Shown one piece after another: positions 1 to 46,558 of a stretch of 46,558 bases of DNA (within the stretch, counting starts at the first letter, position 1; the number at the start of each line of letters is the position of its first letter). This DNA is from Sandaracinaceae bacterium (GTDB lineage Bacteria > Myxococcota_A > Polyangia > Polyangiales > Sandaracinaceae). The stretch covers positions 1-46,558 of the forward strand of contig JAVJQK010000004.1 of assembly GCA_040218145.1 (NCBI GenBank), written 5' to 3'. Made by a program: the position numbers and the translations under genes. The notes beneath the pieces were generated by a model that was given only the letters and a program-made list of their open reading frames with translations, made no database searches and was not told the origin of the DNA.

Positions 1-16
1 GCCCCGGCGCAACGGG

Positions 17-43
17 GGGGAGGGGCTTGAAAAGCCCCTCCCC
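17..43 (-). terminator. Strong hairpin after ahcY
   Basis: A 12-bp perfect stem (GGGGAGGGGCTT at 17-28 with AAGCCCCTCCCC at 32-43) closes a 3-nt loop. It begins 7 nt past the ahcY stop codon in the direction of transcription. There is no U-tract on the minus strand, where the flank is C/G-rich, so it may act as an mRNA 3'-end stabiliser or a U-less terminator. Confidence 0.6.
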
Positions 44-50
44 AACAAAC

Positions 51-1394
<1,344 letters not shown>

Positions 1395-1420
1395 GGTCTG
1401 GGTCTCCTTCGCGGAAACGG

Positions 1421-2398
1421 CTATCGGGTTTTCGTTCGTGCGACGAGCACCTGCCAATCCAGGTGTCCGTCTGGGCCGTCGCCGCAGCGCGCCGACGGGA
1501 TGGTCTGGACCTGCGCGTCGACGAGCCCGGCCGTGGCGGCCAGCTCCTCGAGCTCGCGGTCGGTGAAGCCGAGCCAGAGATCGGCCTGCTGCTCGCGCAG
1601 GCGCTCGTCCTGGTGGCTCACGTAGTCGATGACGGCGATCGCGCCGCCGGGGCGCGCCAGGGCCGCGAGGCTCTCGAGCGCGGCGGCCGGCTTGGGCGCG
1701 TGGTGCAGCACCCGCGACGCGAAGACCGCGTCGGCGCCGCCGAGGTCGGCGACGTGCTCGAGCAGGCGCGCGTCGGAGAGCTCTCCCGCGCGGAGCTCGA
1801 CGTGGGCGTACCCGCGCTCGGCGACGCGGCGGCGCGCGCGCTCGAGCTGGGGCTCGGACCGGTCCACGGCGATCACGCGCTCGAAGATGGGCGCGAGCAC
1901 GTCGAGGAAGCTCCCGTCGCCCGTCCCCGCGTCCACCGCGAGCCGGCGCGGGTGGACGAGCGGCGCGAGGGCGCTGAGGTAGGCGGGCAGCTCGCGGGGG
2001 AGGTCGAGCGGCGCGTCGGCCGGGCGCGCGAAGAACTCGCGGGCCGCGGCGTCACGCGCCTCGACGAGGGCCCCGATGCGACCGAGGCTGCCGTCCTCTT
2101 CCGTCAGGGCGCGCCCCGCGTCGAGGGCGTCTCCGACCACGGGATCGCTCGCGACACCGTCGGTCAGGCGGAGAAACGCCCAGCGCCCCTGCTTGCGCAT
2201 CGTCAGCAGGCCCGCCTCGCGCAGCGCCTTGGCGTGCCGCGAGACGTTGGGCTGGTTCTCCTCGAGGAGCTCCGCCAGCTCGCCGATGGCCAGCTCCTCG
2301 GCGCTCGCCAGGGCCAGGAGGCGCAGCCGGATCGGCTCGCTGAGGAGCCGATAGAGCTCCCAGCGACGCGAACCCGAGCTGTGTGCGACGACCTCCAC
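1421..2398 (-). CDS. ArsR-family regulator fused to SAM-dependent methyltransferase domain (SahR-like)
   Basis: The 325-residue protein has an N-terminal winged helix (about residues 14-85, including the [24 protein letters not shown] recognition region, typical of ArsR) and a C-terminal class I methyltransferase fold. The latter shows motif [12 protein letters not shown], the acidic [15 protein letters not shown] strand, and a post-motif [12 protein letters not shown]. ArsR proteins with such a domain that sit beside SAM-cycle genes are known as SahR and sense S-adenosylhomocysteine. With ahcY directly downstream, the inference is that this protein senses SAH (or SAM) and controls the operon, probably including itself. 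Whether the domain still catalyses methylation cannot be judged. The start is GTG at 2398 with no Shine-Dalgarno sequence; the promoter geometry suggests a leaderless message. A generic ArsR-methyltransferase regulator is the alternative reading. Confidence 0.85.
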
Positions 2399-2405
2399 AG
2401 GTCTG

Positions 2406-2435
2406 TCATATACTCAGATTCACATACTTGCAAGT
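2406..2435 (-). promoter_or_regulatory. Promoter and palindromic operator candidate of the sahR-like/ahcY operon
   Basis: Read on the minus strand, TTGCAA (2433-2428) and TATATG (2412-2407) make a -35/-10 pair with 15-16 nt spacing in an unusually AT-rich patch. The predicted transcript start falls about at the GTG start (2398), which would make the mRNA leaderless. The perfect 10-bp palindrome ACTTGCAAGT (2426-2435) overlaps the -35 box and is a natural site for an autoregulating ArsR dimer. Operator function is inferred. Confidence 0.5.
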
Positions 2436-2575
2436 GATCATGGTCGAGAGCCGCGAAGAGCCGGAAGGACGCGGAGGTCGACGGGCTCTCGAAGGCGCTG
2501 CGCTCGAGGAAGACGTCTGACGTCTGCGCGGGCGGACCTTCTTCGCGCCGCCGCCGCTCGGCCATACTGACGGCG

Positions 2576-3163
2576 GTGGAGCCCGAGAAGGTGGACTGTG
2601 GGGGCTGCGGCAAGCCCGTGAACGCGCGCTTCGCCGCCTGCCCGCTGTGCGGACACGCGCTGCGTGAGAAGACGGCCGTGCGCCCCTCGTCGCTCGACCG
2701 TGTCGTGACGGGACACGCCTCCGAGAGCGCTGGCGTGATCGGCGCCGGCATGCCCCGGGAGGCGCGCATCGCGCTCGCGAAGGCGGCCATGACGGGCCAG
2801 CCGCGCGAGGCCCCGGTCACGGGGTTCGGCTCGGCGTTGATGAGCGCGCTCCGTCCGTCGGAGGTCACGCGCGGGTGGATGCGCGGGGCGGAGATCACGC
2901 TCACCGTGGTCACCTTCCCGTTCTTCCTGGCGTCGCTGATCTGGATCGCCGTGGGCGTGAAGCGCTGGGGCAAGGTCGGCGTGATCGACTGGGTGGCGGG
3001 GGCCATCGGCGGCGGGCTGATGATGTGGACGTGCTTCGGCGCGGCGCTCGGCGTCTCGGGCGCGGCCGCGGCCTGGGTGGTGCTCGGCATGCTCGCGGCC
3101 TGGACGGCGCGCGGGGCCATCCGGCTGGTCGCCGCGATGCGGCGCCTCCGAGACGACGTCTGA
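2576..3163 (+). CDS. Zinc-ribbon membrane protein of unknown function
   Basis: The 195-residue protein opens with a zinc ribbon, CGGCGKPVNARFAACPLCG, whose two CxxC knuckles should bind one zinc. A charged linker follows, then three hydrophobic stretches in the C-terminal half: one around ITLTVVTFPFFLASLIWIAV, and two from DWVAGAIGGGLMMWTC through AAWVVLGMLAAWTA. The start is GTG at 2576 with no ribosome site. CATACT at 2563-2568 could be a -10 box placing the transcript start at the GTG, as in a leaderless gene. It heads a plus-strand run with a second zinc-ribbon gene 50 nt downstream. I do not recognise a specific family beyond the zinc-ribbon domain. Confidence 0.75.
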   Translation: MEPEKVDCGGCGKPVNARFAACPLCGHALREKTAVRPSSLDRVVTGHASESAGVIGAGMPREARIALAKAAMTGQPREAPVTGFGSALMSALRPSEVTRGWMRGAEITLTVVTFPFFLASLIWIAVGVKRWGKVGVIDWVAGAIGGGLMMWTCFGAALGVSGAAAAWVVLGMLAAWTARGAIRLVAAMRRLRDDV

Positions 3164-3213
3164 GCGCGGTCCGAGCCCTCCCTTTGCGGGGCGCGGTGGG
3201 GTATGTACGAGGG

Positions 3214-3678
3214 ATGCGATGTCCTCGCTGTGAGCGCCCGATGGGGCAGCAGCGGTTGCACGCCGAGGGGGGCGCGTACCGCGGGGCGTACGTCACGGTC
3301 TGGTCGTGTGGCGGATGTCGGCTCACGGGCATCGACCTGGAGAACGTCACGCGGGGCCGCGAGGCCGGCCACGCGCGCCTCTCGGACACGCCGCTCTGTC
3401 GGAGCGCGGAGCGCAGGGGTGAGGCCTGCGGCGCGTGCCTCGCGTCCCTGGCTCGGCTGACGCTGTCGTGGGGCGCGCGCTGGATCGAGATCGAGGAGTG
3501 CCCGCGGTGCGGCCGGCTGTACCTCGATCCCGGCGAGCTGGAGAGCGTCTCCGCGCTGATGGCCGCGTCCGCGCACGTCCCTCGCGACGCGCGCTGGATC
3601 CCGGAGGAGGGAGAGGCGCCCGGTCCCTTCGACGCGCTGCTGGACGGGCTCCTCCAAGGCCTGACGGGCGGACCGTGA
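3214..3678 (+). CDS. zf-TFIIB-type zinc-ribbon protein
   Basis: The 154-residue protein carries an N-terminal CPRCERPM, an internal CGGC and CGAC pair, and the knuckle CPRCGRLYLDPGEL. The last closely follows the CPxCGGLWLDxGEL signature of the bacterial zf-TFIIB family. These are small zinc-binding proteins of unclear function; despite the family name they are not basal transcription factors. The start is ATG at 3214, giving the CPRC motif at residue 3 as usual for the family. The long upstream open frame to 2875 is an out-of-frame overlap with the preceding gene. The stop overlaps the next gene's GTG start (GTGA at 3675-3678), implying translational coupling. Confidence 0.8.
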   Translation: MRCPRCERPMGQQRLHAEGGAYRGAYVTVWSCGGCRLTGIDLENVTRGREAGHARLSDTPLCRSAERRGEACGACLASLARLTLSWGARWIEIEECPRCGRLYLDPGELESVSALMAASAHVPRDARWIPEEGEAPGPFDALLDGLLQGLTGGP

Positions 3679-4280
3679 CGTCCGCCCGCCCGCCGTCGCA
3701 GTCGCCGAGGCGGCCGACGCCGCTGATGCGGGCGAGCCACCTCCTCTCGAACGTGGGCGCGCTGGGCTCGCTCGGCGCGCAGGCGGCGGCCCAGATCCGG
3801 GAGCAGGCCGCCACCCCGATCGCCGAGATCGAGCGGTCGATCCGCACCGCCTGGCTCCCGCTCCAGCTCGACATCGAGCTGACCGACGCCATCGAGACCG
3901 CGGTGGGGCGCGAGCGCATGCGAGACCTGGCGCGGGAGGCCATCGCCGTCTCCGCCGAGGGGCCCTTGCTCGGCCCCTTCGTCCGGGCGCTGCACGCGGT
4001 GGGGCTCAGCCCGCACGCCGCGTTTCGCGTCGCCCCCAAGGCGTGGAAGGGCGTCTACCGCTACTGCGGGGAGCTCGAGGTCGAGCGCACGGGCGAGCGC
4101 GAGGTCACCATCACACAGCGCGAGGCGCCGGCCGAGATCCTCGAGAGCGACTCGTACGCGCACGGGATCGCGGCCGCGTTCGAGGGGGTCGTGCTGATCG
4201 CGGGCGGGCGCGAGCCGCGGGCGTCGATGGAGCGCGTCGCGGTCCACCGACGGATCCGCTATTTGTGCGGCTGGCGCTGA
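3675..4280 (+). CDS. Small myxobacterial protein, DUF2378/TIGR02265-like
   Basis: The 201-residue protein has no signal peptide. From about residue 70 its layout resembles the myxobacterial DUF2378 (TIGR02265) paralogue family: a helical N-terminal part, a central WKGVYRYCGE turn, then a run of strands ending in the aromatic stretch RIRYLCGWR. This resemblance is by eye and tentative; the family has no established function. The start is GTG at 3675, overlapping the upstream TGA, so its expression is probably coupled to the zinc-ribbon protein. An alternative start is the ATG of MRASH about 50 nt further in. The next coding feature begins 25 nt downstream. Confidence 0.65.
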   Translation: MTSARPPSQSPRRPTPLMRASHLLSNVGALGSLGAQAAAQIREQAATPIAEIERSIRTAWLPLQLDIELTDAIETAVGRERMRDLAREAIAVSAEGPLLGPFVRALHAVGLSPHAAFRVAPKAWKGVYRYCGELEVERTGEREVTITQREAPAEILESDSYAHGIAAAFEGVVLIAGGREPRASMERVAVHRRIRYLCGWR

Positions 4281-4305
4281 GAGGAGCGCGGCCCCAGCCT
4301 GGAGC

Positions 4306-4515
4306 GTGAGCCGGGCCATCGACGAAGCCCGCGCGCGCACGCGCGCGAATCGAGAGCGAGAGGGCGACTACGTCCTGTACTGGATGCAGCGCTCGCAGCG
4401 CGCGCGCACCGACCACGCGCGCGAGCACGCGCTCCGCGTGGCCCTCGAGCTGAGCGACCGGTGGCTGCTCGACGGTCGCGATCCGAGCTCCTACGCGATG
4501 GACGGGGCGGCCTGA
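4306..4515 (+). CDS. Mini-ORF: internally deleted class II photolyase remnant
   Basis: The 69-residue frame joins two segments that I recognise from opposite ends of class II CPD photolyases. Residues 20-46 ([14 protein letters not shown]...HALRVA) match the N-terminal signature, typically GxYVLYWMQxxQRAxxNxALEYA. Residues 47-64 ([18 protein letters not shown]) match the C-terminal signature, typically LNDRYELDGRDPNGYAG. In an intact enzyme of about 450 residues these lie some 350-400 residues apart, so the flavin pocket and antenna site are missing. The simplest explanation is an in-frame internal deletion. The frame stays open, starts at GTG 4306, and its TGA overlaps the next photolyase's ATG (TGATG). 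It cannot be a working photolyase; a residual role in translational coupling is possible. I rate the homology as likely and the function as unknown. Confidence 0.7.
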
Positions 4516-6080
4516 TGGCGTTGCGGACCCTCGCGCTCGTGCTCGGCGATCAGCTCGACCACGACTCTGCGATCTTCGACGCGCTCGACCCCGAGCGAGA
4601 CGCCGTCTGGATGGCCGAGGTGGACGAAGAGACCACCCACGTGTGGTGCCACAAGCTGCGCGTGGCGGCGTTCCTGAGCGCGATGCGGCATCACCGAGCC
4701 TGGCTCGAGGAGCGCGGCTTCACCGTGCACTACACGGAGATGCCCGTGAACCGAGGGCACGACCGGGGCGGCTCGTTCGCCGAGGTGCTGCGGCTCGACG
4801 TGCGACGGCTCGCGCCCGAGCGGCTCGTCATGGTGCAGCCGGGCGACCACCGCGTGCAGACCCAGCTCACCGAGGCCGCGGACACGCTGGGGGTCCCGCT
4901 CGAGCTTCTCGAGGACCGCCACTTCTACGCGACGCAGGAGGACTTCGCCCAGTGGGCGGAGGGCCGGAAGCGCCTCGTGCTCGAGCACTTCTATCGCGAG
5001 ATGCGCGCGCGGCACGACGTGCTGATGGACGACGGCGATCCGGTGGCGGGCCGCTGGAACTTCGACGCGGAGAACCGCGAGACGTTCGGCTCGGACGGCC
5101 CGCCCGAGCACGAGGCGCCGCGGCGCTTTCGGCCGGACGCGATCACCGAGGCGGTGCTCGAGATGGTGCGGGTGCGCTTCCGTGAGCACCCGGGCTCACT
5201 CGAGCACTTCGACCTGCCGGTGACGCGGAAGCAGGCGCGCGCCGCGCTCCGCGACTTCGTCCGACACCGGCTCGCGCGCTTCGGCGAGTTCCAGGACGCG
5301 ATGTGGGAGGGCGCGCGCTTCCTCTGGCACTCCCGCCTGTCGTTCGCGATGAACGTCGAGCTCCTGAGCCCGCGCGAGTGCGTGGACGAGGCGGTCGCCG
5401 CGTACGAGTCGGGAGACGCGCCGATCGCGTCGGTGGAGGGCTTCGTGCGGCAGATCCTGGGCTGGCGGGAGATGGTCCGCGGCGTCTACTGGCACCTCAT
5501 GCCGGCCTACGCGGAGCACAACGCGCTGGGCTGCGACCCGGACCGGGACGTGCCCGAGAGCTTCTGGGACGGCGAGACCGACATGGCCTGCGTGCGCGAC
5601 GCGATGCGGAACGTCATCGACCATGGCTACGCGCACCACATCCAGCGCCTGATGGTGCTGGGCCTCTTCGCGCAGCTCCTGGGCGTGCACCCGCGGCGCT
5701 TCCACGAGTGGCACATGGCCATGTACCTCGACGCGATCGACTGGGTGTCCCTGCCCAACGCGCTCGGCATGAGCCAGTACGGTGACGGGGGCGTGCTCGC
5801 GACCAAGCCCTACTGCGCGAGCGGCAACTACGTGAACAGGATGAGCAACCACTGCGCGGGCTGCCGCTTTCGCCACGACCGCGCCGTGGGTGACGACGCC
5901 TGCCCCCTGACGACGCTCTACTGGGACTTCCTCGCCCGGCATCGTGAAGAATTGTCAGGAAACCACCGCATGGGGTTCCAGCTGAAGAACCTCGCGCGTA
6001 AGGAGGGGGAGCAGCTCGAGGAGATTCGAGCGCGCGCGCGCCGGATCCGTTCGACGCTCGACCAGGGCGAGCGCCTCTGA
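4515..6080 (+). CDS. FeS-BCP family photolyase ((6-4) photolyase, PhrB/CryB-like)
   Basis: The 521-residue flavoprotein should repair UV lesions, most likely (6-4) photoproducts, using light. The N-terminal alpha/beta domain begins [16 protein letters not shown], typical of the iron-sulfur bacterial cryptochrome/photolyase group. The C-terminal helical half carries the FAD pocket ([26 protein letters not shown]). Cysteines 359, 447, 450 and 463 keep the spacing of the 4Fe-4S ligands C350, C438, C441 and C454 of Agrobacterium PhrB, with a constant offset of nine. The start is ATG at 4515, sharing its A with the stop of the upstream photolyase remnant, so translation is probably coupled. The ORF could extend to 4461, but LALVLGDQL near the N-terminus fits the family. 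Confidence 0.93.
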
Positions 6081-6116
6081 GCCGGCCGTGACAGACTCCG
6101 CGCCCACGGGGACCCC

Positions 6117-6926
6117 ATGACGCACCGAGGAATCGCTCCCTTCATCGCCCTCACCCTCCTGTCGCTCGCGCCCTCCGTGGCGGCGGCGTCGAACGCGGTG
6201 ATCTTGCCCCGGGTGGGCGGGAGCGGCGTGGGCGCGGCGCCGCGGGACGAGGCCATGGCCCACCTGCGACGCACGCTCGAGAACGAGGGCTGGACCCTCT
6301 ACGACATCGAAGACGTGTCCACCGCGCTGCCGCCCGAGCTCAGCGCATGCGGACCCGACGACCAGTGCGCGTGGCGGCTGCGGGAGATGCTGGACGCGGA
6401 CGTCGCGATCGGGCTCCGCGTGTGGGGCACGGAGGACCAGGTGGAGCGCCTCGCGGTCGTGGTGACGGGCGTGCGCGGCGTCGGCCACCGCACCCTGGCC
6501 GTGGTCGACGAGACCCTCCCGCTGCCCTTCGCGGTGGCCGAGGCGGCGCGCGCCGCGGTGCAGACCTGGTCCAGCGGCGCCCTCGAGCCGGGCGGCGCCC
6601 CGTCCACCGAGCCGCTCGCGCCGGGTCCGCAGTCGCACCTGGACGGCTCGCCTCTCAACTGGTTCCTCGGCGGGCTGCTCGTCCTGGGCTCGGCGCCGAT
6701 GCTCGGCTACGCCATCAACACCGCGGTCCGACACGGCGACTGCACCGAGGGCGAGGCCGAGCTCTGCACCCGCCGCGTCCGCTTCGAGGAGGGCGCCGGC
6801 CTGTTCATGGGTATCGGGGCGGCGGTGCTGATCTCGGGCGTGGTCGTGCTCGCCTTGCAGCCGATCCGCGTCGCGGTCTCCGCCACCGAGGACTCGGCGG
6901 CGATCCAGGTCGAGGGGCGCTTCTGA
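6117..6926 (+). CDS. Exported/membrane protein of unknown function
   Basis: The 269-residue protein has a signal peptide (about residues 1-23, ending SVAAA). An extracytoplasmic region follows in which residues 30-130 resemble the two-layer fold of myxobacterial proteins that measure or bind at the envelope; I cannot name the family. A Pro/Gly/Ala-rich stretch leads to two transmembrane helices (about residues 182-200 and 229-248) separated by a short loop with two cysteines, and a short tail ends the protein. The start at ATG 6117 is flanked by a plain upstream region without a strong ribosome site. The stop overlaps the start of the next gene (TGATG at 6924-6928), so the two products likely act together at the envelope. 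Confidence 0.75.
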   Translation: MTHRGIAPFIALTLLSLAPSVAAASNAVILPRVGGSGVGAAPRDEAMAHLRRTLENEGWTLYDIEDVSTALPPELSACGPDDQCAWRLREMLDADVAIGLRVWGTEDQVERLAVVVTGVRGVGHRTLAVVDETLPLPFAVAEAARAAVQTWSSGALEPGGAPSTEPLAPGPQSHLDGSPLNWFLGGLLVLGSAPMLGYAINTAVRHGDCTEGEAELCTRRVRFEEGAGLFMGIGAAVLISGVVVLALQPIRVAVSATEDSAAIQVEGRF

Positions 6927-7285
6927 TGCGCGCGCTGCTCGTCGCCTCGCTCGTGATCGCGGCTTGCGGAGTCGCAGGGTGCGAGACCTACACCGAGTCG
7001 GTCAGCTGCTCCATGGGCCAGGTGCTGAACGAGGAGGACCGCTGCGTCCCGCCGCCCGCCCCGGACGGCGGCGTGACCATCGAGACCTGCTCGGCGCTCT
7101 GCGAAGATGCCGTGAGCTGGACGCCGGAGCGCATCTCTTGCCTCCGCGAGCAGCTGGGCATGTTCGGGCCCCTGCCCACCGAGTGCACGATGGACCTGAC
7201 CGCCACGGCGACGTGCGGCGCGTGCGTCGCCGCCGTGGGCGCGACGGACGACCAGTGCGCCTCGGCGCCCCTGCTCTGCCCCTGA
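6926..7285 (+). CDS. Small Cys-rich lipoprotein
   Basis: The 119-residue protein has a lipoprotein signal peptide with lipobox GVAGC (cysteine 19), so it should be lipid-anchored in the envelope. The mature part contains ten or so further cysteines (SCSMG, RCVPP, CSALCED, ISCLRE, ECTMD, CGACV, QCASA, LLC), consistent with a disulfide-stabilised extracytoplasmic domain. The start ATG at 6926 overlaps the stop of the upstream membrane protein gene. I recognise no family. It is the last gene of the plus-strand run, and a minus-strand gene converges on it 20 nt downstream. Confidence 0.75.
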   Translation: MRALLVASLVIAACGVAGCETYTESVSCSMGQVLNEEDRCVPPPAPDGGVTIETCSALCEDAVSWTPERISCLREQLGMFGPLPTECTMDLTATATCGACVAAVGATDDQCASAPLLCP

Positions 7286-7305
7286 CCCGTCCTCGGTGAA
7301 GCCGC

Positions 7306-7620
7306 TCAGTTGTCGAGCGAGAGCTGCTCGGAGAGCAGCGCGAACGCGCTCTGCACCGCAAGGAGCTCGTCGAGATCCTGCGCGCGCACGGCGACCTGAT
7401 GTCCGTCGTGACGCCGCGCGATCACGTCGACCCACGCGTCCGAGCGGCCGTCATCGCGCTCCACGCGCACCGTCCAGCGCAGCCGCGCGGCGAGGGCGAC
7501 CTCGGCCCTCTCGCAACACCGGCGAACGTAGTAGACGAGCTCTTCGGTGAACGGTACCCCGCTGAGCCCCACCTCGACGGTGCATCCCACCGCCTCCTCC
7601 GAAATCTCGAGCGCTTGCAT
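7306..7620 (-). CDS. Small protein of unknown function
   Basis: The 104-residue frame begins at ATG 7620 (MQALEISEEAVGCTVEVGL) and ends LLSEQLSLDN. Its composition is balanced and looks coding, unlike the Arg/Ala/Pro-rich shadow frames around it. A central segment ELVYYVRRCCERAEVALAARL resembles an amphipathic helix, followed by predicted strands (RWTVRVERDDG, WVDVIARRHDGHQVAVRAQD). The frame is open further upstream, but that part is Arg/Ser-rich and overlaps the divergent gene, so I choose the internal ATG, which lacks a clear ribosome site. It is divergent from the gene at 7772. The 151-bp space between them contains an ACGGT/ACCGT half-site pair at 7660-7676. Confidence 0.6.
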   Translation of the reverse strand: MQALEISEEAVGCTVEVGLSGVPFTEELVYYVRRCCERAEVALAARLRWTVRVERDDGRSDAWVDVIARRHDGHQVAVRAQDLDELLAVQSAFALLSEQLSLDN

Positions 7621-7771
7621 GGGCGGAACGGGTTTGCACCATCCATACCTCGCCCACGGACGGTCGAATTCACCGTAGAGGCCAGTGGCAGGCCGCCACG
7701 GCCGAGGCCGTTCGTCCCGTCGGAGCCGCACGATCGGGAAGACCCCACGGCTCGCGGCGTAGACCTGGGCG

Positions 7772-8689
7772 ATGCTCTCGGCCGCCATCGCCGCGCTGGC
7801 GAACGCGCTCGCCAGCCCGCTCCTGGTGCACCTCGCGGTGCGGGGGACGCCGGTCCGGACGCGCAGACGCGAGGGCCGCCTCGCGGTCGGCGCGCTGGCC
7901 GCGGCGCTGGGCGCCACGCTGGCCCTCCTCCTGGGCGCGCTCGACGTGCCCGCCAGCCTCGCCGCGACGCTGGCCACGCTGGTCGGACTCCTCGCGCAGC
8001 ATCGCGGACTGCGCCACCTCCGCGCGGCGGCCGATCTGCATCGGCTCGGCGCGGCGCTCCGCGAGGGGTCACCCGCGGCGCGGGAGGCTTCGGTGCAGGC
8101 GCTGCTGACGCGGCTGAGGCGGGCGCTGCGGACGGAGCGCGACGCGGGCCCCATGCCGCACCTGAACGTGCGCCTCCGGCTCCACGCCTCGGCCGCGCTG
8201 CTCGAGGCGGGCTGCTTCGAGGACGCGCGCGCCCTGCTCGGCGAGTTGCGCGAGGACGATCTCCGCGGTGACTACGACCGGACGAGCTGGCTCGCTCAGT
8301 CGACCATCGCCGCGCTCTACCTCGACGGCGACGAGGCGCTCCCTCGCGCCCGCGCCCTCTTCGAGCGGCTGCCGCGAGGCGGCGACCCGCAGCTGGAGGA
8401 GCGGCTGATCTCGCTCGACGCGCTGCTCCACGCCCTCGAAGGCGAGCACGCGCTGGCCCTCGACCTCGTCGGCCCCTCGCTCGCGACGGCGGACGCGCCG
8501 CTGGCCCGCACCCGCCTCGTCGTCCGCGCACACGCGCTGGCCGGGCTCGGCCGCGAGGACGAGGCCACGCGCGTGCTCCACGCCCTGCGCGACGATCACG
8601 GGCCTCACGCCCTCGCCCGCGTCGTCCAGCTCCGCGGCCCCGCCTCTCCCCTCGCCGCGCGCCTCGCGCCCGCGGGACCCTATCGCTGA
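7772..8689 (+). CDS. Membrane-anchored helical-repeat protein of unknown function
   Basis: The 305-residue protein has two hydrophobic segments near the N-terminus (about residues 1-20 and 38-72, the second long enough for two helices with a DVPA turn). An alpha-helical body follows, with TPR-like periodicity of Ala, Leu and Arg (ASAALLEAGCFEDARALLGEL, RALFERLPRGGDPQLEERL, ALAGLGREDEATRVLHAL). The helical part probably faces the cytoplasm as a scaffold. No catalytic motif is visible. The start is ATG at 7772. It converges with the site-2 protease gene whose stop lies 10 nt past this stop; that protein also has a membrane part followed by helical repeats. Confidence 0.7.
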   Translation: MLSAAIAALANALASPLLVHLAVRGTPVRTRRREGRLAVGALAAALGATLALLLGALDVPASLAATLATLVGLLAQHRGLRHLRAAADLHRLGAALREGSPAAREASVQALLTRLRRALRTERDAGPMPHLNVRLRLHASAALLEAGCFEDARALLGELREDDLRGDYDRTSWLAQSTIAALYLDGDEALPRARALFERLPRGGDPQLEERLISLDALLHALEGEHALALDLVGPSLATADAPLARTRLVVRAHALAGLGREDEATRVLHALRDDHGPHALARVVQLRGPASPLAARLAPAGPYR

Positions 8690-8698
8690 GGCGCGCCT

Positions 8699-10057
8699 TC
8701 ACTCCTCGGCGGAGGCGACGAGGGCGCGCAGGGAGCGGAGCCGCGTGGGGTCGAGGCCGGCCAGGTCGTCGGACTCGAGCCGCGCCGGGTCGAGCCCCGC
8801 GTCGAGGGCGGAGCGAAGGGCGGTGAAGGCGCGCTCCGGCTCGTCGGCGGCGCGACGGCACGCGGCCGCGTAGGCGTCGAGGGGATCGCCCCCGTAGTCG
8901 AAGAGGCGGTCGAGGATCTCCCCCGCCTGCGCGTCCGACAGCCCCGACGCGACGCGACGCAGGGGCTCGACCCCGGCGCGCTCGATGCGGGCGTCGACGC
9001 GGAGGAGCGCGCGCAGCGGCTCGAGGTTGCCGGTCACACGGATCGCCTCGACCAGCGCGTCGGCGACCTCGTCCTCGCTCCGGTCCTCGAGCGCCTCGGT
9101 GAGCGGCTCGAGGGCGGCGCTCGCGTCACCCGTGGCGAGCAGCACCCGGCCCTCGAGGTACGCGTCGCGCTGCCCGGACGGCGCGGCGCGCTCGAGCTGC
9201 CGTCGCGCCTCCACCGGCTCGTTCGACATGAGCGCCGTCCACGCCTCGAGGTGCGCGATGCGCGCCTTCGCGCCGTCGGTGACCGCGCGCTCCTTCGCCG
9301 CGTCCGCGACCTTGCGGGCCAGGGCGAGGTTCTCCGCCGCGAGCGCCTCGTAGCCGCGCTCGAGCACGTCCGCGAGCGGGTCCGCCTCCTCCCAGCGCTT
9401 CTCGATGCGGTAGGCGCGGTAGTTCTGCACCGCGAGGATCGCGCCGAGCGCGGCCCAGAACCACTCCTCCCACAGCGCGAGGCAGACGGCCGACAGGGAG
9501 AGCGCGATCAGGATCGAGAGCACCCGCGCGTAGCGGCGGCCGCGGAAGCCGAAGAAGCGCTCGAGCGCCGTCGCCACCACGTGCCCGCCGTCGAGCGGGA
9601 GGATGGGGACCAGGTTGACCAGGCCCCAGATGAGCGTGATGAGCCACGCGATGTTGAGCGTGCGCTGCGCGATCGTCTCGGGCACGAAGCCGCCGTAGCG
9701 CTCGGCGAAGAACGCGACCGCGCCCACCGCGAAGCCAGCGAAGGGGCCGGCGAGGGAGATGAGGATGCGCCGGCCGTGGCTCAGCTCGCGGTGCTGCCGC
9801 GCGCCGAAGACGGTCAGCCCGCCCATGCCGTGCAGGAGGATGAAGGGCGTCAGCCCGAACGCGCGGCCGGCGAACGCGTGGCCCAGCTCGTGCGCCAGCA
9901 CCGCGCCCGTCACGAGCGGGATCCAGAGCACGAACATCTCGGCCCCGTCCGGGTCGTCGCCGCTCAGGAAGAAGAGGTAGCCGAAGACCGCGATCAGGAT
10001 GAGGAAGGTCGGATCGACGCGGACCGGGACGCCGAAGAGCCGGACGTGGTGCTTCAT
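8699..10057 (-). CDS. Site-2 protease family (M50) membrane metalloprotease with helical-repeat tail
   Basis: The 452-residue intramembrane protease candidate carries the zinc motif HELGH at residues 56-60 and the second family motif NLVPILPLDGG starting at residue 148, whose Asp is the third zinc ligand. Transmembrane helices lie at about residues 17-32, 42-66, 98-118, 133-160 and 170-205. Residues from about 220 to the end form an Ala/Leu/Glu-rich helical, TPR-like soluble tail. M50 enzymes commonly cleave membrane-bound regulators; the substrate here is unknown and no anti-sigma factor is adjacent. The start ATG at 10057 overlaps the stop of the upstream isomerase gene (ATGA at 10054-10057), so the two are co-translated. 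The long upstream open frame is an antisense shadow. Confidence 0.88.
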   Translation of the reverse strand: MKHHVRLFGVPVRVDPTFLILIAVFGYLFFLSGDDPDGAEMFVLWIPLVTGAVLAHELGHAFAGRAFGLTPFILLHGMGGLTVFGARQHRELSHGRRILISLAGPFAGFAVGAVAFFAERYGGFVPETIAQRTLNIAWLITLIWGLVNLVPILPLDGGHVVATALERFFGFRGRRYARVLSILIALSLSAVCLALWEEWFWAALGAILAVQNYRAYRIEKRWEEADPLADVLERGYEALAAENLALARKVADAAKERAVTDGAKARIAHLEAWTALMSNEPVEARRQLERAAPSGQRDAYLEGRVLLATGDASAALEPLTEALEDRSEDEVADALVEAIRVTGNLEPLRALLRVDARIERAGVEPLRRVASGLSDAQAGEILDRLFDYGGDPLDAYAAACRRAADEPERAFTALRSALDAGLDPARLESDDLAGLDPTRLRSLRALVASAEE

Positions 10058-10665
10058 CGCGTCTCCGACGCGGCGGGCGGCGCCCCGCGCAGGGCGCGCG
10101 CCACGAAGTCCAGGCGGTCCTGGCCCCAGTAGACGTGCTCGCCGACCACGAAGCACGGCGCGCCCGGGCAGCCCGTCGCCTCGGCCTCCGCGGTGGCCGC
10201 CTTCAGCGCGTCCTTGATCTCCGGGTCGCTCACCCGCTCGAGCAGCGAGGCCTCGAGCCCCACGTCGGCGAGGCAGCGCGCGAGCACCGCGCGGTCGGCT
10301 GGGTCCTCGTCGTCGACCCAGGTCGCGCGCATGATCCGATGCACGAGCGGCCCGCGGGAGGCCACGGGCGCGGCGAGCGTGAGCCGGAGCGCGTCGACGG
10401 TGCGGACCGGGAACGCGGAGTTGAAGACCAGGGGCACGCCGTACACCTCGGCCCAGCGCGAGAGGTCGAGCATCTGGTGGCGCCGCTTGGCCTCGTTGAA
10501 CGCCGCGATGGGCACCAGCGGCGTGCCGATGGACTTGAAGAGCGCGCCGAGCAGGAACGGCCGCCAGCGAACCTCTGCCCCCTCGGCGCCCGCGACGCGC
10601 TCGACCTGCGTCGTGCCGAGGTAGGCGAAGGGCGAGGAGTAATCGAACCAGCAGTCGACGCGCAC
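10054..10665 (-). CDS. DsbA-family protein, 2-hydroxychromene-2-carboxylate isomerase-like
   Basis: The 203-residue protein begins RVDCWFDYSSPFAYLG, the hallmark of the HCCA isomerase branch of the DsbA/kappa-GST thioredoxin fold, where the Ser/Pro replaces the CxxC of thiol oxidases. The C-terminal GCPGAPCFVVGEHVYWGQDRLDFV matches the cis-Pro and tail of the branch. In naphthalene degraders this enzyme isomerises 2-hydroxychromene-2-carboxylate with glutathione, but most genomic members are uncharacterised. Context is mixed: it overlaps the M50 protease gene downstream and is divergent from boxC, which acts on benzoyl-CoA-derived substrates. A role in aromatic metabolism is possible but not shown. 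Confidence 0.85.
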   Translation of the reverse strand: MRVDCWFDYSSPFAYLGTTQVERVAGAEGAEVRWRPFLLGALFKSIGTPLVPIAAFNEAKRRHQMLDLSRWAEVYGVPLVFNSAFPVRTVDALRLTLAAPVASRGPLVHRIMRATWVDDEDPADRAVLARCLADVGLEASLLERVSDPEIKDALKAATAEAEATGCPGAPCFVVGEHVYWGQDRLDFVARALRGAPPAASETR

Positions 10666-10691
10666 GCCTCCGTTCTATGGCGACGCGGCGA

Positions 10692-10708
10692 CGCACGCCA
10701 GCCGTGCG
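10692..10708. promoter_or_regulatory. Inverted repeat in the isomerase/boxC divergent region
   Basis: CGCACG (10692-10697) and CGTGCG (10703-10708) form a perfect 6-bp inverted repeat with a 5-nt spacer, in the 106-bp region between the divergent HCCA-isomerase-like gene and boxC. It is a candidate operator. In sequence this GC-rich a repeat of this size also arises by chance. Confidence 0.3.
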
Positions 10709-10771
10709 CCGTTCGTGAGGAAGCTTACGACGACGCTCCCGGCGGGGAGGCCGCTGGCGTAAGGTCCCGGC

Positions 10772-12409
10772 ATGCAGATTTCGTTCGACACCCACCCGGA
10801 CCGCTACAAGCACTGGACCCTGAAGGTCGACGGCGAGCGGGCCGACCTGATGATGGACGTGCAGCCCCGCGGCGGCCTGCGCGACGACTACGAGCTGAAG
10901 CTGAACAGCTACGACCTGGGTGTCGACATCGAGCTGGCCGACGCGATCCAGCGGCTGCGCTTCGAGCACCCGGACGTGAAGGTCCTCGTGGTCACGAGCG
11001 GCCAGCAGCGCGTCTTCTGCGCGGGCGCGAACATCCCGATGCTCGGCTCGAGCACGCACGCGTTCAAGGTCAACTTCTGCAAGTACACGAACGAGACGCG
11101 CCTGTACCTCGAGGACGCGAGCGCCAAGAGCGGCATCAAGACCATCGCGGCGCTCAACGGGACCTGCGCGGGCGGCGGCTACGAGCTCGCCATGGCGTGC
11201 GATCACCTGCTCCTCATCGACGACGGCGCGAGCGCGGTCAGCCTCCCCGAGGTGCCGCTGCTGGCCGTGCTCCCGGGCACGGGCGGGCTGACCCGGCTGG
11301 TCGACAAGCGCAAGGTGCGCCGCGACCGCGCGGACGTCTTCTGCACCACCAGCGAAGGCATCCGCGGCAAGCGCGCCGTGCAGTGGAACCTCGTCGACGA
11401 GATCGCGCCCCGTAGCAAGTTCGACGAGGCGATCGACGCGGCCGCGAAGAAGCTCGCGGGCACGGTCGACGTGAAGAAGGGCCCGGGCATCACGCTCGAC
11501 CCGGTGATCGCCGAGGTCGGCGAGGACGGCACGCTGTCCTACCGCTACGTCACGCTCGCCATCGACGCCGACACGCGCACGGCCAAGCTGACGATCCGCA
11601 CGCCCGACGAGGCGCAGCCGAAGAGCGCGGACGAGATCCAGGCCGCGGGCGCCGCGCAGTGGTCGCTCCGCGCCTTCCGCGAGCTCGACGACGCGCTGCT
11701 CCAGCTCCGGGTCAACCACCTCGACGTCGGCCTCGTGGTCGTGCGCGCCGAGGGCGACCTGCAGACCGTGCTCGACATCGACCGCGTCCTGCACGAGAGC
11801 CGCGAGCACTGGCTCGCGGGCGAGATCCTCGCGCTCCAGGCCCGCGTGCTCCGCCGCATGGACGTCACGAGCAAGAGCTTCTTCGCGCTCGTCGACGAGG
11901 GCACCGCGTTCGGCGGCAGCCTGCTCGAGCTCGCGCTCGCCAGCGACCGCATCTACATGCTCGAGGACGACGACGAGAAGGTCGCGATGGCCATCAGCCC
12001 GCTCAACGGCGGCGCCTTCCCGATGACCCACGGCCAGTCACGGCTGCAGGCCCGCTTCCTCGACGACCCCGAGGCGGTCGCGCGCGTGATGGAGCACGTG
12101 GGCGAGACCATCCCCACCACCGACGCCGACGAGCTCGGCCTCGTCACCGTCGCCGCGGACGACATCGACTGGGAAGACGACGTGCGCATCGCGCTGGAGG
12201 AGCGCGTGAGCATGAGCCCCGACGCGCTGACCGGCATGGAGGCGAGCCTGCGCTTCCCCGGCGCGGAGACCGCGGACGCGAAGATCTTCGCCCGCCTCAG
12301 CGCCTGGCAGAACTGGATCTTCCAGCGCCCCAACGCCGTCGGCCCCGAGGGCGCGCTCACCAAGTATGGCCAGCCCGACCGCCCCACGTTCCAGTGGACC
12401 CGCTGCTGA
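10772..12409 (+). CDS. boxC: 2,3-epoxybenzoyl-CoA dihydrolase (benzoyl-CoA-dihydrodiol lyase) BoxC
   Basis: BoxC opens the ring of 2,3-epoxybenzoyl-CoA in the aerobic box pathway of benzoate degradation, giving 3,4-dehydroadipyl-CoA semialdehyde and formate. The 545-residue protein is an enlarged crotonase-fold enzyme of the usual BoxC length. It shows the oxyanion-hole segments VFCAGANIPML and NGTCAGGGYELAMACDH, and the BoxC-typical LPEVPLLAVLPGTGGLTRLVDKRKVRRD and FCTTSEGIRGKRA. The second half (from about residue 260) contains the family's degenerate crotonase-like repeat. The start ATG at 10772 gives the usual MQISFDTHPDRYKHW N-terminus. The stop is directly followed by the GTG of an unrelated gene, then boxB. 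No boxA or benzoate-CoA ligase gene lies in this window. Confidence 0.95.
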   Translation: MQISFDTHPDRYKHWTLKVDGERADLMMDVQPRGGLRDDYELKLNSYDLGVDIELADAIQRLRFEHPDVKVLVVTSGQQRVFCAGANIPMLGSSTHAFKVNFCKYTNETRLYLEDASAKSGIKTIAALNGTCAGGGYELAMACDHLLLIDDGASAVSLPEVPLLAVLPGTGGLTRLVDKRKVRRDRADVFCTTSEGIRGKRAVQWNLVDEIAPRSKFDEAIDAAAKKLAGTVDVKKGPGITLDPVIAEVGEDGTLSYRYVTLAIDADTRTAKLTIRTPDEAQPKSADEIQAAGAAQWSLRAFRELDDALLQLRVNHLDVGLVVVRAEGDLQTVLDIDRVLHESREHWLAGEILALQARVLRRMDVTSKSFFALVDEGTAFGGSLLELALASDRIYMLEDDDEKVAMAISPLNGGAFPMTHGQSRLQARFLDDPEAVARVMEHVGETIPTTDADELGLVTVAADDIDWEDDVRIALEERVSMSPDALTGMEASLRFPGAETADAKIFARLSAWQNWIFQRPNAVGPEGALTKYGQPDRPTFQWTRC

Positions 12410-13201
12410 GTGATCCCCGACGACGACTTCGTCGACTGGCTGTTCAGCGCCGCGACCTGGGCGCTGAACGACGCCCTGGATCCTTCGGTGGTGCTCGGAC
12501 ACGAGCGGCCCTTGCTGCCGGTGTTCGAGGACTTCCCGGTAGACGGCGACCTGCAGGGTCACGACCTGGCGCTCGACTATCTCTCGTTCGTCGAGGCGCA
12601 CTCCGGGACCGACGGGTGGGAGTGGGCGCTGGAGCTGGTGCCCGACACGCAGCCCTCGGTCGCGGATGCGCTCGCCGGCATGGCGCACCACATGACGTCG
12701 GCGCCGCAGGGAGGCAGCTACGAAGGCGGCGGGGATGAGCTGCTGCTCGTCTACGATCCAACCTCCGTAGCGTCGCCAGAGAGGCTCGTCGCCGTCCTGT
12801 CTCGCGGCGTGGCGCACTGGATGTGCGCCCATGCCGAGAGCGAGCCTCCGGATGGAGAGGAGGCGTTCGATCTGGCCGTCGACGTCGCGTGGGTGCTGAA
12901 CGGCTTCGGGGTGTTCGCCAGCAACACCGCGTTCGAGTCGTACGCCCACGAGAGCGGAATCATGGTCGGCTGGGGCTACCGTCGGTTCGGAGCTCTGGGA
13001 CAGCTCGAGCTCAGCTACGCGCTCGGCCTGTTCTGCGAGCTGATCGAGTCGGACGACCGCGAAGCCAGGGCGCATCTCTCCGACAATCCGCGCGCCTGGC
13101 TCCGAGAGGCCCGCAAAGATCTGCGGACCAGACACGCGGAACGGGTGACTCGGCTGAGAAGCGCGCGACTCGCGGGCGACGGTCCTTACCGCACCGGATG
13201 A
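12410..13201 (+). CDS. Unknown protein between boxC and boxB, possibly a degenerate metalloprotease-like fold
   Basis: The 263-residue protein starts at GTG 12410, immediately after the boxC stop. It has no signal peptide or strong membrane helix. I see a tentative likeness to a widespread family of uncharacterised proteins with a VATLAHELAHYLL zinc helix and a later LLTVFLGFGIFxANSAF segment. Here the second part is clear (DVAWVLNGFGVFASNTAFE, residues 158-176), but the first reads LVAVLSRGVAHWM (126-138), so HE of HExxH is replaced by RG and only the last His remains. If the likeness is right, it is a catalytically dead version. Codon use looks less GC3-biased than in boxC and boxB, hinting at a separate origin. 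It is not a known box-pathway component. Confidence 0.65.
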   Translation: MIPDDDFVDWLFSAATWALNDALDPSVVLGHERPLLPVFEDFPVDGDLQGHDLALDYLSFVEAHSGTDGWEWALELVPDTQPSVADALAGMAHHMTSAPQGGSYEGGGDELLLVYDPTSVASPERLVAVLSRGVAHWMCAHAESEPPDGEEAFDLAVDVAWVLNGFGVFASNTAFESYAHESGIMVGWGYRRFGALGQLELSYALGLFCELIESDDREARAHLSDNPRAWLREARKDLRTRHAERVTRLRSARLAGDGPYRTG

Positions 13202-13304
13202 GCCTCGAGAGTGGCGCCGCTCTCAGTGTTTCCCGTGTGTTTCCGCGCGTGAGGCTGCGCACTTCGATCGGGCGCGAGTGAGGTGCCACACGACCGCGAA
13301 TGCA

Positions 13305-13325
13305 CCGTGACACCTATGGTGACGG
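13305..13325 (+). promoter_or_regulatory. Hairpin in the boxB leader
   Basis: CCGT-GA-CACC (13305-13314), a TAT loop, and GGTG-ACGG (13318-13325) form an 8-bp stem with a 2-nt bulge. It ends 5 nt before the GGAGG ribosome site of boxB (13331-13335). A repressor-binding or translation-modulating role is possible; there is no direct evidence. Confidence 0.35.
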
Positions 13326-13344
13326 TCGCTGGAGGTACTCGCGC

Positions 13345-14757
<1,413 letters not shown>

Positions 14758-14772
14758 GCGTGTGAGAGCCCG

Positions 14773-15792
14773 TCAGGGCGCATAGGACTCGAGCGCGTCG
14801 ACGGCCGCGAAGATCGGCTCGTCGGCGCCGCCGACCACCCAGATCCGACCGTCCAGGGCCACGACCCCGTGGCCGTGGCGCGGCGTCGGCACGGGGGGCG
14901 CCGCGCTCCAGGTGCCGGCCGCGACGTCGAACGCGTCCACCGAGTCGAGCGCGCGATCGGGCTGCTCGCCGCCCACCGCGTAGAGCACGCCGTCGAGCAG
15001 CGCCGCGTCGAAGCCCCCGCGCGCCGTCGGGAGCGCCGGGCCGGAGCGCCACGTGTCCGCCGTCGGGTCGTAGATCTCGAGCTCCGTCCGGTTGGTCGAG
15101 AGCGAGTTGCGGCGGCCGGCCAGCACGAACAGCTCCGCCCCGACGGTGACCGCGGCGAGGTGCTCGCGCTCGGTCGGGATGGGCGCGCCGAAGCTCCAAG
15201 CGTCCCGCGCCGGGTCGTAGACGAGCGTGCGCTGCGCGAGCCCGCCGCGGCTCTCGTTGCCTCCGACCATCACGATCACGTCGCCCACCGCGTCCGCCGC
15301 CGCCGCGCCGCGATCGACGGGCAGGGGCGCGATCTCCGTCCACGCGTCGGCGCCCGCGCGCAGGACCCAGGCGGTGTCGAGCGGGGCGAAGGAGAGCGTC
15401 TCCATCCCGCCGAGCGCGTAGAGATCGCCCGCGTGGCTGACGAGCGACATGTGGTGCCGCGGAGCGGGCAGCGCCGGCCCCTCGCTCCAGACCCCCGCGC
15501 CCGGATCGAAGACGTGCAGGGTGTCCACCACCGCGCCCTCCACGATGCCGCCCGCGACGTGGATGCGTCCATCGTGCGCCTCGACCGCGATCTCCTGGAT
15601 CGCGACGGGCAGCGCGGGGTCTTCCCTCCACGGCGAGGCGCCCGCGTCCGGGCGGCTGGCGTCGGCCGGCGCGGCGTCGGGCTGCGCGGCGTCGGGCAGC
15701 GCGGCGTCGGGCGCAGGGACCCGCGCGTCTTCGACCGCCACGGGATCGGCGCCGCACGCGGCGAGGAGGAGGGTGAGCCACGGCCATCGCAT
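14773..15792 (-). CDS. Kelch-repeat lipoprotein
   Basis: The 339-residue lipoprotein has signal peptide MRWPWLTLLLAAC (lipobox LLAAC, cysteine 13), then a Pro/Asp/Ala-rich linker to about residue 55. Six or so kelch blades follow, each with a Gly-Gly doublet and a later Tyr or Trp, for example HVAGGIVEG, YALGGMETL, VMVGGNESRGG, VLAGRRNSL, YAVGGEQPD and WVVGGADEP. Kelch beta-propellers bind proteins or carbohydrates; no catalytic residues are expected. The gene converges with boxB (stops 15 nt apart) and is divergent from the lectin/MopE-like lipoprotein gene across a 48-bp gap, so the two exported proteins may share a regulatory region. Confidence 0.88.
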   Translation of the reverse strand: MRWPWLTLLLAACGADPVAVEDARVPAPDAALPDAAQPDAAPADASRPDAGASPWREDPALPVAIQEIAVEAHDGRIHVAGGIVEGAVVDTLHVFDPGAGVWSEGPALPAPRHHMSLVSHAGDLYALGGMETLSFAPLDTAWVLRAGADAWTEIAPLPVDRGAAAADAVGDVIVMVGGNESRGGLAQRTLVYDPARDAWSFGAPIPTEREHLAAVTVGAELFVLAGRRNSLSTNRTELEIYDPTADTWRSGPALPTARGGFDAALLDGVLYAVGGEQPDRALDSVDAFDVAAGTWSAAPPVPTPRHGHGVVALDGRIWVVGGADEPIFAAVDALESYAP

Positions 15793-15840
15793 GGAAGAAG
15801 CCTACCGAGATTCCGGCGCCCGGGCCCCCGAGCCGCTACG

Positions 15841-17250
15841 ATGGCCGCGATGCGACGCGTGCTGCTCGTCGTCCCGCTCGTCGTGGGCGCCGGCCTCTTG
15901 CCCGGCTGCTTCCTCGACCGCGCCGGCTTCGGCTCCGCCCGCGAGGACGGTGGCGCGGTGGATGGGCGCGTCCCCCCGAGGGACGCCCGCGTGGAGGACG
16001 CCCGCGTGGAAGAGGACACGGGCGTGTCGGCTCGCGACGGCGGACGCTGCGACCCGGCGGCGCCCGATCTGTGCAACGGCTTCGACGACGACTGTGACCC
16101 GAGCAGCGCCGACGGCGCGGACGAGCCCGGCATCGGCGAGCCCTGCGACGACGCCCGCGACGCGGATCTCTGCGCCGACGGGACGCAGGCCTGCATCGGC
16201 GGCTTCCTCGTCTGCGATGGGGACGACGGCGATCAGCCGGACGAGGTCGAGCTCTGCAACGGCCTCGACGACGACTGCGACCCCAGCACACCCGACGGCT
16301 CGGCGGAGGTCACGCTCGGCGGCTCCTGTGACGACGACGACCCGGATCTCTGCCCCGACGGCACCTGGAGCTGCGCGGACGGAGCGCTCTCGTGCGTGGG
16401 CGGGGGCACGTCTCCGATGGAGCTCTGCAACGGCGTCGACGACGACTGCGACCCGAGCACGCCGGACGGCAGCGAGGACCCGGGCGTGGGCGCGGCCTGC
16501 GACGACGCGGACGCCGATCTCTGCGCCGAGGGAGCGCTCGCCTGCGTCGACGGCGCGCTGGCCTGCGTGGGCGACGACGGCGACCAGCCGGACGAGGTCG
16601 AGCTCTGCAACGGCCTCGACGACGACTGCGACCCGGGCACGCCCGACGGGATGGGCGACCCCTCGTTGGGGCGCCCGTGCGACGGCGGCGACTCCGACCG
16701 CTGTGAAGAGGGCATGTGGATCTGCGATAGTGGCTCCATGCGATGCACCGACGGCAGCGGCGACTCCATCGAGAGCTGCAACGGCCTCGACGACGACTGC
16801 GACGGGAGCGTGGACGAAGGCGCGGGCTGCCCCTGCACGCACCGCGTGAACCCGAACGATGGACACGGCTTCATCTTCTGCGGCGGGTGGGGAGATCAAC
16901 GCAGCTGGACGGACGCGCGCGACTGGTGCCGCGGCGGCGGACGCGGATACGAGCTGGCGCGCGTGGACAGCCGGGTCGAGATGCGCTGGATCGACCAGCA
17001 GCTCGACGACATCGCCGGCAACCGCCGCTGGTGGATCGGCGCGAACGACCGAGTCGCCGAGGGCACCTACGCGTGGACCGACGGCTCGAGCGCCACCTAC
17101 ACGAACTGGCGCAGCGGCGAGCCCAACAACGCCGGCGACGAGGACTGCGTGCACGTCGACCCCCAGAGCGACGGCCGCGACACCCGCGGCGGCTGGAACG
17201 ACGCCGACTGCGGCCTGAGCGATCGATTCGTGTGCGAGGCGGGACCGTGA
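15841..17250 (+). CDS. Lipoprotein with MopE-like Cys/Asp repeats and a C-type lectin domain
   Basis: The protein has up to 469 residues. The signal peptide ends in lipobox LLPGC; a linker rich in Asp, Arg and Gly follows. Next come five repeats of LCNGxDDDCDPxxxDG (four full, one SCNGLDDDCDGSVDEG) in units of 57-61 residues with extra paired cysteines. Such motifs resemble the calcium-binding, Cys-rich repeats of MopE-like and myxobacterial surface proteins. The last 135 residues form a C-type lectin-like domain with WWIGANDR, the EPN sugar-selectivity motif (GEPNNAGDEDC) and the WND calcium motif. This predicts a calcium-dependent mannose-type glycan binder on the cell surface. The start is ATG 15841, or ATG 15850 nine nt later; neither has a ribosome site. 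The stop overlaps the carboxypeptidase start. Confidence 0.88.
   Translation: MAAMRRVLLVVPLVVGAGLLPGCFLDRAGFGSAREDGGAVDGRVPPRDARVEDARVEEDTGVSARDGGRCDPAAPDLCNGFDDDCDPSSADGADEPGIGEPCDDARDADLCADGTQACIGGFLVCDGDDGDQPDEVELCNGLDDDCDPSTPDGSAEVTLGGSCDDDDPDLCPDGTWSCADGALSCVGGGTSPMELCNGVDDDCDPSTPDGSEDPGVGAACDDADADLCAEGALACVDGALACVGDDGDQPDEVELCNGLDDDCDPGTPDGMGDPSLGRPCDGGDSDRCEEGMWICDSGSMRCTDGSGDSIESCNGLDDDCDGSVDEGAGCPCTHRVNPNDGHGFIFCGGWGDQRSWTDARDWCRGGGRGYELARVDSRVEMRWIDQQLDDIAGNRRWWIGANDRVAEGTYAWTDGSSATYTNWRSGEPNNAGDEDCVHVDPQSDGRDTRGGWNDADCGLSDRFVCEAGP
16222..16634 (+). repeat. 62-nt near-identical direct repeat inside the MopE-like repeat region
   Basis: Positions 16222-16283 and 16573-16634 differ at one base (gat versus gac) over 62 nt. 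They encode the segment DDGDQPDEVELCNGLDDDCD, which is repeated. The intermediate unit at 16422 is diverged. The near identity implies a recent duplication or gene conversion and makes this a spot for recombination-driven repeat-number change. Confidence 0.85.
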
Positions 17251-18992
17251 GCGCCGCGCACCCCGACCTCGAGCCGCTCGCGGTGGGATTTCGCGAGCGC
17301 TACCTGCACTACGACGAGCTGACCGAGCAGCTGAAGTCGTGGGCCGATGCCTTCCCGGACCTCGTGCGGCTCGAGTCGATCGGCAAGAGCCGTGAGGGCC
17401 GAGAGCTCTGGCTGCTGACCGTCGGCCCCGACCCGGATCAAGTGCGACCCGCCATCTGGATCGACGGCAACATGCACGCGGGGGAGCTGGCCGGCTCGAG
17501 CGTCGCGCTCGCCATCGCCGAGGAGGCGCTCGCGCTCCACCTGTCCCCGCTCGACCCCGACCCGCTCCCGGGCGCGGTGCGCCGCGCGGCCCAGCAGGTG
17601 CTCTTCCACGTCCTGCCGCGAATGAGCCCCGACGGCGCCGAGGCGGTGCTGGACACGGGCCGCTTCGTGCGGAGCGTGCCGCGCGACGAGCGCCCGGACC
17701 GCAACCGCCCGCGCTGGGTCGCGGCCGACGTCGACGGCGACGGCGAAGCCCTGGCCATGCGTCAGCTCGACCCGACGGGGGAGTGGGTGGCCCACCCCGA
17801 GCACCCCGACGTGATGGTGGCGCGCACGGTCGAAGACGAGGGCCCGTTCTACAAGGTCTACCCCGAGGGGCACGTCGAGCACTGGGACGGGCACACCATC
17901 CCCGACGCGGACTTCCTCGGGGACAACCACCCCGACCTGAACCGCAACTTCCCCTGGGAGTGGAGAGGCGAGCACGGTCAGCAGGGCGCGGGCTCCCACC
18001 CGGGGAGCGAGCCGGAGGCGGCGGCGGTGATCGAGCAGGCCGCGCGCCGCCCCAACCTCTTCGCGTGGCTGAACCTGCACACCTTCGGGGGCGTGCTCAT
18101 CCGGCCGCCCGGCAACCAGCCCGACGGGGAGATGAACCAGCGGGACCTGGCCTTCTATCGGCAGGTCGAGCACTGGGCGGAGGAGCTGACCGGCTACCCG
18201 ATGGTCAGCGGCTACGACGAGTTCCTCTACCGGCCCAACGAGGTCGTGCGCGGCGCGCTCGCGGAGTGGGCGTACGCGGAGCGCGGCTGCCTTGCGTGGG
18301 TCACGGAGCTCTGGGACATCTTCGCGCGGCTCGAGATGGAGCGGCCCAAGCGCTTCGTCGACTACTACGCGCGCATGACCCGCCGCGACATCGGGCGGCT
18401 CGCGGAGTGGGATCGGGCAGAGAACGCGGGACGGATCTTCCACGCCTGGCGTCCCTTCCGGCACCCGCAGCTCGGGCAGGTGGAGCTCGGCGGGCTCGAC
18501 GGGCGCGTCGGCCTGCAGAATCCCTCCTACGAGGCCCTGCCCGGCATCTGCGAGCGGCACGCGCAACACCTATTGCGTGTCGCGGCGATGGCGCCGCGGG
18601 TGGTCGTCGCCGACATCCAGCACGAGCGGGTCGGCGACGCGACGGTGCTGACCGCGGTGATCGAGAACCGCGGCTATCTCCCGACGCACGGCGTGCACGC
18701 GGCCAAGGACCACCCCTTCGCCGAGCCGCTCTGGGCCGACGTGATCTGCGAGGATGGCCTGACGCTCGCGCACGACGACGAAGCCCACCGCGAGGTCGGT
18801 CACCTCGAGGGCTGGGGCCGGGGTCGCTTCGACTCGAGCCAGGCGATCTTCTTCCAGCGGAGCGAGGGCAGCGTCAGCCGCAGGAAGCTGCGATGGACCC
18901 TGCACGGGAGCGGCGCGCTCACCCTCGTGATCGGCGGCTGCCGGACGGGCTGGATCGAGCAGCGCGTCACGATCGGCGAAGCCGCGACCTGA
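17247..18992 (+). CDS. M14-family zinc carboxypeptidase
   Basis: The 581-residue protein has an N-terminal M14 domain (about residues 18-370). Zinc ligands are H77 and E80 in DGNMHAGE and H278 in LNLHTFGG; the likely catalytic base is E354 in WVTELWD. The segments DLNRNFPWEW and GSHPGSEPEAAAV are typical of the bacterial M14 branch that processes peptides or peptidoglycan fragments. Residues from about 440 onward form a strand-rich C-terminal domain (VADIQHERVGDATVLTAVIENRGYLPT) resembling a CARDB-like or immunoglobulin-like module. No signal peptide is visible from GTG 17247, so it is probably cytoplasmic unless the start is wrong. The start overlaps the TGA of the lectin gene (GTGA), indicating co-translation. 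Confidence 0.88.
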   Translation: MSAAHPDLEPLAVGFRERYLHYDELTEQLKSWADAFPDLVRLESIGKSREGRELWLLTVGPDPDQVRPAIWIDGNMHAGELAGSSVALAIAEEALALHLSPLDPDPLPGAVRRAAQQVLFHVLPRMSPDGAEAVLDTGRFVRSVPRDERPDRNRPRWVAADVDGDGEALAMRQLDPTGEWVAHPEHPDVMVARTVEDEGPFYKVYPEGHVEHWDGHTIPDADFLGDNHPDLNRNFPWEWRGEHGQQGAGSHPGSEPEAAAVIEQAARRPNLFAWLNLHTFGGVLIRPPGNQPDGEMNQRDLAFYRQVEHWAEELTGYPMVSGYDEFLYRPNEVVRGALAEWAYAERGCLAWVTELWDIFARLEMERPKRFVDYYARMTRRDIGRLAEWDRAENAGRIFHAWRPFRHPQLGQVELGGLDGRVGLQNPSYEALPGICERHAQHLLRVAAMAPRVVVADIQHERVGDATVLTAVIENRGYLPTHGVHAAKDHPFAEPLWADVICEDGLTLAHDDEAHREVGHLEGWGRGRFDSSQAIFFQRSEGSVSRRKLRWTLHGSGALTLVIGGCRTGWIEQRVTIGEAAT

Positions 18993-19149
18993 CCCGGTCC
19001 CACGCCCCGTGCATCGCGCGCTGCATGCGGGTCAGCCACTCCGGCTGCTCGTACTCCGCGGGCCGCACGGTGTGCACCGTCAGCGGCGTCCGGTCCGGCT
19101 TGGACTGCTCGCGATACCCGTCGCGCCTCGGATGCACGCGCGTCTTCAT
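18967..19149 (-). CDS. Possible 60-residue basic protein
   Basis: The frame MKTRVHPRRDGYREQSKPDRT... to ...DRVRSRLRRS has no homologue I recognise. It contains a plausible extended segment (LTVHTVRPAEYEQPEWL) and an amphipathic helix (TRMQRAMHGAWDRVRSRL). A purine-rich AAGGAG lies directly before the ATG, too close for an ideal ribosome site. It overlaps the 3' end of the carboxypeptidase gene by 26 nt on the opposite strand. It is the only coding candidate in 18993-19252. Confidence 0.4.
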   Translation of the reverse strand: MKTRVHPRRDGYREQSKPDRTPLTVHTVRPAEYEQPEWLTRMQRAMHGAWDRVRSRLRRS

Positions 19150-19193
19150 GCTCCTTCAGGCTGACGTCGCTTCGCGCCGACGTCCATCGTGCC

Positions 19194-19230
19194 AAGAAGA
19201 AAGGGCCGGCCCCCTGCGGGAACCGGCCCT
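19194..19230 (-). terminator. Intrinsic terminator of the 905-residue lipoprotein gene
   Basis: Read on the minus strand, AGGGCCGG and CCGGCCCT form a perfect 8-bp stem (19230-19223 and 19209-19202), followed by the pyrimidine tail TTTCTTCTT. It starts 22 nt after the stop of the gene at 19253. This is one of the few canonical terminators in the window. Confidence 0.8.
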
Positions 19231-19252
19231 CTCGCTCATCGGCGCGCGCCGC

Positions 19253-21970
19253 TCAGGGGCTCGGCGTCCAGAGCACGGAGCTGCCGCCCGTGATGGCCAT
19301 GTCGTAGACCACGCCGCCGTCGCCCGCCTGGTTCTCCAGGCCGACCGCGGTGAAGCGCGGGTCACGCGCGACCGTGTGCATCGGGCCGTACACGAACTCG
19401 AGGCTGCGATCGCCGAGCATCACGACCTGGAACTGCACGGTGCCGCTGCCCGCGAAGTCCGTGCCGCTCCACTCCACGATGAACCGGCCCGCCTCCTCGA
19501 GCACGCACACCTCCGTGATGAGGTCGTCCCAGAAGGGCGCGACCACCGCGTTCGGGCCGGTGGGGGTGCCGATGGGCTCGGAGTTGAACAGCGAGCCGCC
19601 CGAGTAGGACGTGTCGAAGGTCAACCAGCCGTTGGTGCTCACCTGGTAGCCGCTCACCGGCATCTCGAAGTACGCGAAGGCGGTGAAGGTCGAGAACGAG
19701 GTCGTCGAGGTGATGCCGTCATCGGCGTCGAGCACCTGCATGCCGAGGCCGCCGCCGCTCGGGCAGATGCTCGCGAACGAGGTGCTGCCGATGCTGGACG
19801 TGTAGGGCGGCGACGTCACGTCGATGTCGACGTCGACCGTTCCCGCCGCGCCACCGAACTCGGTGACCGCGAAGGCCACCCAGCCGGCGAGCGGCACGTT
19901 GCCGAAGTAGCTCTCGACCCCATCGCTGCCGGTGTCGTCGAGGCTCGTGGTGGGCAGGCCGTTGGCGTCGAGGATCTCGAGCACCGGATCGGTGCCGCCC
20001 GTGCCCGTGACGTCGATGGTGATCTGGCCGCCGGCCGTCGCGCGCACGAAGTAGAAGCGCGCCTCACCGGCCGCGATCGCGTCGCCCGTACGGCTGACCG
20101 GCATCATCGGCGCCGCCATGACGTCGTCGAAGGTCTGCGCGTCGAAGCCGACGGTGACCGACTCGTCGCCGTCGAAGGTGCCGGAGCCGTCCTGGATCTC
20201 GAGGAGGAAGTCCCCGCCCATCATGGGGCCGTGGATGCGGCTCGCGGCCGTCACCCCGGACCACGCGATGGAGGGAGCGGCCGAGAGCGGCCCAGGGGCG
20301 TCCTCGAGGAGAGCCAGGTCGGCGTCGACGAAGCCCGTGCCCGACAAGGCGCTCAGGTCGAACCGGCTCCAGACGTGCGTGCCCGCCGCGACGCGCACGA
20401 AGCTGCGCTCGTCGGCGAGGGTGACCGCCGCGGGCGTACCCGCCATGATCGTGGGAGGCGTCTGACCGACGCGCGTGAAGGTCACGTCGTACATCTCGCC
20501 ATCCGTCGCCTCGGTGTTCGAGACCTGGACCAGCTGCGAGCCGGTCTGCTCGACCACGTAGTAGACGTCCGCCTCGTCGCAGGGGTTCGGCCCACCGAAG
20601 ATGCCCGCGCCGCAGGGCGCCCACGCGCCGCCGAGGTCGGGATTGCGCACGATGAAGAGCAGCTCGTCCGCAGACGTGAACGACAGGTGCACCACGTCGC
20701 CCGCGGTCGCCTCGAACGCGAGGAAGTGACCGATGTCGCTCGCGTCGTCGTGCGTCAGCGTGACCGCGCCGTCCGCGGGGACCTCGGCGATCTCCGTCAG
20801 CGTCAGGTCGTAGTCCACCGTGTCGAACGAGATGTTGTACACGGGGCTGACGACGATGAGGACGTCGTCTCCATCGGCCACCGGGGGGGAGAAGGCGATG
20901 GCGCCGCTGCTCACGGTGTCGCCGTAGACGAGGACCTGGCTGCCCTGCGCCGCGGTGCTCTCCTCGGTCACCTCGCTCTGGAAGATGGTGCGACCGGTCG
21001 CGGTGTAGGTGAAGAACTGCGGGTCCTGCCCGAGCATGCCCGAGTCCGTCGGCGCCGTGAGCGCGGTCGGGGTGGGCACCGCCTCCGCCTCGACCGTCAC
21101 GTGGTAGCAGGCGTCCGGGCCGCCGACGGCGCGCGAGAAGCCGACGCCCCCGTCGAGTCCGTCGAGGTTGAGCGAGCGGCTGTCGAAGACCGCGAGGACG
21201 TAGTTGCCGGCCGCCGGCACGTAGACGCGGCGCTCGGAGCTGTCGCCGACGAGGTTGAGGCCCACGCGGATCCAGCCCTGGTCGGCGAGCGGGCCCTCGG
21301 TGGCCAGCACGGCGAAGCCCGCGGAGAGCCCGCCGAGGCCATCGGCGTGGATGCGGAACAGGCCCGCCTCGGCCGTGCTGAAGGTGAACCAGTCGGCGTC
21401 GTAGTCGGTCTCGCCGTCCATGTCGCCGTCGGCCGGCACGATGCAGCCGCCGATGGTCCGCTCCTCGCCGATCGCCGGCGGGGTGAAGGTCACGGGGGTT
21501 CCGTCGAAGCGCGGGTCGTCGGGCTCGGCGCCCGCGAAGACCTCGGCCATGAGCGCCTCGTCCGCCGGGCGGCACTCGCCGTCGAGCAGGACGGTGCCCT
21601 CACCGCACGCCTCGCCGCTGGGCACGCAGGTGCCGGTCGTGGCGTCGAACTCGGTGCCGTCGGTGCAGATCACCGAGCCGTCGGGCACGCACTCGCCGCC
21701 CATCGCGACGGTGCCGGTGGCGCAGCCCGTGATGTCGGGGACGCACTCGCCCGTGCCGTCGTCGAAGGTCGTGCCCGCGCCGCACTGGCTGCCGTCGGGG
21801 ACGCAGTTGCCGTCGCTGTCGGGCGCGGTCCCGTCGCCGCACATGATCATCGACGTGGGGACGCAGACGCCCTCCATCTCGACCGTGCCTTCGCCACACT
21901 CGTTGCCGTCGCTGCCGCCGCACGCGGTCAGCCCCAGGACGAGCGCGCTCGTCATCCAAGCTCTCTTCAT
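19253..21970 (-). CDS. Large surface lipoprotein with N-terminal Cys repeats
   Basis: The 905-residue protein has a lipoprotein signal peptide (MKRAWMTSALVLGLTAC, cysteine 17). Six tandem units of about 22-24 residues of the form CGxGTxxxxxxCVP follow, to about residue 140, an EGF-like pattern with two cysteines per unit. The rest is Thr/Gly/Asp-rich and strand-rich. Several regions around DWFTFSTAEAGLFRIHADG, YFVRATAGGQITIDVTGTGGTDPVLEILD and GNYVLAVFDSRS resemble bacterial pre-peptidase C-terminal (PPC) beta-sandwich domains. The C-terminal part (YQVSTNGWLTF, NAVVAPFWDDL, RFIVEWSGT, FTAVGLENQAG) resembles the domain shared by many myxobacterial secreted proteins. No protease domain is visible. 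The start is ATG 21970, with GGAGG 10 nt upstream; an in-frame start at 22027 would spoil the signal peptide. Confidence 0.85.
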   Translation of the reverse strand: MKRAWMTSALVLGLTACGGSDGNECGEGTVEMEGVCVPTSMIMCGDGTAPDSDGNCVPDGSQCGAGTTFDDGTGECVPDITGCATGTVAMGGECVPDGSVICTDGTEFDATTGTCVPSGEACGEGTVLLDGECRPADEALMAEVFAGAEPDDPRFDGTPVTFTPPAIGEERTIGGCIVPADGDMDGETDYDADWFTFSTAEAGLFRIHADGLGGLSAGFAVLATEGPLADQGWIRVGLNLVGDSSERRVYVPAAGNYVLAVFDSRSLNLDGLDGGVGFSRAVGGPDACYHVTVEAEAVPTPTALTAPTDSGMLGQDPQFFTYTATGRTIFQSEVTEESTAAQGSQVLVYGDTVSSGAIAFSPPVADGDDVLIVVSPVYNISFDTVDYDLTLTEIAEVPADGAVTLTHDDASDIGHFLAFEATAGDVVHLSFTSADELLFIVRNPDLGGAWAPCGAGIFGGPNPCDEADVYYVVEQTGSQLVQVSNTEATDGEMYDVTFTRVGQTPPTIMAGTPAAVTLADERSFVRVAAGTHVWSRFDLSALSGTGFVDADLALLEDAPGPLSAAPSIAWSGVTAASRIHGPMMGGDFLLEIQDGSGTFDGDESVTVGFDAQTFDDVMAAPMMPVSRTGDAIAAGEARFYFVRATAGGQITIDVTGTGGTDPVLEILDANGLPTTSLDDTGSDGVESYFGNVPLAGWVAFAVTEFGGAAGTVDVDIDVTSPPYTSSIGSTSFASICPSGGGLGMQVLDADDGITSTTSFSTFTAFAYFEMPVSGYQVSTNGWLTFDTSYSGGSLFNSEPIGTPTGPNAVVAPFWDDLITEVCVLEEAGRFIVEWSGTDFAGSGTVQFQVVMLGDRSLEFVYGPMHTVARDPRFTAVGLENQAGDGGVVYDMAITGGSSVLWTPSP

Positions 21971-22093
21971 GTTCACACGAGCCTCCGGGCGGGCCTCGAG
22001 CAGGCACGCCGAGTTTACCGGCGACACCCAAGACCCCCGGGCGCCGCGCGAAGAAGCCGACGTGCTACCACACCCGGATCGCGGCGCAAGCGC

Positions 22094-23464
22094 TCAGGCG
22101 GGCTTGCCGAGGACGTGGCGCAGCGCAGGCTCGAGCGTGCGGTGGGCGAAGGGATAACCCGCTGCCTCCAGGCGCGACGGCAATACGCGCTGCCCCTCGA
22201 GCAGGGTCGCCTGACCCATCTCGCCGAGGGCCAGCTTCACGGCGGGCGCGGGGACGAAGAACGGGGTCGGGCGGTGCAGCACGCGGCCCAGTGTGTCGGT
22301 GAAGGCCGCGTTGTCCACCGCGACCGGGGCGGTGACGTTGACCGGGCCCTCGAGCGACTCCTCGAGCAGCATGTAATAGAGGGCGCCCACCGCGTCGTCG
22401 ATGCTCACCCAGCTCATCATCTGGGAGCCGTCGCCGACGGGCCCGCCGAGGCCGAGGCTGAAGGGCAGCTTCATCTTGGCGAGCGCGCCGCCCGCGGGGC
22501 TGAGCACCACGCCCATGCGCGCGTTCACCACGCGCACGCCGACGTCGCGGGCGGGATGGCTCGCCTCCTCCCAGGCGCGGCAGACCTCGGCCAGGAAGCC
22601 CTCCCCCGAGGCGCTGCGCTCATCGACCGAGGCGCGGCCCGCGTCGCCATAGAACCCGACCGCCGAGCCGCTGACGAAGGTCTTCGGGGGCGCGTCGAGC
22701 GAGGCGATCGCCTCCGCGAGGAGCGCGGTCCCCTTCACGCGGCTCTCGCGGATGCGCGCCCTGGCGTCGTCGGTCCAGCGCTGGGCGATGTTCTCGCCCG
22801 CCAGATGCACGACCGCGTCCACCCCGGACAGCGCGGCCCGGTCGAGCTCGCCGGCCGCGGGGTCCCAGCGGATCTCGCCCTCTCCCGCCTCGCGTCGCAC
22901 CAGCGGCAGCACCTCGTGCCCGCCCGTCTCGAGCAGGGCGCGCAGGCTCGTCCCGATCAGGCCGGACGCGCCGCTGATGGCCACGCGCAGCCGCCGCGCG
23001 CCCGCGATCGCGTGCAGGCGCGCGTCGTGGGCGAGGACCTCGTGCCGGTAGGCGAACATGCGCTGCAGCCGGCGCTCCACCATGCGGCCCCCGAACGCCC
23101 GGCCCAGGAACCCGAGCGGCAGCGCGTACTCGACCTCGTCGATCATCGTCGAGCGCTCGGCGCCCGCGGGCTCCACGCGGTGCGTGTGCGCCCACGCCGC
23201 GAAGGGCCCCTTCACCTGCACGTCGACGAACTGGTGGCCGGGCTCGTAGCCGTGGTGCTCGGCGATCCATCGCTGGCTCAGAGGGCCGACCTTCATGCGC
23301 AGCACGGTCCGATCCCCGTCGCGGATGGATCCCTCGCGCCGCACCACCTCCACCTGCTCGTAGGGCGGGGTCAGGCGCTGGAACGCGCCCGGGCGCTCGT
23401 GGAACGCGAAGACCTGGTCGGCCGGAGCGTGAATGGGCGAGCGCGCGACGAAGGTCTGGGCCAT
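22094..23464 (-). CDS. SRPBCC domain fused to TIGR01777-type sugar-nucleotide epimerase-like protein
   Basis: The 456-residue protein combines two domains. Residues 1-150 form an SRPBCC (START-like) ligand-binding domain (FVARSPIHAPADQVFAFHERPGAFQRLTPP, WIAEHHGYEPGHQFVD). From about residue 155 there is an atypical short-chain dehydrogenase of the TIGR01777 (YfcH/SulA-like) family, with the nucleotide motif AISGASGLIGTSLRALL, VHLAGENIAQRW, SGSAVGFYGDAG, and a C-terminal DUF1731-like end (PAPAVKLALGEMGQATLLEGQRVLP). Full-length fusions with this architecture occur in many bacteria; the substrate is unknown. The chosen start is ATG 23464. An ATG 12 nt upstream (MCLH) is equally possible, since neither has a ribosome site. 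The gene is divergent from the hydrolase lipoprotein at 23552. Confidence 0.9.
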   Translation of the reverse strand: MAQTFVARSPIHAPADQVFAFHERPGAFQRLTPPYEQVEVVRREGSIRDGDRTVLRMKVGPLSQRWIAEHHGYEPGHQFVDVQVKGPFAAWAHTHRVEPAGAERSTMIDEVEYALPLGFLGRAFGGRMVERRLQRMFAYRHEVLAHDARLHAIAGARRLRVAISGASGLIGTSLRALLETGGHEVLPLVRREAGEGEIRWDPAAGELDRAALSGVDAVVHLAGENIAQRWTDDARARIRESRVKGTALLAEAIASLDAPPKTFVSGSAVGFYGDAGRASVDERSASGEGFLAEVCRAWEEASHPARDVGVRVVNARMGVVLSPAGGALAKMKLPFSLGLGGPVGDGSQMMSWVSIDDAVGALYYMLLEESLEGPVNVTAPVAVDNAAFTDTLGRVLHRPTPFFVPAPAVKLALGEMGQATLLEGQRVLPSRLEAAGYPFAHRTLEPALRHVLGKPA

Positions 23465-23551
23465 GTGGAGACACATAGGCTCGGTCGGGCGGCCTGCCCA
23501 CACGCGTGCTGTTCGATGCAAGGGCGGGGCGCGCGCACTACGCTTGGTCGG

Positions 23552-25579
23552 ATGAGCGCCCGGGCCTCCTTCTGTTTGCTCTGCCTCGCCGCGGTCGTCG
23601 CGCTGGCGTGCGAGGGCGAGCCCGGGGCGCCCGACGGGTCTCTCGACGCGACCCTCGACCCCGACGCAGGGGCGGCTGGCCCCGCGCGCGCGCTCGCCGA
23701 CTACGCCACGAACGGCGTCTGGACGGCCCCGTGGCCCGACGAGCGACTCCGGACCGACGCGGGCGTCGTCGATCTCTCGACCTTCCCGCCCGGCCGCGGC
23801 GTGCGGATCGCGACGCAGCTGCTCGCGCTGCTCGAGGACGCCGACGGCTTCGGCACGTCGTCGAGCGTCTACTTCCCGATGAGCGCGCCGCTCGACCCGA
23901 GCTCGCTGCCGAGCGTGCACGAGAGCCTCCGGGACGAGGCCAGCGTCTACCTCGTCGACGTCGACCCCGCCTCGCCCGATCGCGGCGCGCGCTTCCCGCT
24001 CGACGTGGTGTTCGACGCGGACCCGGGCCCCTTCGCGGTGCCGAACGTGCTGGCCGCGCTCCCTTATCAAGGGCGGCCGCTGCACCCCGAGCGGCTCTAC
24101 GCGGCGGTCGTGACCACGCGCGTGCGGGGCGCCGACGGCGCGGCGCTCGGCGTGGCCCCGGAGACGGCCGCGGTCCTGGCCGGCGAGCGCCCCACGGGCA
24201 TGCGCGAGGCCGCGTTCGAGGCCCACCGGACGGCGCTCGAGACGGTCGAGGACGACGTCGCCGCCATGGCCGTCTTCCGCACGTGGGATCCGGCCGACGC
24301 GCTGCGGCGCGCGCGTGAGCAAGTCGTCGCGACGCCTCCCCCGACGCCGACCGCGTTCACGCTGGCCGAGACGCACGAGGGCTTCTGCGCCTTCCGCGCC
24401 ACGGTCGACATGCCCGTGTTCCAGGCCGGCGAGGCCCCCTACGCCGCGGAGGGCGGCGGCTGGGTCTGGGAGGACGGCCGCCTCGTGGTCCAGCGCCACG
24501 CGACGTCGACGCTGTGGGTGACGGTGCCGCGCGCGACGATGCCGGCCGAGGGCTTCCCGGTGGCGGTGTTCGTGCGGACCGGCGGCGGGGGCGATCGGCC
24601 GCTCCTCGACCGCGGCCCACGGGCGAGCGCGGGCGGCCCCGACACGCCGGGCACGGGGCCCGCCGTCCACCTCGCGGCGGCGGGGCGCGTGGGGGTCAGC
24701 GTGGACGGCCCGCTCGGCGGGCTGCGCAACACGGGCGGGTGGGACGAGCAGTTCGCGATCTTCAACATCAACAACCCCGAGGGTCTCCGCGACACGATCC
24801 GCCAGTCGGCGCTCGAGCTGATCCTGCTCGCGCACATGCTGCCGACGCTCGAGCTGGACGCGAGCGCGTGCGAGGGCTTCGTGGGCCCGGCTCCGCTGAC
24901 CCTCGACACCCGGTCGACGGCCCTGATGGGTCACTCGATGGGCGCCACCATCGCGCCGCTCGTGGTGGCCCTCGAGCCGCTCTACCGCGCCCTGATCCTG
25001 AGCGGCGCGGGGGCGAGCTGGATCCACAACGTCATGGAGAAGGAGAGCCCGATCCACGTGCGGCCCGCGGCCGAGGCCCTGCTGCGCTACACGGCGCGCG
25101 GTCGGACGCTGACCCGGCACGACCCCGTGCTCTCGCTCTTGCAGTGGGTGGGCGAGGTGGCCGACCCGCAGGTGTACGCGGCGTCCGTGATCACGGCGGA
25201 GCAGCCGCGCCACGTGCTGATGTTCCAGGGCATCCTCGACACCTACATCCCGCCGCCGGTCGCCAACGCGCTCAGCCTCGCGCTCGGGCTGGACCTGGCG
25301 GGCGGGGATCTCGACGCCGCCTTCGCCGATCGCTTCGTGCCCCTCTCCGCGGTCATCGACCTCGCGGGCCGGGACGCGCTGAGCTTGCCCGTGACGGGCA
25401 ACGCCATGGGCGGGGCCTCCACCGCGGTCGTGGTGCAGCACGACGAGGACGGCGTAGAGGACGGACACGAGGTGGTCTTCCAGCGCCCCGAGCCGCCGCG
25501 GCAGTATCGCTGCTTCCTCCAGAGCCTCGACGCGAGCGCCGCGCCGACCGTCGTGGCGCGCGACGACGGCTGCCCCTGA
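23552..25579 (+). CDS. Alpha/beta-hydrolase-fold lipoprotein
   Basis: The 675-residue protein has a signal peptide with lipobox ALAC (MSARASFCLLCLAAVVALAC), then an acidic linker. Residues 45-300 are strand-rich and resemble the Ig-like, bacterial virulence-type lipase N-terminal region found in myxobacterial exported lipases (YFPMSAPLDPSSLPS, HPERLYAAVVTTRVRGADG). The hydrolase core follows with an oxyanion-type strand FPVAVFVRTGGGG, the nucleophile elbow GHSMGA (Ser462) and late HVLMFQGILDTYIPP, which places an Asp where the acid residue is expected. The catalytic His cannot be assigned with certainty. It probably hydrolyses esters outside the cytoplasm. The start is ATG 23552. The enormous open frame reaching back to 17783 is a high-GC shadow. 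Confidence 0.85.
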   Translation: MSARASFCLLCLAAVVALACEGEPGAPDGSLDATLDPDAGAAGPARALADYATNGVWTAPWPDERLRTDAGVVDLSTFPPGRGVRIATQLLALLEDADGFGTSSSVYFPMSAPLDPSSLPSVHESLRDEASVYLVDVDPASPDRGARFPLDVVFDADPGPFAVPNVLAALPYQGRPLHPERLYAAVVTTRVRGADGAALGVAPETAAVLAGERPTGMREAAFEAHRTALETVEDDVAAMAVFRTWDPADALRRAREQVVATPPPTPTAFTLAETHEGFCAFRATVDMPVFQAGEAPYAAEGGGWVWEDGRLVVQRHATSTLWVTVPRATMPAEGFPVAVFVRTGGGGDRPLLDRGPRASAGGPDTPGTGPAVHLAAAGRVGVSVDGPLGGLRNTGGWDEQFAIFNINNPEGLRDTIRQSALELILLAHMLPTLELDASACEGFVGPAPLTLDTRSTALMGHSMGATIAPLVVALEPLYRALILSGAGASWIHNVMEKESPIHVRPAAEALLRYTARGRTLTRHDPVLSLLQWVGEVADPQVYAASVITAEQPRHVLMFQGILDTYIPPPVANALSLALGLDLAGGDLDAAFADRFVPLSAVIDLAGRDALSLPVTGNAMGGASTAVVVQHDEDGVEDGHEVVFQRPEPPRQYRCFLQSLDASAAPTVVARDDGCP

Positions 25580-25633
25580 ACTTCGGTCTCAAGGTCTGCC
25601 GCCCGCGTCCGTCTCCTGTCATGGGAGGCGCGC

Positions 25634-26887
25634 GTGCACGCTCTGGACAAAGTCGAATACGTCGAAGCCGCGCCGGTCGCCCAGCGCGCGTGGCTCGCCC
25701 GCCAGCCCATCCTGGACCGGCACGGCGCCACCTACGCTCACGAGCTGCTCTTCCGCTCCGGGCCCACCAACCGGGCCATCTTCTCGGACGGCAGCCAGGC
25801 CGCGGCGCAGACGATCATGACCGCGTTCACGGAGATGGATCTCGGTGAGGTCGTCGGGCGCGGCAAGGCGTTCTTCAACGTCACGCGCGAGGTCCTCCTG
25901 TCGCCCGCCATCGAGGCCCTCCCCAAGCACCGCGTCGTGCTCGAGGTGCTCGAGACGGTCCGCATCGACGACGCCCTGATCGCGCGCATGAAGGAGCTCC
26001 GCGACGGCGGCTTCCACCTCGCCATCGACGACTTCGGGCTCCGCGACGAGCTCTGGGCGCTGGTGGACCTCGCCGACGTCGTGAAGGTGGATCTGCTCCC
26101 CCTCGACGACGCGCAGCTCGAGGAGACCACGCGCCGGCTCAAGAGCACGGGGGTCAAGCTGCTGGCCGAGAAGGTGGAGACGCGCGAGCAGCACGACCGC
26201 GTCCGGGAGCTCGGCTACGACTACTTCCAGGGCTACTTCTTCCAGGTCCCGGAGATGCTCAGCGCCCAGAAGCTCCCCCAGGCGCGGCTCGAGACCATGC
26301 AGCTCATGGCCAAGGTGCAGCGCGAGGACACGCCGCTCTCCGAGCTGGAGCGACTCATCTCGGCCGACGCCGCCCTCTCCTATCGACTGCTGCGACTGCT
26401 CGCCTCGGCCGCCTACGCGCGCGCACACAAGGTGGACAGCGTGCACCGCGCCATCGTCATGCTCGGGCGTCAGAAGCTCTCGCAGTGGGTGACCCTGCTC
26501 GCGCTCGCCGGCCTGGACGATCAGCCCCCGGCCCTGCTCGCGACGGCGATGCTCCGCGCGCGCATGTGCGAGCTGCTCGGCGAGCAGATCGGCCGACACG
26601 ACCCCGCGACGTTCTACAGCGCGGGGCTCTTCTCGCTGCTCGACGTGATGATGGGCCGCCCGATGAAGGAGCTGCTGGCCTCGATGCCGATCTCGCAGGA
26701 GCTCGAGGCGGCGCTGCTCAAGCGCAAGGGCACCGTGGGCGCCACGCTGCGTGCGGTCGCCGACTACGAGCAGGGCGAGTGGCGCAGCATCGATCTGGTG
26801 CGGCTGCCGCCCGAGGACTTCGCCGACGCGTACTTCGCCGCCGTGCGCTGGTCCGCGCAGGTCATGGGTGAGCTCGGGCTGATCTGA
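25634..26887 (+). CDS. EAL-HDOD signalling protein (YuxH/CdgJ-like)
   Basis: The 417-residue protein has an N-terminal EAL-type domain (about residues 15-205) and a C-terminal HDOD domain (about 210-400, containing LSYRLLRLLASAAY and AIVMLGRQKLSQWVTLLAL). EAL domains bind or hydrolyse cyclic-di-GMP. Here the signature glutamate motif reads HELLFR instead of EALxR, while the Asn (FFNVT), the LEVLE glutamate, AIDDFG, VKVDLL, EKVE and QGYFF remain. This mix is usual in the YuxH branch, which tends to bind rather than cleave the messenger. The start is GTG at 25634, 5 nt after GGGAGG. The nearby ATG at 25621 is out of frame. HDOD proteins often control motility or surface behaviour in myxobacteria and vibrios. 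Confidence 0.9.
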   Translation: MHALDKVEYVEAAPVAQRAWLARQPILDRHGATYAHELLFRSGPTNRAIFSDGSQAAAQTIMTAFTEMDLGEVVGRGKAFFNVTREVLLSPAIEALPKHRVVLEVLETVRIDDALIARMKELRDGGFHLAIDDFGLRDELWALVDLADVVKVDLLPLDDAQLEETTRRLKSTGVKLLAEKVETREQHDRVRELGYDYFQGYFFQVPEMLSAQKLPQARLETMQLMAKVQREDTPLSELERLISADAALSYRLLRLLASAAYARAHKVDSVHRAIVMLGRQKLSQWVTLLALAGLDDQPPALLATAMLRARMCELLGEQIGRHDPATFYSAGLFSLLDVMMGRPMKELLASMPISQELEAALLKRKGTVGATLRAVADYEQGEWRSIDLVRLPPEDFADAYFAAVRWSAQVMGELGLI

Positions 26888-26893
26888 GGAGGA

Positions 26894-28366
26894 TCACGGC
26901 GCGCCGGGGACGCGCGTCCGACGCACGCCGAAGCGGCTGCGCTCCGGGGGCGGCACCCAGCCGCCGAAGGCGCGCTCCAGGTGCTGGGCGACCGCGATGG
27001 TGACGTGGTCGTTGCCGTGCCGGCCGATCACCTGCACGCCGATGGGGATCCCGCCGCGCGAGAGCCCGAGCGGCACCTGCGTGGCCGGGAAACCCATCAC
27101 GTTGATGATCGCCGTGTAGACGAAGTGGAGCGGCCGGAGCAGCGGCGAGAAGTGATGCGGCGCCGGGCGCGAGTAGCTCGGGTAGAGCATGACCCCGTCG
27201 CCGATGGCCTCGCTCAGCGCCTCGCGCAGCGCCGCGGCCTCGTCCGCGAGGCGGCGCGTCCGACCGGGGAAGGCCTCCGGGACCCGCTCGACCGCCGCGA
27301 GCGCGAGCGCGGGGATGGTGTGGTCGGAGCGGCGGAGCGCCCACTTGAACAGCTCGGGCAGCACGGGCTTGCGCGCGCCGTTGCCCATCAAGGCGCCGAA
27401 GGGCGTCCCGCCCGCGGCGGACATCGACGCCGACCACAGGTGCAGCGAGCGCTTCAGCCCCTCGAAGCGGCGGGTCGAGACGCGCGCGCCCAGCGCGCCG
27501 AGCGACTCGGCCACCTTCTTCTGCGCGCGCCGGAGGGAGGGGCGCACGGGGGTGGTCCCGTTGTCGGGGACCGAGAGCACCGAGAGGGAGGACACGTCGA
27601 CCTCGCGCGGGTCACCGAGCGCGACCTCGCGGCACGCCTCGCACTCTCCGTCGGGCCCGGCGAGGACCTGCAGCAGGGGCCAGAGATCTTCCGCGCGCCG
27701 CGCCAGCGGCCCCGTCGTGAGGTAGGAGGCGGCCTCGTTCTCGGCCAGCGGCCACTGCCCCGAGTTCGGCACGAGCCCCGACGACGGCTTGTGGCCGAAC
27801 ACGCCGTTGAAGAACGCGGGCATCCGGATGGAGCCGCCGACGTCGGCGCCGAGACCGAAGGGGGAGATCGCGGCGCCCACCGCGGCGCCCTCTCCGCCCG
27901 ACGAGCCGCCGACGATCCGTCTGGGGTCGTACGGGTTGTTGGAGCGGCCGTAGACGCGGTTGTTGCTCTCCATCCACATCAGCAGCTCGGAGACGTTCGT
28001 CACGCCGATGGGGATGGCGCCGGCCGCCCGGAGGCGCGCCACGGTGACGGCGTCGCGCTGGCCGCGCCGGTCCCGGCGCGAGACGAGCCCGGCCGTGTGC
28101 GGCATGCCCTCGAGCTCGAAGCTCTCCTTGATCGTGCAGGGCACCCCGTGGAGGGGGCCGTCGGGGCCGCGCTCCGCCAGGCGTCGATCCGACGCGCGCG
28201 CCTCGCTCATCGCCTCGCGCACCCGCACGCGCACCACCGCGTTCAAGGCGGGGTTCACGCGGCGCAGGCGATCGATGTGGAGGCGCACCACCTCCTCGCT
28301 CGTGGTCTCACCATCGCGGATGAGCCGCGCGAGCTCCGTGGCCGACTTCATCAGATAGGGATGCAT
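26894..28366 (-). CDS. Amidase-signature hydrolase (FAAH-like)
   Basis: The 490-residue enzyme belongs to the amidase signature family. Its Ser-cisSer-Lys triad can be read as K80 (CTIKES), S155 (VGGSSGGEG) and S179 (GADVGGSIR), with the 24-residue spacing between the serines expected of the family. The segment around the nucleophile (PFGLGADVGGSIRMPAFFNGVFGHKPS) is closest, by eye, to fatty-acid amide hydrolases. The C-terminal GIPIGVQVIGRHGNDHVTIAVAQHLE is also typical. The substrate is probably a fatty amide or other carboxamide; no membrane segment is obvious. The start is ATG 28366, or Met6 (28351). It lies 4 nt downstream of a membrane-anchored unknown on the same strand, so they are an operon. 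It converges with the EAL-HDOD gene. Confidence 0.92.
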   Translation of the reverse strand: MHPYLMKSATELARLIRDGETTSEEVVRLHIDRLRRVNPALNAVVRVRVREAMSEARASDRRLAERGPDGPLHGVPCTIKESFELEGMPHTAGLVSRRDRRGQRDAVTVARLRAAGAIPIGVTNVSELLMWMESNNRVYGRSNNPYDPRRIVGGSSGGEGAAVGAAISPFGLGADVGGSIRMPAFFNGVFGHKPSSGLVPNSGQWPLAENEAASYLTTGPLARRAEDLWPLLQVLAGPDGECEACREVALGDPREVDVSSLSVLSVPDNGTTPVRPSLRRAQKKVAESLGALGARVSTRRFEGLKRSLHLWSASMSAAGGTPFGALMGNGARKPVLPELFKWALRRSDHTIPALALAAVERVPEAFPGRTRRLADEAAALREALSEAIGDGVMLYPSYSRPAPHHFSPLLRPLHFVYTAIINVMGFPATQVPLGLSRGGIPIGVQVIGRHGNDHVTIAVAQHLERAFGGWVPPPERSRFGVRRTRVPGAP

Positions 28367-28370
28367 GCGG

Positions 28371-29144
28371 TCAGTCGCCTTCCTCGCGCTCGAAGAGCGG
28401 CGCGAACGGATCGGGGCCGTCGACGAGCGCGTCGAGCGTGGCCGCTCCCTCCACGTCCGTCAGCTCCAGGGTGAGCCCGAGCGGGCCCGCGTGGCGCGTG
28501 GAGATGCGCGCGCCCGTGTCGAGGGTCACCCAGCCCTCCCAGGACGTCTCGACGCCGCCGATCGGGAGGATGGACACCCAGAGCTTCCACGCCGTCGGGG
28601 TGCCATCGGGCCCGACGCGCCAGAGATAGGCGTCGCCGGGCGTCAGCCCGCCCGAGGCGTACGACACGAGCAGGCTCTCCTCGCCGTCGTCGTCCACGAC
28701 CGCGAGGCTCACGCCCTCGTCGCGGAGCTTGGCCAGCGGGTTGAGCCAGAACGCGTCGTTGACCCAGGCCCCGTGGGCGGCCTCGAGGATCGCGCGCGCG
28801 TCGTCTCCGTGCACGCGGCGGCCGCCGCGGCGGGCGATGCCTCGCGGACCGCCGACCCAGAGGAGCGCCTCGGCGTCGCCCGTGCGGACGCGGGCCACGT
28901 GACGCCGCCGATCCCAGAGGTGCTCGTTGCGACCGGCGAAGGTCCAGCGCACCGCCCCCGTCTCGGCCCAGGCGTCGACGTTCACCGCGCGCTCGATGCG
29001 CGACGCGAGCGCCTCGGCGTCCGCGCCCTGTCGCGCGCCCTCCGGTCGCTCCTCGTGGGCCACGACGAGCGCGACGCCGATGGCCAGGATCAGCCCCCCG
29101 ATCACCAGCGCGGCCCACTTCAGGACCTTCTTCGTTCGCCCCAC
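28371..29144 (-). CDS. Membrane-anchored protein of unknown function, amidase partner
   Basis: The 257-residue protein has one N-terminal transmembrane helix (about residues 9-29, AALVIGGLILAIGVALVVA) after a basic start (MGRTKKVLK), so it is anchored with the bulk outside the cytoplasm. The soluble part is strand-rich (AVRWTFAGRNEHLWDRRRHVARVRTGDAEALLWVG, WKLWVSILPIGGVETSWEGWVTL), reminiscent of a single compact beta-domain. I do not recognise the family. The start is GTG 29144. Its stop is 4 nt before the amidase start. It is divergent from the gene at 29209 across a 64-bp region with an 8-bp inverted repeat. Confidence 0.75.
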   Translation of the reverse strand: MGRTKKVLKWAALVIGGLILAIGVALVVAHEERPEGARQGADAEALASRIERAVNVDAWAETGAVRWTFAGRNEHLWDRRRHVARVRTGDAEALLWVGGPRGIARRGGRRVHGDDARAILEAAHGAWVNDAFWLNPLAKLRDEGVSLAVVDDDGEESLLVSYASGGLTPGDAYLWRVGPDGTPTAWKLWVSILPIGGVETSWEGWVTLDTGARISTRHAGPLGLTLELTDVEGAATLDALVDGPDPFAPLFEREEGD

Positions 29145-29203
29145 GATGCTCGGCCTATCACATTCCGCCGACTACCGGACACGACGGATCGCGTGCGAGC
29201 ATC
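29145..29203. promoter_or_regulatory. Inverted repeat framing a divergent intergenic region
   Basis: GATGCTCG (29145-29152) and CGAGCATC (29196-29203) are perfect 8-bp inverted copies. One abuts the GTG of the minus-strand gene (29144) and the other ends 5 nt before the ATG of the plus-strand gene (29209). Both genes therefore share the leader sequence CGAGCATCG just before their start codons. A shared regulator or RNA-level control of both starts is possible. Confidence 0.45.
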
Positions 29204-29208
29204 GCTCG

Positions 29209-30366
29209 ATGCACCCCACCGCGCGCACCTGGGCGGAAGCGCCCCTGCCCGGAGACCTCCCGCCGGGAGCGCGCGCGACGCACCTCCGCGCCCTGCTCGC
29301 GCGCGAGGGCCGCTTCGAGCATCACCTGATGGTCGTCGCGCGCGTCGGCGTGGCCCAGCTGGAGGCGGTCTGCGCGAGCGAGCCGCTCTTCTTCGCCCAC
29401 GCGAACGTCTCGGACGAGTGGGTGCTGCCGCTGCGGACCGGAGACCCGCTCCTCGACCACGCCCCGCTCCGGGTCTTCCTCTCGGATCCCGAGACCCACC
29501 GCGACGTGGGCCGCATCAACCATCGGGTGGGCGACGCGGTCCTGCACCCGCACGGATGGTTGCACTGGCCGGGGCGCCTGCGGCCGCCCTTCTCGCCGCC
29601 CGCCTTCCCGCCGGGGCAGCGTCGGGCCCTCCCGAGCGTCGCCTTCTGCGCGTCGCGCCCCACCCCGCCCGCGCCCGATCGCCCCGTCCCCATCACACGC
29701 GGCCGCGAGGAGGACGCCAAGGCCTATGTCGATCCTCCACCTCCGCTCGGCCTCGTGTCGCTGGACGCGCTCGACGCCCGGGTCGGCGACGCGACGTTGA
29801 CGTGGCGCGAGCCTCCCTTCGCGCCTCCCCGCGGCGGCTACGTGCTCCGCCCGGACGGAGCCCTGGTCTACCTCCCGCCCGGCGTGTCGCTCGACCTGGA
29901 CGCCCCCGCGCTCTTGCTCGCCTCCGACACCGAAGCCGCGGCGCCCCCGCCCGCCACCTGGGACCGGGTGCCCGAGGCGCCCTTCCCGCCGTACGAGCTC
30001 GCGGATCCGGGCGCCCTGCCCGTCTCCGTCGGCGGCCTGCGCGCGGAGGCGGTCGACGAGGACACCGTCCGCCTGGACCTCGCGGAGTCGTCCGCGCAGG
30101 TGCCCCGGCACTGGCTCGCGCGCATGCTCTTCCGGATCGCGCTCCACACCCTCGTCGTGGACGGCGCGAAGCGGCCCCTCCCCACGACCGGCTTCGGATA
30201 CGTCGAGACCTACGGCGGGTTCTTCTACGACGATCGCGACGGCGCCCACCGCGTCGGCCTACGCGACGGCGACTCCGTCGTGATCCCTCCCGGAGACCTG
30301 TCCTCCACGCTCGAGGCGCTCTACCGCGCCGTCGCCCCACGCGGGTATGTGGAGGACGTGAGGTGA
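29209..30366 (+). CDS. Protein of unknown function, Pro-rich
   Basis: The 385-residue soluble protein has no signal peptide. It is rich in Pro, Asp and His in the N-terminal half (FLSDPETHRDVGRINHRVGDAVLHPHGWLHWPGRLRPP) and has a strand-rich C-terminal half ending in TGFGYVETYGGFFYDDRDGAHRVGLRDGDSVVIPPGDL. The HxxHPHGWLHWP stretch could be a metal-binding cupin-like motif, and the closing segment resembles a beta-roll edge, but I cannot assign a family. The start is ATG 29209, downstream of the shared inverted repeat. The transporter gene begins 52 nt after the stop, on the same strand and with its own strong ribosome site. Confidence 0.7.
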   Translation: MHPTARTWAEAPLPGDLPPGARATHLRALLAREGRFEHHLMVVARVGVAQLEAVCASEPLFFAHANVSDEWVLPLRTGDPLLDHAPLRVFLSDPETHRDVGRINHRVGDAVLHPHGWLHWPGRLRPPFSPPAFPPGQRRALPSVAFCASRPTPPAPDRPVPITRGREEDAKAYVDPPPPLGLVSLDALDARVGDATLTWREPPFAPPRGGYVLRPDGALVYLPPGVSLDLDAPALLLASDTEAAAPPPATWDRVPEAPFPPYELADPGALPVSVGGLRAEAVDEDTVRLDLAESSAQVPRHWLARMLFRIALHTLVVDGAKRPLPTTGFGYVETYGGFFYDDRDGAHRVGLRDGDSVVIPPGDLSSTLEALYRAVAPRGYVEDVR

Positions 30367-30417
30367 AGCCGACGAACCCGAGTTTTCCGACTGGGAATGT
30401 GTGCTAATGGAGGGGCC

Positions 30418-32187
30418 ATGGGCTGGGAGGCCTGGTTTACCGTCGTCGTCACGCTGGTCATGGTCGTCGCCATGGCTCGCAACGTCGCGGGCCCCGACTT
30501 CGTGCTCCTCGGCGGGCTGACCCTGCTCGTGACCACGGGCGTGGTCCCGCTCGAGCGCGCCACCATCGGCTTCTCGAACGAGGGCATGCTCACCGTGGCC
30601 GCGCTCTTCGTGGTGGCCGCGGGCGTGCGCGACACGGGCGGTCTCGACGCCATCCTGCGACGTCTGCTCGGCCGCCCGAAGGGGCTGACCAGCGCGCAGC
30701 TGCGCCTGATGACCCCCGTCGCGCTCGTCAGCGGCTTCCTCAACAACACGCCGGTCGTCGCGATGATGGTCCCGGTGGTCACCGACTGGGCGCGCCGCGT
30801 GCGGCTCCCGCTGTCCCGCCTCCTGATCCCGCTGAGCTACGCCTCGATCCTGGGCGGCACGTGCACGCTCTTCGGCACGAGCACCAACCTCGTGGTCTAC
30901 GGGATGCTCCGGGATCACGACGCGAGCATCAGCCTCGGCCTCTTCGACATCGCCGTGCTGGGCCTCCCCGCGGTGCTCGTGGGCATGGTCTACGTGCTGC
31001 TCGCCGCGCCCCACCTGCTCCCCGACCGCACGCGCTCGACGCAGCTCATCGAGCGCCCGCGCGAGTACTCGGTGTCGATGCGCGTCACGCCGGAGTCTCC
31101 CATCGTCGGGCAGACCATCGAGGACGCGGGGCTACGCCAGCTGCCGGGGCTGTTCCTGGTCGAGATCGAGCGGGAGAGCGAGCTGATCCCCGCCGTCGCG
31201 CCCGAGACGCGGATCCACGCGGGCGATCACCTGCTCTTCGTCGGGGCGGTCGACTCGGTGGTCGATCTGCGTCGGATCCGGGGGCTCGTGCCCACCTCCG
31301 ATCAGGTCGACCACCTGATGGAGGCCCGCCCCGACCGCGAGCTGCTCGAGGCGGTGGTCGCGCGCACCTCTTCGCTCTCGGGCCAGAGCGTGCGCGACAG
31401 CCGATTCCGGACCCGCTACGGCGCCGCGATCATCGCCGTCCACCGCGACGGCGACCGGGTCGTGGGCAAGGTCGGCGACATCGTGCTCGCGGCCGGCGAC
31501 GTGCTGCTGCTCGAGGCGCCGCCGAGCTTCTACCGCCGCCATCGGCACGACCCGGGCTTCGCGCTGGTCACCCCGGTCGAGGAGTCGGTGCCCCCGAACC
31601 ACCGCAAGGCGCCCATCGCGCTCGGCCTGCTCGCCTCGATGGTGATCCTCAGCGCGAGCGGGATGCTGCCGCTCCTCACCGCCGCTCTCGTCGCCGCGGG
31701 GCTCATGCTCGCCACGGGCTGCCTCAAGGGGACGGTCGCGCGCCGGTCACTCGACGTGCGCGTGCTGCTCGCCATCGCGGCCGCGTTCGGGGTCGGCGCG
31801 GCCCTCGAAGACAGCGGCGCCGCGGGCGCGATCGGGCGAGGGCTGGTGGACATCGCGGTGCCGCTGGGCCCCGTCGCCGTGCTCGGCGCGGTCTACTTCG
31901 CGACGATGGTCTTGACCGAGCTGGTCACGAACAACGCCGCCGCCGCGCTCATGTTCCCCATCGTGGCCGCCGCGTGCGACGCGTCGAGCCTCCCGCTCGT
32001 CCCCGCCGCGCTGGTGACGATGATGGCCGCCTCCGCGAGCTTCAGCACGCCCATCGGCTACCAGACCAACCTCATGGTCTACGGCCCCGGCGGCTACCGC
32101 TTCAGCGACTTCCTCCGCTTCGGCATCCCGCTGCAGCTCCTGCTCGGCACCGTCGTGGTGACCGTCGCGAGCCTCCTCTGGCTCTGA
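30418..32187 (+). CDS. SLC13/DASS-type anion transporter with two RCK_C domains
   Basis: The 589-residue inner-membrane protein is likely a sodium- or proton-coupled transporter of sulfate, phosphate, dicarboxylates or similar anions. Both family hairpin motifs are visible: SGFLNNTPVVAMMVPV in the first half and TELVTNNAAAALMFPI in the second, with the paired TNL segments GTSTNLVVYG and TPIGYQTNLMVYGPGGYRFSDF. The cytoplasmic insert (about residues 205-385) holds two TrkA-C/RCK_C domains (SPIVGQTIEDAGLRQLPGLFLVEIER and GQSVRDSRFRTRYGAAIIAVHRDG), a common architecture for ligand-gated regulation. The start is ATG 30418, preceded by GGAGGGG; an earlier start at 30397 would add seven residues. 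Substrate cannot be told from sequence alone. Confidence 0.92.
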   Translation: MGWEAWFTVVVTLVMVVAMARNVAGPDFVLLGGLTLLVTTGVVPLERATIGFSNEGMLTVAALFVVAAGVRDTGGLDAILRRLLGRPKGLTSAQLRLMTPVALVSGFLNNTPVVAMMVPVVTDWARRVRLPLSRLLIPLSYASILGGTCTLFGTSTNLVVYGMLRDHDASISLGLFDIAVLGLPAVLVGMVYVLLAAPHLLPDRTRSTQLIERPREYSVSMRVTPESPIVGQTIEDAGLRQLPGLFLVEIERESELIPAVAPETRIHAGDHLLFVGAVDSVVDLRRIRGLVPTSDQVDHLMEARPDRELLEAVVARTSSLSGQSVRDSRFRTRYGAAIIAVHRDGDRVVGKVGDIVLAAGDVLLLEAPPSFYRRHRHDPGFALVTPVEESVPPNHRKAPIALGLLASMVILSASGMLPLLTAALVAAGLMLATGCLKGTVARRSLDVRVLLAIAAAFGVGAALEDSGAAGAIGRGLVDIAVPLGPVAVLGAVYFATMVLTELVTNNAAAALMFPIVAAACDASSLPLVPAALVTMMAASASFSTPIGYQTNLMVYGPGGYRFSDFLRFGIPLQLLLGTVVVTVASLLWL

Positions 32188-32269
32188 GACTCGCTCTCCC
32201 AGGCCCGAGCACGGCGCCCGCGACGAGGCGCGTACGAAGGGCATGCGCTCGTGCCGGACTGGGCGAGTC
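32188..32269 (+). other. Extended imperfect hairpin after the transporter gene
   Basis: Immediately after the transporter stop, GACTCG (32188-32193), CCCAG (32198-32202), GCACG (32209-32213) and GCGC (32214-32217) pair with GCGC (32245-32248), CGTGC (32250-32254), CTGGG (32259-32263) and CGAGTC (32264-32269). This gives 20 base pairs with small bulges around a 27-nt loop. It has no U-tract. It could be a 3'-end structure or a leader element for the lipoprotein gene at 32335. Confidence 0.4.
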
Positions 32270-32334
32270 CTGCGCCGCGCGCGCTCGGCGTGCAGGGAAG
32301 AGGCGCCGGCACGCTCCCTGCTAAACTCGGGCCG

Positions 32335-33324
32335 ATGACTCGCTTCGGCACACTGCCCCTCCTCGCCGCTGCTCTGCTCGCGGGCTGTCCGGGCCCCGAG
32401 CCGGTCGACACCACCTGGACACCCGCGTTCGACGCCGCGGGCGAGGGCTGGCTCATGAACGTCTGGGGCCCCGCGGAGGACGACATCTACGCGGTGGGGG
32501 GCGCGATCGACGACGGCAACATCATGCACTTCGACGGCGAGACCTGGACGCGCATGTCGCACCCCGAGACGCCGCTCTTGAACTGGGTCTTCGGCTTCGG
32601 CGCGGACGACCTCCACGTGGTCGGGAACGACGGCACGATCCTGCACTGGGACGGATCCGCGTGGAGCGCGGTCGAGAGCCCGACGGATCAGGATCTCTGG
32701 GGCGTCTGGGGCGCGGCGCCGGATGACGTGTGGGCCGTGGGAGGCACCGCGCGTCGCCCAGGCGGCGTGCCCACGGTCATCCACTACGACGGAACGACGT
32801 GGTCGGTGGCCGAGACGCCGACGCCGATGCGCGAGAACGTCTTCGCGTTCTTCAAGGTCTGGGGCTCGAGCGCGAGCGACGTCTACGTGGTGGGCGACGC
32901 CGGCATCGTGCTGCACTGGGACGGGGCCGGGTGGGAGGAGCTGTTCGTCGGCGCGATGGACGACCTCGTCGCGGTGTGGGGCCTCGGCCCCGACTTCGTC
33001 GTCGCGGTGGGCGGTCGCGGCAACGGCATCGTGTCGTTCTTCGACGGCGAAGACTGGCGGAGCGAGTTCGTCTCGCCGCTGCCGGGCCTCAACGGCGTCT
33101 GGATGCGATCTCCGGACGAGGTCCACGTGGTGGGCAACCGGGGCACCCTCGCGGTGTTCGATCCGGCGACGTTCACCTTCGAGGAGCCGCCCGTCACGAC
33201 CACCCTCGACTACCATGCAATTCACGGAAATGGCTCTACCCTGTATGCCGTCGGCGGGAACCTGGCCTTCCCGAGCGGCCCGATGGGCGTGGCGTTCCGC
33301 CGAGACCTGGAAGAGAACGAGTGA
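32335..33324 (+). CDS. Beta-propeller lipoprotein
   Basis: The 329-residue lipoprotein has signal peptide and lipobox LLAGC (cysteine 18; mature end CPGPEPVD). About six repeats of the form VWGxxxDDVxAVGxxGxxxHxDGxxW follow (NVWGPAEDDIYAVGG, GFGADDLHVVGNDGTILHWDG, GVWGAAPDDVWAVGG, KVWGSSASDVYVVGD, AVWGLGPDFVVAVGG, GVWMRSPDEVHVVGN). This is the repeat of exported galactose-oxidase-like or WD-like propellers abundant in myxobacteria. It is likely a binding or scaffold protein on the outer surface. Its stop overlaps the start of the heme-protein gene (TGATG at 33322-33326), and both mature proteins begin CPGPEP, so they probably work as a pair. Confidence 0.88.
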   Translation: MTRFGTLPLLAAALLAGCPGPEPVDTTWTPAFDAAGEGWLMNVWGPAEDDIYAVGGAIDDGNIMHFDGETWTRMSHPETPLLNWVFGFGADDLHVVGNDGTILHWDGSAWSAVESPTDQDLWGVWGAAPDDVWAVGGTARRPGGVPTVIHYDGTTWSVAETPTPMRENVFAFFKVWGSSASDVYVVGDAGIVLHWDGAGWEELFVGAMDDLVAVWGLGPDFVVAVGGRGNGIVSFFDGEDWRSEFVSPLPGLNGVWMRSPDEVHVVGNRGTLAVFDPATFTFEEPPVTTTLDYHAIHGNGSTLYAVGGNLAFPSGPMGVAFRRDLEENE

Positions 33325-35651
33325 TGATCTCCCCGCGAACGAAGCAGTCGATCTTCGCGTACGCCCTCACCGCGCTGGCGGGCTGCGTCCTGGTGGGCTG
33401 TCCCGGCCCCGAACCCGAAGTGCCCGACGACATCTTCGGTGAGATGGGCGAAGTCGCGCCCTGGGCGAGCCCCGCGCAGCGCGAGACGTTCGAGCGAGGC
33501 CGTGAGGTCGCGCGTCGACGCTTCTCTCCCGAGGAGGGCCTGGGGCCGCACTTCAACGTCAGCTTCTGCGGCGGCTGCCACGAGCGCCCCGTGCTCGGCG
33601 GCGGCGGACCCCGCTATCGCAACTTCCTGCTCATCCAGACGGAGCTGCCGGACGGCACCGTGCAGGCGGTCGGCGTCAACGGCATCCAGCCGCAGTACGC
33701 GCTCGAGGACGGACGCCACGCGACCCCGGACGGCGCCGACATCGTCGCCACCCGCAACGCCATCCCCTTCTTCGGGGCGGGCCTGATGGCCGAGATCCCG
33801 GCCGCGTCGATCGAGCGCTACGCCGACCCGGAGGACGCCGACGGCGACGGAATCAGCGGCCGCCCCAACTACGACCAGGGCTTCGTCGGTCGCTTCGGCC
33901 GCAAGTCGCAGACGGTGAGCGTCGAGGGTTTCATCCGCGGCCCCCTCTTCAACCACCTCGGCATCACGAGCGACCCGCTGCCGAGCGACCGCAAGGCGCA
34001 GCTCCCCGTCCCGAGCTCCGTGAGCGACGTGGGCGGCACGCGCGAAGGGCTCACCGACGGCGTCGGCGCGGTCACGCTCGGGCAGGCCGCGGCGCCCGAC
34101 TCGCCCATCACCGACGACGACGGCGTCGCCGACCCCGAGCTGTCCGAGGACGCGCTCTTCGACGTGGTCAGCTTCTCGATGCTGCTCGCGGTGCCGCGCC
34201 CGGACGCGCCGACCCCGGACAGCGAGGCCGGCCTCGAGCTCTTCCGCGAGATCCGCTGCGACGCCTGCCACGTCGAGACGCTCGAGAGCCCCCGCGGCCT
34301 CGTGCCGCTCTACAGCGACCTGCTGCTCCACGACATGGGCGAGGAGCTCGCCGACGGCATCCGCATGGGCATCGCGACGGGCAGCGAGTTCCGCACCCAG
34401 CCGCTCTGGGGCGTGGCCCCCGTCGGCCCGTACCTGCACGACGGCCGCGCCGACACGCTCGACGAGGCGATCCGCCTGCACGGCGGCGAGGCGGCGGACA
34501 TCGCGGCCTCGTACGCGGCCTTGTCCGACGGCGAGCGCGCGCAGATCCTCGCTTTCCTCGAGTCCCTGGGCGGCCGGGAGCTGATCAGCGAAGGCCTCAT
34601 CCCGCCGGGCGAGCCGGCGCCCAGCGGCGACGCGTACGGCGCCCCGCTCCCGGGCACCGACGCCGAGCGCTTCGAGGAGGGTCGACGCCTCTTCGATCGT
34701 GACTTCGGCCTCGGCCAGGGCCTCGGCCCGGGCTTCAACGGCGACTCCTGCCGCGCCTGCCACTTCGACCCCGTGGTGGGCGGCGCCGGCCCGATCGACC
34801 TCAGCGTCACGCGCCAGGCCATCTTCGACGGCGGCGCCATGATGGCCCCGGCGATGGGCACGATGGCGCACCGCCACAGCCGCGACGCGGCCCGGCCCGC
34901 CATCGATCCGATGAGCAACTTCTTCGAGCTGCGCCAGACCCCGTCGATCCTCGGGCTGGGGCTCATCGACCAGATCCCGGAGGCGAACATCCTCGCCAAC
35001 GAAGATCCGGACGACCTCGACGGCGACGGGATCCGCGGCCGGGCGCACCGGCTCGGAGACGGGCGGCTCGGGCGCCTGGGCTGGAAGGCCGACGTGCCCA
35101 ACCTGGCCGAGTTCGCGCGCGACGCGATGTTCAACGAGGTCGGCGTGACGTTGCCCGACCAGGAGGGCCTGACCTTCGGCGGCAGCACCGACGACGACGG
35201 CGTCGCGGACCCGGAGATCAGCACGGAGGAGCTCGAAGCGCTGACCTTCTTCATGGCCCAGCTCGCCCCGCCTCCGCGTCAGCGAACCGACATGGCGCTC
35301 GAGGATCGCGGCGAGATGATCTTCGCCGACGTGGGCTGCGCGAGCTGCCACCGCGCGCTGGAGCTGGAAGACGGGACGCCGGTCGCGCTCTACAGCGATC
35401 TCCTCCTCCACGACGTCTTCCCGGACGGCGCGGTCGGCATCGGCTCCGGCGACGCGTCGGGACGCGAGATCCGCACCCCGCCGCTCTGGGGCATCGGAGA
35501 GACGGCGCCCTACATGCACGACGGCCGCGCGAGCACGCTCGAGGCGGCGGTGGCGGCTCACTTCGGCGAAGCGAGCGGGAGCGCGGAGAGCTTCGCGGCC
35601 CTCTCCGCCGAGGACCGCGCGGCGGTGCTCGCCTTCCTCCGCTCGCTCTGA
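33324..35651 (+). CDS. Tandem di-heme oxidoreductase (DUF1111/COG3488) lipoprotein, four heme c sites
   Basis: The 775-residue protein has a lipoprotein signal (VLVGC, cysteine 26; mature end CPGPEPEV). Two copies of the di-heme oxidoreductase domain lie in tandem, about residues 45-430 and 445-775. Each copy has an N-terminal CxxCH in the context FN-CxxCH-PVLGGG or FNGDSCRACHFDPVVGGAG (residues 82-86 and 476-480). Each also has a second CxxCH (312-316 and 672-676) followed by LYSDLLLHD, RTxPLWG and YxHDGRAxTLxxA. Covalent c-type hemes require export, in line with the signal peptide. Single-copy members are MauG/peroxidase relatives of mostly unknown substrate. The fusion of two full domains in one chain suggests internal electron transfer over four hemes. 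Translation is coupled to the propeller lipoprotein. Confidence 0.92.
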   Translation: MISPRTKQSIFAYALTALAGCVLVGCPGPEPEVPDDIFGEMGEVAPWASPAQRETFERGREVARRRFSPEEGLGPHFNVSFCGGCHERPVLGGGGPRYRNFLLIQTELPDGTVQAVGVNGIQPQYALEDGRHATPDGADIVATRNAIPFFGAGLMAEIPAASIERYADPEDADGDGISGRPNYDQGFVGRFGRKSQTVSVEGFIRGPLFNHLGITSDPLPSDRKAQLPVPSSVSDVGGTREGLTDGVGAVTLGQAAAPDSPITDDDGVADPELSEDALFDVVSFSMLLAVPRPDAPTPDSEAGLELFREIRCDACHVETLESPRGLVPLYSDLLLHDMGEELADGIRMGIATGSEFRTQPLWGVAPVGPYLHDGRADTLDEAIRLHGGEAADIAASYAALSDGERAQILAFLESLGGRELISEGLIPPGEPAPSGDAYGAPLPGTDAERFEEGRRLFDRDFGLGQGLGPGFNGDSCRACHFDPVVGGAGPIDLSVTRQAIFDGGAMMAPAMGTMAHRHSRDAARPAIDPMSNFFELRQTPSILGLGLIDQIPEANILANEDPDDLDGDGIRGRAHRLGDGRLGRLGWKADVPNLAEFARDAMFNEVGVTLPDQEGLTFGGSTDDDGVADPEISTEELEALTFFMAQLAPPPRQRTDMALEDRGEMIFADVGCASCHRALELEDGTPVALYSDLLLHDVFPDGAVGIGSGDASGREIRTPPLWGIGETAPYMHDGRASTLEAAVAAHFGEASGSAESFAALSAEDRAAVLAFLRSL

Positions 35652-35655
35652 TGCT

Positions 35656-36033
35656 TCAGCGGCTCTTGCCGCCGACGGCCACCGCGAGAGCGGCGACGGC
35701 GGCGGCGAGGGTCAGCCAGAGCCCCATGCCCGTGGTGGCGAAGAAGACCTTCACCATCTGGAAGCCGAGGTAGCCGAACACCCCGGCCCCGAACCCGAAC
35801 CCGACGAGCCGGGCCTTGTCGCTCCCGGTCGCGCCCGCGATCAGCATCGCCAGGCCGCCGAGCGGCAGGGCGATCAGCGCGGCCCGCATCGTCCAAGGCA
35901 CGTGCTCGGCGACCATGATCTCCCAGCCCGAGGCGCTGACGAGCCCCCCGAGATCGAGGAACGGGAGGAAGAACGAGACCACGGCCGCGAGGCCGGCGGT
36001 GAGGAGGAGGCCGTTCTGAGTCGTGCGCGTCAT
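35656..36033 (-). CDS. Small membrane protein of unknown function
   Basis: The 125-residue protein has four predicted transmembrane helices (about residues 8-28, 48-70, 75-98 and 99-120) with short connecting loops and a basic C-terminus (GGKSR). The loop GLVSASGWEIMVAEH after helix 1 probably faces outward. No functional motif is visible. The start is ATG 36033. It converges with the heme-protein gene (stops 4 nt apart). Its upstream side is the long hexanucleotide repeat tract, so its promoter must lie in 36034-36120 or within the repeats. Confidence 0.75.
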   Translation of the reverse strand: MTRTTQNGLLLTAGLAAVVSFFLPFLDLGGLVSASGWEIMVAEHVPWTMRAALIALPLGGLAMLIAGATGSDKARLVGFGFGAGVFGYLGFQMVKVFFATTGMGLWLTLAAAVAALAVAVGGKSR

Positions 36034-36120
36034 GGGCCGGTCTACGGCGGTGGAGGGCGGGGCCTTCCCCTCGGTTGGGAGACTCGCGCAGAAGCGTCAT
36101 GAGTGGCTGTCCGCGAGGCT

Positions 36121-36456
36121 CCGCTGGCGAGGCCGAGTCTGGGGCCGCGTTTGAGGCCGTGTCCGGCACCGAGTCCGCATCCGCCACCGCGTCCGAGTCC
36201 GCCTCCGCTTCCGCTTCCGCGTCCGCGTCCGCGTGCGCCTCCGCCTCCGCCTCCGCCTCCGCGTCCGCCTCCGCGTCCGAGTCCGAGTCCGAGTCCGAGT
36301 CCGAGTCCGAGTCCGCCTCCGAGTCCGCGTCCGAGTCCGGGTCCGCGTCCGCCTCCGAGGCCGAGTCCGCCTCCGCGTCCGCCTCCGCGTCCGAGTCCGA
36401 GTCCGCGTCCGAGTCCGGGTCCGCGTCCGAGTCCGCCTCGGCATCCGAAACCGCAT
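36121..36456 (+). repeat. Hexanucleotide tract, left arm (CCGNNN)n
   Basis: Fifty-six hexamers run in strict phase from 36121 to 36456. Most read CCGNNT with NN as CG, AG, CC, GG or CT, equivalent to TCCGNN. Every frame is open or nearly open here and would give dipeptide repeats (Ser-Ala/Ser-Glu, Arg-Val/Arg-Leu, Pro-Arg). It is therefore low-complexity DNA and not a convincing gene. The phase is partly regained after a break, near 36493-36516. Confidence 0.9.
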
Positions 36457-36523
36457 TACTGAGCCCGAGCCCGACTCGGCCTCACTGTGGGTCCGCAGGC
36501 GAGTCCACGTCCGCTCCGAGGCC

Positions 36524-36960
36524 GCGTCCGCGGCTGCGGGAGCGGAAGCGGCGGCGGAAGCGGCGGCGGAGAGCGGCGGCGGCTGCGGAAGCGGAAGCAG
36601 CGGCGGAAGCGGCGGCGGAAGCGGCGGCGGAAGCGGCGGCGGGAGCGGCTGCGGCTGCGGATGCGGCGGCGGGAGCGGCTGCGGCTGCGGATGCGGCGGC
36701 GGATGCGGCGGCGGAAAGCGGCGGCGGATGCGGCGGCGGCTGCGGCGGCGGAAGCGGCGGCGGATGCGGCGGCGGATGCGGCGACGGCTGCGGCGGCGGA
36801 GGCGGCGGCGGAAAGCGGGGGCGGAAGCGGCGGCGGAGAGCGGCGGCGGAGAGCGGCGGCGGAGAGCGGCGGCGGAGAGCGGCGGCGGAGAGCGGCGGCG
36901 GATGCGGCGGCGGATGCGGCGGCGGCGGCGGCGGCGGCTGCGGATGCGGATGCGGATGCG
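36524..36960 (+). repeat. Hexa/nona-nucleotide tract, right arm (GCGGMN, GCGGCGGAA)
   Basis: A purine-rich low-complexity tract of GCGGAA, GCGGCGGAA, GGATGCGGC and similar units. It is roughly the reverse complement of the left arm (TCCGCC against GGCGGA), so the two arms form a large degenerate inverted repeat around 36457-36523. Within it, 36836-36893 is a 13-bp repeat, GAGAGCGGCGGCG, in five copies starting at 36836, 36849, 36862, 36875 and 36888. A 13-bp period shifts reading frame at each unit, which argues against coding use. Confidence 0.85.
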
Positions 36961-36971
36961 GTTGCGGTTGC

Positions 36972-37094
36972 GGGAACGGGAACGGGAACGGGAACGGGAA
37001 GGGGAGCGGGAGCGGGAACGGGAGCGGGAGCGGGAGCGGGAACGGGAACGGGAACGGGAACGGGAACGGGAACGGGAACGGGAACGGGAACGGG
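36972..37094 (+). repeat. G-quadruplex-capable array (GGGAAC/GGGAGC)x21
   Basis: Twenty-one GGG tracts start at exact 6-nt intervals from 36972 to 37092, separated by AAC, AGC or a near variant. Each set of four fits the canonical G3N3 quadruplex pattern, so up to five could fold side by side on the plus strand. The array ends 93 nt before the start of the gene at 37188, on that gene's non-template strand. Confidence 0.85.
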
Positions 37095-37187
37095 AGCTGA
37101 CACGCTCGAGTGAAACCCGGACGTGCGATCCCGCGGATTCCTTCGCGCGCTGGCCCCGCCAGTTCCAACTCGTGGCAGAGTCGCTCG

Positions 37188-37538
37188 ATGTCTTCTGGCC
37201 CTCCCCGCGTGTTCGAGCTGCTGCGGACGCTCGAGCTGGACGTCGAGCTCGGCGCGGAGCCGATGGTGCTCCGCGTCGAGCTGTTCAAGGCGCGCCACCA
37301 GTCGCAGCTCTATCGCGCGCGGCTCTGGCGACGGGAGCTCTTCCGGATGAAGCCTTCGTTTCCACGGGACGACGACGACGAGCCGCGCGAGCGGACCGAC
37401 GACACGCTCTACGTGGACTGGTCGGACTTCCTCGAGAACGACCTCGACGAGCTCATCGCGCCGTCGGACGAGGCCGCGGAGGAGCGGGTGCTGGGCGAGC
37501 TGCGCAAGGCGCTCGCCGCAGCCTCCTGGGTGATCTGA
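37188..37538 (+). CDS. Small acidic protein of unknown function
   Basis: The 116-residue soluble protein starts at ATG 37188 (MSSGPPRVFELLRTLELDVELG). It has a mixed N-terminal half (MVLRVELFKARHQSQLYRARLWRRELFRM) and an acidic C-terminal half (DDDDEPRERTDD, FLENDLDELIAPSDEAAEERVLGELRKAL). The composition is clearly coding, unlike the repeat upstream. I recognise no family. The frame is open upstream to 37110, but that extension runs toward the repeats and lacks a ribosome site. Its promoter region consists largely of the G-rich repeat array. It converges with the RND efflux gene, stops 7 nt apart. Confidence 0.72.
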   Translation: MSSGPPRVFELLRTLELDVELGAEPMVLRVELFKARHQSQLYRARLWRRELFRMKPSFPRDDDDEPRERTDDTLYVDWSDFLENDLDELIAPSDEAAEERVLGELRKALAAASWVI

Positions 37539-37545
37539 GCCGAGC

Positions 37546-40500
37546 CTACTCCTCGGCGTCGGCGAACACGGGCGTCCCGGTCGGGGTCGGCGCCTCGTCC
37601 TTCGCGCCGCCGAAGATCCGGCTCGCGAAGCCGCCCAGCGCGTCCATCAGCGTGTAGACGACCGGCACCACGATCAGGGTCAGCATCGTCGACGTGGTCA
37701 AACCGCCAATGACCGCGAGGCCCATCGCGCGCCGCACCTCACCACCGTCGCCATGGCCGATCGCCACGGGGAGCATGCCGAAGATCATCGCGAGCGTGGT
37801 CATCAGGATCGGACGGAGACGCGTGGCGCCCGCCTCGACGAGCGCGTCGAAGCGGCTGAGGCCCTCCGCACGCTGCTGGTTGGCGTAGTCGACGAGCAGG
37901 ATCGCGTTCTTGGTGACCAGGCCCATCAACATGATGAAGCCGATCATCGCGAAGATGCTCATCGCCTCCCCGGTGGCGAGGAGCAGACCGAACGCGCCGA
38001 CGAGCGAGAGCGGGAGCGAGACCATGATGGTCAGCGGGTGGATCAGGCTCTCGAACTGCGACGCGAGGATCACGTAGATCATGACGATCGCGAGGAAGAG
38101 CGCGAGGAGCATGTTCTCCACCGTCTCCTGGAGCATCTCCGCGTCGCCGCCCACGTCGGTCGCGATGTGCGCGGGCACCACCTCGGCCGCGACCTCCTCG
38201 ACCGTGTTCATCGCGTCGCCCAGCGCGAGGTCCTCGAGCTGCGCGGTCACGGTGATCTGGCGCTGACGGGCCTCGCGGTCGATCTGGCTCGGCCCCGCCG
38301 ACTCGGTCACGTCGGCCACGCTCCCGATGTCGACGAGCGCGCCCGTCGTGCTCCGCACCTGCGCGGCACGGATGGCGTCCATGTCGGCGCGGCGCTCCGG
38401 CGGGAGCTGCACGCGCACGTCGTAGCGGTCGCCGTCGACGTCGAGCTCGGTCGCCACCTGCCCCTCGACCAGCGAGCGCACCGTCGTGCCCACGGTCGCG
38501 CCCATCACGCCGACGTCGTCCGCGCGGCGCCGGTCGAGCGCGACGGTGATCTCCGGCCGGCCCGAGCGGTACGAGATGTCGACGTCCGCGAAGCCCGGCG
38601 TCTCGCGCAGGCGGTCGGCCATCGCGTTCGCCGCCGCGGCCAGCTCATCGAGGTCGTCGCCCCGCAAGTTGTACTGCACCGGCGCCGTCTCGCCGCCGCC
38701 CTGCACCATCTGCAGCTGCTCGACGCCGATGACGCGGTCGCCGCGGCCCGCGAGGGCCTCGCGGATGAACGCCATGATCTCGGTCTGGTGATACGCGCGG
38801 TCGTCGCGGTCGATCATCGTGACGATGATCGCGCCGATGTTCACCCGGTCCTGCACGCCGCCGCCCACCGTGGTGAAGGTGCTCTCCACCCCGGGGATCT
38901 CGCCCACCTGCTCGGCGACCGCGAGCAGCTCGCCCTCGGCCTCGTCGAGGCTCGTGCCCACGGGCAGCTCGACGGAGACCTGGAACTGTCCCTGGTCCTC
39001 CGGAGGGATGAACGTGAAGCCGATGGCGGGGGCGAGCGCGAACGCGCCGACCAGCGCCGCGACCGCCACGCTCAGCGTGACGAAGCGGTGGTTGAGCGCC
39101 CAGCGCACCACGCCGCGGTAGCGCTCGTCGAGCCAGGTCAGGGCGCGCTCGATCACGCCGCCGATGCCGGTGGTGGAGGGGCCCGCGTGGCCGCCGTCCT
39201 TCAGCATCTTCGACGCGAGCATGGGCGTCATCGAGAGCGAGATGAACGTGCTGAGCGCGATGGCGAAGGCGACGGTGAGGCCGAACTCGAAGAAGAACTG
39301 CCCGACCATGCCGTCCATGAACGCCACGGGCACGAAGACCGCGCAGGTCGCGGCGCTGGTGGCGAGGACCGCGAGGCCCAGCTCGCTCGTCCCCTCGAGC
39401 GCGGCCTTCACCTTGCCCTTCCCGAGCTGGCCGCGGTGCCGGACGATGTTCTCGATGACGACGATCGCGTCGTCGATCAGGATGCCGATCGACAAGCTCA
39501 ACGCCAGCGTCGTCATCAGGTTGAGCGTGAAGCCCATCGCCGAGACGAAGCCGAGCGTGCCGATGACCGTCGTCGGCAGCGTGAGCGCCGCGATGAACGT
39601 CGCGCGCGCGTCCCGGAGGAACAGGAAGATGATCGCGACGCAGAGGAACGCGCCCAGCACGAGATCGAGCTGCACCGTCTCGATCGACGCCTCGATGTTG
39701 GTGGAGTTGTCGAGCAAGACCTCCACCTGCGTGCCCTCGGGCGCGCGCTCGCTCAGCGCCGGGATCGCCTCGCGCACGCGGGCCGCCACGTCGACCGTGT
39801 TGGCGCCGGACTGCTTGCGCACGATCAGCGCGATGGCGCTCCGCCCGTCGACGTAGGCCGCGCTGCGCCGCGTCTCGAGACCGTCCTCGATCCGCGCCAC
39901 GTCCTCCAGGCGGACCACGCGGCCCCCGGCGCCGGTCAGCGGCAGCCGCCCCAGCGCTTCGAGGTCCTCCGCCTCGGCCGTCGTGCGGATGGTCAGCTCG
40001 CGCGAGCCGTCGTCGAGCCGGCCGCCCGGGACCTCGAGGTTCTGCGCGCCGATCGCCTGCGAGACGTCCGCGACGGTGAGCCCGTACGCGCGGAGCCGCT
40101 CGGGCTCGACGTAGACGTGCATCTCCCGCTCGCGTGAACCGACCAGCTCGAGCTGCCCGACGCCGGAGATCCGCTCGAGGCCGGGCTCGAGCACGTCCTC
40201 GGCGAACGCGCTGAGCTCCCGCTCGCCCGCGTCACCGCTGATCGCGATCTGCATGATCGGCGCGGCGCCGAGATCGAGCTTCTCGACGAGGGGCTGCTCG
40301 ACGCCGTCCGGGAGCTGGTCCTGGATCGACGCGACGCGGTCGCGCACGTCCTGTGTGGCCGTGTCGAGGTCGACGTCGAGGTCGAACTGGATGGCGACCT
40401 GCGAGACGCTCTCGAGGTTGGTCGAGCGCAGCATGCGGATGCCGCCCAGGCTGTTGACCGCCTCCTCGATGGGCTCGGCGACGCGCGTCTCCATCGTCTC

Positions 40501-40668
40501 CGGGTCGGCGCCCGGGTAGACGACCGTGACCGTGACGACCGGGAAGGTGACCTCGGGGAAGAGGTCGACGGGCAGCCGCGCGTAGAGCACCGCGCCGAAG
40601 ACCGCCACCGCGACCATGATCATGGCCGCGAAGACGGGGCGCTTGACGCTGACTTCGGTGATCTTCAT
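37546..40668 (-). CDS. RND efflux transporter, inner-membrane pump (HAE-1/AcrB-like)
   Basis: The 1040-residue pump is a full-length hydrophobe/amphiphile efflux member of the RND superfamily, driven by protons. It starts [21 protein letters not shown], as usual, and shows the porter-domain segment [25 protein letters not shown]. The proton-relay aspartates D399 and D400 lie in [17 protein letters not shown], and the second membrane half contains [26 protein letters not shown]. It forms a tripartite system with the fusion protein and outer-membrane channel encoded just upstream in the same operon. The start is ATG 40668, 10 nt after the fusion-protein stop; the longer frame to 40767 is Arg/Pro-rich and overlaps that gene. 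Candidate substrates are drugs or lipophilic toxins. Confidence 0.96.
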
Positions 40669-40678
40669 GGCGTGTCTC

Positions 40679-41821
40679 TCAGGTGGGGTCGGCCGAGGTC
40701 TCGTCCTCGAGCGCTGCGCCCTCGCTGGACGCCGCCGCCGTCTGGGTGGTGACCGGGGCGCCGTCACGGAGCCGCGCCGGGAGGGGGCTGATCACCGCCT
40801 CGTTCGCCTCGAGCCCTTCGAGGACTTCGACCGTCCCCGCGCCGAGAGGATGCACGCGGACCTGTCGCTCGACCGCGCGCCCGTCGCGGTGCACGAAGAC
40901 GCGGCGGCTGTCGCCCATGCCGCGCGTGGCGTCGGCTGGCAGCACCATCGCCGTGCGCACGCCGCCCGCGCGGATGGCGACCTCGGCGCTCATGCCCCCG
41001 CGGATCACCCCCTCGCGGTTGTCGACGTGCACCACGATCTCGACCGTGCGGGTCTGCGTGTCGATCTCCGGCGCGATGCGCGAGACCGTTCCCGAGAAGC
41101 TGCGATCCAGCGCGGGGAAGCGAACCTCCGCCGCCGCGCCCTCGCTCACCCGCGCGAGCTCGCGCTCCGGGATGCGCGCCGCGATCTCGACCGCGGAGAG
41201 ATCGACGACCCGCGCGATGATGCTCGGCGGCATGTTCGTCGCCGTCTCGCCGACCTCCATCGTCACGCGCGAGACGATGCCCGCGAAGGGCGCGCGGACC
41301 GTCGTGTGGCTCACCGCCGTGCGCGCCTGCGAGGCGCCCGAGCGCGCGGCCGAGAGCTGCGCGCGCGCCCCCTCGAGCTGCAGCTCCATCTGGTCGACCT
41401 GCTGGCTCGGGATGGTGCCGCGCTGCGCCAGGGGGCGGAGCCGGGCGAGCTCCTGCTCGAGCTGCCGGACCTGCGCGTCGATCCCCTGCGCGCTCGAGGC
41501 GGCCTGCGCCGCGCCGGCCCGCATGCTGCGTCCGTCGAGGCGCGCGATGATCGCGCCCTCCTCGACCGTGTCTCCCTCGCTCACGGGAAGATCGACGATC
41601 TGGCCCGTGACCTGCGGCCCGAGATCAGCCGCGCGGATGGGCTCGGCCGTCCCGACCGAGCGCACGGTCGGCTCCACCTCGCGCGCCTCGGGCGTGCGGG
41701 TGGCGACCGAGACGGGCTCGGCGTCGGCCGCGCTCTCCTGCGCCGAGGCGGGCAGCTCCACGCCGCCCTCGGATCCACAGCCGACCATGACCAGCGGGAT
41801 CAAAATCGCGAACCGTCGCAT
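40679..41821 (-). CDS. RND periplasmic membrane fusion lipoprotein
   Basis: The 380-residue adaptor has a lipoprotein signal ([15 protein letters not shown], cysteine 15). It has the standard MFP layout: a barrel-sandwich/lipoyl half ([31 protein letters not shown]), a helical hairpin (about residues 105-165, heptad-like [20 protein letters not shown]), the second lipoyl half ([20 protein letters not shown]), and a beta-barrel plus membrane-proximal region ([14 protein letters not shown]-like, [20 protein letters not shown]). It links the RND pump to the TolC-like channel. The start ATG 41821 shares its A with the TGA of the upstream channel gene (ATGA), indicating co-translation. The long frame to 42202 is a shadow of the channel gene. 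Confidence 0.94.
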
Positions 41822-43287
41822 CACTCGCCCTCCGCGGCGCGAGGCGCCGCCTCTCCGACCACGCGCGCCACCTGCGCGCCGGCCACATGTAGATCCACGT
41901 ACGCGTTCACCAGTTCGAGCTGCGCGCGCGTCAAGTCCAGCTGCGCCGTCGTGACCTCGGTCGTCGTGGCCACGCCCGCGCGCAGCATCTCCCGTCGGTC
42001 GTCCAGCGACAGCTGGGCCGCGGCCACCGCCTCGCGGCTCGCGTTGATCTGCTCCCGCGCCGCCTCGTGCGCCGCCACCGCCTGGGCCGCCTCGATGGCG
42101 ATGCCGTCGTGCAGCTGCTCGAGGTCCTCGCGCACCTGACCCAGCTCCGCCTCGGCCTCGGCCACCTGGTGGTACCCGATGGCCGCGTCGTTCGGCGACC
42201 ACGCCACCGACGCGCCGAGCGCCCAGGTCGTGTAGAAGTCGGTCGTCTGGGGGATGACGCGCTGGTTGGGGCTCGAGGTCTCGATGTTGCCGACCAGCGA
42301 CACCCTCGGGAGCATCGTCCCAGTGCGCGCTTGCACCACCGACTGACGCGCGTCGACCAGGGTGCGCAGCGCCGCGACCTCCGCCCGCTGCTCGAGCGCG
42401 CGGTCGACCAGCGTGCGCTCCGAGGGAGAGCCGTCGACCTCGGCCGAGAACAGGTCTTCACCGATCCGGATCGGCACGTCGGCGGGCAGGTGCAGCAACC
42501 GGCGCAGCACGCGCTCGGTCACCCGGACCTGGCCGCGCGCCTGCACCGTCATCGCGCGCGCCGAGGCCAGGCGCGCCCGTACCTGAGCCGCGTCCGCCCG
42601 CGCGGCCACGCCCGCCGCCTGGAGGCTCTCGACGTCTCCGAGCGTCGCCTCGAGCGAGGTCACCGATTGCCCCGCGATCCAGAGCCCGGCCTGCGCGCGC
42701 ACGTGGTTGTAGAACGCCTCGCGCGCCCGGAACGCGACCGACTGCCGCTCCGCCTCGACCTGGTGCTCGGTGGCGTCGACGAAGCCGAGCGCGCCCTCGT
42801 AGGACGGCCACACGATGAAGAAGTAGTCCGTGACGGGGATCTGCACCGAGCCTCGCACCGCGTACATGTCGAGGATCTGCGGGAAGGGGTTGTCGCTCGG
42901 CGGCAGCCCCGGGATCTCGAAGGGCGGCAGATCCACCTCGTTGATGCGCGTGTAGGACGCGCTGAAGTCGAAGCGGGGGACGAACCGGCTGACCGCCTGG
43001 TCCACCTGCGCGCGCGCCGCCCGGTGCGCCCAGCGAGAGCGGCGGACCGACGGCGCGGTGTCCACCGCCAGCTGCGCCGCGCGATCGGCGGTCATGCCCC
43101 CGGGCGTGGCCGCGAGGAACTCCGGCATCGGCGCCTCGGACTCGGCCACGGCGGCCATCGACGCCGTCTGGACGGGGCTCGGGACGGCCTGTGTCTCGGG
43201 CGCGTCCTGCGCGGACGCGGCGAGGCTCCAGGACAGCACGAGCAGGCCGCAGGCCACGGCGCGCGGATCGATTCGTTGCAGACGCAT
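41821..43287 (-). CDS. TolC-family outer-membrane channel
   Basis: The 488-residue protein has a signal peptide (RAVACGLLVLSWSLAASAQ) and two outer-membrane efflux repeats (about residues 65-270 and 285-475). Long Ala/Glu/Gln-rich helices (AEAELGQVREDLEQLHDGIAIEAAQAVAAHEAA) and beta-strand segments facing the membrane (FVPRFDFSASYTRI, GSVQIPVTDYFFIVW, VSLVGNIETSS) are typical of the family. It should trimerise and form the exit duct of the RND system. The start is ATG 43287. It is first in the operon, and its upstream region contains palindromes at 43324 and 43350 and a divergent marR-family gene. Confidence 0.94.
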   Translation of the reverse strand: MRLQRIDPRAVACGLLVLSWSLAASAQDAPETQAVPSPVQTASMAAVAESEAPMPEFLAATPGGMTADRAAQLAVDTAPSVRRSRWAHRAARAQVDQAVSRFVPRFDFSASYTRINEVDLPPFEIPGLPPSDNPFPQILDMYAVRGSVQIPVTDYFFIVWPSYEGALGFVDATEHQVEAERQSVAFRAREAFYNHVRAQAGLWIAGQSVTSLEATLGDVESLQAAGVAARADAAQVRARLASARAMTVQARGQVRVTERVLRRLLHLPADVPIRIGEDLFSAEVDGSPSERTLVDRALEQRAEVAALRTLVDARQSVVQARTGTMLPRVSLVGNIETSSPNQRVIPQTTDFYTTWALGASVAWSPNDAAIGYHQVAEAEAELGQVREDLEQLHDGIAIEAAQAVAAHEAAREQINASREAVAAAQLSLDDRREMLRAGVATTTEVTTAQLDLTRAQLELVNAYVDLHVAGAQVARVVGEAAPRAAEGE

Positions 43288-43323
43288 CAGCTCTCCATCG
43301 GCGACCGGGTGTTAGACCCTCGG

Positions 43324-43363
43324 TTCGACCGGCGGTCGAAACCTGAGGCCTCGGGCTCCCGAG
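43324..43363. promoter_or_regulatory. Two palindromes upstream of the efflux operon
   Basis: TTCGACCGgCGGTCGAA (43324-43340) is a perfect palindrome around one base, with 8-bp arms. CTCGGGctCCCGAG (43350-43363) has 6-bp arms. They lie 37-76 nt upstream of the channel gene start, where a repressor site is expected. They are candidate operators for the divergent MarR protein. Confidence 0.5.
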
Positions 43364-43501
43364 TCAAGCGCCGGAGGCGAGAATTCATGGGTGAGTCGGA
43401 GGTGCCTACGCAGTGAAGCCGACTGATATTTCGGCGGGACGTCATCGGAGCGTCCGAACGGCAGGGAGGAGGCAAACCTCAAGTAGTTGTGAATGCAACG
43501 A

Positions 43502-43513
43502 TTGCGCTCGCAA
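43502..43513. promoter_or_regulatory. MarR-type operator candidate
   Basis: TTGCGctCGCAA is an inverted repeat with 5-bp arms, matching the TTGN(n)CAA pattern of many MarR sites. A second, weaker half-site pair GTTGtgaatgCAAC lies at 43486-43499, centred 15 bp away. The area is locally AT-richer (CATATG at 43515-43520). It supports autoregulation and argues for the later start codons of the MarR gene. Confidence 0.45.
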
Positions 43514-43593
43514 ACATATGGCTCCATGCTCGAAGCGTGTCAAGCGACGTCGCCGCGGCCTCCGCCGCTCTGCCCCCGCCCGCCGAACCGGCC

Positions 43594-44064
43594 GTGATAC
43601 AAGACCCGACCGTGCGGGATCGGAACCTGAGGGAGATCGCCCTGCGCTTCAGCTACTTGAGGCGCGTGGTGCTGACCGAGCTGACCCAGAAGCTGGCTCC
43701 GCTGGGCGTGACGCCGCCCACCTATCACCTGCTCTTCCGGCTGAAGCACGACGGGGAGCTCCCGCAGCAAGACCTCGTCGCCGACTCCGGCCTCGACGCG
43801 GCGGGCGTCAGCCGCTTGATCGCGAAGATCGGCAAGGAGGGCCTCGTCGCGACCCGCGTTGACCCGAACGACCGCCGCCGCCGCATCGTCAAGCTCACCG
43901 ACAAGGGCCGGCGCCTCGAGGAGTCTCTCGCCCCCGTCGTGGACGCCGCCATCCGCAACGTCGTCCCGGGCCTCGAAGAGGACGAAGAGGCCCAGCTCCT
44001 GAGCTTGCTCGACAAGGCCGTCGCGGGCGCCGTCGCGCTCCAGCGCGCGCGCGAGCAAGGCTGA
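43594..44064 (+). CDS. MarR-family transcriptional regulator
   Basis: The protein (156 residues from GTG 43594) has the MarR fold: an N-terminal dimer helix (NLREIALRFSYLRRVVLTELTQKLAPLGVTPPTYHLLFRLKHDG), the winged helix-turn-helix (LPQQDLVADSGLDAAGVSRLIAKIGKEGLVATRVDPNDRRRRIVKLTDKGRRLEE), and a C-terminal dimer helix. The DxxDRRxxxLxLTxxG wing is diagnostic. The frame is open from GTG 43489, but residues from there on look non-homologous and would cover the palindrome at 43502. GTG 43612 is another option, and none has a good ribosome site. Being divergent from the tolC-MFP-RND operon, it probably represses the pump and itself, released by a pump substrate. Confidence 0.88.
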   Translation: MIQDPTVRDRNLREIALRFSYLRRVVLTELTQKLAPLGVTPPTYHLLFRLKHDGELPQQDLVADSGLDAAGVSRLIAKIGKEGLVATRVDPNDRRRRIVKLTDKGRRLEESLAPVVDAAIRNVVPGLEEDEEAQLLSLLDKAVAGAVALQRAREQG

Positions 44065-44103
44065 GCGGCCCCAAGCATCGGCGGCGCGTGGGGTCTCTGC
44101 CTC

Positions 44104-44826
44104 ATGCCTCGCCTCTTCACGACGTGCGCGCTGATGACCTCGCTGGCGCTCGCCCCCGACACCGCGCTCGCGCAGGCCGTGCACGCCCTCGAGGTGCCGG
44201 GCTTTCGCGCCGCCGCCTTCGTCACGCCCGACGCGCCGGGGCCACGGCCCGTCGTCATCGGCCTGCACGGCAACTTCGACCGGCCCGAGTGGATGTGCGG
44301 GGCGTGGGCGCGGATCGTCGCCGGACGCGCGTTCCTCCTGTGCCCTCGCGGCGAGCCGAGAGCCGACGCGCCCGAGCTCGACCGCTGGCAGCTCCCCCCG
44401 GCGGCTCGCCTGCGTCGTGAGATCCAGGCCGCTCGGCGCGCGCTCGAGGCGCGCTACCCCGGGCGCCTCGCCGCGGGGCCCGACCTGTACGTCGGCTTCT
44501 CGCAGGGCGCGCATCGGATCTCACGCATGGCCGTCGACGACCCGGCCGCATATCCGCGCATCCAGCTCGTGGAGGGCGGCGCCTCTCTCTGGCGCGACGC
44601 CCGTCGCTACGCGCGCAGCGAAGGGCGCGTCGCCTTCGTGTGCGCGATGCGCTGGTGCGAGATGCGCGGCACACGCGCGGCGCGCACCCTCGAGCGAGGT
44701 CGCGCCCAGGCAAGGCTCGAGCGCCGCGACGGCGCCCACCACGACCTACGCGTGATGGAGCCGGCGATCCGCGAGACCTTCGAGTGGCTCATCGCGGGAG
44801 ACGCACGCTTCGGCGCCGCACCGTGA
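44104..44826 (+). CDS. Exported alpha/beta-hydrolase-like protein
   Basis: The 240-residue protein has a signal peptide (MPRLFTTCALMTSLALAPDTALAQ). A small alpha/beta-hydrolase core follows: PVVIGLHGNFDRPEWMCG with the oxyanion LHG, the nucleophile elbow GFSQGAHR (Ser133), and GAHHDLRV near the end, where a catalytic His is expected. An acid residue cannot be assigned with certainty. It resembles short myxobacterial PHB-depolymerase or esterase-like proteins. The gene starts 39 nt after the MarR gene on the same strand and could be co-transcribed with it, though a link to the efflux system is not evident. Confidence 0.8.
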   Translation: MPRLFTTCALMTSLALAPDTALAQAVHALEVPGFRAAAFVTPDAPGPRPVVIGLHGNFDRPEWMCGAWARIVAGRAFLLCPRGEPRADAPELDRWQLPPAARLRREIQAARRALEARYPGRLAAGPDLYVGFSQGAHRISRMAVDDPAAYPRIQLVEGGASLWRDARRYARSEGRVAFVCAMRWCEMRGTRAARTLERGRAQARLERRDGAHHDLRVMEPAIRETFEWLIAGDARFGAAP

Positions 44827-44870
44827 GCCTACGACCGCCGACCTCTGCACTTCGCGCGGGACTTCGCGAC

Positions 44871-44951
44871 GACCGTTCGGAGAGGCTGCCCGGGACTCTC
44901 GCCTCGCGACGGGCTGCGTCGTTTTCGACGTGAGAACGACGTCGAACGGTC
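44871..44951. other. Three-way-junction-like inverted repeat set
   Basis: GACCGTTCG (44871-44879) and CGAACGGTC (44943-44951) form a perfect 9-bp outer stem. Inside are two hairpins: GAGAG/CTCTC (44880-44884 with 44896-44900) and CGTCGTT/AACGACG (44917-44923 with 44935-44941). The second hairpin loop carries the GTG start of the next gene. A direct repeat TCGCGACG also occurs at 44864-44871 and 44904-44911. No G-U pairs indicate a strand. Confidence 0.5.
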
Positions 44952-46357
44952 ACGCCCTGAGCTGGCCCGTCCAGGTCGCGCTCGTCCCGGACGGGCGAGA
45001 CGCCAGCCGGACGTTCGAGATCATCGCGACCGTCGAAGACGAGACGGGGGCCTTCGCGCGGACCCGGGTGCAAAGCGGCTTCCTTTCCGGTGAGACGCTC
45101 GCGCTCGACGTCTGGCTTCGCGACGATTGCGTCGGGCAGCTGTGCGACGAGAGCGAGAGCTGCATCGACGGGCGATGCGCGCCCCTCCGCATGGTCGAGG
45201 CCTGTTCCCTCGCGCAGCTGGATGGCGGCGTCGCGAGCTGCGCGCCCGCGGACGGTGGAGCGGGGGCGGACGCCGGCAGCGACGGTGGGGTCACCGACGT
45301 GGACGCAGGGAGCGACGCCGGACCGTCCGACGCCGGCCCCGCTGATCCGCTCGATGTGCACAACGCGATCTTCGTCACGTCGCGCACGTACGTGCTCGGC
45401 GACCTCGGGGGCATCGCGGGGGCCGACGCCATCTGCCAGACGCACGCGGGCGAAGCCGGGCTCCCGGAGGCCGACGGCTACCGCGCGCTCTTGCCGACCG
45501 CGAGCGAGTCGGCGATCGCGAGGCTCGGCGCCGCGCGCGGCTGGGTCCGCATGGACGGGCTGCCGTTCGCCGACCGGGTCGAGGACCTCGAGGCGGGCCG
45601 GGTGCTCTACCCCGTGCTCCTGACCGAGACCGGCGCGCGGGCGACGGTGCCCCCGGGGCGTGGCGTGGCGAGCGCGCTCAACGGTGACCTCACGCAGCAC
45701 CTCGGCAACTGCATGGACTGGTCGAGCCGGGAGGGCTTCCTGCACGCCTTCGGGGATCCGCGCGACGGCACGGGGCGTTGGCTCCGCACCGACGGCGGGC
45801 CCTTCGGCTGTCACGAGTCCATGCCGATCTACTGCGTCGGCACGGCGCGAAGCGAGCCGCTCACGCCTCCGGTCGCGCCAGAGGGAGCGGGGTTGGCGTT
45901 CGTGACGCGCGACACCGTCGCGCCCGGCATGGGGGTGGCCGCGTTCGACGCGCTGTGCGCCGCCGAGGCCCCCGCGGGCGGACCCACCTACCGCGCGCTC
46001 GTCGCGCCGGCGGAGGGCGTCACGGCGATGAGCCGCTTCGCCTTCGTCGGACCTTGGGCGCGCGCGGACGGCGTGCTCGTGGCGGAGGGCCCCTCGGACA
46101 TCGAGACCCAGCGCCTGCGCAGCGCCATCGCCGTCACCGCGGACGGCGCGCGATACCTCGACGCCGTGATCTGGACCGGCGCCGACGGCCCCGGGTCGAC
46201 GAGAACGCGCACTTGCATGGACTGGATGGATCCGACGCGCGACACCGGATCCGCGGGTCGCTCGGGATCGACGGTCGCGTTCTTCTTCGCCACCCCGACC
46301 AACGTCTTGTGCGGCGCCTCGAATCGCGTGCTGTGCCTCAGCGACGGCGCCCTCTGA
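44930..46357 (+). CDS. Two-domain DUF1554-like protein, apparently lacking its N-terminus
   Basis: The 475-residue frame has no signal peptide, though its content looks exported. Residues 9-85 (SWPVQVALVPDGRDASRTFEIIATV... to VWLRDDCVGQLCDESESCIDGRC) match, in my reading, the middle and end of the lead domain of myxobacterial lipoproteins, which normally begins about 60 residues earlier with a signal and lipobox. A DAG/SDG linker follows (107-140). Two copies of a DUF1554-like domain come next, about 147-305 (IFVTSRTYVLGDLGGIAGADAICQ) and 315-475 (LAFVTRDTVAPGMGVAAFDALC), each with NCMDW or TCMDWMD and paired cysteines. The frame is open upstream of GTG 44930 but has no start or signal there. 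An inverted-repeat set covers the start. It may be a decaying or mis-started gene. Confidence 0.75.
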   Translation: MRTTSNGHALSWPVQVALVPDGRDASRTFEIIATVEDETGAFARTRVQSGFLSGETLALDVWLRDDCVGQLCDESESCIDGRCAPLRMVEACSLAQLDGGVASCAPADGGAGADAGSDGGVTDVDAGSDAGPSDAGPADPLDVHNAIFVTSRTYVLGDLGGIAGADAICQTHAGEAGLPEADGYRALLPTASESAIARLGAARGWVRMDGLPFADRVEDLEAGRVLYPVLLTETGARATVPPGRGVASALNGDLTQHLGNCMDWSSREGFLHAFGDPRDGTGRWLRTDGGPFGCHESMPIYCVGTARSEPLTPPVAPEGAGLAFVTRDTVAPGMGVAAFDALCAAEAPAGGPTYRALVAPAEGVTAMSRFAFVGPWARADGVLVAEGPSDIETQRLRSAIAVTADGARYLDAVIWTGADGPGSTRTRTCMDWMDPTRDTGSAGRSGSTVAFFFATPTNVLCGASNRVLCLSDGAL

Positions 46358-46418
46358 TCCCCGAGCACGTCTCTCCTCCACCCGCCGCTCGAACGAAGAG
46401 CTCGACGAGAGAGTTGAA

Positions 46419-46555
46419 CCGCTTACCGGACCGAGCATGCCGTTTCCCGCGTTTTCTGGGCAAGGCGCGACGAGGGAGCGTGCTCTCAGCACGTGACCGA
46501 GGAAGCAACGCAGCCCAGGAATCGCGGGGGACGGCAGGCGACGGGAGGTAAGTGG
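46419..46555 (+). ncRNA. Candidate structured RNA or palindromic element, unidentified
   Basis: Four nested stems span about 137 nt. CCGCTTACC (46419-46427) pairs with GGTAAGTGG (46547-46555). GCCGTTTCCCGC (46439-46450) pairs with GCGGGGGACGGC (46524-46535). CTGGGC (46456-46461) pairs with GCCCAG (46513-46518). CGTGCT (46479-46484) pairs with AGCACG (46488-46493) around loop CTC. All three non-Watson-Crick positions are G-U on the plus strand and would be A-C on the minus strand, which favours a plus-strand RNA. A large, GA-rich internal loop (GACGAGGGAG against GACCGAGGAAG) separates the third and fourth stems and could hold tandem G-A pairs. The element may run beyond the window edge. I cannot match it to a named RNA family or mobile element. 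Confidence 0.6.
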
Positions 46556-46558
46556 ATC

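Follow-up and report, generated by a model that had tools for sequence, protein, structure and literature searches.

The structured element at the right end of the analysed stretch (the window, 46,558 nucleotides of DNA from a Sandaracinaceae bacterium) is probably a non-autonomous MITE of the IS630 (Tc1/mariner-like) type, the plus strand of which is presumably transcribed into an RNA rod that selection keeps for an RNA function. The usual view of small bacterial MITEs is that each is the debris of a single transposon, confined to its lineage; in the present class, a strictly conserved RNA-like core is combined with many different IS630 terminal repeats in many phyla. This core is an RNA-like structure nearly unchanged across those phyla and uncatalogued in Rfam, and it is far more widespread than any family tied to it.

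Within 46405-46558, the plus strand folds as RNA at -88.7 kcal/mol (z -8.4, with 0 of 200 shuffles as good) and the minus strand at -69.6 kcal/mol (z -5.5). The fold is a rod of collinear helices, the outer ones being 46419-46427/46547-46555 (9 bp), 46431-46433/46542-46544 and 46435-46436/46538-46539 and the inner ones 46438-46451/46523-46536 (14 bp) and 46453-46461/46513-46521 (9 bp), with a GA-rich core and then an apical hairpin (46478-46494) interior to the last of these. The first-pass annotation had described a stem-built rod of about 137 nt in which only three mismatches, all of them G-U on the plus strand, interrupt perfect complementarity. The rod, with its 9-bp basal stem, is confirmed, and so are the G-U pairs on the plus strand, but true internal loops exist too and the element extends about 12 nt further on each side. 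In the alignment of the window element with 14 other full or nearly full copies, its ends are AGAGTTGAACC on the left and GGATCAACTCT on the right, and a full-length copy of this family (family A) reads CTAG-AGAGTTGAACC ... GGATCAACTCT-CTAG, 163 bp including both CTAG. The boundary is CTAG in other copies and CGAG at 46406-46409 in the window copy; the contig stops at 46558 within the element, leaving its right end off the contig. A covariance model (R1) built from aligned cores, none of them from this genome, matches 46451-46524 on the plus strand with 65 bits (E 3e-18). The parts of the element and its neighbour are as follows.

46406 to 46558, plus strand: family A element, lacking its right end because the contig stops here (copy alignment and R1 match).
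46406 to 46409, no strand: left target-site position, CGAG here and CTAG in most copies (copy comparison; the F-family empty site has CTAG once).
46410 to 46427, plus strand: left terminal inverted repeat and basal stem, with its partner at 46547-46558 and past the contig end (fold).
46428 to 46437, plus strand: basal internal loop GGACCGAG, opposite GCGACGGGAG at 46537-46546 (recurs in several other families, by inspection).
46438 to 46461, plus strand: 5' side of the middle stem, pairing with 46513-46536 (fold and a compensatory change).
46462 to 46477, plus strand: 5' side of the core, AAGGCGCGACGAGGGA, with tandem G.A loops and single C-G pairs between them (core pattern, folds and alignment).
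46478 to 46494, plus strand: apical hairpin, varying in sequence among families and always paired (folds and covariation).
46495 to 46512, plus strand: 3' side of the core, GACCGAGGAAGCAACGCA (core pattern, folds and alignment).
46513 to 46558, plus strand: 3' arm of the rod, cut short where the contig stops (fold and copies).
44930 to 46357, plus strand: neighbouring open frame with a DUF1554 match, outside the element (profile match).

The upstream frame (44930-46357) had been taken for a possibly decaying gene; it is in fact open over 475 codons, and its match to DUF1554 is short. Further upstream, minus-strand frames (40767-37546, an adjoining frame ending near 40679, and 43287-41821) have by eye the look of an RND efflux pump, a periplasmic adaptor and a TolC-like outer membrane channel, and a MarR-like frame (43489-44064) adjoins these RND-like frames (window 37546-44064, likewise by eye).

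The genome to which the window belongs (11 Mb in 148 contigs) holds about 20 dispersed copies of family A with 84-100% identity, and many contigs start or stop inside such elements, which suggests that the elements break the assembly. Among family A copies, the middle stem shows a compensatory C-G to U-A change; covariation within this family alone is modest (3 pairs with double changes), as expected of young copies. The core pattern CGACGA-S-G...GAGGA-GCRAC has 78 exact matches in the genome, against 0 for the reversed pattern, and these belong to at least seven families (A to F and X). From one family to the next, neither arms nor ends are related, and what is fixed is the length (163-170 bp in the full copies measured), the boundaries (CTAG or near variants, CAAG in family X, some families lying at CAAG or CTNAG instead of CTAG) and the core. 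Family A copies often adjoin other palindromes having unrelated arms, the same centre and one CTAG in common with them (L005, L007, L011, L017 and L018), and elements thus seem to be inserted into one another's boundary sites. The partial copies of families A and E (L016-L020 and L442:477-554) all retain the 3' half (6/6), most being broken at the apex of the hairpin. The plasmid search found no family A copies on plasmids. In family B of this genome (G000), the apical loop reads TTCA or its reverse complement TGAA in similar counts while the flanking core keeps a constant orientation, from which it follows that the hairpin tip has been inverted repeatedly. One family A copy in the same-species genome G182 (L170, contig C96) joins the flanks of two different copies of the window's genome, which reflects either copies that have recombined with each other or an artefact of the assembly.

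In the core, tandem G.A pairs form an internal loop, CGACGA...GAGGAGCRAC, which is flanked by covarying stems. Folds of family representatives share one design, in which an outer stem is followed by single C-G pairs with tandem G.A/A.G two-by-two loops between them (2-3 units), then by an apical hairpin of any sequence, and then by the 3' side GAGGAGCRAC. In several families, a second loop, GGACCGAG opposite GACGGGAG, is found near the base by inspection. Relatives within the order (for example G017, G022, G042, G091, G092, G121 and G129) carry many copies of this core with different arms and apical stems, and a scan of GTDB representative genomes with the core pattern yielded at least 119 stretches. 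By record titles, the taxa among the matches listed include Acidobacteria, Gemmatimonadota, Elusimicrobia, Nitrospirae, Verrucomicrobia, Omnitrophota, Myxococcales, Burkholderiales and others. Homologous copies are therefore present in the genome itself, in Polyangiales relatives and in many phyla, and the GA-rich loop, which had been called conserved-looking from a single copy, recurs across families and phyla. Neither the Polyangiales copies nor copies from other phyla match any Rfam family at E up to 1, and no description of the core was found in the literature searched. No gene family recurs beside the core at these loci (at least 119, in many phyla), where the recurring frames overlap the element itself; the core is thus not a cis-regulator of one gene, as had been considered at first, and its copies are dispersed. 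Nor is it part of any autonomous element seen here.

Some lineages have forms of their own. Burkholderiales-type copies (L283, L286, L311, L327, L343, L357, L361 and others) share one invariant asymmetric form, CCTAGAAACCGCAGTTGGACGCG ... GCGTAGCG ... TCACCC-loop-GGTGA, in which an additional hairpin lies beyond the right arm, and are found on two plasmids. Copies from Elusimicrobia, Omnitrophota and Nitrospirota (L284, L290, L293, L304, L316, L320, L331 and L344) carry an additional conserved stretch, GCGCTTTTGGGCTGCGACTGCGTCGCTCGTCGCTTACG. In the Longimicrobiales sequence OX639991.1 (Gemmatimonadota; L298 and L314), elements are arranged in tandem with a core spacing of 171-172 bp.

Two kinds of evidence point to RNA. 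The 68 non-redundant cores, from many phyla, were aligned without difficulty, and RNAalifold gave 20 pairs, 15 of which have pair-keeping changes on both sides; true partners reach a covariation score of 0.553, whereas shuffled partners give 0.173 (0 of 500 shuffles as high) and slid partners 0.09-0.13. The refuting outcome named in the first-pass annotation, an absence of homologous copies or of compensatory changes in their stems, thus did not occur. This evidence concerns only the outer and apical stems, because the search pattern fixed the letters of the core. With the core excluded, the left arm was compared with the reverse-complemented right arm in 43 families, each represented by one element; these families were split by left-arm sequence only and may be deeply related. 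Read on the plus strand, that is, in the orientation of the core, departures from complementarity are of the G.U type in 113 cases and of the A.C type in 48 (p 3e-7), with an excess of G.U in 29 families and of A.C in 9, and the plus strand of the arms alone folds better in 39 of the 42 families that differ (p 6e-9). The first-pass annotation had taken G-U pairing as the mark of a selected RNA, an argument that is weak from three cases and holds at this scale. The arms, to judge from their sequences, behave like transcribed RNA. One strand, most simply an RNA, would be under selection, since a DNA palindrome has no reason for a strand preference. Against this, the element might be a plain DNA palindrome, a MITE with a strand bias that arose as a by-product of mutation and with a core that serves as a DNA site for, e.g., a transposase or a host factor. 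An excess of C-to-T changes on the non-template strand would give G.U pairs as well, and strand-wise mutational bias could contribute to the excess; MITEs are also known to carry DNA sites, e.g. for IHF (PMC2229807). This explanation is unlikely, however, because a linear DNA site has no need of covariation such as that in the outer and apical stems of the core. Genes flanking the elements have no orientation bias (35 versus 40 pointing in from either side), so that the orientation of read-through explains neither plus-strand transcription nor the G.U excess, and the mutational bias itself would need plus-strand transcription from inside the element.

The class is mobile, as an unoccupied CTAG site in a genome of the same species shows. 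When 14 element flanks of the window's genome (one shortened; 4161 bases) were compared with G182, an F-family copy was absent from the latter, which has a single CTAG where the filled site has CTAG on both sides; a TA target is hence duplicated at this site, 2 and 4 bp both being compatible. A B-family copy is likewise missing in G182, and several other copies are common to both genomes. In the order, the terminal repeats of IS630-family (DDE_3) transposons are near-perfect and have CTAG or CTA at their boundaries, and many IS630 copies there have TA- or CTAG-bounded repeats in the style of the elements. The left end of an IS630 transposon in G042 agrees with element L355 at 18/18 nt, with one mismatch at the other end, and terminal matches of 23/24 nt and 20/21 nt link IS630 transposons in G091 and G017 to a family E copy and to element L302, respectively. 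Terminal repeats are thus shared with IS630 over 18-24 nt in three element families, for the class as a whole; over 14 nt, random CTAG sites match at 14/14 in 0.3% and at 13 in 1.3%, in a null that retains some true ends. Because the terminal repeats of IS630 in three relatives match element ends, the class is concluded, on sequence grounds, to consist most probably of IS630-type MITEs, and the families would differ because each carries the ends of a different IS630 lineage around a constant core. Family A itself is presumably mobilised by IS630, as the other families probably are. In its own genome, no IS630 with family A terminal repeats was found, and no matching ends were recognised for the only clear DDE_3 copy there (L431); among multi-copy genomes, G092 and G135 have no DDE_3 match and G022 only a weak fragment.

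A quite different route would be that of a bacterial SINE-like retroelement, in which the core would be recognised by a reverse transcriptase that copies the RNA into CTAG sites. Conservation of the core and of a strand-specific fold with variable ends would fit such an element, as would the retention of the 3' half in all six partial copies, most of them cut at the apex, and the presence of reverse transcriptases in 10 of the 10 multi-copy genomes tested. Reverse transcriptases are also found, however, in 6 of 9 low-copy genomes, nearly all copies are precise at both ends, and the IS630 terminal-repeat matches are near base-exact in three cases; retro-copying is therefore a minority view and rather improbable. 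In REPs, a long hairpin has an internal loop that is constant and a tetranucleotide at its base, and the same traits here would suit an element of the REP or single-stranded hairpin type, with a RAYT/Y1 transposase as its mover. This identity was rejected as highly improbable, since the Y1 transposase (PF01797) is absent from five multi-copy genomes, G042, G022, G017 (81 hits), G091 and G129, which are half of those tested, and since CTAG, CAAG or CTNAG flanks the copies on both sides. An integron attC site and a group II intron, both considered, were dropped, the ends being CTAG duplications and the core being without a match; msDNA-like repeats of Nannocystis were a literature lead that was not confirmed.

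As a non-autonomous IS630 MITE with a selected RNA rod, the element would depend for its movement on a transposase produced elsewhere, which recognises the terminal repeats and integrates the element at the TA within CTAG, so that CTAG stands on either side; coexisting families would have terminal repeats from different IS630 lineages and a common centre. The plus strand would then be copied by nearby transcription or from an internal start into a long RNA rod with the tandem-G.A core. Selection would keep the fold, most likely because insertions become tolerable to host transcripts through the rod itself, or through a widespread RNA-binding or processing factor for which the core is the recognition site, by the setting of a processing or stability point. 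Selection on the fold of the transcript is the best-supported reading, and a processing or stability point set by a common factor would be its likeliest mechanism. From the initial choice among a non-coding RNA, a cis-regulatory RNA and a REP- or MITE-like palindrome, there remains a mobile palindrome of the MITE type with an RNA-like core, while cis-regulation of one particular gene and REP/RAYT are not supported. More tentatively, and with somewhat less than even confidence, the core might be a single ancient RNA module, spread over many phyla, absent from Rfam, repeatedly joined to unrelated IS630 ends and read by a widely conserved protein, with ERIC as its best-known distant branch. With the covariance model and the defined core motif, the long-standing question of why the RNA fold is retained in repeats such as ERIC becomes directly testable, and a protein or RNase that reads tandem-G.A rods can be sought concretely through the core.

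Several known repeats resemble the class in part. REP and REPIN with RAYT are also dispersed structured palindromes, but the Y1 transposase is missing from half of the multi-copy genomes here. YPAL (RU-2) of Yersinia is a mobile palindromic repeat of about 167-168 bp (PMC2759123) and is thus similar in length and palindromy, whereas the core was not seen, by eye only, in the published RU-2 sequence. IS630-family MITEs such as RUP, which has terminal repeats in common with IS630-Spn1 (PMC2229807), are likewise short, non-coding and TA-bounded with ends common to an IS630 element, and Correia/NEMIS is TA-ended too; these are lineage-specific families, in contrast to the single constant core here, which is joined to many unrelated terminal repeats in different phyla. 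The closest known kind is ERIC (IRU, with RU-1, MITEEc1 and MITEPlu5; enterobacteria and vibrios), which is an imperfect palindrome with a TA-type target (PMC2229807), and the termini of the ERIC-related MITEPlu5 resemble IS630 elements (PMC6267812). Like the class described here, these repeats are imperfect palindromes with a duplicated TA-type target, a high copy number and a stable RNA rod; ERIC differs in being shorter (about 127 bp) and in lacking the CGACGA/GAGGAGCRAC core. ERIC copies were confirmed in E. coli and on plasmids, and all six copies folded (6/6) fold better on the strand reading AAGGCG or its variant. AAGGCG lies flush inside the outer stem, as in the core here, in five of the six, opposite CAACGC in three of the six. 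When these paired blocks were tested, p lay between 0.01 and 0.08 in five copies and the sixth had no match, which is suggestive only, and R1 scores at most 8 bits on ERIC (E 0.42); straightforward homology to ERIC is thus suggested at most. The class works like ERIC, and the two may be distant kin.
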